Assembly (NCBI GenBank): GCA_029210125.1
Contig: JARGPR010000006.1
Location: 62,001 to 126,000, forward strand
Length of the DNA: 64,000 nt
Origin: Pseudomonadales bacterium
GTDB taxonomy: Bacteria; Pseudomonadota; Gammaproteobacteria; Pseudomonadales; JAHRWD01
Direction of reading: 5' to 3'
The notes under the pieces were generated by a model, which was not told the origin of the DNA, did no database searches, and saw nothing but the letters and a program-made list of their open reading frames with translations. Each line of letters opens with the position of its first letter. The first letter of the stretch is position 1. The position numbers and the translations under genes were made by a program. Shown one piece after another: positions 1 through 64,000 of the stretch.

Positions 1-776
1 TTAGCATTGAATACGACTTTGGTTATTTCAAGTGGTAATCTGACCAAAGGAAAAGCACGGGAGAAAATAGAACGAGTAAACCCCTGTTCGACGCTTTTAT
101 AACGTTTTAGTTTGTCGTCATGCGTGCTCTCAGTGCGGAACTCTCGTCGGCTCCAATGAGCTTCTACAGCATGTACAAAATCACCCAATAGCGCCAAGCG
201 GGTCAATATAATTAGATCGACTCCGACGGTATTAGTGATAGGGTCACTCTTAAGGAATTCAGTACGTATCAAGCCCAATATTGGGTGCATATTTCCCCAA
301 AAAACAACAAAAAAACGTTCTATTGGCCCCATCCCTCTGGTGTCTATCCAACCATACTCTCGGCCAAAAATGGTGCCATTCGCATTAATCCATTTCGAGG
401 ATCCGAACGCGATAGCTGCATTTTTTCTGGGTTCCAGCATTTTCACGCACTCACTAAGGTAGTTGGCGGACCACAGGTCATGTCCTGCTGCCCACATGAA
501 ATACTTACCTGTCGCTTGTTCCAGCACATATTTAAAATTAGGTGAGGCACCTATATTTTCTTCAAAGCGATTGTAAGAAATCCACTCATATTTTTCTTCA
601 AATTCTTTGCAAATCTTACTAGTCCCGTCTGTTGAGCAGTTATCGGAAATAATAAGTTCTATATTGCCATATGTTTGATTGACCAACGATTCAAGGGATT
701 CTCGAATAAATTGTTCTTCATTGAATACGGGGACTCCAATTGAAACAAGAGGATTGGTTGATTTTAAATGAGTCAA
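1..776 (-). CDS. Family 2 glycosyltransferase, 3' end outside the window
   Basis: The minus strand reads open from about 776 to the window edge, 258 codons without a stop. The N-terminal region has the GT-A pattern of family 2 glycosyltransferases: VSIGVPVFNEE at residues 11-21, then SDNCSTDGT at 44-52, the nucleotide-sugar-binding part of the fold. Such enzymes move a sugar from a nucleotide donor onto a lipid or polysaccharide in the cytoplasm, often for O-antigen, capsule or exopolysaccharide; the acceptor cannot be told here. No ATG lies in frame before the conserved region, so I used the TTG at 774-776, which has no convincing ribosome-binding site. The C-terminus is missing. Confidence 0.8.
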   Translation of the reverse strand, partial: MTHLKSTNPLVSIGVPVFNEEQFIRESLESLVNQTYGNIELIISDNCSTDGTSKICKEFEEKYEWISYNRFEENIGASPNFKYVLEQATGKYFMWAAGHDLWSANYLSECVKMLEPRKNAAIAFGSSKWINANGTIFGREYGWIDTRGMGPIERFFVVFWGNMHPILGLIRTEFLKSDPITNTVGVDLIILTRLALLGDFVHAVEAHWSRREFRTESTHDDKLKRYKSVEQGFTRSIFSRAFPLVRLPLEITKVVFNA

Positions 777-1105
777 GTGTATATCTACGTGCTTACTTAT
801 TAGGTAAACAGTTGGTTCCTTTTTTCCGTTTGAGGGAGAAGCGAAGTGGAAATGAGGATGTTGGTGTCATATAACTCAGATAATTTTTTGACAGTTGGAA
901 GTGGGAGCATAGATTGGATTTTTGCTAACTAATTGTACTATAGAGGTAACATTGTAGGCTGGAATAGTTAAATTGACTCGAATAAAATTCGGTGAACTTA
1001 CCCCAGAAATGTGCTGACATAAAAATATAAGACTATTTGGTTGGTGATTGTAGTAATTGTTCTGAAAAGCCGTACCATGCCTTTCTTGTCAAATAAGCTC
1101 AGCAT
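777..1105. other. Intergenic region between the glycosyltransferase and recQ
   Basis: This AT-rich divergent gap must hold promoters for both flanking genes. A TTGACA hexamer is present at 887-892, but no good -10 hexamer follows at the right spacing. On the minus strand a 25-codon frame starting with ATG at 868-870 precedes the glycosyltransferase in another frame; I see nothing supporting it as a gene. No RNA gene or repeat is visible. Confidence 0.4.
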
Positions 1106-3322
1106 ATGCTGATTACCGCTCAGATCCTCTTGATTGATATATTGCAATTGAAAAGCTGTACAAAAATACTCCAATCCGTTTTTGGTCATGACCAATTTCG
1201 CGGTAATCAGTCGATAATTATAGACCAATTAGTGTCTGGACATGATGTATTGGTATTGATGCCAACCGGTGGGGGTAAAAGCCTGTGCTATCAGATCCCT
1301 GCGCTTGAGCGTGATGGAGTTGGAGTCGTCATTTCTCCATTGATCGCATTGATGCAAGATCAGGTTGATGCGCTTACCCAGCTTGGTGTTCGAGCCGCCT
1401 TTCTAAATTCCAATCTGGATCGTGCGACGCAATATGAAGTGGAGCAACAACTGCGGCAGGGTGAGCTTGATCTGCTGTATGTAGCCCCTGAGCGTCTGAT
1501 TCTACCCAATATGCTGGCATTGTTATCTGATGTTGATATCGCATTGTTTGCAATCGATGAAGCCCATTGTGTATCCCAGTGGGGACATGACTTTCGGGCG
1601 GATTACCTTAAGCTTTCTGTACTAGCTGAACAATTCCCAAATGTACCACGGATTGCACTGACTGCAACGGCGGATGAGCGTACCCGGCAGGAGATGATTC
1701 AGCGGCTTGGTATGCAGAATGCCTCGGTTTATATCAGTAGTTTTGATCGACCAAACATTCGTTATCAGGTGACTGAGAAGCAAAATCCGCGGCAGCAGTT
1801 GTTACGATTTATCCGGCTTTTTCACGCTGAAGATGCGGGTATTGTTTATTGCCTGTCCCGTAAAAAAGTGGATGACACCTCAGCCTGGCTGGCTGATCAG
1901 GGGTTTAACGCGCTGCCGTATCACGCCGGCTTGTCAGCGGAAGTTAGACAGCAGCATCAACGACGGTTTTTACAGGAAGAAGCTGTGATTATGGTGGCCA
2001 CCATCGCCTTTGGTATGGGGATTGATAAGCCCGATGTGCGATTCGTAGCTCACCTTGATCTACCTAAAAACCTTGAAGCCTATTATCAGGAGACTGGGCG
2101 AGCGGGACGGGATGGCGAAGCTGCGGATGCCTGGATGTTGTATGGCTTGCAGGATGTGGTGAAGCTGCGACAGATGCTGGATAGCGGTAATGGTAATGAG
2201 CAGCACAAGCGAGCTGAGTCTCAAAAGCTAGAAGCGATGTTGGGGTTTGCGGAATCGGCCCGCTGTCGTCGTCAGCTGCTATTACACTATTTTGGCGAAA
2301 CCCTTGAGTTACCCTGCGGTAACTGTGATGTTTGTATTGATCCGCCGGAGACCTGGGATGGCACTGAGGTCGCCCAGAAAGCACTCTCTACGGTACACAG
2401 AACGGGGCAGCGGTTTGGCGTGGCTTATTTGACAGATGTATTGCTAGGCCGCAGCAATCAGCGGATTGAGGATTTTGGCCACAATAAAATCAGTACCTGG
2501 GGTATTGGCACGGAGCTGGATCAACAGCAGTGGCGATCGGTTTTTCGGCAGTTGGTTGCCCGGGCTTATTTGCATGTGGATCATGAGCAATATGGCGCGG
2601 TTAAGTTGGTGGAGAAATGCCGGCCGCTCTTACGAGGCGAAAAACGGATTGAGTTTCGTAAAGAAACCAAAGCCACGAACAAGGGTGGTTCTAAAAAGTC
2701 TCTGCGTAAACAGTTGTTGAACAATGGTAATGAAGAGCTCTGGGAGGCCCTACGTGCCTTGCGCAAACAGCTATCGGATGAGCAAGGCGTTCCGCCCTAT
2801 GTCATTTTTCACGATGCTACGCTGATGGAGATGGTGGAGCTAGCGCCTGAAAACCTTGAACAGATGGCAGTAATATCTGGAATAGGTGCGACTAAGCTTG
2901 AAAAATATGGCGATCAATTCCTCGTTGCACTAAAACAGTTTTCTAGCCATGAACAGACGCACGCAGAAATCACTAATACTGCGTTGGAGAGTATTCGTTT
3001 GTGCAAACAGGGTAATAGCCTTGATGAAATTGTCAGCGCCAGAGCGTTGGTGGAGTCAACGGTAGTTAATCACTTGGCTGCAGGCATAGAGCAGGGCACA
3101 CTTCAGTTATCGGATGTTTATCCTATTGATGAGCAGGAATTAAAAGGGCTATCGGATATCTGGTGGACGTTATCGGAGGAAGATCGTGGTCGTTTAAAGC
3201 CCTTTTATGATGCGCTAGACGGCGCCTATGAATACTCTCATTTAAAGTGTATTCGTGCAGCTTTTCAGTTTTCTGCTCGGCATGTGGAAGGTCAGGGGCA
3301 AGCAGTTGATCATGCGAGCTAA
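1106..3322 (+). CDS. recQ: ATP-dependent DNA helicase RecQ
   Basis: This is a 3'-5' superfamily 2 DNA helicase of recombination and replication repair. Walker A PTGGGKS lies at about residues 53-59 and the Walker B DEAH box at 151-154, followed by the RecQ aromatic-loop region SQWGHDF. The zinc-binding cysteines of the RQC region are at 387, 404, 407 and 410, and an HRDC domain ([14 protein letters not shown]) follows. The last roughly 100 residues form an extra helical region of the kind called HTH_40 in longer RecQ proteins, which explains 738 residues against about 610 in E. coli. The exact start is uncertain: TTG codons at 1130, 1142 and 1148 would also fit. The gene stands alone. Confidence 0.93.
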
Positions 3323-3355
3323 CTGGGTCATTAGCGAGTAAAAATATCCGCCCAT

Positions 3356-3392
3356 AAAAAAGCCGGGGGTCAGATGCACTGACCGCCGGCTT
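3356..3392 (-). terminator. Rho-independent terminator of the acyl-CoA dehydrogenase operon
   Basis: Arms AAGCCGG and GGTCAG (3360-3373) pair with CTGACC and CCGGCTT (3379-3392), with a single G-G mismatch and a five-base loop. Read on the minus strand the hairpin is followed by six U residues (3356-3361). It lies just past the stop of the 382-residue acyl-CoA dehydrogenase. The plus side has no T-tract, so it serves recQ poorly. Confidence 0.85.
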
Positions 3393-3428
3393 ACTTGCTC
3401 GATACAATTCCGAGCTATCTAACTTCTA

Positions 3429-4577
3429 TTAATCAATAATTAGAGCCGCCAGGTGACGACGCTGGTGAACGGGATCACCATATGCGAATTGTCCCCATTG
3501 TGCGCGCTTCAGGAACAGGTGAGCGTGACACTCCCATGTGAACCCCATACCACCGTGGCTTTGGATTGCACGGCGGCCAATTAGGTCAGCGGCTTCTGCT
3601 GAACGTGATTTAGCCATACGGCTGGCAATTTCAGACTCGCCACCCCAGGTGCCATCAAAAACAGTTGCTGCGTAGTAGATCAAAGAGAGCGAGTCTTCGA
3701 TCAGCAACATGGCGTTTACCAACGGGTGGGAAATCGCCTGGTAGGAACCAATGTGCTTACCAAACTGCTCACGTACACGGGCATACTCAAGGGTCAGTTC
3801 CATGCCGCCATTTGCTGTACCGGCCATGTCGGCTGAAAGCAAAATGTAGGTTAGTGAGAAGATATACTGTAGGACTCTGACCGCATCATCGCCAGCAGCC
3901 AGTACTGCGGATGTAGGGACCTGAACACCGTCAAAGTTGATGCGAGTGCTGCGACGAGCATGGTTAACCAGTTTTTCTGGCAACTGGCTAAGGGATGAAG
4001 TGATAACCGCATCGAGCATGATCAGGGCAGGTTTACCATCGATCAAAAAACTACCGATGATGCTATCCGCATTTTGCCCATCCAGGACAAAGTTTTTAGT
4101 ACCCGATAATGTGTAGCTGTCGCCATTTTTGGTGGCGGTACAGCTAATGGCTGTGGGTTCCCAGCTATCATTGTTGGGTTCGGTTAGCGCTAGTGTAGCG
4201 ATTTTGCTGCCACTGCAGAGGTCAGATACCCAATCCTGGATATGGTTTTCACTTTTGGATTGCAAGATCACCTGGGTTGCCAGGGTATTGGCAAGAAACG
4301 GAGAGCTGAACAGGAATCGCCCCATCAGTTCACAAATCTTTGTAAGCTCGGATATGCCAAGGCCGCTTCCGCCAAACTCTTCGGGCACCGCTAGCCCGAG
4401 CCAGCCCATGTCAGCCAGTTCCTGCCAGGTTTCTGTGTCGTAGCCGGATTCGGTATCGGCCAGTTTTCTCATCTCTTCAAAGGTAGATTTGTCACGAAGA
4501 TAGTTGGTGGCTGCTTCTGTCAGTAATCCCAGTTCCTCGCTGCAATCTATATGCAATGGTGCTTCTGATAAATTCAT
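3429..4577 (-). CDS. Acyl-CoA dehydrogenase family protein, subunit probably lacking the catalytic base
   Basis: This 382-residue protein has the acyl-CoA dehydrogenase fold: an N-terminal helical domain (LGLAVPEEFGGSGLG), a middle beta domain (ALTEPNNDSWEP) and a C-terminal FAD-binding helical domain (ARVREQFGKHIGSYQAISH). Near the end it has QSHGGMGFTWECHAHLFLKR and no glutamate at either usual catalytic position. That pattern is known from the partner subunits of alpha2beta2 acyl-CoA dehydrogenases of steroid and other bulky-acyl degradation. It follows the second dehydrogenase gene by 40 bp on the same strand, so the two are likely co-transcribed and form one heteromeric enzyme. The substrate is unknown. 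Confidence 0.88.
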   Translation of the reverse strand: MNLSEAPLHIDCSEELGLLTEAATNYLRDKSTFEEMRKLADTESGYDTETWQELADMGWLGLAVPEEFGGSGLGISELTKICELMGRFLFSSPFLANTLATQVILQSKSENHIQDWVSDLCSGSKIATLALTEPNNDSWEPTAISCTATKNGDSYTLSGTKNFVLDGQNADSIIGSFLIDGKPALIMLDAVITSSLSQLPEKLVNHARRSTRINFDGVQVPTSAVLAAGDDAVRVLQYIFSLTYILLSADMAGTANGGMELTLEYARVREQFGKHIGSYQAISHPLVNAMLLIEDSLSLIYYAATVFDGTWGGESEIASRMAKSRSAEAADLIGRRAIQSHGGMGFTWECHAHLFLKRAQWGQFAYGDPVHQRRHLAALIID

Positions 4578-4617
4578 TTTCTGGATTCCATTTATTGTTC
4601 TATTCAGTAAACCGAAA

Positions 4618-5838
4618 TTAACGGGATTTAGGCAGGTTCAGTACCCGCTCGGCAATAATATTGCGCTGCACTTCACTGGTGCCGCCGCCAATACTTCCCG
4701 CGAAGGAGGCCAGTTGACCGTGTTGCCATAGCCCGCCGTTAATTGCGTTTTCATCATCCATGTAAAGTTGAGCCTGGTTACCCTGCAGTCTTACTGCAAA
4801 TGCGTTGAGGCCTTGCCGCCCTTCGGAGCCGACCAGTTTGTTGGCCAGGCCTAGCCCATGCATTCTTTCGGGAACCAGTAGAGCAGAATGTTCGCCACGA
4901 TATTTACTGAGTCGTGTGGCCCGTTCGCTGATGTATAAGTCCACTAGCTCATCACGCAAAATTGGATCTTCCAGCGCTGGTTTACCATCACGTACGCAGT
5001 CGACAGCGGTGTCATGAACATCACGTACAGTGGTGATTTCAAACAGGTTTCCGCCTGCCTGACCGCCAGTCACGCCACGTTCGAAGGTAAGAACGGACAT
5101 CGCAATCATCCAGCCGTGCCCTTCCTCGCCCATCAAACTTTCAGCTGGGATTCTTGCATCATCGAAGAAGGTTTGGCAAAAACCGTACTCTTTACTGATT
5201 TTGTAAATTGGTTTGGCTTCAACACCTTTAGCATGCATCGGCGACAGGAAGAAGCTGAGGCCAGCGTATTTGTTTGACGCATCGGGATCGGTTCGGGCCA
5301 GCAGGATCATATGCTCCGCCTGTTCTGCCAATGTCGTCCAGATTTTGCTGCCGTTAAGCACATACTCACCGGTTTCAGGGTCACGTACTGCTTTAGTTTG
5401 CACATTACCAAGGTCAGAACCGTGGCCAGGCTCAGAAAAGCCTTGGCACCAGATTTCATCGGCGGTCAGAATAGGTTTGATATATTTCTGCTTCTGCTCT
5501 TCTGTACCGTGCTTCATGATGGTTGGGCCGGCCCATGAAAGCCCAACCGCATTCACCATCAATGGTGTACGTACGTTAAGCATCTCCTCGTTGACGATAT
5601 CCTGGTATTCTTGAGGTTTGCCACGGCCACCGTATTCAACTGGCCAGGCCATACCGAGATAGCCGGCTTCGTATACTTTATTTTGCCAGGCTTTGAGGTA
5701 TTCAAACTGGTCATTATTGCCAACTTCAGTAAAGGACTGAGGAAGGGGGAAACTGGGTTTTGCTGGCTTGTTTTCGGTCAACCACTTGTTGACTTCAGCA
5801 CGGAACTCCTTGAGTTCAGGAGATTCAATCTTCTGCAT
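4618..5838 (-). CDS. Acyl-CoA dehydrogenase, probable catalytic subunit of the pair
   Basis: This 406-residue FAD-dependent enzyme carries out alpha,beta-desaturation of an acyl-CoA. The FAD/substrate motif GFSEPGHGSDLG is at about 133-144 and the C-terminal GGGTSEVQRNIIAERVL near residues 385-401. In medium-chain enzymes the glutamate before GTS is the base; here it is glycine. Glu253, in TFERGVTGG, sits where isovaleryl-CoA dehydrogenase has its base, so activity is plausible. A GGGAG ribosome-binding site precedes the ATG. It is first in a two-gene operon with the 382-residue partner and, by similarity to FadE pairs, may act on branched or ring-bearing acyl chains. Confidence 0.9.
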   Translation of the reverse strand: MQKIESPELKEFRAEVNKWLTENKPAKPSFPLPQSFTEVGNNDQFEYLKAWQNKVYEAGYLGMAWPVEYGGRGKPQEYQDIVNEEMLNVRTPLMVNAVGLSWAGPTIMKHGTEEQKQKYIKPILTADEIWCQGFSEPGHGSDLGNVQTKAVRDPETGEYVLNGSKIWTTLAEQAEHMILLARTDPDASNKYAGLSFFLSPMHAKGVEAKPIYKISKEYGFCQTFFDDARIPAESLMGEEGHGWMIAMSVLTFERGVTGGQAGGNLFEITTVRDVHDTAVDCVRDGKPALEDPILRDELVDLYISERATRLSKYRGEHSALLVPERMHGLGLANKLVGSEGRQGLNAFAVRLQGNQAQLYMDDENAINGGLWQHGQLASFAGSIGGGTSEVQRNIIAERVLNLPKSR

Positions 5839-6222
5839 GGGTAATGCTCCCTTTTATAGTAGGAACCCTTATGGATTAAACGTTGATTCGCCAGTTTTAA
5901 GCCGAGTTGAGTCTAAATCAACTTGCTTGCATGGAACTCTGTTTGCTCCGGGTAGGGCCTTGGATTTTATTGTTTGAAATTTACTGCATGAGGCTGTAGC
6001 TGACCGATCCTTGTCAAAATGTGTGTATCCAATCTTCATTTTTTATGGGGGCCAAACTTCCGATGAGTGATTCATCTTTAGTGTACGAGGCTCTGCAAAG
6101 GTCTCATTCTAGCGCAATACAAACCGCTAACAGGCATATTAATAAACAGATCATCTCAGTGCGGAATATGCCCGTTTTTTGACTATATCACTTTGGGTAG
6201 GGTAGTGAAACCGGCTGGATCT
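5839..6222. other. Intergenic region between the acyl-CoA dehydrogenase operon and bcp
   Basis: About 380 bases hold the promoter of the acyl-CoA dehydrogenase pair. A 39-codon plus-strand frame starts with ATG at 6064, without a clear ribosome-binding site, and is followed by a terminator-like hairpin (6133-6180). This could be a small RNA or small peptide gene, but nothing identifies it. Confidence 0.35.
6133..6180 (+). terminator. Plus-strand terminator-like hairpin without an assigned gene
   Basis: GGCATATT at 6133-6140 pairs with AATATGCC at 6165-6172, with a 24-base loop, then CG and six T residues. The T-tract is on the plus strand while both flanking genes are on the minus strand. 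It would end a plus-strand transcript that starts inside this gap. Confidence 0.45.
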
Positions 6223-6699
6223 TCAGAGCGAATTCAGCTGTTCAGCGGCCTCTAATACTTCGTCGACGTGGCCCTTTACCCGTACCTTTCGCCACTCCTT
6301 GTGTAGTGTTCCATTTTTGTCGATCAGGAATGTGCTGCGCTCGATTCCCATATGCTCTTTGCCATAGAGTTTTTTTAGTTTGATCACATCAAATAGTTTG
6401 CAAAGCTCTTCTTCAGGGTCGGAAATCAGCTCAAAAGGGAACTCTTGTTTCGCTTTAAAGCGTTCGTGGGATTTCATACTGTCCCGGGATACGCCAAAAA
6501 TGATGGTATTAGCAGCGGAAAAGGCGTTGATCTGGTCACGAAAATCCTGACCTTCAGTGGTACAGCCAGGGGTGCTGTCCCGTGGGTAGAAATAGATAAC
6601 AACTTGCTGGCCCTTCAGCGCTGAAAGCTGAATTTGTGTTTCGCTGGTAGCCTGCGCGGTAAACTCTGGGACTGGTTGTCCTTCGTTGATCGTTTTAAT
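6223..6699 (-). CDS. bcp: Thioredoxin-dependent peroxiredoxin Bcp with a probable ATT start codon
   Basis: This AhpC/TSA-family peroxidase reduces hydrogen and organic peroxides. The frame gives 158 residues, the usual Bcp length, with the peroxidatic site PRDSTPGC (Cys46) and the downstream GVSRDS and FLIDKNG stretches. The cysteine five residues after the peroxidatic one in E. coli is absent; a later cysteine in ELCKLFD may resolve instead. No ATG, GTG or TTG lies in frame before the N-terminal Bcp region; the first ATG (6475-6477) would delete the active site. An AGGAGG sits six bases before an ATT at 6697-6699, which I take as the start. It is divergent from a PerM-like gene, a neighbourhood also known in E. 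coli. Confidence 0.85.
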   Translation of the reverse strand: MKTINEGQPVPEFTAQATSETQIQLSALKGQQVVIYFYPRDSTPGCTTEGQDFRDQINAFSAANTIIFGVSRDSMKSHERFKAKQEFPFELISDPEEELCKLFDVIKLKKLYGKEHMGIERSTFLIDKNGTLHKEWRKVRVKGHVDEVLEAAEQLNSL

Positions 6700-6705
6700 T
6701 CTGAG

Positions 6706-6711
6706 CCTCCT
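6706..6711 (-). promoter_or_regulatory. Perfect Shine-Dalgarno site that fixes the bcp start at ATT
   Basis: AGGAGG on the minus strand, six bases upstream of the ATT at 6699-6697. It is the only strong ribosome-binding site in front of the bcp frame, and its spacing fits that codon and not the ATC nine bases further on. Confidence 0.7.
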
Positions 6712-6830
6712 AGTTCGGTCTGGTTCGGTTTATGGGATGTTTGGTTGAATATGCTTAAACGGAGTAAACTCTATCATATTTTGGTTGTAGGCCGCTCCAT
6801 GGGTGGCTACTCATTTTTTTCGAGGTTTGC

Positions 6831-7865
6831 ATGTCATCATCCCCATCTTTTTCCAGTGCCGCGCGGGTGTTAATTATATTGGCGGCTTTTTTTATCGTTG
6901 CTCAAGGAATACAGGACGCGGGGTCATTGCTGGTGCAACTATTGTTAGCAATCTATATTGCTGTCATTTGCGCTGCTCCACTTGGCTGGATGGTCGACAG
7001 GCGAGTACCGGTAGCTCTGGCGGTTTTGATCTTGTTGGTTGCGCTGATATTAATTGGATTTGGTCTGGTGATGTTACTCAGCGGTTCAATTGAAAAATTC
7101 TCGCAGGATATACCGTTATATCAAAGTAAATTACGTGCCGGTATGTCATCCATAGTGGTTTGGTTGCAAGGTATGAACTTACCAATTTCAAATGATGAAA
7201 TCGGTAAGTTGATTGATCCCGGAAAAACCATGTCGCTGGTTGGAACCTTGTTAAATGGCATGGGAGCAGCGTTGACCGATACTTTAGTCATTTTGCTTAC
7301 TGTCGTATTTATCTTGTTTGAAGTTTCAAGCTTTACCAATAAATTGGATCTGGCTCTGGGGGGTAAGGACACCGGCTACCTTAAACGAATTGCGGATGGT
7401 ATTCGTAGTTATATGGTGATCAAGACCTTTACCAGTCTGGTCACCGGTGTGCTAGTTGGTACATTACTGTGGGTGCTGGATGTTGATTACGCAATGCTCT
7501 GGGCTGTTTTAGCTTTTCTATTCAACTATATTCCAAACATTGGTTCCATCATTGCCGCTGTTCCTGCAACACTGCTTTCACTGGTGCAGTTGGGTGTACA
7601 GCCTGCTGTATTCGTTGCGTTAGGTTACGTATCTATTAATATGCTAGTTGGCAATGCCTTAGAACCAAAAATGATGGGTAAGGGTATGGGCCTTTCCGTA
7701 CTAGTTGTGTTCGTATCGTTGATGTTCTGGGGATGGTTGCTTGGACCAGTAGGTGTGTTGCTGTCGGTGCCCTTGACCATGTCATTAAAAATTATTCTTG
7801 AGAATAATCCGCAGACCCAATGGATGGCAATCATGCTTGGGCCTGACAACCGTGTCAAAAAATAA
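6831..7865 (+). CDS. AI-2E family transporter (PerM-like)
   Basis: This 344-residue inner-membrane protein has the AI-2E transporter layout: two N-terminal helices after residue 10, a third near 60-80, a soluble stretch at about 85-140 (IEKFSQDIPLYQSKLRAG), then five hydrophobic segments. The family signature appears in LFNYIPNIGSIIAAVPATLL and near GNALEPKMMGKGMGLS. Members include PerM and TqsA and are believed to export small molecules or ions; the substrate here is unknown. It is divergent from bcp. A weak hairpin with five T residues follows the stop. Confidence 0.88.
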   Translation: MSSSPSFSSAARVLIILAAFFIVAQGIQDAGSLLVQLLLAIYIAVICAAPLGWMVDRRVPVALAVLILLVALILIGFGLVMLLSGSIEKFSQDIPLYQSKLRAGMSSIVVWLQGMNLPISNDEIGKLIDPGKTMSLVGTLLNGMGAALTDTLVILLTVVFILFEVSSFTNKLDLALGGKDTGYLKRIADGIRSYMVIKTFTSLVTGVLVGTLLWVLDVDYAMLWAVLAFLFNYIPNIGSIIAAVPATLLSLVQLGVQPAVFVALGYVSINMLVGNALEPKMMGKGMGLSVLVVFVSLMFWGWLLGPVGVLLSVPLTMSLKIILENNPQTQWMAIMLGPDNRVKK

Positions 7866-7866
7866 C

Positions 7867-7890
7867 CCTGCATATATTCGGCAGGTTTTT
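7867..7890 (+). terminator. Possible weak terminator after the PerM-like gene
   Basis: CCTGC (7867-7871) and GCAGG (7881-7885) form a short stem with a nine-base loop, directly followed by five T residues. The stem is short, so efficiency is doubtful. Confidence 0.5.
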
Positions 7891-7921
7891 CGGAAGGCTT
7901 TGAGAGGAGGGGAGGGTGATA

Positions 7922-7965
7922 GAAAAAAATCGCGGCACCCGTGATCTGTTTGATCAAAGGTGCCG
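7922..7965 (-). terminator. Terminator of the DUF1302-DUF1329-YCF48-RND operon
   Basis: CGGCACC (7933-7939) pairs with GGTGCCG (7959-7965). On the minus strand the stem is followed after three bases by a run of U residues (7922-7929). It lies 18 bases past the stop of the RND gene. Confidence 0.8.
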
Positions 7966-7983
7966 GGATTAGACGAAGAGCGT

Positions 7984-10377
7984 TTAAGCAGTGTCGTTAG
8001 ACTTATCCTTGATCAACCAATGGGCTATGGCTGGCAGAAGAAGGATCGCTCCCAGCATGTTTAGCAAAAACATGAAGGTTAACAAAATGCCCATATCGGC
8101 CTGGAATTTCAAGTCTGAAAAAATCCACGTAGCTACACCTACCGCAAGGGTTAAACCGGTAAATATGATCGGTTTCCCAGTAAGGCGAAGTGCTCGATAA
8201 TAGGATTCCTGCAGGCTCATGCCCTGGGCAATAAACTCCTCCAGGCGACTGTAGATGTAGATGCCATAATCAACACCGATACCTACACCCAGCGCAACTA
8301 CTGGTAGGGTATTCACTTTAAGCCCAATATCCAGAATCGTCATCAGGGCGTAGCAAAGTACAGACACCAGCGCCAAGGGCAAAATGATACAGAGCGTTCC
8401 GCGAATTGAACGGTAGGTCACTACGCAAAGCAGGAAGATGGCGATGTAAACATAGGCCATAATCGGTAGCTGTGCTGCGGCAACTGCCTGGTTGGTCGCG
8501 CCAATAATACCGACATTGGCAGATGCCAGTTTGGGATTAAATTGTTCGATCGGCAGTCCGGATTCAAACTCATTGATACCATCAATGATTACCTGAATGG
8601 TTTTGGCTTTATGGTCTGCGGTGTAGACCAGAATCGGCATCGCGGTACAGTCGGCATCCATCAGGCCACCACTGGTTTCCATATACCGAAGTGCACCGCT
8701 CATATTGTAGCGATTACGTAAAATAGTCTGCCACTTGGGTGAGCCCTCGTTATTCCCGGAAGTAACAATTTTCATCGCCTCGGATAACGATGCAACCGAC
8801 TGTACGCCTGGGAGGTTTTGAATATGCCAATGGAAACGATCCATTGCATCCATGATCTCATAGTTAATACAGGCATCCTGTGGTGCAGCAACAATGACCG
8901 AAAGCACATCTACGCCGATAGCAAACTTGGAGGTAATCACTTCACTATCGATGTTGTAGCGAGCATCTTCTCTCAGTTCAGGAACGCCCGCCTGAAGATC
9001 ACCAATCTGTAGATCATTACCCTTGTAGAGGCCCCAGACACCAAGAACCAGTGCGACGGCCAGTACCTGAACGGCACGTTTACGGGTTGTGAGTGTTGAT
9101 AAACCCCTCCACACGTTGTCCATTTTGGACTCACCCTGCTGGCGTTTTTCCCGATAGGCATCAATGTCCTTAAGTTTTACAAAAGAAAGCAGGATAGGTA
9201 GAAGAATCAAATTGGAGAAAATGATCAGCGCCACACCCAGTGAGGCTGTAATAGCCATCTCCTGAATGATACCAATGCCGATTAACAACACTGTTAGAAA
9301 ACCAATGGTGTCACTAACCAGAGCCAGGCTTCCGGGAATAACCAGTCGGCGGAACGTTCGGCGAGCCGCTTCATTGCCATCTACACCCTGGGTTTCTGAA
9401 GTCACTGGCATCACAGGTTTGTGGACATCGGTTTCTTCTCCGCCATACAGGACTTCTCCCATCCAGCTACTGATCATCTGTACCCCATGACTGACGCCGA
9501 TGGCAAAGACCAAAAATGGCACCAATATGCTCATCGGATCGATACCGAACCCCATCAGGCTAAGTGATCCCAGCTGCCAGATTACCGCAACAACACTACA
9601 GACGAGTGGCAGAATCATCAGTTTGACAGAGCCGGAATAGAGCCATAAAAGAACCCCGGTGATTAACAGCGCAATACCAAAGAATGCAATTACACTTCGC
9701 GCTCCTTCAGCGATATCACCAATGGATTTGGCAAAACCGAGAATATGAACCTTAACGTTTTCAGTTTCAAAGCGTTGTCGAACTTTGGTTTCAAGATCCC
9801 TAGATACCCGCTGGTAATCAAGAGGCTTACCGGTTTTGGGGTCAAAATCGAGCAGCTCAGCACGGATCAGTGCACCACTAAAATCGTAACTTACCAGTCG
9901 GCCGAGCTGTCCTGATTTGATGATGTTATTTTTAACAATATCAAGCCATTCCGGTGTGGGCTGAAATTCAGCAGGAATGACATTACCGCCGGCAAAGCCA
10001 TCTTCAATGAACTCGGTAAAACGAACGTTCGGAGTGAAGACAGAGGTTACGCTGGATTTAGCGATACCATCGAGAAAGAATACCTCATCGGTAGCATCAC
10101 CTAATGCAGTAAAGAATTCAGGGTTGAAAATGGTGCCGTCCTGTTGAACCAGGGCGACGATGATCTGGTTGCCACCACCAAAATCTTCCTGATATTCCAG
10201 AAGAGTTTGCATGTATGGATGTTCTAGCGGCAGTTGTTTGGCAAAACCTGCCTCCATTCTTAAGGAGGTAGCGTTATACCCCATGAATGCGGTGATCAGT
10301 GTGAATAGGGTGATCAGCAACACGCGGTTGGAAAAGATCAACCGTTCGAATGCACTGATGAAACGGTTTGTTTTCAT
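7984..10377 (-). CDS. RND superfamily exporter, MMPL type
   Basis: This 797-residue inner-membrane protein has the duplicated RND layout: one helix near the N-terminus, a periplasmic domain to about 215, five helices, then one helix, a second periplasmic domain and five more helices. The first half has FAIGVSHGVQMISSW and the second GVGIGVDYGIYIYSRLEE, signatures of the COG1033/MMPL group. Related hopanoid, mycolipid and steroid-linked transporters move hydrophobic molecules using the proton gradient; the cargo is not known. It is last in an operon behind DUF1302, DUF1329 and YCF48 genes. An AAGGA site precedes the ATG. No membrane fusion protein is encoded nearby. Confidence 0.87.
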   Translation of the reverse strand: MKTNRFISAFERLIFSNRVLLITLFTLITAFMGYNATSLRMEAGFAKQLPLEHPYMQTLLEYQEDFGGGNQIIVALVQQDGTIFNPEFFTALGDATDEVFFLDGIAKSSVTSVFTPNVRFTEFIEDGFAGGNVIPAEFQPTPEWLDIVKNNIIKSGQLGRLVSYDFSGALIRAELLDFDPKTGKPLDYQRVSRDLETKVRQRFETENVKVHILGFAKSIGDIAEGARSVIAFFGIALLITGVLLWLYSGSVKLMILPLVCSVVAVIWQLGSLSLMGFGIDPMSILVPFLVFAIGVSHGVQMISSWMGEVLYGGEETDVHKPVMPVTSETQGVDGNEAARRTFRRLVIPGSLALVSDTIGFLTVLLIGIGIIQEMAITASLGVALIIFSNLILLPILLSFVKLKDIDAYREKRQQGESKMDNVWRGLSTLTTRKRAVQVLAVALVLGVWGLYKGNDLQIGDLQAGVPELREDARYNIDSEVITSKFAIGVDVLSVIVAAPQDACINYEIMDAMDRFHWHIQNLPGVQSVASLSEAMKIVTSGNNEGSPKWQTILRNRYNMSGALRYMETSGGLMDADCTAMPILVYTADHKAKTIQVIIDGINEFESGLPIEQFNPKLASANVGIIGATNQAVAAAQLPIMAYVYIAIFLLCVVTYRSIRGTLCIILPLALVSVLCYALMTILDIGLKVNTLPVVALGVGIGVDYGIYIYSRLEEFIAQGMSLQESYYRALRLTGKPIIFTGLTLAVGVATWIFSDLKFQADMGILLTFMFLLNMLGAILLLPAIAHWLIKDKSNDTA

Positions 10378-10437
10378 TGGGCAATCCTTATAATTTTTTT
10401 ATATGGCCAGCTAATGGTCGATTGACTCGACGCTGCA

Positions 10438-11403
10438 TCAGTTGGCTTTTAATTTTGCAGTTCCACGAACACCAAATACCACAAGGTCAGAGTCGTTAAT
10501 AGCGATAACCGAAGTAAGGTTTTCAAATCCACTGTAGGGGACTCGTTGGAAGTTTGTATCACCTTTGTTTTTGCGTAGTATGGTACCACCGGCGCCTAAC
10601 AGAATGGTGTCGCCAGAAACGGTATAGGTTCCACCTAGTAGATTGGTAGTAACCCCGGTGTCCAGTTGAGTCCAGTTATCACCGAGATCGTTGGAGACAA
10701 ATGCGTGGCCCCGAAGTCCGTAGACAATGATTTGGTGGCCATTTTCAATAGGTCGGGTAATCGCACCAAAAAACGATCCCACATACGGGGACTCAAGCTG
10801 TGTCCAGGTTTTTCCCTGGTCTGAAGAGCGCACCAATGTACCCGCTTCGCCTGCGATGAGAACATGCTCACCAACTCGAAGGATCGAGTTGAAGTGCCAG
10901 TCAAGTTCGCCGATCATAAAATCCTGCCATGTCTTTCCACCGTCGTGGGTGCGCATAATTAGCCCATAGGCGCCGGTTACGAGTCCATTTTTTTTGTCGA
11001 AGAACACTACATCCAGGAGCGGTTTTTCAAGGTCAGGCGCTTCAAATAACAGGTTCCAGTTTTCGCCGCCATCATGGGTGCCCAGGATGACACTGTCATG
11101 ACCCACCGCCCAGCCATTTTGGTCGTCGACGAAATCGATGGCGGTAAGCAACATTTGTGTAGGCGAGTTGGCTTGTACCCACGAGTTGCCCTGATCATCG
11201 CTATAGAGGATATGCCCTCGGCCGCCAACGGTGAATATGCGATCACCAGCAGTTGCCGAGTTCACCAGCAGGGATTTATGGGATTTAACAGCAATGGTTG
11301 AGGGTACCTGAATCGAATCTGCGTAGCCCAAATTGGTGTAAAGGTAAAAAAACAGAGTTGAAACTATCGCCAGACTACGAAACGGTTTTCCGCGACTGCT
11401 CAT
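10438..11403 (-). CDS. YCF48-like beta-propeller protein, exported
   Basis: The 321-residue protein begins with a probable signal peptide (basic start, hydrophobic core, possible cleavage near GYADS at residue 30). It then carries at least five BNR/Asp-box type turns: DDQGNSW, THDGGENW, THDGGKTW, SSDQGKTW and SNDLGDNW, typical of the photosystem II stability/YCF48 family, giving a periplasmic propeller. In non-photosynthetic proteobacteria such proteins accompany RND exporters and are thought to be assembly or scaffold factors; that role is inferred. It lies 60 bp before the RND gene. Confidence 0.85.
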   Translation of the reverse strand: MSSRGKPFRSLAIVSTLFFYLYTNLGYADSIQVPSTIAVKSHKSLLVNSATAGDRIFTVGGRGHILYSDDQGNSWVQANSPTQMLLTAIDFVDDQNGWAVGHDSVILGTHDGGENWNLLFEAPDLEKPLLDVVFFDKKNGLVTGAYGLIMRTHDGGKTWQDFMIGELDWHFNSILRVGEHVLIAGEAGTLVRSSDQGKTWTQLESPYVGSFFGAITRPIENGHQIIVYGLRGHAFVSNDLGDNWTQLDTGVTTNLLGGTYTVSGDTILLGAGGTILRKNKGDTNFQRVPYSGFENLTSVIAINDSDLVVFGVRGTAKLKAN

Positions 11404-11473
11404 TTAAACGGTCCTTAATATTTTTTTGTCGGGGATCCTGGTCTCAAAAAGAATGATTCCGGGATTCAGGAGA

Positions 11474-11506
11474 CCCAGCAACCAGGTGGAGTACCTGATT
11501 GCTGGG
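11474..11506 (-). other. Strong intergenic stem-loop between the DUF1329 and YCF48 genes
   Basis: CCCAGCAA and CAGGT (11474-11487) pair with ACCTG and TTGCTGGG (11493-11506), leaving one C-A mismatch and a five-base loop. No U-tract follows on the minus strand. Its position inside the operon suggests an RNA-stabilising or partial-termination element that would set the DUF1302/DUF1329 level above that of the transporter. Confidence 0.6.
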
Positions 11507-11516
11507 GTAATCAATG

Positions 11517-12890
11517 TTATCGAATACCAGATGCTCGAAGAGCAGCTGGCGTGTAGCGGGAGGGATCAGATCTAAATGAATGATCGTCAGGTGTATCTTC
11601 GTTATCGAGCCCAACAGCAAGGTAACGACCGGATTGTAGGTCGTAGTGAATCTCGGCGGTGTTATTGTTCACCAAAATATCGGTGCTGTTATATAGATGG
11701 CCCTCAGACATTCTCCACAACTGATCGCGTTTGTCGTAATGATCCATCACGGCAATGCTCCAGGTGTCTTCGTCCATAAAGAAGACACGTTTTTTGTAGA
11801 TATGGCTGGTACCCTCTCTCAGATCACCTTCGACATGCCATACACGATGCAATTCATAGCGCGCATAATCCTGGTTGATATGACCTTTTTGAATGATCTG
11901 ATCAACGGTAATGTCACCATTGTGCAACAAATGAGAGTTGTAAGGGATATACATCTCTTTACGGCCAACCAGGGTCCAGGAGTAGCGGTCGATATTGCCG
12001 TTATACATACCCAACTGATCACTTGTCGCGAGGCCATCACCGCCAGTTTTGGGGTTGTCATACTGAACCTGCGGTGCCCGTCTTACTCGACGTTGACCAG
12101 GGTTGTATGACCAGATGCGACGCTTATGCTCGTCATTATGCATTACACCCAAAATCAGAATTACGCTACCTGCTTTTTTGGCTGGCGACCTAACGGTTTG
12201 AAGAAAGTAAAAAACGTCGTTCTCTCCGTCAAAGCTTTCAGTTGTATTTCCTTCCTTGGACCAACCCGATAGCAACTCCTCGGTAATTTTTGAGGTTTGG
12301 TACCTTCCGGAGCCGGTTACAACGGTAGTATTTGACCAACGGTGAACACCCTCGCGAGCCACTTTGGTAGCATGGTTGAGAATGGCTTCTGCGCCATTGT
12401 TAGGAATGGGGAAGGCCCAGGCAATTTTGGCACCTTTGAAATCGTTTCCGCTTTCGGTTAGTTCCGCAGTGCTGGCATTTTCAATAGCCGCTTTATAGAC
12501 ATACGGATGGTTAGAGGCACTACGTCGGGATGGATAAATATTCATCTTGTAGTCCGCATATAGCGCAAACATTTCCTGCTGGCCGGGGCTGAGCTTGTCC
12601 GCGTATTGCTTATAGTTAGCGGAGGTGATGGTGAACAGTGGTTTGTCATCCGGGTATGGATTGGGTAGCCATTCACCTTTTGCTAGCTCTACCTGTGGGA
12701 GCCCTCCAGTCCATGCTGGTATGGTACCCTCGGCATTTCCAGCGCGGATCGCGCCGGAGGGTGTTAATGGAGTACCCTCTATACCTAGTTTTGCAGCGTC
12801 TTCAGGTGAGACCTTGGCCTGTACCCCGAAGGATGATAGTGCCGCAACAAGCGCGCTTGAAACAGCTAATATTTTTGCTTTATTTTTCAT
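11517..12890 (-). CDS. DUF1329 domain protein, exported
   Basis: The 457-residue protein starts with a clear signal peptide ending near FGVQAKV at about residue 26. The rest matches the DUF1329 family as I recall it: an EDAAKLG..GTPLTPSGA opening, aromatic-rich YNPGQRRVRRAP, and W..DEDTWSI near the end. Many members are described as related to LolA/LolB-type lipoprotein-sorting folds, so a periplasmic carrier of lipid-like molecules is a reasonable but unproven idea. It follows the DUF1302 gene by 15 bp and has a GGGA site before the ATG. In pseudomonads DUF1302 and DUF1329 genes are usually neighbours. Confidence 0.88.
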   Translation of the reverse strand: MKNKAKILAVSSALVAALSSFGVQAKVSPEDAAKLGIEGTPLTPSGAIRAGNAEGTIPAWTGGLPQVELAKGEWLPNPYPDDKPLFTITSANYKQYADKLSPGQQEMFALYADYKMNIYPSRRSASNHPYVYKAAIENASTAELTESGNDFKGAKIAWAFPIPNNGAEAILNHATKVAREGVHRWSNTTVVTGSGRYQTSKITEELLSGWSKEGNTTESFDGENDVFYFLQTVRSPAKKAGSVILILGVMHNDEHKRRIWSYNPGQRRVRRAPQVQYDNPKTGGDGLATSDQLGMYNGNIDRYSWTLVGRKEMYIPYNSHLLHNGDITVDQIIQKGHINQDYARYELHRVWHVEGDLREGTSHIYKKRVFFMDEDTWSIAVMDHYDKRDQLWRMSEGHLYNSTDILVNNNTAEIHYDLQSGRYLAVGLDNEDTPDDHSFRSDPSRYTPAALRASGIR

Positions 12891-12905
12891 GGTTATTGTC
12901 CCTTT

Positions 12906-14525
12906 CTAGAAGCTGTATTTGAAAGTAAGTGCGAAGAAGTCTCGGTCATAGGCCGAGTTGGCATCCTGGTTTCCCCAGTTCGCAGTGTATCCCAGGTCAA
13001 AGGTAGTGCTGGTCAGGTAGGTGGCGGTTACGCCCACTGTTACACTCTTCCGATCCTGAAGGAACGTACCATTTGGCGAGCTTCCCTTGGCATCATGCTT
13101 AAAGGTGACCGCTGGCTCCAGGGTCATATCAAAGAGCGCGTCAGAATACTCAACCTTAACCAGTGCGACGTATCCCCAGGAAACCGGGTCCATGCTTGCG
13201 AACGCGGCTGCATCTAAAGGGCCGCTACTTGGAAGATCGGTAAATACCACACCGGGTTCAACAAGAATCGTCATTTTATCCCCACCGAACCAGTTATTGG
13301 ATCCACCCTGGTAGGTAATGGTTGTCTGAACTTGTGTCACGTTAGCTCTGCTGTAGTTAACTACTGTGCCCAGCCCTAGGCCGAAAACGCCGAAGGTATT
13401 TGCTCCAAGGCTCAGCGGCGTATCAGGACGGTAGGAAACTTCACCTGCTAATGAAATCCCAAGATCGCCAGGTAGATCTACGTTGAAACTAGCGCCCCAC
13501 ACATCGATATCTTCAGGGTAGATTATCTGGAACGAGCCTGTAGAGAAGTCCGGAGTTCCTGCAGGGTACGGAGGTGATGCAAGAAGCACACTACCTTGGG
13601 TTGCCTGGAAGAAAGGCGTATGGCTAGATTGGCGCATATAATAGAAGGCTATTTCCATATACTCCCAATCTTCCATTAGTTTGCGAAAAGCAAAACCATA
13701 TTCGCCACCATCGTCAGGCTCGATATCCGGGCCTCTAGGCACAACACCAGCTGGCCCTAGTGCAGAACTTATAGTTATAGATGTTGATGAACCTTCACCA
13801 ACAGCGTCGGTTGTCGAAAAAAACGTGCCGACTGGATCGATAATGGTTTCGGTCCATTTAGCTACATAATAAGCCTCAATAGAAAATTCACCTCCAAAAT
13901 CGAGGGATGCCCATATCATAGGTAAAGGCAGTATGAGCTCTTTAGTTTCAATGGCGGCGCCTCGCGCCTTGGTGGCATCGATCGGATTGATGCTGTTCAG
14001 GCTATTTCCAATATAGGTACTCTCACCCCAGCTCAGCACCTGGTTGCCAGCACGAACCGATAACATTTTTTCGCCAAAGGCAAAGTTACCGTATATAAAT
14101 GCATCAAGCAGCTGAAATTTATTGCCGATTTCATCTTGGCTCTTTGAAGTGATATTAAATACGCTTGTGTCCAGCCCCTGGATTTTTGCGTCGTAAATAT
14201 AGTTACCACGAACAAAAACGCCTTTTGAGTTTTTGCTGAACCCTGCTTCAACCGTCAGCTTAAAGGGTGTTGAAACCAGTTCACCACTCTGCTCAAAATT
14301 CTTGTTGCTGGCGTTTAGAGGTTTGCTGGTATCAGGATCTTCTGTTCGCCAAATTCCACCGATGGAAACAGTGGTGTCAACAAATCCTGACATGCTGGGG
14401 TCGTCAAATTGAAGTTGTATCGCCTGGGAGCTTAAGGGCAGCGTTAAAAGAGCCCCTGTCCCGATTACCTTTGCGAGGGTGGGCGTTTTCCCACTCTGCT
14501 TATATCTGCTTGCGAGTTTAATCAC
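12906..14525 (-). CDS. DUF1302 family protein, probable outer-membrane beta-barrel
   Basis: This 539-residue protein has an N-terminal signal sequence (cleavage near SSQAIQL) and an amphipathic, aromatic- and glycine-rich composition ending in FALTFKYSF, with the C-terminal phenylalanine typical of outer-membrane barrels. Features such as AGNQVLSWGESTYIGNSLN are typical of DUF1302. It starts at GTG behind AGGAG and is first in the operon DUF1302-DUF1329-YCF48-RND. A role as outer-membrane channel for a hydrophobic substrate is inferred from the barrel character and the neighbours. The 230 bp upstream should contain the operon promoter, divergent from the chemoreceptor-like gene. Confidence 0.87.
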   Translation of the reverse strand: MIKLASRYKQSGKTPTLAKVIGTGALLTLPLSSQAIQLQFDDPSMSGFVDTTVSIGGIWRTEDPDTSKPLNASNKNFEQSGELVSTPFKLTVEAGFSKNSKGVFVRGNYIYDAKIQGLDTSVFNITSKSQDEIGNKFQLLDAFIYGNFAFGEKMLSVRAGNQVLSWGESTYIGNSLNSINPIDATKARGAAIETKELILPLPMIWASLDFGGEFSIEAYYVAKWTETIIDPVGTFFSTTDAVGEGSSTSITISSALGPAGVVPRGPDIEPDDGGEYGFAFRKLMEDWEYMEIAFYYMRQSSHTPFFQATQGSVLLASPPYPAGTPDFSTGSFQIIYPEDIDVWGASFNVDLPGDLGISLAGEVSYRPDTPLSLGANTFGVFGLGLGTVVNYSRANVTQVQTTITYQGGSNNWFGGDKMTILVEPGVVFTDLPSSGPLDAAAFASMDPVSWGYVALVKVEYSDALFDMTLEPAVTFKHDAKGSSPNGTFLQDRKSVTVGVTATYLTSTTFDLGYTANWGNQDANSAYDRDFFALTFKYSF

Positions 14526-14755
14526 GGGTACTCTCCTATATATTTTTAATTGTTATGGGGTGTAGCCTATAACGACTTTAGGGTATAAGCAATAGTTTAT
14601 TGGGGTACTGATTTCGATCAAAAATGTTCGTTAAATAACCATTGCGACAAGCGAATATTTATGCGCACATTTCATTTTGCTCTCTGTGAGCATAACCCCT
14701 TTTTTTGTACTAACCTGAATGCATTCACTACTTAGATGGTAAAGGGAATTGTATT

Positions 14756-15412
14756 GTGTCTACACCGCTTGCTGGATCATTAAGTTTCGATATTTTTTCA
14801 TCGCAGTTCGTGGTTGGAAATTGTTGTCAGTCGACCATCACTAGTTCGTCTATTTCTGCCGAACTAGGTAAGGCGTGCGGCAAGGCAAAAAAATTATCAC
14901 TCGCAGCCAAAAACGCTCGTGCAATGGTACTGCGAGTGGGGGATAGAGCGATGGGACTTAAAGTGGTAACTGATTATTTTTCAGAGCTTGCAGATAATAC
15001 TATCGCTTTGGCGGATAACATTAATAATGTCGCCAATAATATCTCGGAAGTTACTGTATCGAGATGGAGAACTGAAACCCTAATAGAACAGTTACGGAAG
15101 TCGAAAAAATTAGATGAAAGTAACTCTGCATTTGATTCAGATATTTTGAAAAAAATTTGCGAAAATGTTGGCTTGAACCTGAAGCAGGATGAGGCGACGG
15201 CTGATCAGCTAATTCGTGATCTGGAAGTTGAGTTGGAGGAAATTCAACGGCAAATGAGAGCTGCTGATGTAGTCTGTGTTACGTTTTTGCTTGAAGCAAC
15301 TAAAACGGGTGAGTTCCAGGAAATTCTTAAATCAATGGCAAACAACATTAAACAATTAGCGGATGACATTAAAGCGCATGTTACTCGATCGTACACCCTA
15401 CTGGAGATCTGA
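14756..15412 (+). CDS. Soluble, degenerate methyl-accepting chemotaxis-like protein
   Basis: The 218-residue protein has no signal peptide or membrane segment. Residues 45-97 resemble the chemoreceptor hairpin tip: NARAMVLRVGDRAMGLKVVT stands where receptors have NAA.EAARAGE..RGFAVVA, followed by a L(A/S)xxT helix. The conserved glutamates of the tip are mostly lost. Residues 165-210 look like a second, weaker copy (LLEATKTGEF then MANNIKQLADDIK). GTG start at 14756 with AAGGGA upstream. The stop is two bases from the start of an ODP-like metallo-beta-lactamase-fold gene, so they are translated as a pair. Since ODP in Treponema denticola signals oxygen through a chemoreceptor, I infer an oxygen or redox signalling module; direct CheA/CheW contact is doubtful. 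Confidence 0.6.
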   Translation: MSTPLAGSLSFDIFSSQFVVGNCCQSTITSSSISAELGKACGKAKKLSLAAKNARAMVLRVGDRAMGLKVVTDYFSELADNTIALADNINNVANNISEVTVSRWRTETLIEQLRKSKKLDESNSAFDSDILKKICENVGLNLKQDEATADQLIRDLEVELEEIQRQMRAADVVCVTFLLEATKTGEFQEILKSMANNIKQLADDIKAHVTRSYTLLEI

Positions 15413-15414
15413 TT

Positions 15415-16143
15415 TTGCAAACTCACAATATATATAAAGGTAAACACCAGTGGGTGGTTTTTGGCCGTGATGAAGGAAAACCGGATGCTATTATCGATAC
15501 CAATCAATGCATGGTTATCAATGGAAACCGTTCGCTGATTATTGACCCTGGTGGAACTGAACTATTTGCTCCAATGTTGTCCGCGGTGCTTCAATATGCT
15601 GATATAGAGGAGATTACAGACCTTTTTGCGTCTCATCAGGACCCTGATATTATTTCTTCCCTGGGTTTGTGGGATCAGGTTCTTCCCCACGCGACCCTGC
15701 ATGCTTCCTGGATTTGGGAGGGGTTTATCCGGCATTTTGGTATGGGAAATATTCCTTATCAGGCAATTCCTGATTCTGGTGGTATTTTAAGTTTGGGGGA
15801 TCTTGATTTGCAGTTGGTACCCGCGCATTTTTTACATTCATCCGGGAATTTTCACATCTACGATCCTGTTGCTAAAATCCTTTTTTCAGGGGATGTTGGT
15901 GCATCTTTAGAGCAATCAGGTTCGCCAATGTATGTAGAGGATTTTGAAAAACAGACAGAATTTATGGAAGCTTTTCATCAGCGCTGGATGCCTTCAAATG
16001 AAGCGAAGCTAGATTGGATTAACCGGGTTCGAACACTGGATATTGAATTAATGGTTCCGCAACATGGGCGAATTTTTAGACGGGAAGATGTTCCAAATTT
16101 TTTGGATTGGTTCGATGAGTTGAAAGTAGGGATTACAGGGTAA
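15415..16143 (+). CDS. Metallo-beta-lactamase-fold protein, ODP-type di-iron oxygen-binding protein
   Basis: This 242-residue cytoplasmic protein has the fold and metal ligands of flavodiiron-like MBL proteins: H74-x-D76-x-D78 in SHQDPDI, a histidine in the 138-147 cluster, D160 in FSGDVGA and H217 in VPQHGR. Flavodiiron enzymes have HxExDH at the first site; the HQDPD form is what I recall for ODP oxygen sensors. There is no flavodoxin domain, so it is unlikely to be a reductase. TTG start behind GGAG, two bases after the chemoreceptor-like gene. Binding of oxygen or Fe and signalling through the neighbour is inferred. A generic hydrolase is the alternative. Confidence 0.72.
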   Translation: MQTHNIYKGKHQWVVFGRDEGKPDAIIDTNQCMVINGNRSLIIDPGGTELFAPMLSAVLQYADIEEITDLFASHQDPDIISSLGLWDQVLPHATLHASWIWEGFIRHFGMGNIPYQAIPDSGGILSLGDLDLQLVPAHFLHSSGNFHIYDPVAKILFSGDVGASLEQSGSPMYVEDFEKQTEFMEAFHQRWMPSNEAKLDWINRVRTLDIELMVPQHGRIFRREDVPNFLDWFDELKVGITG

Positions 16144-16293
16144 AATAATTGATCTAAAAAGAGCTAATCGAACGATCTAAATTTTTCTTCTCTGTTCGGT
16201 TAGTCTAAAATTTCAACGAATCAATATTTGTAATCGGATAACCAATTCTACCCACCAATAAAGACTCCTTCGCGAAGCCTGTATTGGTTCGGT

Positions 16294-18072
16294 TTACTGT
16301 CCTGTCGCCAGACCCTCCCTTCGCGGATCTGCTCCTCCCGTTAAGTTACCTTCGGGGCCTATTTTGATTCCATGTAAGCCGCTGTTTAGGTCTCGAATAT
16401 TTACGGTATGGTTCATCATCTCCAGTGCTGCTTTTTTTCCTTCAAGGTCTGAGCCTTTTTCAAGATCGGTAGCCCCGTTTCGGTTTCCGAAATGGGGGAG
16501 ATTAATTGCATCTTGAATAGATAGGTCCCAATCTAGTAGTGCTACAAGTGTTTCGATAACATAATTGATAATTCGGCTTCCTCCGGGGGAGCCAATTAAT
16601 AATACTAATTCTCCATTTTTATCGAAAACCATGGTGGGTGCCATTGAGCTTCTTGGACGTTTCCCAGGCTCGACTTTGTTGGCTACTGAGGTTCCGTTAG
16701 CCTCGGCTGCAAAGGAAAAATCTGTAAGTTGATTGTTTAATAAAAAACCATCGACCATCAGGGATGAACCAAATGCCATTTCGATGCTGGTGGTGACTGA
16801 TACGCCGTTTCCTTGTTTGTCAACAATAGAGAAATGGCTGGTTGAAGGTAGTTCGGGCGAACGGGCTGTGGATCGTGACATAACACCTGCTGGGTGGCCA
16901 GGTTTAGCCTTGCCCATGTCCTGGTCGAGGTTAATGAGCTGGGCTCGATTCTTCGCATAGAGCGGGTCTAGCATTGCACGAACCGGTACAGACACAAAGT
17001 CGCTGTCAGCGATATAGGTATTGCGGTCCGCAAAAGCCAGGCGTTGTGCCTGGGTGATAATGTGGATCGATTCGGTTGACAGGGGTTGCATCGCGGGTAA
17101 ATCAAAGTAGCTCAATATCTGCATAGTTTGAATGACGGTTAATCCGCCTGAGCTGGGTGGGCCCATGCCGCAAATTTTGTAGCTTCGATAGGGTGCGCAC
17201 ACCGGTGGGCGTATTTTGGCTTCATAGCTGGAAAGGTCCTCCAGGGTAAGCTGACCAGGGTTGTCTAGGTCATTGTTTACTTTGTCTACAATATTCTGGG
17301 CGATTGATCCGCCATAAAAAGCAGCACTGCCTTCCTCTGCGATCCGTCGCAGCGCATCAGCGAACATCGGGTTTTTAAGTTTTTTCCCGGCCTTGATCGG
17401 TTGCTCATTCGGAAAGAAGTATTGGCGGGTAGCACCACTACGCTTTAAACCAGGGTTAATACCAGCAGCTACCAATTTTTCTAACCGAGGCGAAACTGTG
17501 AAGCCTTTTTCTGCTAATTGAATCGCATCCTCAAATAACGTAGCCCAGGGTAGGGTACCGTATCGTTGGTGGGCTTTTTCAAACATCTTCAGCACACCAG
17601 GTACACCAACGGATTTGCCGCCGACGACTGCTTCTATCCACTTCATCGGTTCGCCGTTGGGTTGATGGAACAGGTTGGAGTCTGCCTGGCCAGGCGCTGT
17701 TTCACGCCCGTCGAAGGTCACCAGTTCCCTCTTGCTTTGATCCCAATACAGTAAAAATGCTCCGCCGCCGATGCCTGAGGATTGTGGCTCTACAAGGTTG
17801 AGCACCAGCTGAACCGCGATAGCAGCATCGATGGCATTGCCGCCTTTGGATAAAATCTTTGATCCGGCTTTGGCGGCATAGGGGTTTGCAGCGCTGACCA
17901 TAAACTGCTGGCTACTGGCTTCAGTTTTCTGGCTTAACCCGGTTGCTGCTTCCGGGTCGCGATCCTCTCGCTGGGTTGGGCTAATTGAGCAGGAGGTAAG
18001 TGCTGAGAACAGTGCAGCACCAATGATGCCTGCTCTAACAAACCGTGCGGCTCGTGGCGTCTGTGTATACAT
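16294..18072 (-). CDS. ggt: Gamma-glutamyltransferase, lipoprotein
   Basis: The enzyme cleaves or transfers the gamma-glutamyl group of glutathione and related compounds. I set the start at 18072: an AGGA site is well placed there and the protein then begins with a lipoprotein signal, lipobox LTSC with Cys28 and Ser at +2, pointing to the outer membrane. The family motifs are present: GNAIDAAIA, GGGAFLLYW, and the autoprocessing site LPSTSHFSIVD with the nucleophile Thr near residue 411, followed by the small-subunit LLNNQLTDFSF and GSPGGSRIINYV. At 592 residues it is normal length. It is 70 bp downstream of a HyuB-type gene, suggesting handling of gamma-glutamyl compounds and 5-oxoproline. 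Confidence 0.93.
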   Translation of the reverse strand: MYTQTPRAARFVRAGIIGAALFSALTSCSISPTQREDRDPEAATGLSQKTEASSQQFMVSAANPYAAKAGSKILSKGGNAIDAAIAVQLVLNLVEPQSSGIGGGAFLLYWDQSKRELVTFDGRETAPGQADSNLFHQPNGEPMKWIEAVVGGKSVGVPGVLKMFEKAHQRYGTLPWATLFEDAIQLAEKGFTVSPRLEKLVAAGINPGLKRSGATRQYFFPNEQPIKAGKKLKNPMFADALRRIAEEGSAAFYGGSIAQNIVDKVNNDLDNPGQLTLEDLSSYEAKIRPPVCAPYRSYKICGMGPPSSGGLTVIQTMQILSYFDLPAMQPLSTESIHIITQAQRLAFADRNTYIADSDFVSVPVRAMLDPLYAKNRAQLINLDQDMGKAKPGHPAGVMSRSTARSPELPSTSHFSIVDKQGNGVSVTTSIEMAFGSSLMVDGFLLNNQLTDFSFAAEANGTSVANKVEPGKRPRSSMAPTMVFDKNGELVLLIGSPGGSRIINYVIETLVALLDWDLSIQDAINLPHFGNRNGATDLEKGSDLEGKKAALEMMNHTVNIRDLNSGLHGIKIGPEGNLTGGADPRREGLATGQ

Positions 18073-18142
18073 AACGATTTCCTGATGCGTTGGGTAGATA
18101 TTGTAAGGCTGTGTGTTTTGAATGAGGGTGTTTGGGGGCGGG

Positions 18143-19714
18143 TCAATTAACCGTTGTATCACCCCAGCCACCGCCTCCGGGTGTCGCTATTTTAAGCACA
18201 TCCCCTGCTTTAACCTTGAGGCTGCATTTGCTATTAAGAATTTCACCATTTAGGCAGTTCTCACCGGGTAACCCTTCTGAGCCACCATTTAATCCCCAGG
18301 GTTGGGCTGTTCGGCGTTCGGTGAGTAGGGTGACCTCGGTGTTTTGCAGGAATTCAAATTCTCGAATGATACCGTTGCCGCCGTGATGCTGGCCTTCACC
18401 TCCAGATTGGCATCGAATGCTGTAACGCTTTATCCGGATCGGGTAATGAGCCTCCAGGCTTTCAACCGGGGTATTCAGTGTATTGGTCATGTGGGTTTGC
18501 AGGGCGTTTAGTCCATCACAATTGGCGCTGGCCCCCATGCCGCCACCGATGGTTTCGTAGTAATCCCACAGCTCTCCGCGAGCAGAATCACGATTGCCCA
18601 TCGCGACGTTATTCATACTGCCGTGACTAGCCGCCGGAATTTGATCCGGTATCACCAGGGCCAATGCGCCCAGCACCACGTCAACAATACGGCTGGAGGT
18701 TTCGACATTGCCCGCAGCTACCGCCGCGGGCCTTTGTGCATTGAGTAATGATCCTGGCGGAGCCGTAATAGAGATATCTTCAAAGGCGCCAGCGCAGGAG
18801 GGCATTTGGTCCGGCATCAGGCAACGAAATACGTAATAAACAGCCGCCGCAGCGACCGACAGCGGGCAGTTGATATTGCCATCAACCTGATGGGATGTGC
18901 CGGTAAAATCAGCGTGAATTTTGCCGTTGTTGATGGTGAGCTGTAGGACAATTTTGATATCGGTATTTCCCGCCCCATCGCTATCCATGAGGTCTGCAAA
19001 ATTGTACGTGCCATTGGGAATGGCGGTAAGTACCGTCGAGCTGAGTCGTCGGGCGTACTGGTTGAGTTTGGTTAAACCGCTCTGGAAAGCCTCGAATCCG
19101 GTATCGGAAATCATCGCTTCAAGTCTGGCCAGTCCGGTTTGGTTGGTGCTGATTTGAGCGGCAAAATCGGCAAGGGGCAGGCTGTTGAGTGAAACCGGGC
19201 CATCTTGTGCACCATCAATTTCGCCGAGTAGATCCAGGGTTTGTTGTTGCAGTACTCCCTGTTTTAAAATCCAGCTTGGCGGAATGATGATGCCCTCTTG
19301 CGCAAGGTTTGTAGAAAGTGGCATTGAGCCGGGTGCATCACCACCAATATTGGCATGGTGAGCGCGATTGGTTACAAAAGCTACGAGTTGCTGCTCTATA
19401 AATAGCGGCGCGACCAGCGTCACATCGGGCAGGTGAGTACCACCGAGAAAGGGATCGTTTAACACCAGCATGTCGCCGGGTTGCCAATCCATGGCGCTGA
19501 CAATACCCTCCATCGCATAGGCCATGCTACCGAGGTGGACGGGAATGTGGGCTGCCTGTGCAAACAGCTTGCCCTTCGCGTCGAATAGCGCACATGAAAA
19601 ATCGAGACGATCCTTAATATTGGGAGAAAAAGAGGTGCGCGCCAGCACCAGCCCCATCTCCTCACAGATCGCTTCGATTCGGCTACTGAAGATGCTTAAT
19701 TCGATCGCGTTCAT
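18143..19714 (-). CDS. Hydantoinase B/oxoprolinase family protein, standalone HyuB
   Basis: This 523-residue protein covers the whole HyuB domain: ARTSFSPNIKDRLDFSCALFD at the start, VLNDPFLGGTHLPDVTL, then GHYPIR..-type C-terminal motifs with RCQSGGEGQHHGGNG. HyuB acts with HyuA as an ATP-dependent hydantoinase, 5-oxoprolinase or acetone-carboxylase-like complex. No HyuA gene lies next to it, which is unusual because the two are nearly always adjacent or fused. The ggt gene downstream favours a 5-oxoproline role, since GGT products cyclise to 5-oxoproline. The A subunit may be elsewhere. Confidence 0.9.
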   Translation of the reverse strand: MNAIELSIFSSRIEAICEEMGLVLARTSFSPNIKDRLDFSCALFDAKGKLFAQAAHIPVHLGSMAYAMEGIVSAMDWQPGDMLVLNDPFLGGTHLPDVTLVAPLFIEQQLVAFVTNRAHHANIGGDAPGSMPLSTNLAQEGIIIPPSWILKQGVLQQQTLDLLGEIDGAQDGPVSLNSLPLADFAAQISTNQTGLARLEAMISDTGFEAFQSGLTKLNQYARRLSSTVLTAIPNGTYNFADLMDSDGAGNTDIKIVLQLTINNGKIHADFTGTSHQVDGNINCPLSVAAAAVYYVFRCLMPDQMPSCAGAFEDISITAPPGSLLNAQRPAAVAAGNVETSSRIVDVVLGALALVIPDQIPAASHGSMNNVAMGNRDSARGELWDYYETIGGGMGASANCDGLNALQTHMTNTLNTPVESLEAHYPIRIKRYSIRCQSGGEGQHHGGNGIIREFEFLQNTEVTLLTERRTAQPWGLNGGSEGLPGENCLNGEILNSKCSLKVKAGDVLKIATPGGGGWGDTTVN

Positions 19715-19743
19715 GTTTTACCTAAAGGTCATTCGGGACGTCG

Positions 19744-20409
19744 TTAGCAAAAAGTAACGATCTCGTTAAGGTCTGCCCGCTCAGTTACCAGGCTGTTGAT
19801 AGGAGCATCGGTATCCATATACCCTAATGCCATTCCACAAAATACCATTTGTTCATCGGGCATATCTACAAATTCGGAAATGGTTTTATGCCAGATAGCC
19901 CAGGCCTCCTGTGCGCAGGTGTGCAGGTCATACTCCCGCGCTACCAACATAATGCTCTGTAAAAACATACCAAGATCCGCCCACTGGCCTAAACCCATCT
20001 GCCGGTCGATAGAAAAGAACAGCGCAGATGGAGCACCAAACAGCTCAAAGTTACGAGCGAATTGCATCATTCTGCCGACTTTGTCTTCACGTTTGATATC
20101 CATTGTGGCGTACATATCTTCGCCGCATTTTGAACGGCGGGCCTTGTATGGCTCGGTAATGTTCTTGGGGTAGATATCGTATTCAGTTCCTTCGCCCTTG
20201 GGGTTTTGAGCCACTTTTTCGGCTACGGATGATACAAAGGTTTGTAGCTTGTCGCCGCTTAATACATATACATGCCAGGGCTGTAAATTACCGCCGGAGG
20301 GTGATCGTTTGGCTTTTTCGAGAATCTCTCGAATAGTTTCCTGTGGTACTGGCTTATCAAGAAATGCACGGCAGCTAATACGACTTTGTAGTGCTTCAGA
20401 TACGTTCAT
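19744..20409 (-). CDS. Nitroreductase family protein
   Basis: This 221-residue FMN-dependent oxidoreductase begins with the family opening SRISCRAFLDKPVP and the phosphate-contacting PSGGNLQPWHVYVL. DLGMFLQSIMLVAREYDLHTCAQEAW forms the helix near the flavin, and ALGYMDTDAPINS ends the domain. Enzymes of this type reduce nitro compounds, quinones or enones with NAD(P)H; the natural substrate is not evident. It lies 29 bp upstream of the HyuB gene on the same strand, so the two may share a transcript. Confidence 0.9.
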   Translation of the reverse strand: MNVSEALQSRISCRAFLDKPVPQETIREILEKAKRSPSGGNLQPWHVYVLSGDKLQTFVSSVAEKVAQNPKGEGTEYDIYPKNITEPYKARRSKCGEDMYATMDIKREDKVGRMMQFARNFELFGAPSALFFSIDRQMGLGQWADLGMFLQSIMLVAREYDLHTCAQEAWAIWHKTISEFVDMPDEQMVFCGMALGYMDTDAPINSLVTERADLNEIVTFC

Positions 20410-20553
20410 TGGATCTCATCCCTGTTTGGTTGTGCCTTGCGGGCAGTTATCGAATTATATTGCTCAACGAGTGGCTTTGAATTTCGCTCATCAAATTACC
20501 ATTGGCGGTAGGGGTGATACAATAGACAGTCTTCACAGCATCAGTAATTATCT

Positions 20554-21945
20554 ATGAAAATATCATTCCACGGAGCAACTCAAAGTGTGACCGGCTCCTG
20601 TCACCTGGTGAGTTGCGGCGACAAACGTATTTTGATCGATTGCGGCCTGTATCAGGGTGGTCGAGAGATCGAAAATGAAAACCACGGTGATTTCGGCTTT
20701 GATCCGGCGGAAATCGATTATCTACTTCTGACCCACGCGCACCTTGATCACTGTGGCCGCATCCCCTTATTGGTGAATCACGGTTTTTCCGGCGAAATTA
20801 TTACTACTGCGGCAAGTCGTGAACTGGCTCGTTTAGTTATGCTGGATTCAGCTCACATTAACGAAGAGGAAGCCGCCAGGCGGGTCAGGCAAGCCGCTTG
20901 GCGTGGTAGAGATGTCACTGGAATTAAACCGCTTTATACCACGATAGATGCCCTCAATAGTTTGGACTACTTTGGGCACACGGCACAATATGAGACCCCC
21001 GTTCGATTAGGTGAGCATGTTCAGGCCACGTTTTTTGATGCGGGCCATATTTTGGGGTCAGCGAGTATTTTGTTAGAGCTTGAGGAAGGTGGGAAGCACA
21101 AGCGTATCCTGTTTTCAGGTGATATTGGTTACAGCGGCCGCGCAATTTTACATGACCCCAAACCACCTGCAGATGTTGATGTCGTGGTGATGGAAACCAC
21201 CTATGGAGATCGCCCCCATAAACAACTACTACCCTCGATAGATGAACTCTACGAAGCGATAACCGATACCTTTGACCGGGGTGGCAATGTTGTGATTCCA
21301 AGTTTTGCACTGGAGCGAACACAGGAGATCCTATATTACTTGCGTGAAGGCATTGAAGCAGGCCGCCTGCCACATTTTTTGCAGGTGTTTCTGGATTCGC
21401 CAATGGCTATTTCAGCCACTGAAATTTTCCGCCGACATTCAGAGTGCTATGACGAGGAGTCTGAAAAACTGTTTCTGGATGGTAAAGATCCGTTTGGGTT
21501 CCCCGGCCTACATTTTACTCGTGACCCATCCGAGTCAATGGCGATTAATCGAGTCAGTTGCGGAGCTGTCATTATTGCGGGCTCAGGTATGTGTAACGGT
21601 GGAAGGGTTCGCCACCACTTTAAACAACTACTGTGGCGTGAAAGCAGTAGCGTAATCTTTGTGGGTTACGGCGCCACCGGCACGCTGGCGCGGGCTATCA
21701 TCGACGGCGCAGAGACCGTAAAACTGTTCCGTGAAGAGGTACCTGTTAAGGCTAAAATATATACTCTGGGTGGCTTTTCGGCCCATGCAGACTGCAATGA
21801 ACTTCGTGCCTGGCATAAAAGAACCGGCTCACCTGAGCGGACGTTTTTGGTACACGGAGAGATCAATGCAATGAGTCAATTTGGCCGCTCGTTAGATTGC
21901 CCAAAAGTAGAGATGCCCGAGTTACATCAGGAATTTTTACTCTGA
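20554..21945 (+). CDS. MBL-fold/beta-CASP ribonuclease (YSH1/CPSF73-like)
   Basis: This 463-residue protein joins a metallo-beta-lactamase domain to a beta-CASP insertion. The zinc motif is LTHAHLDHCGR, later ligands come from FDAGHILGSA and FSGDIGYSGR, and the beta-CASP motifs A-C appear as METTYGDR, SGMCNGGRV and GFSAHADCNEL. Proteins of this group process or degrade RNA with a two-zinc site. No KH or S1 domain is attached, which separates it from archaeal CPSF and from RNase J. It stands alone on the plus strand with the nitroreductase divergent. Confidence 0.92.
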   Translation: MKISFHGATQSVTGSCHLVSCGDKRILIDCGLYQGGREIENENHGDFGFDPAEIDYLLLTHAHLDHCGRIPLLVNHGFSGEIITTAASRELARLVMLDSAHINEEEAARRVRQAAWRGRDVTGIKPLYTTIDALNSLDYFGHTAQYETPVRLGEHVQATFFDAGHILGSASILLELEEGGKHKRILFSGDIGYSGRAILHDPKPPADVDVVVMETTYGDRPHKQLLPSIDELYEAITDTFDRGGNVVIPSFALERTQEILYYLREGIEAGRLPHFLQVFLDSPMAISATEIFRRHSECYDEESEKLFLDGKDPFGFPGLHFTRDPSESMAINRVSCGAVIIAGSGMCNGGRVRHHFKQLLWRESSSVIFVGYGATGTLARAIIDGAETVKLFREEVPVKAKIYTLGGFSAHADCNELRAWHKRTGSPERTFLVHGEINAMSQFGRSLDCPKVEMPELHQEFLL

Positions 21946-22016
21946 TCGATTTGATCAAATCAAATTATTAGAACCCCAAAAACACCCTATCAAGAACACC
22001 TTATATCGAGGAAACA

Positions 22017-22589
22017 ATGAGTACAGAAGCACAGCTGAAAACCCGTAGTGAATCAAAATGTGAATTGTGTGGCGAGACCGAGAGTTTAAGTGTTTATGAA
22101 ATCCCGCCGAATTCGAATGGTGATGCCGATCAGTGCGTATTGATTTGCGCCCACTGTAAAACTCAAATTGAAAGCAGTGACTCGCTCGACGTTGATCATT
22201 GGCGCTGCCTGAACGACAGCATGTGGAGTCAAGTTCCCGCGGTTCAGGTAATGGCCTGGCGAATGCTCGATAGACTTAGCGATGAAAGTTGGGCTCAGAA
22301 TCTGCTTGAGATGCTCTACCTGGATGATGAAACCCTTCATTGGGCGACGGCGTTGAGTGGCGGTGATGATGAGGTCAAGCACCTTGATAGCAACGGTGCG
22401 CTGCTAGAGGCAGGGGACACGGTCACCTTGATTAAAGACCTAACCGTCAAGGGAGCAAATTTTACCGCTAAGCGTGGCACTGCGGTGCGAGGTATTTCTC
22501 TGGTGGCCGATAACCCCGAGCATATAGAAGGAAAGGTATCTGGTCAGCAAATTGTTATTCTAACCAAGTTTGTTAAGAAATCCTCCTAA
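22017..22589 (+). CDS. yjdM: PhnA/YjdM family zinc-ribbon protein
   Basis: The 190-residue protein has two CxxC pairs at the N-terminus, CELCGETES and CAHCKTQIE, forming a zinc ribbon, followed by a helical middle part and the C-terminal PhnA domain: LDSNGALLEAGDTVTLIKDLTVKG, FTAKRGTAVRGI and EGKVSGQQIVILTKFVKK. Despite the old name the family is not part of phosphonate breakdown in E. coli, and its role is unsettled. An AGGAAACA site precedes the ATG. It follows the beta-CASP gene by 71 bp on the same strand. Confidence 0.9.
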   Translation: MSTEAQLKTRSESKCELCGETESLSVYEIPPNSNGDADQCVLICAHCKTQIESSDSLDVDHWRCLNDSMWSQVPAVQVMAWRMLDRLSDESWAQNLLEMLYLDDETLHWATALSGGDDEVKHLDSNGALLEAGDTVTLIKDLTVKGANFTAKRGTAVRGISLVADNPEHIEGKVSGQQIVILTKFVKKSS

Positions 22590-22665
22590 TAGATTGTTAT
22601 TTATCATTTTATATGCCTTTTAGCTGGTAGGTTTTGAGCTTTTTTTTTGCTTTTTCTAGATCGAT

Positions 22666-22902
22666 TTATAGCTCTGGATCTTGCTGGATTTCTTGCTGGA
22701 CGAGCGCTTTGATTTTTACTGCTTTTTCAAAATGATCGAGTTCGTGAGTGAGAATCCACCAGTGTGCGGCTTCCATCAGTAACTCAGGATCGCTGTTTTT
22801 ATTGGCAAAAAATGCGTAAAAAGAGAGGCCGACTGTCGGCCCCTTTTTCGCAATTTTGTTATCGCAGACCGCTACAATGGTTCTCCGTAAGCTTTCTCTC
22901 AT
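22666..22902 (-). CDS. Small conserved-looking protein, possibly DUF6500
   Basis: This 78-residue soluble protein has no motif I can tie to a function. It is rich in charged residues, with GLSFYAFFANKNSDPELLMEA in the middle and LDHFEKAVKIKALVQQEI at the end. I believe it resembles the small family named DUF6500, but only from memory. It begins 21 bp after the stop of the YgiQ-type gene on the same strand, so it is probably co-transcribed with it. Codon use looks like that of its neighbours. Confidence 0.6.
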   Translation of the reverse strand: MRESLRRTIVAVCDNKIAKKGPTVGLSFYAFFANKNSDPELLMEAAHWWILTHELDHFEKAVKIKALVQQEIQQDPEL

Positions 22903-22923
22903 CGTTATTTGTATGCTCTGCGT

Positions 22924-25203
22924 TTAGCGTGGTGGCTTCGATTGGCCTCGGGTACCTTTAGCTGTTCGCGTTGATCTATTTTTCCCTGCAGCTTTTCCTT
23001 TTTTATCTCCCGTCATATTCCCGGGCTTCTGCTGTGCTTTCGGTTTTTCGAAGTGGGTATGGGTTGTCATGGCAGGACGGCCGTATTTTTTGTGGGATGG
23101 CTCACCGCCGGTTCCTTTAGGCTGCCAAGCTGGAATCAGGTGTTGTTTGCTATTCCCGATGAGGTCAGTTCTTCCCATCTCCTTTAAGGCTTCGCGCAGC
23201 AGCGGCCAATTATCTGGATCGTGATAACGTAAAAATGCTTTATGTAATTTCCGCACCCCTGCTTTACGTGGGACAGGGATCGGTTCCCGTCGTTTTAACG
23301 GAACCAGTGGGCTTTGTTGGCTGTGATACATGGCTGTGGCCATGGCCATAGGGGTAGGCAGAAAGGTTTGTACCTGGTCAAGGCGGAATTTATTTTTCTT
23401 GAGCCATAGCGCCAAATTCAGCATATCCAGATCTGTGGTGCCGGGGTGTGCGGCAATAAAATAAGGAATTAAATATTGCTCTTTACCGGCTTCTTTGGAG
23501 AATTTTTCAAACATTACCCGGAACTCTTCATAGCTGCCGATGCCGGGTTTCATCATGTTCGACAGAGGCCCTTCTTCAGTATGCTCGGGGGCGATCTTCA
23601 GGTATCCGCCAACGTGGTGCGTCACCAGTTCTTTGACATATTCCGGTGAGCGTACTGCCAGGTCGTAACGCAATCCCGATGCGATCAATACTCTTTTAAC
23701 TCCGGGAAGCTCACGTGCTTTTTGATACAGATGGATCAGTGGCGTGTGATCGGTATTGAGGTTTTTGCAAATACCGGGAAATACGCAGGATAAACGTCGG
23801 CAACTGGATTCAATATCGGGGTCTTTGCAAGCCAGACGATACATATTGGCGGTGGGGCCGCCGAGATCCGAAATGGTGCCGGTAAAACCTTCGGTTTTGT
23901 CACGAATATTGCCTATTTCATTGAGGATAGATTGTTCTGAACGACTCTGAATGATCCGACCTTCATGTTCGGTAATCGAGCAAAACGTACAGCCACCAAA
24001 ACAGCCGCGCATGATATTGACGGAAAAGCGGATCATCTCCCATGCCGGGATTTTGGCATCGCCGTAGCTTGGGTGTGGTTGCCGCGCGTAGGGGAGTTCG
24101 TACACCCAGTCCAACTCTTCGGTTGTGAGAGGAATGGGCGGCGGATTAATTTGTATTTCCCGTGCACCTTGATCCTGAATCATAGGCCGTGCATTACCGG
24201 GGTTGGATTCAAGGTGTAAAACTCTGGATGCATGGGCGTATAACGGTGGATTTGAAAGTACCTGACTGTAGGAGGGCAATCTAATCAGGGTTTTTGAGCG
24301 GTCTTTGGTTTTTTGGTAGGTGCCGAGTTGTACAACCTGAACACCGCTGCTCTCCGGGTTAGTTCCAGTTGTTGGCTGCTGGTCGCTATTTTGATCTGCA
24401 CTTTGACCTGTGTTACAGGAGGCATCCTTATTGTTTGCTTCCTTCATTTCATAGGGGTCTGGGTGCGGGTCAATTTTCCCAGGGGTATCAATAGTGGTGG
24501 AGTCTTTTATGATCCAGTCTTGGATTGAGTCAGGGTTCTTGCGGACAAAGACAGTGCCCCGCAGATCAGTAATCTCGCTGGGGTGTTCGCCGCCAGCGAT
24601 ACGATGGGTCAGCTCAACCAGTGCTCTTTCGGCGTTACCGTAAAGCAGGATGTCTGCCTTGGTATCCACCAGGATCGAGCGTCGCACCTTATCAGACCAA
24701 TAATCGTAGTGCGCTGCTCGGCGCAGGCTTCCTTCTATGCCGCCTAGAACCACGGCGCAATTTTTATAAGCTTCACGACAGCGTTGTGTGTATACAATGG
24801 TTGCACGATCAGGCCGTCTATTCGCTTCACCGTTGGCGGTATAGGCATCATTGCTACGGATTTTTCGGTCAGATGTGTAGCGATTTACCATCGAATCCAT
24901 ATTGCCAGCAGTGACACCAAAATAGAGATTAGGTTTTCCTAGTGCTTTGAAATCATCAACTGTGCGCCAATCGGGCTGTGCGATAATGCCCACTCGATAA
25001 CCCTGTGCTTCCAGAAGTCGACCAATCAAGGCTGCACCGAAACTTGGATGATCTATATAGGCATCACCGGAGATCATGATGACATCACAGCTATCCCAGC
25101 CGAGTTCATCCATCTCTGTGCGAGTGCGGGGTAAAAAAGGCGCCGGGCCATAACATTCGGCCCAGAACTTACGGTAGGAAAAAAGAGCTTTAGCTGTATT
25201 CAT
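22924..25203 (-). CDS. YgiQ family radical SAM protein
   Basis: This 759-residue cytoplasmic protein has an N-terminal domain typical of YgiQ ([20 protein letters not shown]) and a radical SAM core with the CX3CX2C cluster motif [16 protein letters not shown] near residue 400. A basic, low-complexity tail rich in Lys, Gly and Thr follows residue 700. The family uses S-adenosylmethionine radicals, but the reaction is not established. A poorly conserved insertion rich in Asn, Gln and Ser lies near residues 255-290. It heads a two-gene unit with the small downstream protein. Confidence 0.93.
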
Positions 25204-25318
25204 CTGGCAATTTTACCTGATTATTTTCTTGAGATCAGTTTTGTAAAACCCCATGAATCAAGGGGTTAGCTATTATTGACTGGCACGAATATGAGTACGC
25301 ATGAATAAGAGGAAGATG

Positions 25319-26122
25319 ATGGATAAGATTAGTACCCCTTTAGGAGTTATCAGCTCCGAAATAGAAGGGTATGGCACACCTTATATTAGATCCCATGGGC
25401 TCACCCACAGTGTTGATGAGGATAAAACTTCCGGACTGTACGACTGGAGTTCCCTGACTGCCCGTTGCCAAATAGTGAGGTACGACGCGCTAGGTCATGG
25501 CCATTCTCCGGGTACTTTTGATGCGATTGATTATCACTGGTCACGGCTGGCCGACGATATTTTCAGGGTCGCTGATTTTTATCAGATCGATCAATTCATA
25601 GCAGGGGGCGCATCCATGGGTAGTGCATCCTCAATCTATGCGGCGCTAAAACGGCCAGAACGTATCAAAGGATTGGTGCTGGTTATTCCACCGACCGCCT
25701 GGGAAACCCGTCAATCACAGGTTGAGATGTATGAGAAACTAGCGTTGATGATTGAGAGCGATGGTATTGATAAATATTTAAAGCTACAGGAAAAAATACC
25801 GTTAAGCCCGCCGTTTCTGGCGGATTTAAGTCCGGGCTACAAAGCGTTACGACGACAGCAATTAAAGCAGATGGATGCGACCTGTTTACCCGCGATATAT
25901 CGCGGTGCCGGGGCATCAGACCTTCCCAATATTGAACTGCTAAAGAGTATTTGCTGTCCAGTTCTGGTGCTTGGCTGGCACGGCGACACTGGTCATCCGG
26001 CATCTACTGCTGAACGACTGATTGAAGTCTTGCCGAAGGCGCAGGGCTCTATTGCAAACTCTGCCGATGAAGTGCGGCAATGGCCGAGCCAGGTTGGTGA
26101 TTTTATCGAATTGATTGCCTGA
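25319..26122 (+). CDS. Alpha/beta hydrolase fold protein
   Basis: This roughly 267-residue protein has the oxyanion HG in RSHGLTHS and the nucleophile elbow GGASMGSAS, serine near residue 100, followed by VIPPTAWETR. At the C-terminus, where such hydrolases have the catalytic histidine, the sequence is GSIANSADEVRQWPSQ with no histidine; a nearby one is in GDTGHP. The enzyme may be inactive or use that residue. I chose the ATG at 25319 because AGAGG lies six bases upstream; ATGs at 25301 and 25316 are alternatives. The substrate is unknown. Confidence 0.82.
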   Translation: MDKISTPLGVISSEIEGYGTPYIRSHGLTHSVDEDKTSGLYDWSSLTARCQIVRYDALGHGHSPGTFDAIDYHWSRLADDIFRVADFYQIDQFIAGGASMGSASSIYAALKRPERIKGLVLVIPPTAWETRQSQVEMYEKLALMIESDGIDKYLKLQEKIPLSPPFLADLSPGYKALRRQQLKQMDATCLPAIYRGAGASDLPNIELLKSICCPVLVLGWHGDTGHPASTAERLIEVLPKAQGSIANSADEVRQWPSQVGDFIELIA

Positions 26123-26439
26123 CTCTCGCAGGTTTTTCGCGCTTAAATAGCCATGTTGCATGGTGGTGCGGATGGTTATATAGTGAATCTTGATTTGAGG
26201 CAGCCACCGCTGCCTTTTTGCGTTTTTGGGGTTGTTCGTTTTGTTACGAAGCCCCCTAATTACTGAAAACAGGGCGCCACTAAAAATAGTGATTTTCTTG
26301 TGAGAGCAAGGAAGCTCCGCGCGCAGACCCGCAGTGTGTAAGTTATACATGAGGAGTCGAGCACGGAGCTGACGCAGCTATCGCGTGAAAAGTGCATTTT
26401 AGAGATGCCCACGAGAGTCATACGACAGGAAGAGTGAGA
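26123..26439 (+). other. Intergenic region and possible structured leader of argD
   Basis: After the hydrolase there is a terminator at 26198-26219. The remaining 220 bases before argD contain several inverted repeats: AAAAT/ATTTT (26283-26297 area), AGCTCCG at 26313-26319 with CGGAGCT at 26364-26370, and GCAT/ATGC at about 26393-26407. I saw no ARG-box-like palindrome for ArgR. Confidence 0.35.
26198..26219 (+). terminator. Terminator after the alpha/beta hydrolase gene
   Basis: AGGCAGC (26198-26204) and GCTGCCT (26209-26215) form a seven-base-pair stem with a CACC loop, and the stem runs into a five-T tract. Confidence 0.8.
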
Positions 26440-27636
26440 ATGATCAGTCCGATCATGAATACCTATAAACGTTTACCAGTCGCCTTTAGCCACGGAAAAG
26501 GCATTTCAATATACGATACCGATGGCAATGCATACCTTGATGCTTTGTGCGGTCTAGCGGTTACTGGGCTGGGGCACGCTCATCCTGCAGTGACGGAGGC
26601 CGTTTCTGAGCAGATTGGAAAGGTGAACCACACCTCGAACCTTTATCAGATTCCAAATCAACAGGAGCTTGCAACTCGGCTGGCCGCAGTGTCAGGCATG
26701 GATAGCTGCTTTTTTGGAAACTCAGGTGCAGAAGCCAATGAAGCGGCTATCAAGCTCGCTCGTTTGTATGGCCACAATAAAGGTATTGATCTGCCGACGG
26801 TGATCGTCACCGAAGGTAGTTTTCATGGTCGAACGATGGCGACACTGTCTGCAACCGGAAACAGAGCTATACACCAGGGTTTTGAACCCCTGCTAAAAGG
26901 TTTCGCCCGAGCGCCCTATAACGATGTAGCCGCGATTCGAGAGATCGGAAAAAACAATAGCGATGTTGTAGCGGTTCTGGTTGAACCGGTAACCGGTGAA
27001 GGCGGTATTGTAATTCCCGATTCAAACTACCTGACCGAGCTGCGCGAGTTATGCGATCAAAACGGCTGGTTGCTGATGCTTGATGAAATTCAAACCGGTA
27101 ACGGCCGAACCGGTAAGTACTTCGCTTATCAACACACCAATATCCTCCCTGACGTCGTGACCACCGCAAAAGGGTTAGCCAATGGTTTACCTATAGGGGT
27201 CTGCATGGCGCGCGGTGACGCAGCAACCACACTAAAAGCGGGCAATCATGGCTCTACCTATGGTGGTAACCCTCTGGTTTGCGCGGCTGCCTTAGCGGTA
27301 ATGGACACCATCGAAAAAGATCATCTGATTGAACGCGCTGCCGAGTTAGGTGAGCGCATGTTAGAAGGTTTTAACGCAGAGCTTGGCGGGGCCAGTTATA
27401 TCAAAGATATCCGTGGTTACGGATTGATGATCGGAATTGAATTAACTGAGCCCTGTGCTGAATTAGTTTCGTTGGCTTTGGCTACCGGACTGCTCATTAA
27501 TGTTACGGCAGGTAGTGTGATTCGATTATTGCCGGCGTTGATTATGAGCGATGATGAAGCAGACGAGATTGTCAGCCGTCTGAGTAAGTTAATTAAGGTT
27601 TATGTCGGCGATGATCGTAGTCGTCCGAGAGTGTAG
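26440..27636 (+). CDS. argD: Acetylornithine/succinyldiaminopimelate-type aminotransferase
   Basis: This class III PLP-dependent transaminase of arginine synthesis converts N-acetylglutamate semialdehyde to acetylornithine. Seen motifs are YDTDGNAYLDALCGLAVTGLG, FFGNSGAEANEAAIK, the PLP aspartate in MLDEIQTGNGRTG and the lysine in TTAKGLANGLPIGV. I use the ATG at 26440, behind AGGAAGAG, giving 398 residues that align with usual ArgD starts; an upstream in-frame ATG at 26392 lacks a site. argF follows nine bases later, supporting the arginine pathway over GABA or ornithine transaminase alternatives. Confidence 0.92.
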   Translation: MISPIMNTYKRLPVAFSHGKGISIYDTDGNAYLDALCGLAVTGLGHAHPAVTEAVSEQIGKVNHTSNLYQIPNQQELATRLAAVSGMDSCFFGNSGAEANEAAIKLARLYGHNKGIDLPTVIVTEGSFHGRTMATLSATGNRAIHQGFEPLLKGFARAPYNDVAAIREIGKNNSDVVAVLVEPVTGEGGIVIPDSNYLTELRELCDQNGWLLMLDEIQTGNGRTGKYFAYQHTNILPDVVTTAKGLANGLPIGVCMARGDAATTLKAGNHGSTYGGNPLVCAAALAVMDTIEKDHLIERAAELGERMLEGFNAELGGASYIKDIRGYGLMIGIELTEPCAELVSLALATGLLINVTAGSVIRLLPALIMSDDEADEIVSRLSKLIKVYVGDDRSRPRV

Positions 27637-27645
27637 GGTAGAGAT

Positions 27646-28551
27646 ATGACTGTACGTCACTTTTTGACTCTCCTGGATTTTTCCCCTGCTGAGCTGATTT
27701 CTGTGCTGGATCGAGCTGATCAATTGAAACAACTTCAGCGGGATAATGCGCTTCATGAATCTTTAAAAAACAAAGTATTAGGGATGATATTTGAGAAATC
27801 TTCGACTAGAACTAGAGTTTCTTTCGAAGCGGGTATGAGTCAGTTGGGGGGCAGTGCAATATTTTTGTCACCCCGAGATACTCAGTTAGGGCGCGGTGAA
27901 CCGATTGAAGACAGCGCTCGAGTATTGTCAGGTATGTTAGATGCGGTGATGATTCGCACCTTTGGGCACGAAATTATTCAACAATTTGCCAAATACTCAA
28001 AAGTGCCGGTGATCAATGCCCTTACCGACGAATTTCACCCCTGCCAATTGCTGGCGGATATGCAAACGTTTCGGGAATTCCGTGGCAGTATTCAGGGCAA
28101 AACCGTTACCTGGGTTGGCGATGGCAATAATATGTGTCACTCCTACATCAACGCCGCTCGACAATTTGATTTTGAATTAAATATTGCAGCACCTGAGGGA
28201 TATGCCCCGGACACTGAACTTGTTCAGCAAAACAAACAGCGAGTAAATTTAATCCCCGACCCGCAACGGGCGGTTAAAGGTGCTGATTTGGTGGTTACTG
28301 ATGTATGGGCATCAATGGGGCAAGAGGGCGAGAGTGATCAGCGTCTTTCAGCTTTTGATGGCTTTCAAATAACCCCCGAATTGATGGATCACGCTAACAG
28401 CGATGCATTGTTCATGCATTGCTTACCCGCGCACCGCGGCGAGGAGGTCAGTGCCAGCATGATGGATGACAGCCGTGCGGTAGTTTGGGAAGAAGCGGAA
28501 AATCGTCTCCACGCTCAAAAAGCATTGTTGGAAGCCTTGTTGCTGAATTAG
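27646..28551 (+). CDS. argF: Ornithine carbamoyltransferase
   Basis: The enzyme makes citrulline from ornithine and carbamoyl phosphate. The carbamoyl-phosphate motif STRTRVSFE is near residue 50, with [12 protein letters not shown] near 130 and the ornithine-binding [10 protein letters not shown] near 265. The length of 301 residues matches anabolic enzymes of gammaproteobacteria. It is nine bases downstream of argD and preceded by GGGTAGAG, so they form an arginine operon. Confidence 0.97.
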
Positions 28552-28622
28552 TGTCGGGTTATTGCTACATGCTTGAACGGTAGCGACCCAAAATAGTTAC
28601 AGATATGTGACGCTTGGGATGA

Positions 28623-28640
28623 TCGTCATATATCTGTCAT
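28623..28640 (+). promoter_or_regulatory. Pho box upstream of phoB
   Basis: Two seven-base repeats with an 11-base period: TCGTCAT (28623-28629) and CTGTCAT (28634-28640), against consensus CTGTCAT. Ten bases later TTTAAT (28651-28656) makes a -10 hexamer, the usual arrangement for PhoB-activated promoters. This predicts autoregulation of phoB-phoR. Confidence 0.85.
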
Positions 28641-28686
28641 ACAAGCCGGCTTTAATTGCCTTTTGAGTCTGTGCACAGGAGACCCT

Positions 28687-29373
28687 ATGTCTCACGATAT
28701 TCTTATTGTCGAAGATGAACCCGATATTCGCGAGATGTTACGCTTTTCACTTGAACGTGCCGGCTATAACGTTCAAGAAGCAGCGGATGGCGAGTCTGCG
28801 CTTGAGTACCTCAATAATAAAATCCCTCATTTAGCATTGGTAGACTGGATGTTACCGGGAATCAGCGGTGTTGATCTGGTGAGGCGGATTCGCGCCGATG
28901 AAACCATTCAGGACTTGCCAATTGTGATGCTTACTGCGCGAGGGGGGGAATCTGACAAGTTGGCCAGTTTTGAGCGAGGCGTGGACGATTACATCACCAA
29001 GCCGTTTTCTCCGAAGGAGTTGCAGGCTCGTATTAAAGCTGTTTTGAGGCGCAGCGGTCACAACGAAAGTGGACAGCTGATAGTGGCTGATATTTGTCTG
29101 GATACCAGAGCTCACCGCTTGATGATTGCGGATCAAACCGTTCACATAGGCCCGACCGAATACAAAATGCTGGAATTTTTGATGCGTAATCATGGTCGAG
29201 TATTTTCACGTGAGCAATTGTTGGATCATATTTGGGGACGCACCATCTACGTTGAAGAGAGAACCGTAGATGTTCACATATTGAGAGTACGAAAATTGCT
29301 CGCACCATTTGGCTACGATCGTTTTATCCAAACTGTTCGCGGGGCAGGTTATCGGTTTTCTGAGAAGGATTAA
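28687..29373 (+). CDS. phoB: Phosphate regulon response regulator PhoB
   Basis: This 228-residue OmpR-type regulator has the acidic pocket VEDEPD at 8-13, phosphoacceptor Asp53 in LVDWMLPG, and the conserved lysine in YITKPFSP. The winged-helix DNA-binding domain starts near 130 (GPTEYKMLEFLMRNHGRVFSREQLLDHIWG) and ends with TVRGAGYRF. The start is the ATG at 28687, behind AGGAG. A Pho box lies upstream and phoR follows after 92 bp, so the pair is autoregulated and controls phosphate-starvation genes, probably including the downstream pstS-like gene. Confidence 0.97.
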   Translation: MSHDILIVEDEPDIREMLRFSLERAGYNVQEAADGESALEYLNNKIPHLALVDWMLPGISGVDLVRRIRADETIQDLPIVMLTARGGESDKLASFERGVDDYITKPFSPKELQARIKAVLRRSGHNESGQLIVADICLDTRAHRLMIADQTVHIGPTEYKMLEFLMRNHGRVFSREQLLDHIWGRTIYVEERTVDVHILRVRKLLAPFGYDRFIQTVRGAGYRFSEKD

Positions 29374-29465
29374 TCGGTAAAGACCTTTTTATTAAAGGTG
29401 CTGAGTTGAACCGTCTTCGAACCTTTCGGGAAACTGGGTGCTTTTAAAATAATGGCGATCGAATA

Positions 29466-30761
29466 GTGCAAAAATTACTGGCTATGGAGCTCCGGCGTTT
29501 ACTGATTATTCTGTCAGTGAGCTTTGTGGTTGGGTGGATTGTTGACCAAGTCCCGGGAGCGATGGTAATTGGATTGCTGTGTTATTTTGGTTATCACTAC
29601 CGACAAATAAAACGCCTGATTAACTGGATCGAAAGACCTAGCGAGGAATTGCCCGATCTCACTGGTATATGGGAGGGGATGGCTTACCGAGTTTATCGAA
29701 TTCGACGTAGGTCTGAATCTCGTAAAAAGCGAATATCAAAGCTTTTAAAGCGCTACCAAATGTCTACCCAATCGCTTCCCGATGCCACGATTCTTCTGAA
29801 TCAAGACGATGAGATTGTCTGGTTTAATCTTTCCGCAACCCGGCTATTAAATCTGCAACACAAAGATATTGGCCAACCGCTGGCACGCCTTATTCGCGAT
29901 CCTGGTTTTGTGGTATTTTTAAAGTCGGCAGAGCTCGACTCAGCCCCCCTTGAAATTGTATCGCCGATTGATGATGAGGAATATCTTGATATACGCGTAG
30001 TGCCCAGCGCCTTTGATCAACGTTTGGTGCTTGTTCGTGATATCACCCATATTCATCGTCTTTCTGAGATGCGACGAGACTTTGTGGCTAATGTATCCCA
30101 TGAATTACGAACACCCCTAACCGTAGTGATCGGGTACCTGGAAACGATTGATGATCTTGATGACCTCACGGCTGAAGAACTACATCAGCTAGTGACTAAG
30201 ATGAACAGTCCAGCGCGTCGCATGAAGTCTCTGGTTGAAGATCTATTGCAGCTTTCACAGTTGGATACAGGAGTGATACCTCCAGCGGCGCAGTGTCCAA
30301 GAATTGAAGTGCCGGGGCTATTGAAATCAATAACGCGTGAAGCTGCTCAAATCAGTGCCGGCAAACATCAGATCGAAGTTGAAATCGATCCTACCGTGAA
30401 GCTACTAGGTATCGAAAAAGAGATTTACAGTGTATTTAGTAATCTGGTGAATAATGCTGTGCGTTACGCCCCTGAGGGAGGCATCATACGGGTGGTGTGG
30501 AAGGGCACACCTGAAGGTGCTTTATTTCAAGTGATCGATAATGGAGTAGGTATTGCTCCGGAGTATATTGATCGTTTAACAGAACGTTTTTTTAGAATTG
30601 ATGTGGGGCGGTCGAGGGACTCGGGCGGGACTGGTTTGGGATTGTCTATTGTTAAGCAAGTGCTGAGGCGTCACGATTCGGAATTGCTGATTGAAAGCGA
30701 ACTTGGTAAGGGCAGCACCTTTAGTTGCCTGTTTCTAAACGAGCGGGTTGCACGCACGTAG
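29466..30761 (+). CDS. phoR: Phosphate regulon sensor histidine kinase PhoR
   Basis: This 431-residue membrane kinase has two hydrophobic segments at about 10-25 and 30-43, a short cytoplasmic linker, a PAS domain near 100-195, the phosphoaccepting His212 in VSHELRTPL and a catalytic ATPase domain with NNAVRYAPEGG and DSGGTGLGLSIVKQV. It phosphorylates PhoB when phosphate is low. No large periplasmic domain exists, as expected for PhoR, which takes its signal from the Pst system. GTG at 29466 is used; the ATG at 29484 is an alternative. Confidence 0.95.
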   Translation: MQKLLAMELRRLLIILSVSFVVGWIVDQVPGAMVIGLLCYFGYHYRQIKRLINWIERPSEELPDLTGIWEGMAYRVYRIRRRSESRKKRISKLLKRYQMSTQSLPDATILLNQDDEIVWFNLSATRLLNLQHKDIGQPLARLIRDPGFVVFLKSAELDSAPLEIVSPIDDEEYLDIRVVPSAFDQRLVLVRDITHIHRLSEMRRDFVANVSHELRTPLTVVIGYLETIDDLDDLTAEELHQLVTKMNSPARRMKSLVEDLLQLSQLDTGVIPPAAQCPRIEVPGLLKSITREAAQISAGKHQIEVEIDPTVKLLGIEKEIYSVFSNLVNNAVRYAPEGGIIRVVWKGTPEGALFQVIDNGVGIAPEYIDRLTERFFRIDVGRSRDSGGTGLGLSIVKQVLRRHDSELLIESELGKGSTFSCLFLNERVART

Positions 30762-30810
30762 GTAAATGTACTGGTGATGTTAGCGTGGTTTGAGTTTTTA
30801 ATTCCCTCTG

Positions 30811-30839
30811 TTGTAACCCGTTTGTCACATATCTAAACC
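30811..30839 (+). promoter_or_regulatory. Pho box upstream of the PstS-like gene
   Basis: Three repeats with an 11-base period: TTGTAAC (30811-30817), TTGTCAC (30822-30828) and a weaker CTAAACC (30833-30839). TACTAT at 30841-30846 serves as a -10. Together with the phoB box it suggests that PhoB controls both promoters. Confidence 0.75.
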
Positions 30840-30883
30840 ATACTATCCAGACTTTAAATTAACTGGTAACGGGGATCTCACCC

Positions 30884-31855
30884 ATGAAATTGAAGAAATT
30901 GGCTCTGGTTTTAGGGCTTTCAACCGCTGTGTCAACCACTTTGGTCCAGGCAAAAGTAAATGTCGACCCAGATCTTCATAGTTACACTAAGTCGCATGGT
31001 GTTTCAGGAAACCTCTCAAGTGTTGGTTCAGATACCTTAGCTAACTTGATGACATTCTGGGCTGAAGAGTTCAAGCGTCAGTACCCAAATGTGAATATTC
31101 AAATTCAGGCAGCAGGCTCCTCAACAGCGCCACCAGCACTGACCGAAGGTACATCTAATCTCGGACCAATGAGCCGGAAAATGAAAAGCAAAGAGTTGGC
31201 TGCATTTGAAAGTAAACATGGCTACAAGCCTACGGCTATTCGCGTTGCGATTGATGCTCTCGCCGTTTATGTTAATAAAGATAATCCGATCAAAGGTTTG
31301 ACGATACCGCAAGTTGATGCGATTTTTTCGGCGACTCGAAAATGTGGTGGCGTCAGTGATATTACAAAATGGGGTGATCTGGGTCTGAGTGGTTCGTGGA
31401 CTAACCGACCGATCCAGTTGTACGGTCGTAATTCAGTATCAGGCACCTACGGTTATTTTAAGAAGAAAGGCCTATGTAAAGGTGACTTCAAAAGTAATGT
31501 AAACGAACAGCCCGGGTCAGCTTCAGTAGTACAGTCGGTTAACACCTCACTAAATGGTGTAGGTTATTCTGGAATCGGCTATAAAACTTCAGGCGTGCGT
31601 GCAGTACCGCTAACTAAAAAATCAGGTAAGCCGTTTATCGCTGCCAGTGCCGAAAATGCACTTAATAAAACTTACCCGCTTTCACGTTACCTCTACGTTT
31701 ATGTGAATAAGCATCCGGAAAAATCGCTCGCGCCACTGGAGAGAGAGTTTATCAAACTGGTTCTTTCTAAGCAGGGTCAAAATGTTGTGATCAAAGATGG
31801 CTACATCCCACTGCCGGCAAAACTGGTAGAGAAGCAGCTGAATCGTTTGATGTAA
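30884..31855 (+). CDS. PstS-like periplasmic phosphate-binding protein
   Basis: The 323-residue protein starts with a signal peptide cleaved near VQAKV at residue 24. The mature part has the phosphate-binding fold: [35 protein letters not shown] and [12 protein letters not shown] correspond to the loops that hold the anion in PstS-type proteins. In the cell it would bind phosphate in the periplasm. No pstC, pstA, pstB or phoU follows; the next gene is a lipoprotein. It may pair with permeases coded elsewhere or be a second, Pst-independent binding protein. A strong terminator follows, so it is monocistronic. Confidence 0.9.
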
Positions 31856-31904
31856 TATGCCATGCAAGTCAGTCTCGATGTTTCAGAGACGATGCAGTAA
31901 AAAG

Positions 31905-31930
31905 GACCGCACTCTGTGCGGTCTTTTTTT
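31905..31930 (+). terminator. Terminator after the PstS-like gene
   Basis: GACCGCAC (31905-31912) and GTGCGGTC (31916-31923) make a perfect eight-base-pair stem with a TCT loop, followed by seven T residues. Confidence 0.93.
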
Positions 31931-32037
31931 GTCATCAAATTAATGGTTGTAATAGCGCTGTCATAATAGTTAGTTAAATTTATTAGCATCAACAATACAT
32001 AGTAATGTGTCTTATAAAGTTAGGGAGTTTAACGAAT

Positions 32038-32643
32038 ATGTCGAATAAGTTTAGCAGGTTTCGTATAGCGGCTGTATGCAGCACGTTTGTATCGGTTCTC
32101 TTAGTATCTGGTTGCGAGACAATGACATTTAATGATCAGAAAACAAAAATTAAAAAAATAGAAGAGACCGAAGTGGCGTCGATATCATATAACGTTGATG
32201 ACTATTACGAAGTGGAGCATGAAGGCCGTAATTATATTTTTGACGATAAGCATACATATTTGTCTTTTCTAAGTGTAGGTGAAACACCCTATAGGCTAAC
32301 GCGAATTGGTGCAGGAAAAAATGGCGAGACCATTGTTTTTGGTTTAACAAAAAGAGACAAAAAGAAGACTAATGGAATCGGTAGCATAATGATGTATGAC
32401 AATGCTATTGAGGGTTCATCTGAAGAGTTTTATGCGGAAATATATCGTGAAGGTCGAATCTATGTTTTTGATAACTGGAAGGATGTCCAGTCTTTTCGTA
32501 GTGTTGGTGAAGCGCCTTACCGCTATACCGATATTGGTTCAGGACCGGATGGCAAAACAGTCGTTTATGTGTTGAATAAAGCCAACAAAAAGGTTCGGCC
32601 AGATGCTTTGATTTCTCGCTTCAGGGCGGTTCATCACCTGTGA
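32038..32643 (+). CDS. Lipoprotein of two tandem copies of an unrecognised domain
   Basis: After a lipobox VSGC (Cys near residue 26) and a short linker, the 201-residue protein repeats one pattern of about 58 residues: EGRNYIFDD..SFLSVGETPYRLTRIGAGKNGETIVFGL and EGRIYVFDN..SFRSVGEAPYRYTDIGSGPDGKTVVYVL, each ending in a Lys-rich tail. I do not recognise the family; the EGR-x-Y-x-FD start recalls small YHS-like domains, but metal ligands are absent. Start at the ATG at 32038 behind TAGGGAG. It stands alone between two terminators, so it is transcribed by itself. The residue after Cys is Glu, which fits the outer membrane. Confidence 0.78.
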   Translation: MSNKFSRFRIAAVCSTFVSVLLVSGCETMTFNDQKTKIKKIEETEVASISYNVDDYYEVEHEGRNYIFDDKHTYLSFLSVGETPYRLTRIGAGKNGETIVFGLTKRDKKKTNGIGSIMMYDNAIEGSSEEFYAEIYREGRIYVFDNWKDVQSFRSVGEAPYRYTDIGSGPDGKTVVYVLNKANKKVRPDALISRFRAVHHL

Positions 32644-32696
32644 TGACGATGAGTTAACGTCATCACATAGATGATTGTATAATGATGGTCAGCGAT

Positions 32697-32730
32697 AAAA
32701 AAAGGGTGCCTGGTTAGGCACCCTTTTTTT
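32697..32730. terminator. Bidirectional terminator
   Basis: A perfect palindrome: seven A, GGGTGCCT, loop GGTT, AGGCACCC, seven T. It separates the lipoprotein gene (plus) from the 532-residue PilZ-like gene (minus) and can stop both. Confidence 0.95.
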
Positions 32731-32732
32731 AT

Positions 32733-34331
32733 TTAAATTTCCTGGGCTTCTATACTTGAGTTTGCGACTTGTTCGTTAGATAGCGTTAGTATCTCTATCG
32801 AGAACTGTTGGATATCCTTTGAATTAGCAATAAGTCGCGCTGCCCTTGCGGGCTGTTCATCAGGCTGGTTTTCAAACAACAAGCCAAGTTTACGATTTTC
32901 CTGATACAGGCCCGGGGTAGTAACAATTTGCCATTCCTGGGCTTGATCAGATACAGACTGCAGTAGAAGGCCGTTCCGAGGATATGCGTCTACCGTAACC
33001 TTATCGTTCGCTTTCACTGAAACAGGATAAATGTGGCCTGGAATATATTTGATGCCGAGATTTATCCGCTGGCCGGATTGATCCGTAGTGCTCCAGCGCA
33101 CCAGCGCTAGTTTAGGCGCGTTTACCATGCCCATTTGGTTTTCATAGATAAGGACGAGTTGACCAGGGCCTAGCTCACGCTTAGCAGCGGCAGGAAGCGA
33201 AACGTGGGCTCCGGTAGTGCTTTCATCAGTAATTTGACCTTCTAAAAGATCGCTAATTTGTTCGCGAATTTGTATTACTGTATCGGCTGATTGGCTGACA
33301 AGGCAATGAACGTCACGGACCCCATAGGTAAGTTCAACTGTTTTATTTGTTTGGACTCGTTCTTCGTTACGCTGGCTTGTTTGAAGCCAACTCTCCGTTA
33401 GATGACTAAGTAGGGAGCTTCTAATCTCTGGTGGAGTTTTTCCAAGCCCTGCAACGCTCGAATCGGGATTACTTTGAATTTTTTGCAAATGCCCGCTCAG
33501 AATCTCATTTAACGGGTCTAAATCCAGAGCTAACATATCAGTAGCCTGTTCAAACCAGCGGTAACTTTGCGGTTTCTCATCACCTTTTAATTTAATTACG
33601 AAACCGGAATCCGGCGCGGTATTGGGCTCTAATGCTGTAATAATTGCATGGTGACTATGCTGTGAAAGATAGTTCCAGATATGCATTATTTGATTAGATG
33701 GGAGTTGATACGGATCGGAAATAGCAGTGATTGATGTTTGTAAATACAGCCCCTCGATACTATTAGCAAGGATATCGAGCCCTTCAAATTCCTGGGGGTG
33801 CCGCAATAATTTTTTCGAACGCGCATATGCGTACAGTTGGTGGATATCGCCCCAAAAATATGCAGTTTTTGTCTGATGTTTTTGAAATTCGATAAATAAA
33901 GTGATCGAAGAAAAAGCCATTGCATAATAAACGCGCTCAGCAAGTTTCCTGGTTTTAAAGCGATTTTTTTCAGGGAAGGTTAGTAGAGTTAGCTTGTAGC
34001 CGAAGCTCATTTCTCGGCAGAGCTCTGATAATTTGTTTCTGGCCTTATCGAAAGTCGAGGCTTGTCTGTGGTTTTCTGGATTTATTAAGTGATCGAAAAA
34101 CATTTGAAAGGAAGGTAGAAAACAACCCAATAGTTCAAAGCGAAGGTTAGTGGCGATTTGAGTTCTATTGATTAGTGCTAGTTTTTCGATCGCCTGATCC
34201 AAGGCTTGATGCATGTTACCATAGGGCAACTGGTCCAGTTCCTGTTTTAACTTTGCAGTGTTAGTAGAAACAAGACTGTTTTTGATCGCTTGCTCGTCCG
34301 GGAGATGGAGTTTCAGGTCTTTAAGGTTCAT
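32733..34331 (-). CDS. Large conserved hypothetical protein, possible PilZ-like C-terminal domain
   Basis: This 532-residue soluble protein has a helical N-terminal two-thirds (leucine-rich, no motif I know) and a beta-rich C-terminal region starting near RNEERVQTNKTVELTYGVRDVH, residue 335. The latter has the look of an atypical PilZ domain, with basic residues at its start, but the RxxxR and D/NxSxxG pair of c-di-GMP binding is not clearly there. Proteins of this shape are found near signalling and motility genes in Pseudomonas relatives. The ATG at 34331 is preferred over a GTG at 34340. It is divergent from the TlpA-like gene. Confidence 0.7.
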   Translation of the reverse strand: MNLKDLKLHLPDEQAIKNSLVSTNTAKLKQELDQLPYGNMHQALDQAIEKLALINRTQIATNLRFELLGCFLPSFQMFFDHLINPENHRQASTFDKARNKLSELCREMSFGYKLTLLTFPEKNRFKTRKLAERVYYAMAFSSITLFIEFQKHQTKTAYFWGDIHQLYAYARSKKLLRHPQEFEGLDILANSIEGLYLQTSITAISDPYQLPSNQIMHIWNYLSQHSHHAIITALEPNTAPDSGFVIKLKGDEKPQSYRWFEQATDMLALDLDPLNEILSGHLQKIQSNPDSSVAGLGKTPPEIRSSLLSHLTESWLQTSQRNEERVQTNKTVELTYGVRDVHCLVSQSADTVIQIREQISDLLEGQITDESTTGAHVSLPAAAKRELGPGQLVLIYENQMGMVNAPKLALVRWSTTDQSGQRINLGIKYIPGHIYPVSVKANDKVTVDAYPRNGLLLQSVSDQAQEWQIVTTPGLYQENRKLGLLFENQPDEQPARAARLIANSKDIQQFSIEILTLSNEQVANSSIEAQEI

Positions 34332-34380
34332 GGAATTCACAGGTTAAACAGATCCAAGTACAGGTGTTTTTGTTTTTAAG

Positions 34381-34884
34381 ATGTTGTATAAAAAATCAGC
34401 AATTCGCAAGCAGAGAGCATGCTCCACTCCTTCGTCCATTATAACCATCACACTGAGTTTGTGCGTAGCCGCAATTGTCTCAGGGTGCAGTAAACCTGAT
34501 TTTGTCGATGCCGCAGGAGAACATGGAAGCTTCAAAGATTTTCAGGGCAAATGGCTGGTCGTTAATTACTGGGCAGAGTGGTGTGAACCCTGTCGAGAAG
34601 AGATCCCGGAGTTTAATCGGTTTGCTCGCAATCATAAAGATAGCGCTGAGGTATTTGCCGTCTCCTATGATGCGTTGTCGGCTGAGCAGCTGGCAGCACA
34701 GGCAGAACGAATGAATATTGAATATCGCGTACTAACGGGCGACCCCGCAGTAATACTAGGCTTTCAGAAACCGCAGGTGTTGCCCGCGACCTATATTCTG
34801 AAACCTGATGGTTCTTTTTATAAAGAGTTGTTGGGGCCACAAACTGAAGAATCGATCAAGGCGCTTTTGTTCTCAGTTGAATAA
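34381..34884 (+). CDS. TlpA-like thioredoxin-fold lipoprotein
   Basis: The 167-residue protein has a lipobox VSGC (Cys near residue 36), then a thioredoxin domain with active site WCEPC near residue 67 and the cis-proline in VLPATYIL. The redox-active Cys pair faces the periplasm, as in TlpA and ResA, which reduce apocytochrome or copper-protein cysteines. It lies directly before FecCD and HmuV-like genes, 19 bp away, so a link to heme or metal import is likely but untested. Length is typical of TlpA-type proteins. Confidence 0.87.
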   Translation: MLYKKSAIRKQRACSTPSSIITITLSLCVAAIVSGCSKPDFVDAAGEHGSFKDFQGKWLVVNYWAEWCEPCREEIPEFNRFARNHKDSAEVFAVSYDALSAEQLAAQAERMNIEYRVLTGDPAVILGFQKPQVLPATYILKPDGSFYKELLGPQTEESIKALLFSVE

Positions 34885-34903
34885 ACTCACCGCATCGCTG
34901 GAT

Positions 34904-35929
34904 ATGCCTCCCTCATGTAAGCGTTCGATTGTTGTAGTTAGTTTAAGTCTGTTGCTGCTATGTATATCCGCATGGTCATTATCGGCGGGAGCAAGCTTTC
35001 TGGGCTTTGGTGAGCTAATTGATATTCTATTTGGTTCGCAGACCGGAATCACCGGTACAATTGTTTTGGAGATCCGTCTTCCCAGAATACTACTATCCGT
35101 TTTGGTAGGTGCGGGGTTAGGGGTTAGCGGGGCGGTGATACAGGGTTTGTTTCGTAACCCGCTAGCAGACCCGGGTTTGATTGGGGTTTCTGGCGGAGCT
35201 GCGCTTGGTGCCGCCTGCGTATTGGTGCTAGGGCAAGAGTTACTAGCGTTTTTTTGCTTGCCTGTTAACCTTCTGTTGCCCATCGCCGCCTTCGCTGGAG
35301 GTCTTTTGGCGACGTTGTTGGTCTTGGCTTTTTCATGGAGTGCGATGACAGTATCCGTGGTTGCGATGTTGCTGGTGGGGTTGGCCATCAACACAATGGC
35401 AACCGGTGGTATCGGGTTACTGACCGCGCTATCTGATCAGGATGGTTTACGAAACCTGACCTTTTGGTTGCTCGGTAGTATGGCCTCGGCAGATACGGAT
35501 AAGGTGCTGATCGCTAGTGCTGTGATTGTTCCAGCGTTGTATCTGCTGCTGCGTGATGCATCGAACTTAGATTGTCTACTGTTGGGTGAATCCAGTGCCC
35601 GTACGTTAGGTGTACCTGTTTCGGGTTTGAAGTTTCGGCTGGTTTTATTGTCCGCGCTGGTTGTGGGTTGTGCGGTCGCGTTTACCGGCATCATTGGTTT
35701 TGTGGGTTTGATTGTGCCCAATTTACTTCGATTTGTAGTTGGGCCATTACATAGGTGGCTGTTGCCCGCATCGGCGGTTTTTGGCGCATTGATATTGGTA
35801 ACGGCGGACCTATTGGCACGAACCCTGTGGTTTCCCCGCGAACTACCAATTGGGGTGTTGACCTCTTTGATTGGTGCACCTGTTTTTATCTTCCTGATTG
35901 CTCTACAACGCAAAAAAGGTTTGCTGTGA
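34904..35929 (+). CDS. FecCD-family ABC transporter permease
   Basis: This 341-residue inner-membrane permease of the BtuC/FhuB/HmuU family has about ten hydrophobic segments, with LSVLVGAGLGVSGAVIQGLFRNPLADPGLIGVSG as the usual second-helix to loop region and the later GFVGLIVPNLLRFVVGPLHR ATPase-coupling segment. It would form the channel for heme, siderophore or cobalamin. Start at ATG 34904; a TTG at 34877, overlapping the tlpA-like stop, is an alternative. Its stop overlaps the GTG of the ATPase gene by four bases. No substrate-binding protein gene lies in the operon. Confidence 0.92.
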   Translation: MPPSCKRSIVVVSLSLLLLCISAWSLSAGASFLGFGELIDILFGSQTGITGTIVLEIRLPRILLSVLVGAGLGVSGAVIQGLFRNPLADPGLIGVSGGAALGAACVLVLGQELLAFFCLPVNLLLPIAAFAGGLLATLLVLAFSWSAMTVSVVAMLLVGLAINTMATGGIGLLTALSDQDGLRNLTFWLLGSMASADTDKVLIASAVIVPALYLLLRDASNLDCLLLGESSARTLGVPVSGLKFRLVLLSALVVGCAVAFTGIIGFVGLIVPNLLRFVVGPLHRWLLPASAVFGALILVTADLLARTLWFPRELPIGVLTSLIGAPVFIFLIALQRKKGLL

Positions 35930-36711
35930 GGTTAACGGCTCGGAACCTGGACGTGAAAATAGGTGAAAGCACTATTCTTGATGGAGTCGATTTTACTCTG
36001 GATGAGAAGAAATTGGTGGCGCTTGTTGGCGCTAATGGCTCCGGAAAAACCAGCCTGATCCGAACATTGAGCGGCGAGTTAATCCCCTGTGCAGGGGAAG
36101 TATGCCTTGATGATAAAGAGCTTTCGCAATGGAAACAGGAAGATCGAGCGACCACAATGGCTGTGCTGTTCCAGCAGACACCGGTGAATTTTGATATTTC
36201 AGTCAAGCAATTAGTTCGACTAGGCCGACATCCTTATCCATATCAAAAACAAAAAAATCGTGAAATCATTGATGATGTGATGGATTGCTTGGGCTTAACT
36301 GCTATGGCTCAACGCAGTTTTCTATCCCTGTCAGGGGGGGAGCAACAGCGAGTGCAGATCGCGCGAGTACTCGTTCAAGTTTGGGAAATAGGCTCGGAAA
36401 TGGATGGGATTTTAATGCTGGATGAACCCCTGGCTGCGCTCGACATTGTTTACCAATATCAACTGCTACAGCTATTACAAAAGCTGCGAAGCACGGGGCT
36501 CTCTATTCTCCTGAGTATCCATGATCTTAATCTGGCATCTCTTTTTGCTGATGAGATGGTTTTACTCGATCAGGGTAGGGTCGTCGCAACGGGTATGCCC
36601 GAGTCAGTATTTACAGCACAAAATCTCCAGCAAACGTTTAAACAGCCCGTCGAGATTATAAAGCACCCCGGCACTGGGCGGCCACAAATGATGTTTAGTG
36701 CCGAGTATTAA
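35926..36711 (+). CDS. ABC transporter ATP-binding protein, HmuV-like
   Basis: This 261-residue ATPase partners the FecCD permease. Walker A GANGSGKTS is near residue 38, the signature LSLSGGEQQRVQIARV near 140, Walker B ILMLDEPLAALD near 167 and the switch histidine in SIHDLNLA. The QVWEIGSEMDG insert before Walker B is seen in heme importers of the HmuV type, hence the tentative assignment; cobalamin and siderophore ATPases are possible. The GTG start overlaps the permease stop (GTGA), indicating coupled translation. Confidence 0.9.
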   Translation: MRLTARNLDVKIGESTILDGVDFTLDEKKLVALVGANGSGKTSLIRTLSGELIPCAGEVCLDDKELSQWKQEDRATTMAVLFQQTPVNFDISVKQLVRLGRHPYPYQKQKNREIIDDVMDCLGLTAMAQRSFLSLSGGEQQRVQIARVLVQVWEIGSEMDGILMLDEPLAALDIVYQYQLLQLLQKLRSTGLSILLSIHDLNLASLFADEMVLLDQGRVVATGMPESVFTAQNLQQTFKQPVEIIKHPGTGRPQMMFSAEY

Positions 36712-36823
36712 AATAGAGTGGTATCGGAATAGAATAGAGCGGATTCAAATTGCATTAAAGTGGCCTATAAAAGGCTGATCGATAAAGCCATTCAAATAAT
36801 AATAAAGCAAAGAGGGTTTCGAT

Positions 36824-38128
36824 ATGATTGCAAATGAACTCTGGCAGCAATTCGGAAGTTTACAATATCAGGATATTCCTCAATCAACTCGCATCGTCGC
36901 CAAACAATGCCTGCTCGATTGGATGGCTTGCGCGGTCGCGGGTAGCACTGAGCCACTGTCTGATATTCTTCGAGCTGAATTTGCGGATGCCAACGGTGTC
37001 TGTTCAATTATTGCGACCAACCTAAAAACATCGGCGCAAGCTGCAACCTTGATAAACGGTGCCGCGGGCCACGCACTTGATTTTGACGATACCCATATGG
37101 ATCTGGGAGGTCATCCATCGGTGCCGGTGGCCCCAGCGGTTTTTGCGATGGCAGAACAGTTGCAAGCCTCTGGTCAGCAACTATTAACCGCTTATGTGGT
37201 TGGGCTCGAAGTAGAATGCAGGTTGGGCATCTTGATAGGTGGGCAGCATTACGCAAACGGTTGGCACGTTACTTCCACTATCGGCATATTGGGTGCGGTC
37301 GCTGCGGTTTCTCATTTGCTGGCTTTAACTGAGAGCCAATTTGCCAACGCCTTTGGCCTTGCGGTTTCTCAGTCAAGCGGATTAAAAGCCAATTTTGGTA
37401 CCATGACTAAACCGTTTCATGCGGGTCACGCAGCTGAACGCGGGCTACTATCTGCGCGTTTGGCCCAAAAAGGGTTTACGGCTAACGGCGGTAGCTTTGA
37501 AGGTAATCAAGGGTTACTTGAAGCTGCATCGGGTGGAGTGCTTGATCGAAATGCCTATTTGGCGAAAAAAAATCAATGGCTAACCGAGAACACATTGTTT
37601 AAATACAATGCTGCCTGCTATCTGACCCATGCGTCCATTGAAGCCCTCAAACAGATGGGTGATTACGCAAACGCGACTCATTGCCACTCTATTGACCTGT
37701 TTGTAGATCCATCGCTGCTCAATGTGTGTGGTATAGAAAACCCCGCTACAGGGCTAGAAGCAAAATTTAGCCTCAGAGCCAATGCTGCAATGACCATCGT
37801 AGGGTTGGATACGACTGACCCAGCTACCTATTCGGATGAAAACTTGCAGCACCCTGAGGTCCAGGCAGTTTTGAAAAAAGTACAGATAAATACCGATGAG
37901 AGTATGGGGAGCACTCAATCAAAAGTGCTATTTCATAATACCGACGGTAGTTCACAGGAACAATTTTACGATACCGGCATTCCCGCAACCGATCTGAAGA
38001 ACCAGCAAATTAAACTGGAAATGAAATTTGAAAACCTGGTAAGGCCAGTACTGGGAAAAGATACTGAAGGATTAAAGCAATCTATATTGGCTATCGAATC
38101 CGCAGATACGGTAGCCAATATCTGGTAG
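36824..38128 (+). CDS. MmgE/PrpD family protein
   Basis: This 434-residue protein has the MmgE/PrpD fold with the signatures LDWMACAVAGS, GHALDFDDTHMDLGGHPSVPVAPAVFA and KPFHAGHAAERGLLSARLA. Members include 2-methylcitrate dehydratase PrpD, cis-aconitate decarboxylase and others, so the exact reaction is uncertain. No prpB or prpC gene is close, which weakens a methylcitrate assignment. It stands between the HmuV-like gene and rnhB, with a clear ATG after GAGGG. Confidence 0.9.
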   Translation: MIANELWQQFGSLQYQDIPQSTRIVAKQCLLDWMACAVAGSTEPLSDILRAEFADANGVCSIIATNLKTSAQAATLINGAAGHALDFDDTHMDLGGHPSVPVAPAVFAMAEQLQASGQQLLTAYVVGLEVECRLGILIGGQHYANGWHVTSTIGILGAVAAVSHLLALTESQFANAFGLAVSQSSGLKANFGTMTKPFHAGHAAERGLLSARLAQKGFTANGGSFEGNQGLLEAASGGVLDRNAYLAKKNQWLTENTLFKYNAACYLTHASIEALKQMGDYANATHCHSIDLFVDPSLLNVCGIENPATGLEAKFSLRANAAMTIVGLDTTDPATYSDENLQHPEVQAVLKKVQINTDESMGSTQSKVLFHNTDGSSQEQFYDTGIPATDLKNQQIKLEMKFENLVRPVLGKDTEGLKQSILAIESADTVANIW

Positions 38129-38199
38129 CTACCGCATGGCTATAGTGCCCCTAGTTAAAATACCTTGAATTATTTTTGTTCTAATCATTAGTCAATTTT

Positions 38200-38802
38200 A
38201 TGTTTTCCTTTATCGAACAAATACTTACTGATCTTAACTTCACGTTTTGTGGCGTCGATGAGGCGGGTGCGGGGCCACTATGTGGTGATGTTTTTGCGGC
38301 AGCGGTGATTTTGAATCCACAGGCTCCCATCAAAGGGTTGGCAGATTCAAAGAAGTTGAGTGAAAAAAAACGCGAAAATTTGTATCCGGAAATAAAGGAA
38401 AAGGCACTTTTTTATAGCGTGGCCCGCGCAACTGTTGAAGAGATTGATTCTATTAACGTATTGCAGGCGCGAATGTTGGCGATGTCCCGTGCAGTGCAGA
38501 GCCTTAAAACAAAAATTAATTACGTAATGGTGGATGGTAACCGGCTGCCTGAGCCATTACCCGGTATTGGTTTTCCCTGGATTGGGGGTGATCAGTTATT
38601 AGCATCGATCATGGCGGCATCGATCTTGGCTAAAGTCGACCGCGATCACGAAATGATTCTGCTGGATGAAACCTATCCGGGTTACGGTCTAGCCAAGCAC
38701 AAAGGGTATGGTACAAAGGTCCATCTTGAAGCGTTGGAACGTCTTGGGCCTACCCCTATCCACCGTAAAAGTTTTGGTCCGGTGAAGCGTTTATTAGGTT
38801 AG
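38200..38802 (+). CDS. rnhB: Ribonuclease HII with an altered GRG motif
   Basis: RNase HII removes single ribonucleotides and RNA primers from DNA. The acidic catalytic residues are in place: Asp20 and Glu21 in GVDEAGAG, Asp112 in VMVDGN and an Asp in AKVDRD near 147. [31 protein letters not shown] and [12 protein letters not shown] match the family. The usual DE-x-GRG is DEAGAG: the arginine that contacts the nucleic acid beside the ribonucleotide is alanine. The gene is not with lpxB/dnaE, the usual gammaproteobacterial place, so it may be a second copy. Length of 200 residues is normal. Confidence 0.92.
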
Positions 38803-38836
38803 CTATTGCGTATTCACGGAGCGGGGGTGGTTCTCT

Positions 38837-38879
38837 AAAAACTTGCAGGCTGCTTTTTAAACGCAGCCTGCAAGTTTTT
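38837..38879. terminator. Bidirectional terminator between rnhB and hslU
   Basis: AAAAACTTGCAGGCTGC (38837-38853) and its exact complement at 38863-38879 form a 17-base-pair stem with T or A tracts on both sides. It ends both converging transcripts. Confidence 0.95.
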
Positions 38880-38906
38880 CCAGCGACCTATTAAGCCAAA
38901 GATCAA

Positions 38907-40238
38907 TCAAAGAATATAGCGACTTAAATCTTCATCTTTAGACAGTTCGCCCAACTGTGATTCCACATAAGCTGCATCAATCTTGAGTGGGCTGGACTCA
39001 GATTCTGGCTGCTCAGAAGCTTCAAAAGAGATCTGTTCGAGCAGACGTTCTAGTACAGTGTGAAGGCGTCGGGCACCGATATTTTCGGTGTTGTCATTTA
39101 CCTGCCATGCAATTTCAGCAATCTTTGCAATGCCTTCGGGCTCAAAATCCAGCTCAACTCCTTCGGTTTTTAACAGCTCGCGATACTGCTTGGTGAGGGA
39201 TGCATCAGGCTCGGTCAAGATACGTTGGAAATCTTCAGGGGTGAGTGCTTCAAGTTCAACACGAATAGGTAGTCTGCCCTGTAACTCTGGAATAAGATCC
39301 GATGGTTTCGCGAGGTGGAATGCTCCGGAGGCAATAAATAACATATGGTCGGTTTTTATCAATCCATATTTCGTGGTCACTGTGCAGCCTTCAATCAGCG
39401 GTAACAGGTCGCGTTGTACACCTTCGCGGGATACATCTGCACCGCTGCTTTCTGCACGTTTACAAACTTTATCGAGTTCATCTAGGAAGACGATTCCATT
39501 TTGTTCGGCGGATTCGATTGCTTCTACTTTTAGCTCATCTTCATTGATTAGCTTGGCGGCTTCTTCGTCGCGGAGTTGTTTAAAGGCGACGGAGATCTTC
39601 ATTCGACGTTTTTTGCTTTGGTTTTTGGAAAGACTGGAAAACATATTTTGCAGTTGCCCAGTCATCTCTTCCATGCCCGGTGGAGCCATAATTTCTACAC
39701 CCACCGAAGGGCTGGCGACATCAATTTCGATCTCTTTGTCGTCGAGTTTTCCTTCGCGTAGCTTTTTGCGGAATATTTGCCGGGTATCAGAGTCTGTTTC
39801 CTGCTCATCATCGGATGTGCGGGCAGGGGGGAGCAATACATCGAGAATTCTGTCCTCTGCGGCATTTTCTGCCTCGAAAGAAACATTTTTCATTTTTTGC
39901 TCGCGCAGGTTTTTGATTGAAGTTTCAATCAGGTCACGAACAATGGATTCTACATCCCTACCTACATAACCCACCTCGGTAAACTTGGTAGCTTCAATTT
40001 TGATAAAGGGGGCTTTAGCCAGTTTAGCAAGACGGCGGGCGATTTCAGTTTTGCCTACGCCGGTTGGCCCAATCATCAGAATGTTTTTGGGTGAAATTTC
40101 GTCGCGCAGTTCCTGATTTAGTTGCATTCGTCGCCAGCGGTTACGAAGGGCGATGGCGACGGCACGTTTTGCGGCATCCTGACCGATGATATGTTTGTTA
40201 AGTTCGTTGACGATTTCGCGGGGTGTCATTGAAGGCAT
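38907..40238 (-). CDS. hslU: HslU, ATPase of the HslUV protease
   Basis: This 443-residue AAA+ unfoldase feeds proteins to the HslV peptidase. Walker [10 protein letters not shown] is near residue 58, with the pore loop motif [11 protein letters not shown] near 91, the variable I domain at about 110-240, Walker [10 protein letters not shown] near 250 and a C-terminal sensor region [16 protein letters not shown]. The final SRYIL is the tail that inserts into HslV. It follows hslV by 59 bp and belongs to the argS-SPOR-hslV-hslU group typical of Pseudomonas relatives. Confidence 0.98.
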
Positions 40239-40297
40239 GCTGTTCTCTTTTTTGGTTCGGTGTATGTCGGGGCTTGATCTTGCTGACTGATATGGAT

Positions 40298-40873
40298 TTA
40301 GTCTGTCTGCTGTTCGAGCAGTCGCTCGACGGGTTCAGCATCCAGCTCTTCTATCGTGCGGTTGTGGTTGGTGTAAATACAGATATCTGCGGCTATACCA
40401 AGTGATTTTTCTACAATATCGCGGGCGCAAAGCTCGGTGGAGTCGAGTAAGGCGCGGGCTGCAGATTGCGCAAACGCGCCACCGGAGCCGATGGCAATAA
40501 GACTATCTTCAGGTTCAATAACATCACCGTTACCGGTAATGATGAGGGAGTTTTTGCTATCCGCTACCGCTAGTAAGGCTTCTAATTTGCGCAGTGCCCG
40601 GTCGGAACGCCAGTCTTTAGCAAGCTCAACAGCTGCCCGTACTAATTGGCCCTGGTGCTTTTCGAGTTGTGCTTCAAAGCGTTCAAATAGGGTGAATGCA
40701 TCGGCGGTACCGCCGGCGAACCCTGCAATGACCTCACCGTTGTACAGGCGTCGTACTTTGCGGGCGTTGCCTTTCATAATGGTGTTGCCAAGGGATACCT
40801 GGCCGTCTCCGCCGATTACAACTTTGCCGTTGCGACGTACAGAGAGGATAGTGGTGCCTCTATATTGTTCCAA
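40298..40873 (-). CDS. hslV: HslV, peptidase subunit of the HslUV protease
   Basis: This 191-residue subunit is a proteasome-beta-like threonine peptidase. The first residues MEQYRG precede [10 protein letters not shown]; removal of the short leader would expose the catalytic threonine, as in ClpQ-type proteins. [22 protein letters not shown] and [17 protein letters not shown] are characteristic. It is upstream of hslU, with a TTCTCC-type GGAGAA site before the ATG. A heat-shock promoter might be expected upstream, but I could not see a convincing sigma-32 site. Confidence 0.98.
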
Positions 40874-40983
40874 AATGGTTCTCCGGGGAAAATATCAGAT
40901 ATGGGGTTTGTTCGAAGGTTATCAAGGGTAAATAACGAGCAAGCTTGTGATAGCCTGGCTGATATTGGAAGGTATTTGTTCGG

Positions 40984-41568
40984 TTATTTTTTGATGCTGA
41001 GGACCAATGAATCCGTTCCATTGCGCGAGAGAATATTTCTGGCTTGATTCATCACCCGTTTAGAATCAAATGGGCCGATCTGAACGCGATGCCAGGTGCT
41101 TCCTGAGCGGGTCACAGAGTTGATTTTGGTGTTGCTGAGTCCTTTCATGATGAGGTCAGCGCGCAGCTGGTCGGCATCCGACAGTTTGCGGAAAGAGCCT
41201 GCCTGGAGCATGTAACGTTGTGTCGAGCTTTTTGAGTCACGGGCTGGTTCAGGGCTCAAATCAATTTTTGTTTGTTGCTTTGGCAATTTGTCGTAAAAGG
41301 TAAACTCAATTTGGTTTTTGAGTTTTTTTAAAGAGGTGGTTGGGTTTTTTGCTGTCTTATCAGAAGACTGCTCTTTTGTATCAGGCTGAGCGGCTTGGGC
41401 TACAGGGGTATCGGGGCGATCCGCTACTATCGCCAGGTACAGTAACGGCCCCAGAATCACACCAACGACCAAGCCGGCAGCAAAATTTCTCCAGGGGGTA
41501 GCCTGGTTTTTTGCGCTATTTTTTTTCTTTTGTCTGGTTTTGCCTTTTTTGGCAAAATCGTGGGCCAT
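40984..41568 (-). CDS. SPOR-domain membrane protein, FtsN-like
   Basis: The 194-residue bitopic protein has a basic cytoplasmic head, one membrane segment at about 28-47 (FAAGLVVGVILGPLLYLAIV), a flexible periplasmic linker, and a SPOR domain from residue 115 (RYMLQAGSFRKLSDADQLRADL) to the end. SPOR domains bind denuded septal peptidoglycan. It is shorter than E. coli FtsN, but its place between argS and hslV matches the FtsN-like gene of Pseudomonas, so a division role is likely. Confidence 0.92.
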   Translation of the reverse strand: MAHDFAKKGKTRQKKKNSAKNQATPWRNFAAGLVVGVILGPLLYLAIVADRPDTPVAQAAQPDTKEQSSDKTAKNPTTSLKKLKNQIEFTFYDKLPKQQTKIDLSPEPARDSKSSTQRYMLQAGSFRKLSDADQLRADLIMKGLSNTKINSVTRSGSTWHRVQIGPFDSKRVMNQARNILSRNGTDSLVLSIKK

Positions 41569-41663
41569 GTTAATAGCTACTCAGGATTATTTTGATGGGC
41601 AATGTTATGGGGCTGCATGTTTGAAAGTGAATGGGTCAAGTCAAGCAGCAGCGCACCACGATT

Positions 41664-43424
41664 TTACATGGATTCGGGTGCGGATACGCCTAATAGAGTT
41701 AGTCCGTTACGAATCACCTGTCCTGCGCAACTGTAAAGCGTCAAGCGAGCATTCCGTATCTGCTGATTTTCCACCAGTACTTTATGTTCTGTGTAGTACC
41801 CGTGAAATGTACCAGCTAGCTCACGTAAATAGTGTACCAGCTGATGGGGTTCTCCAGCTTCTGCAGCTTTTAGGACCGTCTCTGAATAGAGCGACAGTTT
41901 ATTGATCAGTGACTTTTCCAGAGGTTCAGTCAAATGATCAAGGTGATATTGCTCTGGGCTTGAATCCCATGCTACCCCTTCTTCCTGAAGCTTTTTCTTT
42001 ACGCTGGCGATACGTGCGTGGGCGTATTGAATGTAATATACAGGGTTGTCCTTGCTCTGTGATTTGGCAAGTTCAAGGTCGAAGTCCATGTGTTGTTCAA
42101 CCTTACGGGTTACATAGAAAAAGCGCGCTGCATCGTTACCCACTTCATCGCGAAGTTCACGAAGGGTGATAAATGAACCGCTACGGGTCGACATTGAAAG
42201 ACGCTCTTTACCTCGGTATAAAATGGCAAATTGCACCAATCGAATTTTTAATCGATCGGGATCTTCCCCAAGTGCTTTGAGTGCAGCTTTAACACGAGCC
42301 ATGTAGCCATGGTGGTCGGCCCCCCAAATATTGATAACCTCCTTGTAGCCGCGTTGGAACTTATCAAGGTGGTATGCGATGTCCGAGGCAAAATAGGTGG
42401 GTTGGCCGTTATCGCGTTTTACCACGCGATCTTTATCATCGCCAAAATCAGTAGATCGGAACCAGAGCGCGCCTTTCTCTTCGTATGTGAAACCGCGGTC
42501 CTTTAGTTGCTGGATGGCAGTATCTACCTTGCCGGATTCCATCATCGCTCGTTCTGAAAACCAGCACTGATAGGTAATACCAAACTCTTCGAGGTCTTGT
42601 TCAATGTCATTTTTGATTTGGTTGAGGCCGTAATCGAAAACAATGCGGTAATCGGTGTCCCCAAGTAGTGCCTTGGCACGTTCGATGAGTTGATCGATAT
42701 GCTGCTCTTTGTCGCCACCGGCTGGTTCATCAGCGCAGACATTTTGCATGACGTCAGTTACTGGGTAGACAAACTTTGAGGAATAGGTTTTAACCAATTG
42801 ATTTGCAAAATTAATTACATATTCGCCCTGGTAACCATTGCTGGGAAAAGTGACCTCTTCACCCGATTGCTGTAGGTAGCGTAGCCATACACTGGCAGCC
42901 AAAATGTCCATCTGGCGGCCCGCGTCATTGACATAATATTCTCGGTCAACCTGATATCCGATAGCTTCAAGCAGGTTGGACAACGTTTCTCCGTAGGCAG
43001 CTCCGCGACCGTGACCAACATGGAGTGGGCCGGTTGGGTTAGCGGATACAAATTCGACCTGAAGTTTTTGTCCTGCACCTTTTGTTGAACGACCAAACTG
43101 ATCCTTTTGCTCGAGAATTTCATGGATGACCTGAAAGCCACCCTGATCAGTTAAAAAGAAGTTGATAAACCCCGGCCCAGCGATCTCGACCTTTGATACC
43201 CAGGGGGAATCAGGTAAAGATTCAGTTACCAACGTAGCCAGATCACGGGGTGATTTGCGCGCTGGTTTGGCCAGTATCATTGCGATATTGGATGCAAACT
43301 CACCGTGGCTTTTATCTTTGGTGTTATCGATCTGAATGCGGGGTTGTAGACCTTCAGGGAGTGTACCCTTTGCTATGAGGTCAGCAACGGCTTGCTCGAT
43401 CAGTTCGGCAATTTTCTGCTTCAT
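41664..43424 (-). CDS. argS: Arginyl-tRNA synthetase
   Basis: This class I synthetase of 586 residues charges tRNA-Arg. It has the HIGH-type HVGHGRGAAYGE near residue 120 and MSTRSGSFITLRE in place of KMSKS, as usual for ArgRS. An N-terminal Add1 domain and a C-terminal helical anticodon-binding domain (LINKLSLYSETVLKAAEAG) are present. Start at ATG 43424, matching MKQKIAELIEQAV. It heads the group with the SPOR gene, hslV and hslU. Confidence 0.98.
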   Translation of the reverse strand: MKQKIAELIEQAVADLIAKGTLPEGLQPRIQIDNTKDKSHGEFASNIAMILAKPARKSPRDLATLVTESLPDSPWVSKVEIAGPGFINFFLTDQGGFQVIHEILEQKDQFGRSTKGAGQKLQVEFVSANPTGPLHVGHGRGAAYGETLSNLLEAIGYQVDREYYVNDAGRQMDILAASVWLRYLQQSGEEVTFPSNGYQGEYVINFANQLVKTYSSKFVYPVTDVMQNVCADEPAGGDKEQHIDQLIERAKALLGDTDYRIVFDYGLNQIKNDIEQDLEEFGITYQCWFSERAMMESGKVDTAIQQLKDRGFTYEEKGALWFRSTDFGDDKDRVVKRDNGQPTYFASDIAYHLDKFQRGYKEVINIWGADHHGYMARVKAALKALGEDPDRLKIRLVQFAILYRGKERLSMSTRSGSFITLRELRDEVGNDAARFFYVTRKVEQHMDFDLELAKSQSKDNPVYYIQYAHARIASVKKKLQEEGVAWDSSPEQYHLDHLTEPLEKSLINKLSLYSETVLKAAEAGEPHQLVHYLRELAGTFHGYYTEHKVLVENQQIRNARLTLYSCAGQVIRNGLTLLGVSAPESM

Positions 43425-43517
43425 GGATGGTTTACTTGCTCGCTTATAACAATGGCCGGTTCTCAATAGCCGCTATGGGGGTATATGAAAGATATACGAC
43501 TGATAGAGGGCTAAATC

Positions 43518-43564
43518 AAAAAAGGAGCATTACACCACAGCTATTGCCGGGTTGTAATGCTCCT
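43518..43564 (-). terminator. Terminator of mdh
   Basis: AGGAGCATTACA (43523-43534) pairs perfectly with TGTAATGCTCCT (43553-43564) around an 18-base loop. On the minus strand the stem is followed by six U residues (43518-43523). Confidence 0.88.
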
Positions 43565-43596
43565 GGGATCTTTCTATTGGTTACAGAAAGAGAGGC

Positions 43597-44577
43597 TTAT
43601 GGCAGTAGGTCGGAAATGGCATCCCGTTCTTCGCAAAGCTCTGTTTCGGTTAAGGTCATTCTTTCGCGGCTAAAGTCGCTGATTTCCAGCCCTTGAACAA
43701 TCTCGAAATCACCATCTTTGCATGTGACTGGGAACGAATAGATCAGGCCTTTTTCAATGCCGTAGCTGCCATCGCTATGAATCCCCATGCTTACCCAGTC
43801 ATCGGCTGGTGTGCCTAGCGCCCAGTCACGGATGTGACAGATCGCTGCATTAGCGGCTGACGCTGCACTGGATGCGCCACGGGCTTCAATAATAGCTGCA
43901 CCACGCTGTTGAACCTCGGGGATAAAGGTATCTTTGTACCAGCTTTCATCAACCTGGCCTGCGGCAGCTTTTGCTTTTACGGTGGTTTGAGAAAGATCAG
44001 GATATTGAGTGGCTGAGTGGTTACCCCAGATGGTCATTTTGGTGATATCGGTAACGTGAGTGCCGGTTTTTTGCGCCAGTTGAGTCATTGCACGGTTGTG
44101 ATCAAGCCGGGTCATTGCAGTGAATTGACGAGGGTTGATTGAAGGTGCGTTGCGCTGAGCAATTAGTGAATTTGTATTTGCAGGGTTGCCAACTACCAGT
44201 ACTTTGATGTTTTTGTTGGCTACAGAATCGATCGCTTTACCCTGTACAGAGAAGATGGCTGCATTGGCTTCGAGCAGATCTTTACGCTCCATGCCTGGCC
44301 CACGTGGGCGCGCGCCAACTAACAGTGCGTAGTCGGTATCTTTAAACGCAACGTTTGGGTCATCGGTCGTGATGATCTCCTGCAGTAATGGGAAGGCACA
44401 ATCGTCCAACTCCATTGCAACGCCCTTAAGCGCGTTCATGGCAGGGGTGATTTCCAGCAGTTGAAGAATAATTGGCTGATCAGCGCCCAGCATGTCGCCG
44501 GATGCGATGCGGAAAAGTAAAGCATAACTGATTTGTCCTGCAGCACCGGTAATGGTAACGCGTACAGCTTTTTTCAT
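43597..44577 (-). CDS. mdh: Malate dehydrogenase
   Basis: This 326-residue NAD-dependent enzyme interconverts malate and oxaloacetate. The NAD motif [16 protein letters not shown] is at the N-terminus, [19 protein letters not shown] holds the substrate loop arginine, and the active-site histidine is in [21 protein letters not shown] is typical of the group 2 type found in Pseudomonas relatives and eukaryotic cytosol. CAGGAG precedes the ATG. It is monocistronic, and fits with glcB elsewhere in the window in C4 acid flow. Confidence 0.97.
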
Positions 44578-44792
44578 TGCAGAAATCTCCTGTTTAATTG
44601 TCGAAATATTGGGACTATAGAAGGGGGTTTACACGTGTTGATGCTATAAAGCGCGGATTCTAGCATTTTCAGATACCAAACTGAATGCTGGCTGACTATA
44701 CAATCGTTTTTATTGTGTTTATTGAATCGTACGCCGGAAACGACTCTATTGTTCGGGTTGAAAAGTCGTTCCCAGGGTTGGTCAGGTTAGTT

Positions 44793-46232
44793 TTAATCTG
44801 GCATCGGGGTAGGGCCTAAAAAGCGAGTTTCCTCCTGCGCCTGAATAGTACGGTCATCAATGGCTTCAACTCGGAAGTGAACCTTGATATTCGAACGGTT
44901 TATCTTCGCAGGGTTAATCTCTAGCTGGACGGGCAGGGTAAGGTGCTCACCCGAGGCTACGGTGATCTCTTTTTTGCCGATGTATTGAAGCTGGTCATCT
45001 CCCTTTATTCCGAGGCGGTAGCTATGTTGCTTCTGATCCATATTCATGATTTTCAGGCTATAGGTATTGCTGATATTTCCTGTCGATGAATACCCAAATA
45101 ACTGATTGCGGTCACGAATAATATCAAGCTCTAGCGGTATTCGTGTCGCTACTTTATAGCCAAACGCAAATACCATTATAAGCATGACGATCCCGTAGCC
45201 GATGAGCCGAGGCCGTAGAAATTTAGTTTTTCCACCCTCCAGTTCATGCTGGGTGGTATAGCGGATTAGCCCTCTTGGGTAGTCCATTTTATCCATAACT
45301 TCATCGCAGGCATCAATGCAGTGAGCGCAGGTAATACATTCGTATTGAAGGCCATCACGTATGTCGATGCCGGTTGGACACACCTGCACACAGACTGAGC
45401 AGTCGACACAATCACCCAACCCAAGGGTTGCCGGGTCGGCGCTCTTTTTTCTGGAGCCGCGAGATTCTCCGCGTTTGGCATCATAGGAGACGATGAGTGT
45501 ATCCTGGTCAAACATGGCGGATTGGAACCGGGCGTAGGGGCACATATATTTGCACACCTGTTCTCGCATCCAGCCGGCGTTGATATAGGTTGCAGCGGTA
45601 AAAAATAGCACCCAAAAAACGGCCGCCGGGTGAGCTTCAAACCTGAATATTTCAGGGATAAACTCTGTTAAAGGTACAAAATAGCCTATAAAAGCGAACC
45701 CGGTAAAAAGCGCGAAGGACAACCACAGGCCATGTTTGAATGTTTTTCTGAAAAATTTATTCAGGCTCCAGGGTTGCTTATCCAGCTTCATGCGTTGGTT
45801 TCTCGAACCCTCTGCAAATTGCTCCATCCACATGAATATAGATGTCCAGACGGTTTGAGGGCAGGTATAACCACACCAGACCCGACCAAGCCAGTTAGTG
45901 AAAAAAAACAGCGCAAAGGCAGCTATGATCAGCATCCAGCCAAGCAGAAAGAAATCCTGAGGCCAAAAGGTATAGTTGAAAATGTGAAACTGACGTGCGG
46001 GCAAATCAAACAGAATCAGAGGGTGACCCTGCCAGGAAAGCCACGGCATTAAAAAATAGCCCAGCAATAGAGGCCAACCGGTAAAGACTCGAATTCGCTG
46101 GAAAAACCCGCGAATCTCCCGGGTGTATATTTTTTCCTGTTTTTCGTAAAGGTTTAATTCTGTTGAGTCGTTAACACTGGCATTTGAAGGCGCTTTAGGG
46201 TCAATGGTTTTGAGTGGTATTTTTTGATTCAT
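44793..46232 (-). CDS. ccoG: CcoG (RdxA/FixG), polyferredoxin of cbb3 oxidase assembly
   Basis: The 479-residue inner-membrane protein has about five hydrophobic helices (near 40-60, 85-110, 155-180, 190-205 and 345-365), NapH-like WCGYTCPQTVWTS, and two [4Fe-4S] motifs CVDCSVCVQVCPTGID and CITCAHCIDACDEVM near residues 270-310. The C-terminal part is an immunoglobulin-like domain. It reduces copper for insertion into the cbb3 oxidase. It lies after ccoNOQP, separated by a terminator-like hairpin. ccoH, ccoI and ccoS do not follow. Confidence 0.96.
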   Translation of the reverse strand: MNQKIPLKTIDPKAPSNASVNDSTELNLYEKQEKIYTREIRGFFQRIRVFTGWPLLLGYFLMPWLSWQGHPLILFDLPARQFHIFNYTFWPQDFFLLGWMLIIAAFALFFFTNWLGRVWCGYTCPQTVWTSIFMWMEQFAEGSRNQRMKLDKQPWSLNKFFRKTFKHGLWLSFALFTGFAFIGYFVPLTEFIPEIFRFEAHPAAVFWVLFFTAATYINAGWMREQVCKYMCPYARFQSAMFDQDTLIVSYDAKRGESRGSRKKSADPATLGLGDCVDCSVCVQVCPTGIDIRDGLQYECITCAHCIDACDEVMDKMDYPRGLIRYTTQHELEGGKTKFLRPRLIGYGIVMLIMVFAFGYKVATRIPLELDIIRDRNQLFGYSSTGNISNTYSLKIMNMDQKQHSYRLGIKGDDQLQYIGKKEITVASGEHLTLPVQLEINPAKINRSNIKVHFRVEAIDDRTIQAQEETRFLGPTPMPD

Positions 46233-46402
46233 ATGTGCGATCCAATCGGTGTTGGATATAGATTAGCGGAGATTGCCGGGTTAACTGTTCAATTTGGATA
46301 ACAGATCAGCGGTAATCAATATCCGATAGCAAACTTCTGCATAGCGGAGCGTAAATAGAGAGCGGGGCAAAACATGTCCGCTTTTATTACCATTTACCGG
46401 AA

Positions 46403-46434
46403 ACAATAAACGGAGCATAGGCTCCGTTTATTGT
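46403..46434 (-). terminator. Hairpin between ccoP and ccoG
   Basis: ACAATAAACGGAGC (46403-46416) pairs perfectly with GCTCCGTTTATTGT (46421-46434), loop ATAG. The U-rich last arm and following UU on the minus strand suit a terminator of ccoNOQP; ccoG would then have its own promoter. Confidence 0.75.
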
Positions 46435-46458
46435 CAGCTATAAAACGTTACGAGACGA

Positions 46459-47361
46459 TTATTGCTGGCTAGATAATGAAGAGATATAAGCCGCTAGTAC
46501 ATGGATTTTCTCCTTGCCCAGCAACTCTTCATGGGCGGGCATTTGGCCGAAGCGCCCGCTTCGGATGGTTTCTTCAATTTTGTTAGGGCTGCCGCCGTAT
46601 AGCCAGATCTTGTCAGTGAGGTTAGGGGCGCCCAGCAGCTGGTTGCCTTTTCCGTCCGGACCGTGGCAGGCAATACACATGGTTGCGAAGGTGGTTTTTC
46701 CTTTTTCGGCCAATTCAGCATCTGCTTTCATACCACTGAGGCTGGCAACATAGGCTGCTGTTTGCTTGACTCCATCCTCTCCAATAACCGCACCCCATGC
46801 CATCATTTGTCCCTGGCGGCCTTTCAAAATACTGGTTTCAATGGCTTCTGGGGTGCCGCCGTATAACCAGTCGTTATCCCTTAAGTTTGGGAAACCTACA
46901 CTGCCGGTGGCGGCTGACCCATGGCATATCGAGCAATTATTGGCAAACAATCGTTGGCCAGTTTTTAATGCTTCCGGGTCGGCCTTGAGTTCATCAAAGC
47001 TCATCGCCCCATAGCGTTCAAATATGGGAGCGTATTCAATCGTAGCCTGGTCTTGTTCAGCCTGCCATTGTCCGGCGGATGTCCAGTTCAGGTAGCCTTT
47101 GAAGTTACCCAGTCCGGGGTACAGGATGAGATAGGCTAGTGCAAAAACGATGGTCAGGATAAACATCCAGTACCACCAGCTGGGCAGAGGGTTGTTGTAT
47201 TCCTGAATACCATCATATTCATGACCGGTTGTAGGGTCGTCAATATTATCAGCGGGTTTAACGCTGACCTGGTTTAATTTCAACAACAACCAGGTACCTG
47301 CAATACAACCAAGGGTAAGGATGATGATCCACCAGTGCCAAAAGCTACTCAAGCTACTCAT
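46459..47361 (-). CDS. ccoP: CcoP, diheme cytochrome c subunit of cbb3 oxidase
   Basis: This 300-residue subunit starts at ATG 47361 behind AGGAG, with two N-terminal membrane helices (WWIIILTLGCIAGTWLLLKL and WWYWMFILTIVFALAYLILY) and two c-type heme sites, CSICHG and CIACHG, in the periplasmic part. It passes electrons from soluble cytochromes to CcoO. The first eight bases overlap ccoQ. The final four genes have the order ccoN, ccoO, ccoQ, ccoP. Confidence 0.97.
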   Translation of the reverse strand: MSSLSSFWHWWIIILTLGCIAGTWLLLKLNQVSVKPADNIDDPTTGHEYDGIQEYNNPLPSWWYWMFILTIVFALAYLILYPGLGNFKGYLNWTSAGQWQAEQDQATIEYAPIFERYGAMSFDELKADPEALKTGQRLFANNCSICHGSAATGSVGFPNLRDNDWLYGGTPEAIETSILKGRQGQMMAWGAVIGEDGVKQTAAYVASLSGMKADAELAEKGKTTFATMCIACHGPDGKGNQLLGAPNLTDKIWLYGGSPNKIEETIRSGRFGQMPAHEELLGKEKIHVLAAYISSLSSQQ

Positions 47362-47563
47362 TGTCTTTTTTCTCCTGTACCTTTTTCTGGGCCTTTTGTT
47401 GGACCTTGTTCTGGTATTGCACGATTTCATCATCGTCAAACGGTAAAAATGCATCTTCATCAAAACGCCCTTTGCGTTTTGAGTTGTAGGCCCAAAAACA
47501 GATACCTAGAAAGCTGGCTAACGCTAAAACTGTTGAGAGACTCTGAAGTTCAATTTGATTCAT
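47354..47563 (-). CDS. ccoQ: CcoQ, small subunit of cbb3 oxidase
   Basis: This short protein has one membrane helix (LSTVLALASFLGICFWAY) and a charged, Gln- and Lys-rich cytoplasmic tail, as expected for CcoQ/FixQ, which stabilises the complex. I favour the ATG at 47563 (69 residues); an ATG at 47581, next to the ccoO stop, would add six residues. It overlaps the ccoP start by eight bases. Confidence 0.93.
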   Translation of the reverse strand: MNQIELQSLSTVLALASFLGICFWAYNSKRKGRFDEDAFLPFDDDEIVQYQNKVQQKAQKKVQEKKDNE

Positions 47564-47581
47564 AACTGATACCGTCTCCAT

Positions 47582-48190
47582 TTACCGTTTGTCTTTAAGT
47601 ACTGTGCCAAGGTTTTGCAGATAGGCTAACAGTGCATCGATCTCTGTCTTTCCTCTTACCTGATCATTAGCTGTGCGGATTTGCTCATCTGTGTAGGGGA
47701 CCCCGACAGCACGTAGTGCAGTCATTTTCTTGTCCGTAATCGGATCATCAATGGTGTTGTCAAATAACCATGGAAAAGCAGGCATGTTGGATTCTGGTAC
47801 AACATCCCGGGGGTTAAACATGTGAGCACGGTGCCAGTCGTCACTGTAGCGTCCACCTACTCGAGCGATATCGGGGCCGGTTCTTTTTGAGCCCCAAAGG
47901 AACGGGTGCTCATAAATACTTTCACCCGCAACCGAGTAATGTCCATAGCGTTCGGTTTCGGCACGGAACGGCCGAATCATCTGGGTATGGCAAACATGGC
48001 AGCCTTCTCGAATATAGATATCGCGCCCCTCAAGCTCTAACGCCGAGTGTGGCTTTAATCCTTTGACAGGTTCGGTAGTGGCTTTGTCAAAAAACAGTGG
48101 TGGTATTTGAACCAGTGTTCCAAAGCTGATCGCTACGATAACCAGCACGATCATCAGCCCAATATTCTTTTCAACGATTTCATGATTCAT
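47582..48190 (-). CDS. ccoO: CcoO, monoheme cytochrome c subunit of cbb3 oxidase
   Basis: The 202-residue subunit starts at ATG 48190 behind GGGGGAAC. It has a single N-terminal membrane helix ([20 protein letters not shown]), the heme c motif [15 protein letters not shown] near residue 70, and the axial methionine region [10 protein letters not shown]. It lies between ccoN (13 bp gap) and ccoQ. Confidence 0.97.
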
Positions 48191-48203
48191 GTTGTGTTCC
48201 CCC

Positions 48204-49637
48204 CTAAGCGGCATTCGGCTGAGTAGTGGCATCGGATTCCGGAGCCATTCGAATGGTCATCCAGACGTTGTAAGCCATAATGAGCATGCCGATGAAGAAA
48301 ATGGAGCCCCCCAGGAATCGCACAAAATAGGAGGGGTAGCTTGCTTCTAATGAGTCAACAAAGGAGTAAGTGAGGGTGCCATCCTGATTGACAGCGCGCC
48401 ACATCAAGCCCTGCATGATGCCGCTGACCCACATCGAAGCGATATATAAAACGGTTCCGATGGTAGCGAGCCAGAAGTGAAGGTTGATAAGAGCAATGCT
48501 ATACATCTCTCCCTGCTTTCTGCCAAACAGGATTGGTATCATGTGGTACATCGATCCCATCGAAACCATAGCAACCCAACCCAGAGCACCGGAGTGAACA
48601 TGACCGATGGTCCAGTCGGTATTATGTGACAGGGCGTTCACAGTTTTGATAGCCATCATGGGGCCTTCAAAGGTCGACATCCCATAAAACGAAAGGGATA
48701 CAATGAGGAATTTGATGATGGGGTCGGTACGTAATTTTTCCCAGGCACCTGACAGTGTCATGATCCCATTAATCATGCCGCCCCATGAGGGCGCTAGCAG
48801 AATCAAAGACATCACCATTCCAAGGCCTTGTGCCCAGTCAGGCAATGCACTGTAGTGGAGGTGATGTGGCCCAGCCCAGATATAGATTGCTATCAGTGCC
48901 CAGAAATGAACGACCGAAAGTCGGTATGAATATACAGGCCGCTCAGCTTGTTTAGGTACGAAATAATACATCATACCGAGGAAGCCTGCGGTCAGGAAAA
49001 AGCCAACTGCGTTATGGCCATACCACCACTGCACCATTGCATCGATAGCGCCTGGATAGAATGAGTAAGACTTCGTAAGACTAACGGGAATGGCTGCGCT
49101 ATTAACGATATGCAATACCGCAACGGTTATGATAAAGCCACAAAAAAACCAGTTAGCTACGTAGATATGTGAAGTGGTTCGTTTAGCGATGGTGCCGAAA
49201 AAAACAATAGCGTAGGAAACCCATACCACAGCAATTAATATATCGATAGGCCATTCAAGCTCAGCGTATTCCTTGGAGCTGGTAAGCCCCAGGGGCAGGG
49301 TGACGGCTGCTGACAAAATCACAAGCTGCCAGCCCCAGAACACAAAAGTTGCGAGTCGCGGAGCAAATAGCGCAGTTTTGCATGTGCGTTGCACGATATA
49401 AAAGGAGGTCGCAAAGAGTGCGCACCCTCCAAAGGCAAATATTACCGCGTTAGTATGTAGTGGTCGCAGGCGACCAAAATGGGTCCAGGGCAATCCAAGA
49501 TTCAGTTCTGGCCACATTAGTTGTGCGGCGAGGATTACCCCCACCAACATGCCAACGATGCCCCATACGATCGTCATAATGGAGAATTGCCGCACAATCC
49601 TGTAGTTATACACCGGATGGTCTATCGCATTGCTCAT
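48204..49637 (-). CDS. ccoN: CcoN, catalytic heme-copper subunit of cbb3 oxidase
   Basis: This 477-residue subunit has about 12 membrane helices and contains the low-spin heme b and the b3-CuB centre that reduces oxygen at high affinity. Histidine ligands are visible in [39 protein letters not shown] and [11 protein letters not shown]. The gene leads the operon, and an ANR/FNR-type box with correctly placed -10 lies 75 bp upstream, indicating induction at low oxygen. Confidence 0.98.
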
Positions 49638-50016
49638 AGTGAAGTCCCGTTATACGGTTTCGGTCGATTAATTTGCGCGTGCATTATGTAGACTTTGATG
49701 AAGGTGTAAATTGATACCCGTCAATAAAACTGGATGAATAATGCCGCAGGTTAACTGCAGGGCTAAATGATAGCGATAAAACTGGAATATATATATATTT
49801 GATTGCCCTGTGTGGCTTTCTAATAATATTCCGTGGCTGCAGTTAAGGCTAGCTAACCACTTATTTTGCTGATCGAAAAAGAGAGTCAAATTGATATGCT
49901 ATATAGCCACATATTTTCAACACATCATGGGATGGTTATCTAGGTATAGCAAATGGAGTTGTTTTGCCCGGTTTTATAATTCAAGTTAGTTATCCAAACA
50001 CATCAGGCTTTTAAGA
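49638..50016. other. Divergent promoter region between ccoN and a LysR gene
   Basis: This 379-base AT-rich gap carries the ANR box at 49711-49724 and, on the minus strand, CATAAT at about 49684-49689 as -10. The LysR side has no recognisable operator; no palindrome with the T-N11-A pattern stood out. I saw no RNA gene. Confidence 0.5.
49711..49724 (-). promoter_or_regulatory. ANR/FNR-type box for ccoNOQP
   Basis: TTGATACCCGTCAA matches the TTGAT-N4-ATCAA consensus at nine of ten fixed bases. Its centre is about 31 bases from the minus-strand -10 CATAAT, the spacing of class II FNR-activated promoters. This fits oxygen control of a high-affinity oxidase. Confidence 0.8.
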
Positions 50017-50958
50017 ATGGATATTGATCGAGCGGATCTTAATCTGCTTTTATATTTAGATGCACTACTGCGCGAACAAAACGTTACCCGAGCAGCTCAG
50101 CAGTTGGGAATAAGTCAGCCCGCATTAAGTAATGGTCTGAAACGACTACGTGAATTGTTTGATGATCCTCTGCTGATTCGTTCCAGGGAAGGCATGACCC
50201 CAACAGAGCGAGCTATTGAACTGCAACCACAGGTTAGAGAGGTGCTTTCACAAATCAGCTCAATCTTGCAGCCGGAGCAGCAATTCATTCCGGCCGAGAG
50301 TCAGCGGGTATTCCGCGTGATGGCATCGGATTACGCTGAGGCAACGCTGTTCCCGGCGCTAGTAAAACGGATGCGTGAATTGGCTCCCCGTATCGTGCTT
50401 GATATTTTGACTCCGTCGGATATCAGCTTTCGGGACCTTGAGCAAGGAAAAGTGGATATGGCCATTAACCGATTTGACCATATGCCAGAATCTTTTCATC
50501 AGGTAACCGTTTGGCGGGACAGCTTCTCTTGTCTGCTCAATCGCAATAACCCGGCTGTGGCGGCACTCGACCTCGATACCTATCTGGAATCCAGTCATAT
50601 TTGGGTTAGCAAAACCGGCATTGGCGTCGGCTTTGGTATGAGGCCGGATAAACCCAGTGGTTTAGGTTGGATCGATCAGGCGTTGAGCCAAATGGGGCAC
50701 AAACGCAATATCAGCATTTTTACCCGACATTATCAGGTACCTGCGCTCATCATTGGCGACAACGATCTTATTGCGACACTGCCATCAAAGGTCGCGCAGC
50801 TTCAAATTAATAATCCGGAAATTGTAATTCTTGATCCGCCCTTTGATGTGCCCGAATTCGAATTGAAAATGGCCTGGAGCCCGTTGCTTCATCATAACGC
50901 CGCCCATCGTTGGCTCCGATCAACCATCAACGAAGTTGCTGCGCAGTTAACCGGATAG
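50017..50958 (+). CDS. LysR family transcriptional regulator
   Basis: The 313-residue protein has the LysR helix-turn-helix at about 10-65 (LLREQNVTRAAQQLGISQPALSNGLKRLRELFDDPL), then an effector-binding domain of the periplasmic-binding fold. NodD/Nac-like features such as DDPLLIRSREGMTPTERA are typical of the group near LinR/NodD relatives. The ligand is unknown. It precedes glcB on the same strand by 144 bp and is divergent from ccoN; which genes it controls is not shown by the sequence. Confidence 0.9.
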   Translation: MDIDRADLNLLLYLDALLREQNVTRAAQQLGISQPALSNGLKRLRELFDDPLLIRSREGMTPTERAIELQPQVREVLSQISSILQPEQQFIPAESQRVFRVMASDYAEATLFPALVKRMRELAPRIVLDILTPSDISFRDLEQGKVDMAINRFDHMPESFHQVTVWRDSFSCLLNRNNPAVAALDLDTYLESSHIWVSKTGIGVGFGMRPDKPSGLGWIDQALSQMGHKRNISIFTRHYQVPALIIGDNDLIATLPSKVAQLQINNPEIVILDPPFDVPEFELKMAWSPLLHHNAAHRWLRSTINEVAAQLTG

Positions 50959-51102
50959 ATTTTGCCGCTAATTTAGGATTGGTCGGATGAACTACACCTA
51001 TAGTTTGTGTAAAATGCTGCCCCCTCAGGTCGATTGCCGAAGCGCCCATCCAGACCTCGACAGAACCAAATTTTAACCAAGAACCGAAAGAACGAGGAAA
51101 TA

Positions 51103-53283
51103 ATGATGACAACACGTATCCAGAAAGGTGGATTACAGGTTTCCAAAGTACTGCACGATCTGCTGGTCGATGAAATCGTGCCGGGGACAGGCATTGATCC
51201 CGAGCATGTCTGGGCTGAGTTGGAATCTATCCTTCAGGATCTGGCTCCGCGTAACCGCGAGCTGCTAGCGATACGGGAAACGCTTCAGACAAAAATTGAC
51301 AACTGGCATAAAGAGAGAGCAGGACAACCCCATGACGCGGTTGAATACAAAAAATTCCTACGTGAAATTGGTTATCTGGTAGACGAAGGAACTGACTTCC
51401 AAATTAGCACCCAAAATGTTGATCCAGAAATTGCCAGCCTTGCTGGGCCACAGTTAGTAGTACCCGTGATGAATGCGCGTTTCGCTCTTAACGCTGCCAA
51501 TGCGCGCTGGGGTAGTTTGTACGATGCGCTGTACGGAAATGATGTGATATCGGAATCGGAAGAGGGTGGTGCTTCCAAAGGGCAGGGTTACAACCCGGTT
51601 CGTGGCGCCAAGGTAATTGAGTATGGTCGTGACTTTCTCGACAACAATTTTCCTTTAAGCAACGGCGCAAGCCACAAAGATTCATCCGGGTATTCGGTAG
51701 ATAACGGCGGTTTGGTGGTAACGCTTCAAGATGGTGCGACTGCGAGCCTTGCTACTCCAGCACAGTTCTTGGGTTATACCGGAGAATCGAAATTTCCAAT
51801 CTCTATTGTTCTAAAAAACAATGGATTACACGCTGAACTGCAGTTTGATTCGAATGATAATATCGGCAAAGATGATGCCGCTTCAATGAAGGATATCCTC
51901 CTGGAATCTGCTGTGACCACCATTCAGGATTGTGAAGATTCTGTAGCTGCGGTAGATGCGGAGGACAAAACCACCGTTTATAGAAACTGGCTTGGCCTGA
52001 TGAAAGGTGATCTGGTTGAGTCCTTTAGCAAAGGTGGAAAAACGGTTAAACGCGTTCTCAAGGCAGATCGGGAATACACTGCGGCCGATGGTGGCCAACT
52101 CACATTGCCAGGCCGTAGCCTATTGTTAGTACGTAACGTGGGTCATCTGATGACCAACGAAGCGATTATTGATGCCGATGGCAACGAAATTCCAGAAGGC
52201 ATTATGGATGCGATGTTTACATCTCTCTGTGCTGTCCACGATCTTAAACAAACCGGTCCCTACCAAAATAGCCGTACCGGAAGTGTATATATTGTAAAAC
52301 CAAAAATGCATGGCCCAGAAGAAGTGGCGTTTGCGGTCGAGCTGTTTGCGCGGGTTGAAAAAGCCCTTGGTCTACCTGAGAAAACACTCAAAATTGGAAT
52401 TATGGATGAAGAGCGCCGTACTACTGTAAATTTGAAGGAGTGCATTCGTCAGGCTCAGGATCGCGTGATTTTCATTAATACCGGTTTTCTTGATCGCACC
52501 GGTGATGAACTACACACCAGTATGGAAGCGGGACCGGTTGTACCCAAGGGCGAAATGAAACAGCAAGCCTGGATTGGTGCCTACGAAGATTGGAATGTGG
52601 ATATTGGCCTGGAGACCGGTTTCAGTGGTAAAGCACAAATTGGCAAGGGTATGTGGGCTATTCCCAATCAGATGGCAGCGATGATGGAGCAAAAAATAGG
52701 CCACCCAATGGCCGGTGCAAACTGCGCATGGGTACCTTCACCTACGGCTGCGACTCTTCACGTGATGCACTATCATCAAGTTTCTGTAGCGGATCGTCAG
52801 AAAGAGCTTTCTTCAAGAGCTCGTGCCAGCCTTGACGATATTCTGACGATTCCACTGTTGGGTGATCGCACCCTCAGTGCTGACGAAATTCAGCGCGAAC
52901 TCGACAATAACTCCCAGGGTATTCTGGGGTATGTGGTGCGTTGGGTTGATATGGGTATCGGATGTTCAACGGTGCCGGATATCAACGATATCGGTTTAAT
53001 GGAAGATCGTGCCACTTTGCGTATCTCTAGCCAGCATATTGCCAACTGGTTACACCACGGGATTTGTACAGAAGAACAGGTTATGGCATCACTGGAGAAA
53101 ATGGCTGCGGTGGTTGATCAGCAAAATGCTGGGGATTCCGCTTATAAAAATATGGCTGGAAACCTCGACAGCAGCGTTGCTTTTAAAGCAGCCTGTGAAT
53201 TGGTGATACAGGGTCGCGCGCAGCCAAGTGGTTACACCGAGCCTGTGTTACATGCTAGCCGTCGCACAGCGAAGGCTTTGTAA
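51103..53283 (+). CDS. glcB: Malate synthase G
   Basis: The enzyme condenses glyoxylate and acetyl-CoA to malate. The 726-residue length and single-chain G type are typical. [20 protein letters not shown] contains the catalytic loop, [13 protein letters not shown] the conserved glutamate region, [20 protein letters not shown] and [18 protein letters not shown] the substrate segments. The ATG at 51103 follows GAGGAAAT; an ATG three bases later also works. Isocitrate lyase is not in the window. Two hairpins follow. Confidence 0.97.
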
Positions 53284-53304
53284 ATAGCAAAGAGCCAATG
53301 AAAG

Positions 53305-53332
53305 AGGGAAACCTATTTTTATAGGTTTCCCT
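53305..53332 (+). other. First of two hairpins after glcB
   Basis: AGGGAAACCTAT and ATAGGTTTCCCT pair perfectly around a TTTT loop. No T-tract follows, so this may protect the RNA end more than terminate. A 14-base palindrome ATTAAGCGCTTAAT lies next to it at 53334-53347. Confidence 0.6.
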
Positions 53333-53357
53333 AATTAAGCGCTTAATCAAGCTATAT

Positions 53358-53397
53358 AAAAAAGGGGCCCCGGTTGAATACCAGGGCCCCTTTTTTT
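53358..53397. terminator. Bidirectional terminator between glcB and purB
   Basis: GGGGCCC and GG pair with CC and GGGCCCC around a short loop, flanked by six A on one side and seven T on the other, so both converging genes can be ended here. Confidence 0.93.
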
Positions 53398-53438
53398 GTT
53401 CGGCTGCTTTAGCCTAAGTTATATCAAATACAGTTGTC

Positions 53439-54830
<1,392 letters not shown>

Positions 54831-54909
54831 TTAGGCAAATATTGGCTGCGCAATAATACAGAGGTTGAATTTCGAATTACAGTATTTGTGCTGTGCCCGC
54901 AGTACTGAA

Positions 54910-55824
54910 CTATCGGTTGGTTTTGCGGCTGAATTGCAGCGTCAGTAACGCTGCACCGACGATACATGCCGCACCGCCATAGGACCAGATATCCGGTACT
55001 TCAGACCACAACAGCCAACCAAAAATTCCCGCAAAAACAATCGACAGGTACTGGACTGGACTAATCTGTGAGGCCGGTGCCAACGAATAGGCCTTGGTCA
55101 AACAAAACTGGCTCAGGGTTGCGAGTACGCCAATAGTGATCAGTTGCAACAATTGCCATTGAGTGACGCCCTGGTATGCCCACAGCATCGGCACTGCGGA
55201 TATCAGCGATGAAAAGAAAGAAAAGTAGAATACGGTCAGTAGTGGTGACTCGGTTTTGCCGAGCTGTTGTACTGACAAAAAAGCACAGGCTGCCAGACTT
55301 CCCGCAGCTAACCCAGCCAGTGAATTAATGTTAAGTATGCCCTGGGTCGGTTTCAGAATCATTAGCACCCCAATAAAGCCGATGATGACAGAGTAATACT
55401 GCTTTTTCGATAGTGGCTCAGAAAGCCAGAACCACGCAATTAAGGGAATATAGATAGGTGCCGAGTAGTTAAACAACATGGCATCGGTTAGCTTGAGGGT
55501 GCCAATCAGATAAAAGAAACAGTACATTGCTGTTAAACCCGATACGGTTCGAAATAGATGTAATCCAATGCGGTCCGTACGCAAAAACCCGCTCTTGTTC
55601 TTGATGATCAAGGGAATAAAAATTAGAGCGGCGACCAGGTTGCGAAAAAATACAACAGTTTCGTTGTTGACCTCGGCAGAAACCTCCCGAACAAACACTC
55701 CCATCACTGCGAACAGAAATGCCGAACAGGCGAGAAAAAACATCCCGCCACGAATATTGTGATGAGGGTTTTCCAGTTCGTTTGAGTCTGAACCTCTCGA
55801 ATTACTAATAGGTGACGTACTCAA
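54910..55824 (-). CDS. EamA/DMT-type transporter
   Basis: This 304-residue inner-membrane protein has ten hydrophobic helices in two EamA repeats, with MFNYSAPIYIPLIAWFWLSE and SPVQYLSIVFAGIFGWLLWSE as matching C-terminal segments of each repeat. The family exports amino acids, drugs or metabolites; the substrate is unknown. The TTG start overlaps the hflD stop by four bases, so it is coupled. It separates hflD from purB, which are often adjacent elsewhere. Confidence 0.9.
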   Translation of the reverse strand: MSTSPISNSRGSDSNELENPHHNIRGGMFFLACSAFLFAVMGVFVREVSAEVNNETVVFFRNLVAALIFIPLIIKNKSGFLRTDRIGLHLFRTVSGLTAMYCFFYLIGTLKLTDAMLFNYSAPIYIPLIAWFWLSEPLSKKQYYSVIIGFIGVLMILKPTQGILNINSLAGLAAGSLAACAFLSVQQLGKTESPLLTVFYFSFFSSLISAVPMLWAYQGVTQWQLLQLITIGVLATLSQFCLTKAYSLAPASQISPVQYLSIVFAGIFGWLLWSEVPDIWSYGGAACIVGAALLTLQFSRKTNR

Positions 55825-56462
55825 TGAACAGGCTGCAGCAGGTGATCAATCATCTTGATAACTCGCCCCTTCGGCATCAATACAAAGCGCCATGGCCGAC
55901 CCCCCACCTGCCTCCACAAAATGGCTGAACGTATGCCGGCTAGCAGCAAAGCACGCACCTGTTGTTGTACGGATGTTCGTTGCAGCGTGTGTTGATCACC
56001 CATTACCTGAATCGGTGGTTTAAGGTTGCTGGCGGTTTTTTGGTACAGCTTTGAAAGCTGTTCGCTGATAAATGGATCTGAAACGGATAGCTCTTCCAGT
56101 TGCGGTGAGAGCTGCTGAATTCCATTGCCGATGGTAGTCAGTATTTTGCTTTGTTTGGATAGTTGGCGTTCCAGTCGAATAAGGCCAAAACAATATTTAA
56201 AAACAGCCCTTAGTTTGTTTCTTTCCTTTGAATCCAAAAGCTTACGGAAAGTGGTTAAACCAATATATAGAGATGAAACTTCACCATATACCGCATCAGT
56301 ATTCTTTGGGTTCTGCTGAAAAATACTGTGAATACAGGTCTCGTAGCTGGCCTGGTGCCACTGGCCTGTTCTGGCTAATTTGTCCACCAATACCGCAGAC
56401 TGAAGTACACCCGCGAAGGCAATGACCTGATTGCGTAGGTCGGCATTGCTTGTAACATTCAT
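55821..56462 (-). CDS. hflD: HflD
   Basis: This 213-residue, mostly helical protein matches HflD, known from lambda lysogenisation where it binds CII at the membrane. [26 protein letters not shown] and [24 protein letters not shown] are the conserved ends. Its normal cellular role is not settled. ATG at 56462 overlaps the mnmA stop by four bases, and its own stop overlaps the EamA start, so three genes are translationally linked. Confidence 0.94.
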
Positions 56463-57619
56463 GATGCGGTTTCCAGCTTGTTGGAGGTTATACGACTTGA
56501 ACTGGAGGACTGGATTACCGCACCACCCAGGCATATCTCGCCCTGATAAAACACCACATATTGCCCCGGGGTGATTGATCTCTGGGGTTCGTCAAACGAT
56601 ACCGCTACGATCTCTCCCAGTTCTGGGTCAGAGGATATTGCCACATGGCAGTTTTGAGCTTTTTGCCGATACCTGATTTTTGCTTCGCAACTAAACTGTT
56701 CGGCCGGGGGCAGGGCGTTGATCCAGTGAGTTTCTGCACCGACCAACTGATCGGCAAATAGCATTGGGTGGTCATTGCCCTGTGCGGCAATAAGCACATT
56801 GCGGTTTAGGTCTTTACCCACCACGTACCAGGGTGCTTCGGGGAAATCTTTGATGCCACCCAGACCAAGGCCCTGGCGTTGACCAAGGGTGTGATACATA
56901 AGCCCCGAGTGTTGACCAATGACCTGGCCTTCTGGGGTTTCGATATCACCGGGTTGTGCGGGTAGATACTGTTGTAAGAAATCCTTGAAGCGCCGTTCGC
57001 CAATAAAACAGATGCCGGTGCTGTCTTTCTTTTGATGGTTACCAAAACCCTGGGCTTCGGCAATTGCGCGCACCGCTGGTTTTTCCATATCGCCAATTGG
57101 AAACAGGCACTTGGCGAGTTCCTGCTCAGAAACCGCGTTTAGAAAATAGCTTTGGTCTTTGTTGCTATCCAGTCCGGTCAGCAAGTAGGTGTTGTCGCCT
57201 TCGGTTCTGGTGCGCACGTAATGCCCGGTTGCAATATAGTCCGCTCCCAGCAGCTCAGCGTATTCGAGAAATACCTTGAACTTGATCTCGCGATTGCAGA
57301 GCACATCGGGATTCGGGGTACGCCCCGCCGAGTATTCCGCTAGAAAATGATCAAATACATTATCCCAATACTCCGCTGCAAAATTGGCGGTATGTAGTTT
57401 GATGCCTAGTCTTTCACATACCTCTTCGGCATCGGCCAGGTCTTGCTTGGCGGAGCAATATTCGCTGCCATCGTCCTCATCCCAGTTTTTCATGAACAGG
57501 CCTTCGACCCGGTAGCCCTGCTGAATAAGCAGATACGCTGATACCGACGAGTCTACGCCGCCGGACATGCCGACCATCACGCGAATGTTCGAGTTGTTCT
57601 GGGTGGTTGGGTTAGTCAA
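56459..57619 (-). CDS. mnmA: tRNA 2-thiouridylase MnmA
   Basis: This enzyme adds sulfur to U34 of Lys, Glu and Gln tRNAs. It has the PP-loop [15 protein letters not shown], catalytic Cys in [11 protein letters not shown] near residue 107 and the second in [11 protein letters not shown] near 205. The 386-residue length is slightly above average, with an Asn/Ser-rich tail and start. It lies between nudJ and hflD in an order shared with Pseudomonas. Confidence 0.98.
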
Positions 57620-57741
57620 TGGCTTAAACTTCCTCGGCTTTTTGTCAGTGGGTTAATAATGTAAGTATCGTGCATGAGCATTTTTTTAATGCCGCCAGGG
57701 GCAGGACGGTTTTCGTACGATGATTTCGGTGCAATGACCCG

Positions 57742-58191
57742 TCAGGTCAATCGAGTATGTATCAAACTTAACGGATAATGAACGCCGTTAATGTAATCAT
57801 CAATAACACTGATCACCGTTGGGCTACGCATATCCGCTCGCTTCTCTTCGATCTCTGCCCGGGTTAGCCAGCATGCACGAATGATTCCCGTGTCCAGCGG
57901 CAGGTCGGGATTAAACCCTAGCGCTGTACCAATAAAACATACGCGCAGGTAGGTATCATTTTTCGTACCGGCTTTGGACTGGTATATGCCGAGCAGTGAA
58001 TCGATTGTGACATCGTGTCCGGTTTCCTCAAGTGTTTCCCGGCGCGCTGCGTCGATTAGGCTTTCGTCTACTTCTAGGTGACCAGCGGGCTGATTCCATA
58101 CAATTTGGCCCTCCACCTGTTCTTCAACCATTAGGAATCGGTTATTATCTTCGATCACGGTCGAGACCGTTACATGGGGGCTCCAGCGCAT
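57742..58191 (-). CDS. nudJ: Nudix hydrolase NudJ
   Basis: This 149-residue pyrophosphohydrolase has a full Nudix box from GHLEVDESLIDA to RRETLEETGHD. NudJ acts on HMP pyrophosphate and nucleotide phosphates in E. coli. Its place upstream of mnmA is the usual one and supports the assignment. It begins MRWSPHVTVSTVIE, a typical start. Confidence 0.95.
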   Translation of the reverse strand: MRWSPHVTVSTVIEDNNRFLMVEEQVEGQIVWNQPAGHLEVDESLIDAARRETLEETGHDVTIDSLLGIYQSKAGTKNDTYLRVCFIGTALGFNPDLPLDTGIIRACWLTRAEIEEKRADMRSPTVISVIDDYINGVHYPLSLIHTRLT

Positions 58192-58277
58192 GGATTTCTT
58201 ATGTTCCTGTAAATTTTCAATGATATATCAAACGACGTATCGTATCTTGGGAATGTGTCCGTAGCGTTGTACTTATT

Positions 58278-58328
58278 ATCCTAGAAAGTACTTAATCCTA
58301 GAAAGTACTTAATCCTAGAAAGTACTTA
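58278..58328 (+). repeat. Three exact tandem 17-bp repeats upstream of moaC
   Basis: The unit ATCCTAGAAAGTACTTA is repeated without change at 58278, 58295 and 58312. Each unit contains the palindrome AAGTACTT. The array ends 35 bases before the moaC start, so it is placed like an operator or leader element. No match to a known riboswitch is evident. Confidence 0.9.
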
Positions 58329-58362
58329 GTTCAGCAAACTTACCCACTTGAATGAGCATTAC

Positions 58363-58857
58363 ATGAGTCAATTAACACATCTGGATAGCGACGGTAACGC
58401 ACGTATGGTGGATGTCACCGATAAACAGGAAAGCTCCAGGTCAGCGACCGCTGAAGCCTTTGTAAAAATGTCGGCGGCGACTCTGGATATGGTGATCAAA
58501 GGTCAGCATAAAAAGGGCGACGTCTTTGGTGTGGCGCGTATCGCCGGTATTCAGGCGGCAAAAAAATGCTCGGATCTGATACCACTGTGTCACCCGCTGA
58601 TGTTGAGTTCAATCGACGTTGAGTTTCAGGCCGATGCCGATAACAACCAGATATTAATTCGCGCCACCTGCAAACTCAAAGGTCAGACGGGTGTGGAGAT
58701 GGAGGCGCTTACTGCTGTCTCGGTAGCCGCACTGACGATATATGACATGTGCAAAGGTGTAGAGAAGGGGATTCGTATCGAGTCCATCGGCCTGGTTGAA
58801 AAGCTCGGTGGCAAATCAGGTCACTGGTTGAAAGAACAAGAGTCGGGCCAAGTTTGA
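58363..58857 (+). CDS. moaC: Cyclic pyranopterin monophosphate synthase MoaC
   Basis: This 164-residue enzyme makes cyclic pyranopterin phosphate in molybdopterin synthesis. [25 protein letters not shown] and [20 protein letters not shown] are the family signatures. I use the ATG at 58363; a TTG 15 bases earlier is less likely. moaA is not adjacent, so the preceding enzyme is coded elsewhere. Its stop overlaps the moaD start. Confidence 0.97.
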
Positions 58858-59108
58858 TGCAGGTTTTATATTTCGCCAGTATTCGAGAGCAGTTTGATAT
58901 TGAGGGCGAGCAGATCGAATGCACTGCTGATACCGCTAATGTGCAAGCCCTGATTGATTTTCTATGCGAGATTCATGGTGAGCCCTGGGGTAAAGTGCTA
59001 GGTGATCCCAATTTGCTGGTATCTGTAAATCAGGAGCTGGCATCACTTGATGCGCCACTATCCGCAAGCGATGAAATCGCATTTTTTCCGCCGGTAACCG
59101 GCGGTTAG
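58857..59108 (+). CDS. moaD: Molybdopterin synthase small subunit MoaD
   Basis: This 83-residue ubiquitin-like sulfur carrier ends in the FFPPVTGG tail whose final glycine becomes thiocarboxylated. It is the partner of MoaE. The ATG shares its A with the moaC stop, a TGATG overlap, and moaE follows after 11 bases. Confidence 0.96.
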   Translation: MQVLYFASIREQFDIEGEQIECTADTANVQALIDFLCEIHGEPWGKVLGDPNLLVSVNQELASLDAPLSASDEIAFFPPVTGG

Positions 59109-59119
59109 GCTGAAATTAA

Positions 59120-59572
59120 ATGAAACGATTTGTATCGATCCAGACCGAAGACTTCTCTATTGAGCTCGAAACTAACCAGCTTCGGACTGCAACCCCAGAG
59201 GTTGGTGGTATTGCAACGTTCACCGGACTGGTAAGCGATCTGAATCGCGACCAAAAAATTGAGTCACTACTTCTTGAGCATTATCCGGGTATGACCGAAA
59301 AGCAGCTTGAGCAGATTATTGATCAAGCCCAGCTGCGATGGAATCTGCTGGGGGTAAGGGTAATTCATAGGGTTGGGCTACTACATCCCCGGGATCAGAT
59401 CGTTTTTGTAGGGGTCAGTAGCCGGCATCGGAAAGAGTGCTTCGAAGCCTGTCAATTTATTATGGACTATCTAAAAACCCAGGCGACCATATGGAAAAAA
59501 GAGAGCAGTCAGGAAAAGTCTGAGTGGCTAAGTGCACGGGAGTCGGACAGAATTGAACAACAAAAGTGGTGA
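59120..59572 (+). CDS. moaE: Molybdopterin synthase catalytic subunit MoaE
   Basis: This 150-residue subunit takes sulfur from MoaD to make molybdopterin. Features are FTGLVSDLNRDQKIESLLLEHYPGM in the N-half, the active-site region VGVSSRHRKECFEACQFIMDYLKTQATIWKKE with the lysines near the end. It completes moaCDE; the downstream 180 bp contain nothing I can name. Confidence 0.96.
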   Translation: MKRFVSIQTEDFSIELETNQLRTATPEVGGIATFTGLVSDLNRDQKIESLLLEHYPGMTEKQLEQIIDQAQLRWNLLGVRVIHRVGLLHPRDQIVFVGVSSRHRKECFEACQFIMDYLKTQATIWKKESSQEKSEWLSARESDRIEQQKW

Positions 59573-59756
59573 GAGGTATTACCTATGTGTCGTATTAAAA
59601 CATGAACTAATCTGTTGGCGATCTATTCAGTTTTAATTACGATGACAACGGGATTTAAGCTCTATTAATCCAGCGAAATAAAGCCTGATACAAAAGCATA
59701 GGCGACACAGATCAGAAGACTGACCCTATTGAAAATGCAAAAAAGAGAGTCTAATC

Positions 59757-60320
59757 ATGAAAGATACGCTGAATAAATTATCTACACCTACAATTGCGTT
59801 ACATTGGCTTGTCGGCCTCGCCATTATTTTTATGATGCCGGTAGCCATTTATATGGCGGAGAACGAAGTTTATTGGCTGTACCCGATTCATAAATCGATT
59901 GGTGTCGTGCTATTTGTCTTTATCATTGTCCGTGTAGTCTGGCGTTTGAAGAATGGTTGGCTCCAACCCGTCAGTGAGTATCAAAAATGGGAGCAACTTC
60001 TTGCAAAAATAGTGCATTGGGTGTTGATTATCGGAACCGTGCTGTTTCCGCTTTCAGGCATGATAATGTCCGGTGCCGGTGGTCACGGGATTTATCTTTT
60101 TGGACTTGAGCTGATGGCGATGAACCCCGACCCTGCTAATCCTCAGGCTGTTATAGCTTTAAATAAAACTGCGGCAGGCATCGGTCATGAAGCTCACGAA
60201 ATTACTGCCTGGGTGATGTTTGTAGCCATTATATTGCACGTTGCAGGGGCGCTTAAGCACCATATTATGGATAAAGATCAAACGCTGAATCGCATGAAGG
60301 GAAATGATGTTTCAACGTAG
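59757..60320 (+). CDS. Cytochrome b561 family protein
   Basis: The 187-residue inner-membrane protein has four helices and the histidines expected to bind two b hemes (LHWLVGLAI, IHKSIGVVLF, EAHEITAWVMF, LHVAGALKHHI). Family members oxidise ubiquinol or transfer superoxide electrons, as in CybB. The Ala/His pattern and length fit CybB-type proteins. ATG at 59757 behind AGAGAG. It is monocistronic with a strong terminator. Confidence 0.92.
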   Translation: MKDTLNKLSTPTIALHWLVGLAIIFMMPVAIYMAENEVYWLYPIHKSIGVVLFVFIIVRVVWRLKNGWLQPVSEYQKWEQLLAKIVHWVLIIGTVLFPLSGMIMSGAGGHGIYLFGLELMAMNPDPANPQAVIALNKTAAGIGHEAHEITAWVMFVAIILHVAGALKHHIMDKDQTLNRMKGNDVST

Positions 60321-60349
60321 TAGCTGACAGATATATTCTTCTAATCCCG

Positions 60350-60379
60350 AAAACCTCCAATTTCATTGGAGGTTTTTTT
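60350..60379 (+). terminator. Terminator after the cytochrome b561 gene
   Basis: AAAACCTCCAAT (60350-60361) and ATTGGAGGTTTT (60365-60376) form a perfect stem with a TTC loop and a T-tract. It can also act for the converging MAPEG gene. Confidence 0.92.
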
Positions 60380-60401
60380 ATTGCGCGCCTTAAAACGAAG
60401 A

Positions 60402-60824
60402 TTAAATAAGCGCAATACCACAAAATGCCAGTAATGCGATATTTGCAATTACACCAATAAGAAAGAAATAGCTTCTCGGGCTTGGGTTATTTTCTGTGGC
60501 GATCGCATAATACAAAAACATATGGGCTATCCGAGAAACAGCGAAAACCCATATCAACAATGCGCTCCACGTTGCATTAGCTCCTACAAAAACAGCTAGA
60601 AACGAGGTTGCTAACATCACCGGGACGTTCTCTAATGAGTTTTGAAATGTACGGTGAGCCCTAAAAACAAAAGACGAGTGGCTAAGATTTTCATCAATTT
60701 TCCCCGGTACCGCCCCCTCCTGTGAACCCTTTGATACTGCGGCAATAAAGTGCTGAATTATTAAGGTCAAAATCGTTATGAATATACCCAGGAAAGCGCC
60801 GGTATAGTTGTTAAATAGGGTCAT
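60402..60824 (-). CDS. MAPEG family membrane protein
   Basis: This 140-residue protein has four hydrophobic segments and the MAPEG features ENLPVML-like FQNSLENVPVMLATSFLAVF and a RIAHMFLYY segment. Eicosanoid and glutathione metabolising enzymes belong here, while bacterial members are mostly uncharacterised, with glutathione transferase activity in some. It stands alone. Confidence 0.85.
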   Translation of the reverse strand: MTLFNNYTGAFLGIFITILTLIIQHFIAAVSKGSQEGAVPGKIDENLSHSSFVFRAHRTFQNSLENVPVMLATSFLAVFVGANATWSALLIWVFAVSRIAHMFLYYAIATENNPSPRSYFFLIGVIANIALLAFCGIALI

Positions 60825-61004
60825 AATAGAATCCTTTAGTGCCTTGCTAAGTTAGAAAAAATGGGTTTAAGGGAACGACTCCGCAGAGCAATAGAGTGTA
60901 TTTGATGGCATGTTTGTAGTGCGTTACGTAAGTGCGTTCACTGCTCATTATTACGTACTTTCTTCCGCTTCAGGTGCTGATCTATGTGAGATATCACTAT
61001 TATT

Positions 61005-61841
61005 TTAATCTAAGTCATCGTTGTAGCTCAGGGAATTCGAAGCATCTCTAATAATTGAAGTTAATCGATCGGCTATGTCAGGATGTTTTCCTCGCAACGA
61101 TTGTTCTAACTGGTCACACTGATCTGTCAAAGTAAATATTTGTTTAGTGATTGAGGTGTAACTTTTTTCTAGATTCATATAATCATTCTGGAGTTCTTCA
61201 AAATCCTGATTATTCTCCGTCGGTGCTGAATCAGATGAATGATTAGAGTTGCCTGCTTGGTTACTCGCCTGATAGAGCTTTGCTCGAATGTCATCGTTTT
61301 CCTGTTCCAGGATTTGCAGGGAAACAAGCATATCTCGGCTCTCGATTGCAAAACGATTGATAATCTTTTGCATTGCCTCCATTTCTTTAGTTTGTTGGTC
61401 CGAATTTTCGAGAGCTTCTTCTAGTTCCTTCATTTTAGCCTCCGTATTTTCAAGCTCGCGTCGTGTTACGGCTACGTAGCTTTCGGACTCTAGTATCTGC
61501 TTGTTGAGGTTGGCGATTGTGGCTTGCTGTGCTTCGATTTTAGCTCTACTATCCTCGATATTCCGGTTTAGTTCGTCCATTTCATGGGTTGATATTTCAA
61601 TTTTTTCAAGTTTGATTGGAATTAGGTTTTCAATTAAATCATCCACATCGTCATAACTTGAATTGTATTGGCTCAATAGTGTTAATTTTTCACCTTCTTG
61701 TTCGGAGGTACTTTGCAGTTCGCAAAGTTGCTTGTAGTACACCAGACTTTGCTCCCTTGCTTCTTGCCACTTTGTTTGCATTGAAATGAACATCTCTTTG
61801 AATTCCTCCAGATTGGAAACCCGGTCTATTTCAAAGGCCAA
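61005..61841 (-). CDS. Coiled-coil protein, likely the C-terminal part of the upstream membrane-anchored gene
   Basis: The 278 residues listed start at a TTG and are almost entirely helical coiled coil, with heptads through residues 10-200 (LEKIEISTHEMDELNRNIED, QEND DIRAKL) and a Ser/Asn-rich break near 205-222. No ribosome-binding site precedes the TTG. The same frame remains open and heptad-like (NDIQLQAKIEQLKSQLAF) back to an eight-C tract at 61900-61907. One extra C would fuse it with the 142-residue upstream gene into one protein of 439 residues. So this is probably not an independent gene. Function unknown. Confidence 0.7.
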   Translation of the reverse strand: MAFEIDRVSNLEEFKEMFISMQTKWQEAREQSLVYYKQLCELQSTSEQEGEKLTLLSQYNSSYDDVDDLIENLIPIKLEKIEISTHEMDELNRNIEDSRAKIEAQQATIANLNKQILESESYVAVTRRELENTEAKMKELEEALENSDQQTKEMEAMQKIINRFAIESRDMLVSLQILEQENDDIRAKLYQASNQAGNSNHSSDSAPTENNQDFEELQNDYMNLEKSYTSITKQIFTLTDQCDQLEQSLRGKHPDIADRLTSIIRDASNSLSYNDDLD

Positions 61842-61894
61842 TTGACTTTTCAGTTGTTCAATTTTCGCTTGCAGTTGGATATCATTTTCATTGC

Positions 61895-62323
61895 TTAGAG
61901 GGGGGGGTTGTCTGGAATAATTTCTTTAAGTTTTGATTCCAATGCCTCCCAATCAAAGTCAGTTGGGTCGTTTCTCAACGCTGAGGCGTGCTGCGCCTCA
62001 AGAATCAGTAAGCGTACTTGAGCGGCGGAAGTGGAAAAGTCTATCGGATTTGAGTCATCATTTTCGATTGAGGCGCTTGCTAAGAGCCGCGTCCTGGACG
62101 ACGTAGAGCTGATTAGCTGTTGTAAGTATTCAACAATGGCTGCATGTTTTCTGTCAGCAGAGCTTTTCTGTCTATCTGAAATTTGAGATCGTATTTTTCC
62201 GCGCAGGCTAAACAGGTTTCGTAGGTGATTGCGGCGTTGTCTTCTGATCAAATAGGCGAGCGCGGTGCAGCTCGCCAGAAGCAGCAAGCAGATGTTTGCT
62301 AATATTAAGGTTAGTGGGTCCAT
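61895..62323 (-). CDS. Membrane-anchored N-terminal part of a split coiled-coil gene
   Basis: The 142-residue frame starts at ATG with one membrane helix (LTLILANICLLLLASCTALAYLI at about 4-26), a basic stretch RRQRRNHLRN, then a helical cytoplasmic part rich in Ser and Ala. It ends in NPPL where an eight-C tract is followed by CTC TAA. With nine Cs the reading goes on into the coiled-coil frame. The whole product would be an inner-membrane protein with a long cytoplasmic coiled coil. I do not recognise the family. Confidence 0.7.
   Translation of the reverse strand: MDPLTLILANICLLLLASCTALAYLIRRQRRNHLRNLFSLRGKIRSQISDRQKSSADRKHAAIVEYLQQLISSTSSRTRLLASASIENDDSNPIDFSTSAAQVRLLILEAQHASALRNDPTDFDWEALESKLKEIIPDNPPL
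61900..61907 (-). other. Poly-C tract at the junction of the split gene
   Basis: Eight C in a row on the minus strand lie in the last codons of the 142-residue frame. Such tracts are prone to slippage in replication, transcription and sequencing. One C more joins the two frames. Confidence 0.85.
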
Positions 62324-62671
62324 GCTTCTTGATCCCTCCGTGAATCGTATCGATATAGGGTTCTGGTAGTGGATCTATAATTCGAAGGTTCTAGTGATTT
62401 CCTGGGGGTCGTCCCCGGTAAGCATAGTTAATAAAGATTAATATTGACAGGTTGCTCGATAAAACTTAAAAAGAGAGGGTTTCTGGGGAAGAGTGCTATG
62501 CGGAACAACTCAAGTCCCGTGCGTTTGCTTAAGAAATGGAAAAATTAGGTGGCTACCCAGCTTTATATCTGGCGATCAGTAATTTTATATCTGGCGATCA
62601 GTAATAATGGTGTTGCGCCACTGGATACTTTATCTGTATGACTAATATTTCGGGCTGAGCTGTACCCGCCG
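62324..62671. other. Intergenic region with promoter-like sequence and a tandem repeat
   Basis: About 350 bases without a gene. On the plus strand TTGACA (62444-62449) and a weak TAAAAA 17 bases later resemble a promoter; a 16-codon frame follows at about 62498. A 22-bp unit occurs twice at 62562-62605. The minus-strand promoter of the split gene should also be here but is not obvious. Confidence 0.4.
62562..62605 (+). repeat. Exact tandem duplication of 22 bp
   Basis: TTTATATCTGGCGATCAGTA plus AT is present twice, back to back, at 62562-62583 and 62584-62605. It is in the gap downstream of the DUF445 gene. Confidence 0.9.
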
Positions 62672-63262
62672 TCAGCCAACCTGCAATATAAACTGAAACA
62701 ACAATACCTGTACGACACCAATCATAAATCCTAGCAGTGCGCCAAACCAGGTGATATGCCGAAACTGCTTACGGGAAAATCCCATTACCAGTTCCTCTAG
62801 AGTGGCTACATCCAGCTCGTCGATTTTTTCCTGGATACGTTGTTTGATCTCATCGCTATCGTCACCTACATGCTCGGCGATTTTCCCGATCTCGGTAATC
62901 ATATAATTGCCCGCCATGGTTTTTGCCATGCCTAGCATCGCGTCGTTGATTTTTAGCAGGCTACCAAGCTGTCCAAGTAGTTCGTCAACCTTTGTTTTAA
63001 GCTGTTCTTTTACGCTATCGGTTAAGAACAATTCTGCGACATCGTTGTTGCTGAATACATGAGCAACAAACGTATCCGCGATTGATTCTGAAATGTGATG
63101 GCGTTCGCGCGGAATCAATCCGGGGGTGAAGGGGACCCTCAATTTTCCAATGTAACGAGCGGCATAAGGCCTAAATAACATGCGTATCGCGACATCGTTG
63201 GTAACGGCACCAATGATTGCACCAACGATGGGAGGAAGTACGTAAACGAGCCAGTTGTCCAT
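62672..63262 (-). CDS. DUF445 family membrane protein
   Basis: This 196-residue protein has a helix at each end (VLPPIVGAIIGAVTNDVAI and FGALLGFMIGVVQVLLFQFIL) and a helical middle part. IRMLFRPYAARYIGKLRVPFTPGLIPRERHHIS is the DUF445 signature near the N-terminus. It is shorter than the usual 200-400 residues of the family, like the small YheB-type members. The role is not known. Gene neighbours give no clue. Confidence 0.88.
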   Translation of the reverse strand: MDNWLVYVLPPIVGAIIGAVTNDVAIRMLFRPYAARYIGKLRVPFTPGLIPRERHHISESIADTFVAHVFSNNDVAELFLTDSVKEQLKTKVDELLGQLGSLLKINDAMLGMAKTMAGNYMITEIGKIAEHVGDDSDEIKQRIQEKIDELDVATLEELVMGFSRKQFRHITWFGALLGFMIGVVQVLLFQFILQVG

Positions 63263-63624
63263 AATGAAAAAGTCTTCTAATTATTGTGGGTTGAAGGGTT
63301 AGCACATAGCTTTAAAGCTTACTGTATTTGTTGTGATTGCAACAGTACGCATTATCTGGGTTTTTTTGGCTACATTAGCAATGTGAGGGGTACTCAGCAG
63401 TAGTAGAGGCGTGGCGTATAGTGGATGCGAATAAATGACTAGCCCAGAACTTAGTAACAAAGAGCAAGACCAGATAAAGCCATATGAAACAATGGCTGGA
63501 GCAGGGCGGCTGGTTAGCGAGTGATTTTGATAAAGAGTTAAATCAGTCAGCGGTAGAATATCTCAACTCAAAGAAACCTTTCATGTATGTACCTGGTCGA
63601 GACATATTTTCAGGTCAGAGTCAT
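63263..63624. other. Intergenic region without a confident gene
   Basis: Two short plus-strand frames occur: 29 codons from an ATG at about 63435 and 63 codons from 63484, the latter running into the methyltransferase gene on the other strand. Neither has a good ribosome-binding site or recognisable content, but together they may be the rest of a decayed gene. No terminator or RNA gene is visible. Confidence 0.3.
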
Positions 63625-64000
63625 TCAAGCCTTAACAGCAGCGCCCAGGCTCATATAGGCGACGAAACGAGGTGAGTCTTCCATATAATCACATTCGTCC
63701 CACTCGATATCAAAGCCAGAGTTCTTGATACTGCTGACAACCGGTCTGTTGAGATTACATCCGCCGAATAGTTTCTTCCAGATTGGGTTTATTCGGTTTT
63801 GCCATTTCTGTACATCTGGGTCCGGCGCCTGGCCATGTTCGCAGAAGATCAGTTTCCCATTTGGTTTGAGAACACGGTGCATCTGATCCATGGCGGTTTG
63901 CCAGTCTGGAATAGTGCAGAGCGTAAAGGTCAGTACCACTGTATCAACAGAATTGTCATCGAGTGGGATCTCTTCTCCGGGCAGACCTAGCCATTCGACT
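63625..64000 (-). CDS. Class I SAM-dependent methyltransferase, 5' end outside the window
   Basis: The minus-strand frame is open from the window edge to the stop at 63625, 124 visible residues. DDNSVDTVVLTFTLCTIPDW corresponds to motif II/post-motif of UbiE-like methyltransferases, followed by LKPNGKLIFCEHG as motif III. The N-terminal SAM-binding glycine-rich loop is outside. It resembles small thiol/arsenite-like methyltransferases with C-terminal EDSPRFVAYMS. The substrate is unknown. Confidence 0.85.
   Translation of the reverse strand, partial: VEWLGLPGEEIPLDDNSVDTVVLTFTLCTIPDWQTAMDQMHRVLKPNGKLIFCEHGQAPDPDVQKWQNRINPIWKKLFGGCNLNRPVVSSIKNSGFDIEWDECDYMEDSPRFVAYMSLGAAVKA

Follow-up and report, generated by a model that had tools for sequence, protein, structure and literature searches.

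The window, a stretch of 64,000 nucleotides from contig JARGPR010000006.1 of a Pseudomonadales bacterium, contains two genes lying 2 bases apart on the forward strand, an arrangement that had been described in the original prediction and that was confirmed by inspection of the open reading frames (Table 1). The first gene encodes a soluble protein resembling the tip of a chemoreceptor (the partner), and the second encodes a protein of the ODP family. Both genes have a lower G+C content (0.41 and 0.42, respectively) than the window (0.47).

Table 1. Features of the partner-ODP locus, in coordinates of the window
Feature	Position	Strand	Basis
218-aa soluble chemoreceptor-tip-like protein, ODP partner	14756..15412	+	ORF, GTG start; family profile searched against the PDB
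ODP-family di-iron-type protein, metallo-beta-lactamase fold	15415..16143	+	ORF, TTG start, 242 aa; PF19583
Partner copy 1, segment compared with receptor tips	14864..15046	+	Residues 37-97, tip glycine G62
Partner copy 2, segment compared with receptor tips	15233..15406	+	Residues 160-217, tip glycine G185
HQDPD motif (H74, D76, D78), putative di-iron site of ODP	15634..15648	+	Invariant in alignment A2; present in 6qrq and 6qnm
FNR/ANR-like box CTGATTTCGATCAA	14608..14621		1 mismatch to the FNR/ANR consensus; weak lead

The product of the downstream gene can be assigned to the ODP family with near certainty. It matched PF19583 over model positions 1-194 of 194 (E 6.2e-71; 238.7 bits against a curated cut-off of 27.2), and its nearest solved relatives, 6qrq (E 4.3e-63) and 6qnm (E 1.1e-52), are oxygen-binding di-iron proteins. 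Inspection of the printed alignments revealed that the HQDPD, histidine, SGD and PQHG stretches are common to the window protein, 6qrq and 6qnm. In alignment A2, which holds nine paired ODPs, residues H74, D76, D78, H138, D160 and H217 were invariant; the positions at which H74, D76, D78, D160 and H217 had originally been reported were correct. On the basis of the flavodiiron/ODP pattern, we take these six residues to be the putative di-iron ligands, and the window ODP probably binds iron and oxygen.

The HxDxD/H/D/H pattern of the window ODP is presumably that of the flavodiiron proteins, with aspartate at the middle ligand position where, as we assume, flavodiiron proteins have glutamate. 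Like these proteins, ODP has a metallo-beta-lactamase-type domain, to which correspond a weak NCBIfam match to flavorubredoxin (E 1.3e-4) and weak PDB matches to diflavin proteins (E 0.07). Unlike them, it has no flavodoxin domain, and a Pfam search of the 242 residues revealed no flavin domain.

The partner alone gave no Pfam or NCBIfam match above cut-off. Its score against PF00015 (MCPsignal) was 12.5 bits, below the curated cut-off of 34.6, and the protein was therefore filed as MCP-like and not as an MCP. Single-sequence searches yielded weak, scattered matches, among them a PPR design (E 1.9e-4) that was rejected, since the score summed many weak repeats and the match was absent from the profile search. 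At family level, PF00015 was matched at E ≤ 0.1 by 35 of 49 members (best E 2.4e-7), and a profile of 49 members searched against the PDB placed chemoreceptors on top, with 3g6b (E 2.4e-9) followed by 4jpb (E 6.5e-9). Alignment A3 comprises 49 of 52 representatives, three (L030, L040 and L046) having been excluded for their long, uncertain starts. The chemoreceptor-tip-like stretch pointed out originally, NARAMVLRVGDRAMGLKVVT, was located at residues 53-72 of the partner. In agreement with the same prediction no membrane helix is evident, the highest 19-residue Kyte-Doolittle mean being 0.98, and the chain is barely longer than the tip region itself.

A weaker second copy of the tip had also been claimed. 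Both copies were therefore compared with each other and with 19 receptor tips, a non-redundant set drawn from the fetched loci. Upon ungapped sliding, the best score coincided in each comparison with the exact tip-to-tip register: 47.4 for copy 1 against the receptor tips (next best 8.5), 23.2 for copy 2 against the receptor tips (next best 15.1), and 26.8 for copy 1 against copy 2 (next best -3.0). When alignment columns were shuffled with preservation of the heptad pattern, the observed score was reached by 0 of 2000 shuffles for copy 1 against the receptor tips and again by 0 of 2000 for copy 2 against copy 1. Copy 2 against the receptor tips was the weakest of the three comparisons, its score being reached by 50 or 23 of 2000 shuffles according to the background used. 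Alignment with hhalign gave E values of 1.5e-9 for copy 1 and 1.2e-6 for copy 2 against receptor tips, the latter alignment opening a gap of seven residues behind the tip, and of 1.6e-5 for one copy against the other. For four control segments of the partner, scores did not exceed 0.4 on the scale on which the two copies scored 38.7 and 16.6. Given that the registers, the shuffle controls and hhalign agree, the second copy can be regarded as a real, diverged tandem repeat, and these comparisons make it very probable that the partner is a tandem duplicated receptor tip.

Structure prediction, proposed originally as a check, was run for the partner and returned a helical-hairpin bundle as expected. 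The AlphaFold model of the window partner was helical and confident (mean pLDDT 89.9), as was that of the family member from Methylotuvimicrobium buryatense (mean pLDDT 88.9), in which helices span residues 3-50, 53-104, 111-164 and 168-204. For both models, the top VIA-align matches were single-chain four-helix bundles, a common fold (170 residues, 2.2 Å, Z 17.6; 175 residues, 2.0 Å, Z 16.7). Foldseek returned mostly designed or unrelated bundles for both models, none of them matching at E ≤ 0.001. The structure libraries thus yielded generic bundles among which receptors were not prominent, an outcome that neither supports nor excludes homology; helical-hairpin bundles are common, and the link to receptors rests on sequence. 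Two features of the models fit a pair of hairpin tips less well: the helix string of the window-partner model runs unbroken through tip 1, and the predicted turn precedes the tip glycine in copy 2 but follows it in copy 1, as judged for copy 1 by aligning it with the second model. A chain running up-down-up-down would bring both tips to one end, as in one receptor dimer, and a partner folded in this way would imitate such a dimer as a single-chain pseudo-dimer.

Residue conservation was assessed with 86 of the 88 loci that had matches, which left 83 distinct rows; L039, in which a contig end cuts the gene, and L069, in which the gene is split in two frames, were left out, and L019 and L002 denote one locus. 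It had been noted originally that few of the conserved tip glutamates remain. This is true of copy 1, in which M57 and D63 occupy the positions of Tsr E385 and E391, but not of copy 2, in which glutamates are present at both (E180 and E186). Across the set, copy 1 retained the equivalents of N381 and G395 in 83/83 sequences and that of R388 in 70/83, and a glutamate equivalent to E385 was found in 0/83. In copy 2, the E385 equivalent was present in 74/83 and the E391 equivalent in 71/83, with arginine or lysine at position 388 in 15/83. In the window partner, the E385 and R388 equivalents do not stand within one tip, the R388 equivalent (R60) being kept by copy 1 and the E385 equivalent (E180) by copy 2. 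A basic residue in copy 1 together with the glutamate in copy 2 was observed in 71 of the 83 sequences, neither in 9, the glutamate only in 3, and the arginine only in 0; since 12 of the 71 are also basic in copy 2, 59 are clean R/E splits. The association between arginine in copy 1 and glutamate in copy 2 (p 6.7e-10) was counted over sequences rather than events, and a single clade may account for it. That the tip was duplicated in tandem and that the two copies lost complementary residues goes beyond what was originally predicted.

In an archaeal transducer, partnering dimers are described as joined by E355-R358′ locks, the homologs of E385-R388′ in Tsr (PMC8144572), and one account of the ordinary receptor dimer places one subunit at the trimer axis and leaves the other able to contact CheA and CheW (PMC4692393). 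A division of the two residues between the copies is what would be expected if the copies occupied fixed places.

Pairing with ODP was the rule wherever the family was found. Among 56 genomes around the host, nine strong members of the partner family were detected, the window's included, and an ODP follows each. Species genomes were also scanned with the ODP alignment, and the best 80 of 361 relatives were kept (the named loci), one of which (L058) is labelled Acidobacteria. A family gene lies directly upstream of ODP in 79 of these best 80; the sole exception (L032) has ∼120 bases of upstream sequence, and the 79 include the cut gene of L039, the split gene of L069 and a locus with a 394-base gap (L064). 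Methylotuvimicrobium buryatense 5G and Methylomonas sp. LW13 are among the carriers of the pair. Because the named loci were chosen by likeness to paired ODPs, a sample of the order provides the fairer count. Here, 22 clear family loci were found in 21/293 genomes, all with an ODP match alongside (22/22) and separated from ordinary receptors by a wide gap (E 2e-29 versus 3e-12); at most the best 10 candidates per genome were scored, and more divergent members may be missed. In 398 genomes of the phylum, five had a match at E ≤ 1e-14: the genome of the window itself and four others belonging to its class, and the four further loci are all paired with ODP (4/4). The spacing between the two genes is operon-like, with 17 of 87 values negative, 36 at 0-30 bases, 32 at 31-100 and 2 longer; an outlier of -3540 (L040) arose from a second ODP-like frame. 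The pair therefore recurs in many Gammaproteobacteria, including methanotrophs, and the neighbourhood survey and co-occurrence test suggested at the outset produced no refutation.

The order sample contained 64 ODP matches above 220 bits, 26 of them short (575-585 bases) and 38 longer (597-606 bases). Twenty-two of the short matches adjoin the family and two adjoin more divergent proteins; for the short ODPs of genomes G047 and G053, no family match was present in the stretch fetched. The two divergent proteins, at L117 2511-3185 (E 4.2e-6 against the family profile) and L118 1411-2040 (E 6.8e-13), are still tip-like, and the family is therefore probably wider than counted. At the two loci inspected among the 38 of the longer ODP type (L121 and L122), there was no family match or receptor-like partner.

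In part of the family, the genomic surroundings of the pair point to chemotaxis. The host genome contains 12 MCPsignal loci and 13 CheW-domain matches and, away from the pair, a cluster that was read as cheY-cheA-cheW-receptor-cheR-cheD-cheB. Upstream of the pair, the named loci include cheB-like (20/80), cheD-like (19/80), cheR-like (11/80) and cheW-like (6/80) genes; at other named loci, a receptor and a STAS gene intervene. Methanotroph names are carried by 18 of the 20 cheB loci, the other two being L033 and L051 (labelled Methylophaga). No cheB was found within the available sequence, which is short in some cases, at 60/80 named loci.

A CheA domain was present in all 50 named genomes searched (the loci number 80 in all), and a CheW domain in 9/9 genomes. 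If contig C1 of genomes G328 and G342 underlies L074 and L098, the pair there would be preceded by a CheA domain at a distance of ∼10.7 and 8.7 kb, respectively. Co-occurrence with CheA in the order genomes was uninformative at the default threshold (19/21 with the pair versus 214/272 without, p 0.27). A cut at a best E ≤ 7e-20 gave 19/21 versus 49/272 (p 1.4e-11), a result that was hand-counted with a cut chosen post hoc among related genomes and is not relied on. Two of the 21 order genomes with the pair, G010 and G254, gave no CheA-domain match, and both have CheW-domain genes. G010 was considered as a carrier that evolved without CheA, and this was rejected: at L125 8652-12453, fliF and the start of fliG abut parA with no Ns, the stretch normally holding cheA is missing, and a deletion or an assembly fault is likelier.

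At L074 3624-5257, genes read as STAS-domain-like and receiver/ATPase-like lie between cheB and the pair, and a hybrid-kinase gene is also nearby. STAS-like matches were found in 14/80 named loci and receiver/ATPase-like matches likewise in 14/80. The occurrence of such genes beside the pair in several methanotrophs suggests an added, partner-switch-like output.

The original prediction had envisaged a compact signalling module whose receptor part may have lost the binding of CheA and CheW. The pair itself stands, in that ODP lies beside a chemoreceptor-like soluble protein and such pairs recur. The missing tip residues would fit a loss of binding, against which stand the cheB genes upstream of the pair at 20/80 named loci, the CheA domain in all 50 named genomes searched and in 19/21 order genomes with the pair, and the modulation of CheA reported for the Treponema denticola counterpart (PMC7666581). 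Because of the che-operon loci, lost coupling to CheA was moved from the main reading to a rival, and from sequence and analogy a modified CheA/CheW coupling seems likelier than loss.

Several known systems bear comparison. We take 3g6b and 3g67 to be the soluble receptor Tm14 of Thermotoga maritima, the gene of which is presumably linked to an ODP gene. In the PDB search with the family profile, Tm14 ranks first (E 2.4e-9 to 2e-8), and its chains of 213 aa are similar in length to the partner. Unlike in the partner, the tip of Tm14 lies near mid-chain (family residues 17-138 correspond to 79-202 of 3g6b), giving one long hairpin and not two short ones. Tm14 is described as cytosolic and without a ligand-binding domain (PMC12871147), features that the partner shares, and 4jpb is reported to contain part of this receptor in complex with CheA and CheW (PMC6746300).

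Two receptor signalling units per chain are also a feature of single-chain chemoreceptors: an engineered single-chain Tsr (Tsr∼Tsr) is described as signalling, and the same source mentions soluble single-chain receptor domains that occur naturally, for example in Rhodospirillum centenum (PMC4692393). Unlike those receptors, the partner has units that are little more than tips, diverged from each other and tied to ODP; by description, this sets it apart. The T. denticola receptor TDE2496, according to PMC7666581, is without transmembrane and sensing modules and yet modulates CheA. As with T. denticola ODP (TDE2498) and this receptor, the ODP gene of the window is coupled to a soluble MCP homolog. 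TDE2496 is described as an MCP homolog, unlike the partner, which has ∼200 aa, a score below the MCPsignal cut-off and two diverged tips, and which is likewise set apart by description. An ODP with a soluble receptor is thus already known, and natural single-chain receptors are mentioned in print. In the open-access literature searched, we found no description of the partner family and no natural single-chain receptor tied to an ODP; relatives may be discussed in the first paper on ODP of T. denticola and in the cited single-chain works. By analogy, the pair may be read as the counterpart, in Gammaproteobacteria, of the ODP-receptor module of Treponema.

Taken together, the pair is probably an oxygen/iron input module for chemotaxis, and from the che neighbours and by analogy with T. 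denticola we consider it fairly likely to signal to CheA. In the mechanism that we propose, ODP would bind iron and oxygen and its state would be passed to the 218-aa partner. The latter, with two hairpin tips per chain, would imitate one receptor dimer stripped of its ligand-binding, HAMP and membrane parts, dock among ordinary receptors and alter the activity of CheA. We infer both the contact between ODP and the partner and the control of CheA by the partner. Weighing against this mechanism are the 60/80 named loci at which no cheB was found within the available sequence, the two order genomes that gave no CheA-domain match, a CheA frequency that at the default threshold is not higher with the pair than without it, the loss of the E385 equivalent from copy 1 and, in most sequences, of a basic residue at position 388 from copy 2, the lack of a Foldseek match at E ≤ 0.001, and the unbroken helix and unequal turns of the models. 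A bolder and quite tentative extension is that the partner may be a naturally differentiated single-chain receptor whose sequences are fixed for the two places in a trimer, with the E385-R388′ lock split between them. A lock split in this way would not permit the usual symmetric locking between partner molecules, and the partner would therefore enter mixed trimers as a single guest beside full-length receptors. The full-length receptors would then supply the missing lock residue, and the oxygen signal of ODP would be injected into the shared array.

Three other explanations were weighed against this mechanism. The partner could derive from a receptor tip and no longer contact CheA, serving as a scaffold or relay from ODP to another output such as the STAS, receiver/ATPase or hybrid-kinase proteins. 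The loss of conserved tip residues, the PF00015 score of the window partner, which lies below the cut-off, and the neighbours just named (all three at L074, with STAS-like and receiver/ATPase-like matches at 14/80 loci each) are in keeping with such a role; however, cheR, cheD and cheB occur within the same operons, the N381 and G395 equivalents of copy 1 are retained in 83/83 sequences, and the T. denticola counterpart is reported to modulate CheA (PMC7666581). We consider this explanation possible but unlikely. It is improbable that ODP is mainly an enzyme reducing oxygen, peroxide or NO, or an iron protein, with the partner as a non-signalling subunit or stabiliser. The metallo-beta-lactamase domain is indeed common to ODP and the flavodiiron enzymes, as reflected in the flavorubredoxin (E 1.3e-4) and diflavin (E 0.07) matches, but the 242-aa ODP has no flavin domain, the profile of the partner family resembles receptor tips, and che operons are found at 20/80 loci.

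An unrelated four-helix bundle whose likeness to tips arose by coiled-coil convergence is a very improbable account of the partner. Against the facts that four-helix bundles are common, that the structural matches were mostly designed or unrelated bundles and that the score of copy 2 against receptor tips was reached by 23-50 of 2000 shuffles stand three comparisons that all score best exactly tip to tip (in two of them 0/2000 shuffles reach the observed score), the low scores of the control segments (≤ 0.4 versus 38.7 and 16.6 for the copies) and the receptors that head the PDB profile matches.

An input module for chemotaxis of this kind would be of use beyond the locus. Receptor dimers are symmetric yet work asymmetrically, and the roles of single subunits are hard to assign; the artificial single-chain Tsr of Mowery et al. 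is presented as a tool built for assigning them (PMC4692393). A natural protein of ∼200 residues that carries two diverged tips would offer a small, ready-made system for the same question. In addition, oxygen sensing through ODP, which is described in a spirochaete, would extend to a Gammaproteobacteria-wide module that includes cultured methanotrophs, organisms that depend on oxygen and methane being found together.

An FNR/ANR-like box, CTGATTTCGATCAA, lies 135 bases upstream of the pair and has one mismatch to the FNR/ANR consensus; it could also serve a divergent gene that starts at 14525. Boxes with no more than one mismatch were found in 8/84 upstream regions, where 1.9% (Markov) or 3.1% (random stretches) would be expected, a weak enrichment (p 2e-4 or 5e-3 according to background). 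The box is not conserved at the same-genus locus L019, where the best candidate has three mismatches, and perfect boxes lie upstream of three relatives (L005, L009 and L096). Farther upstream, at window positions 10438-14525, three consecutive genes on the reverse strand resemble an envelope cluster and are presumably of the DUF1302/DUF1329/BNR-repeat kind.
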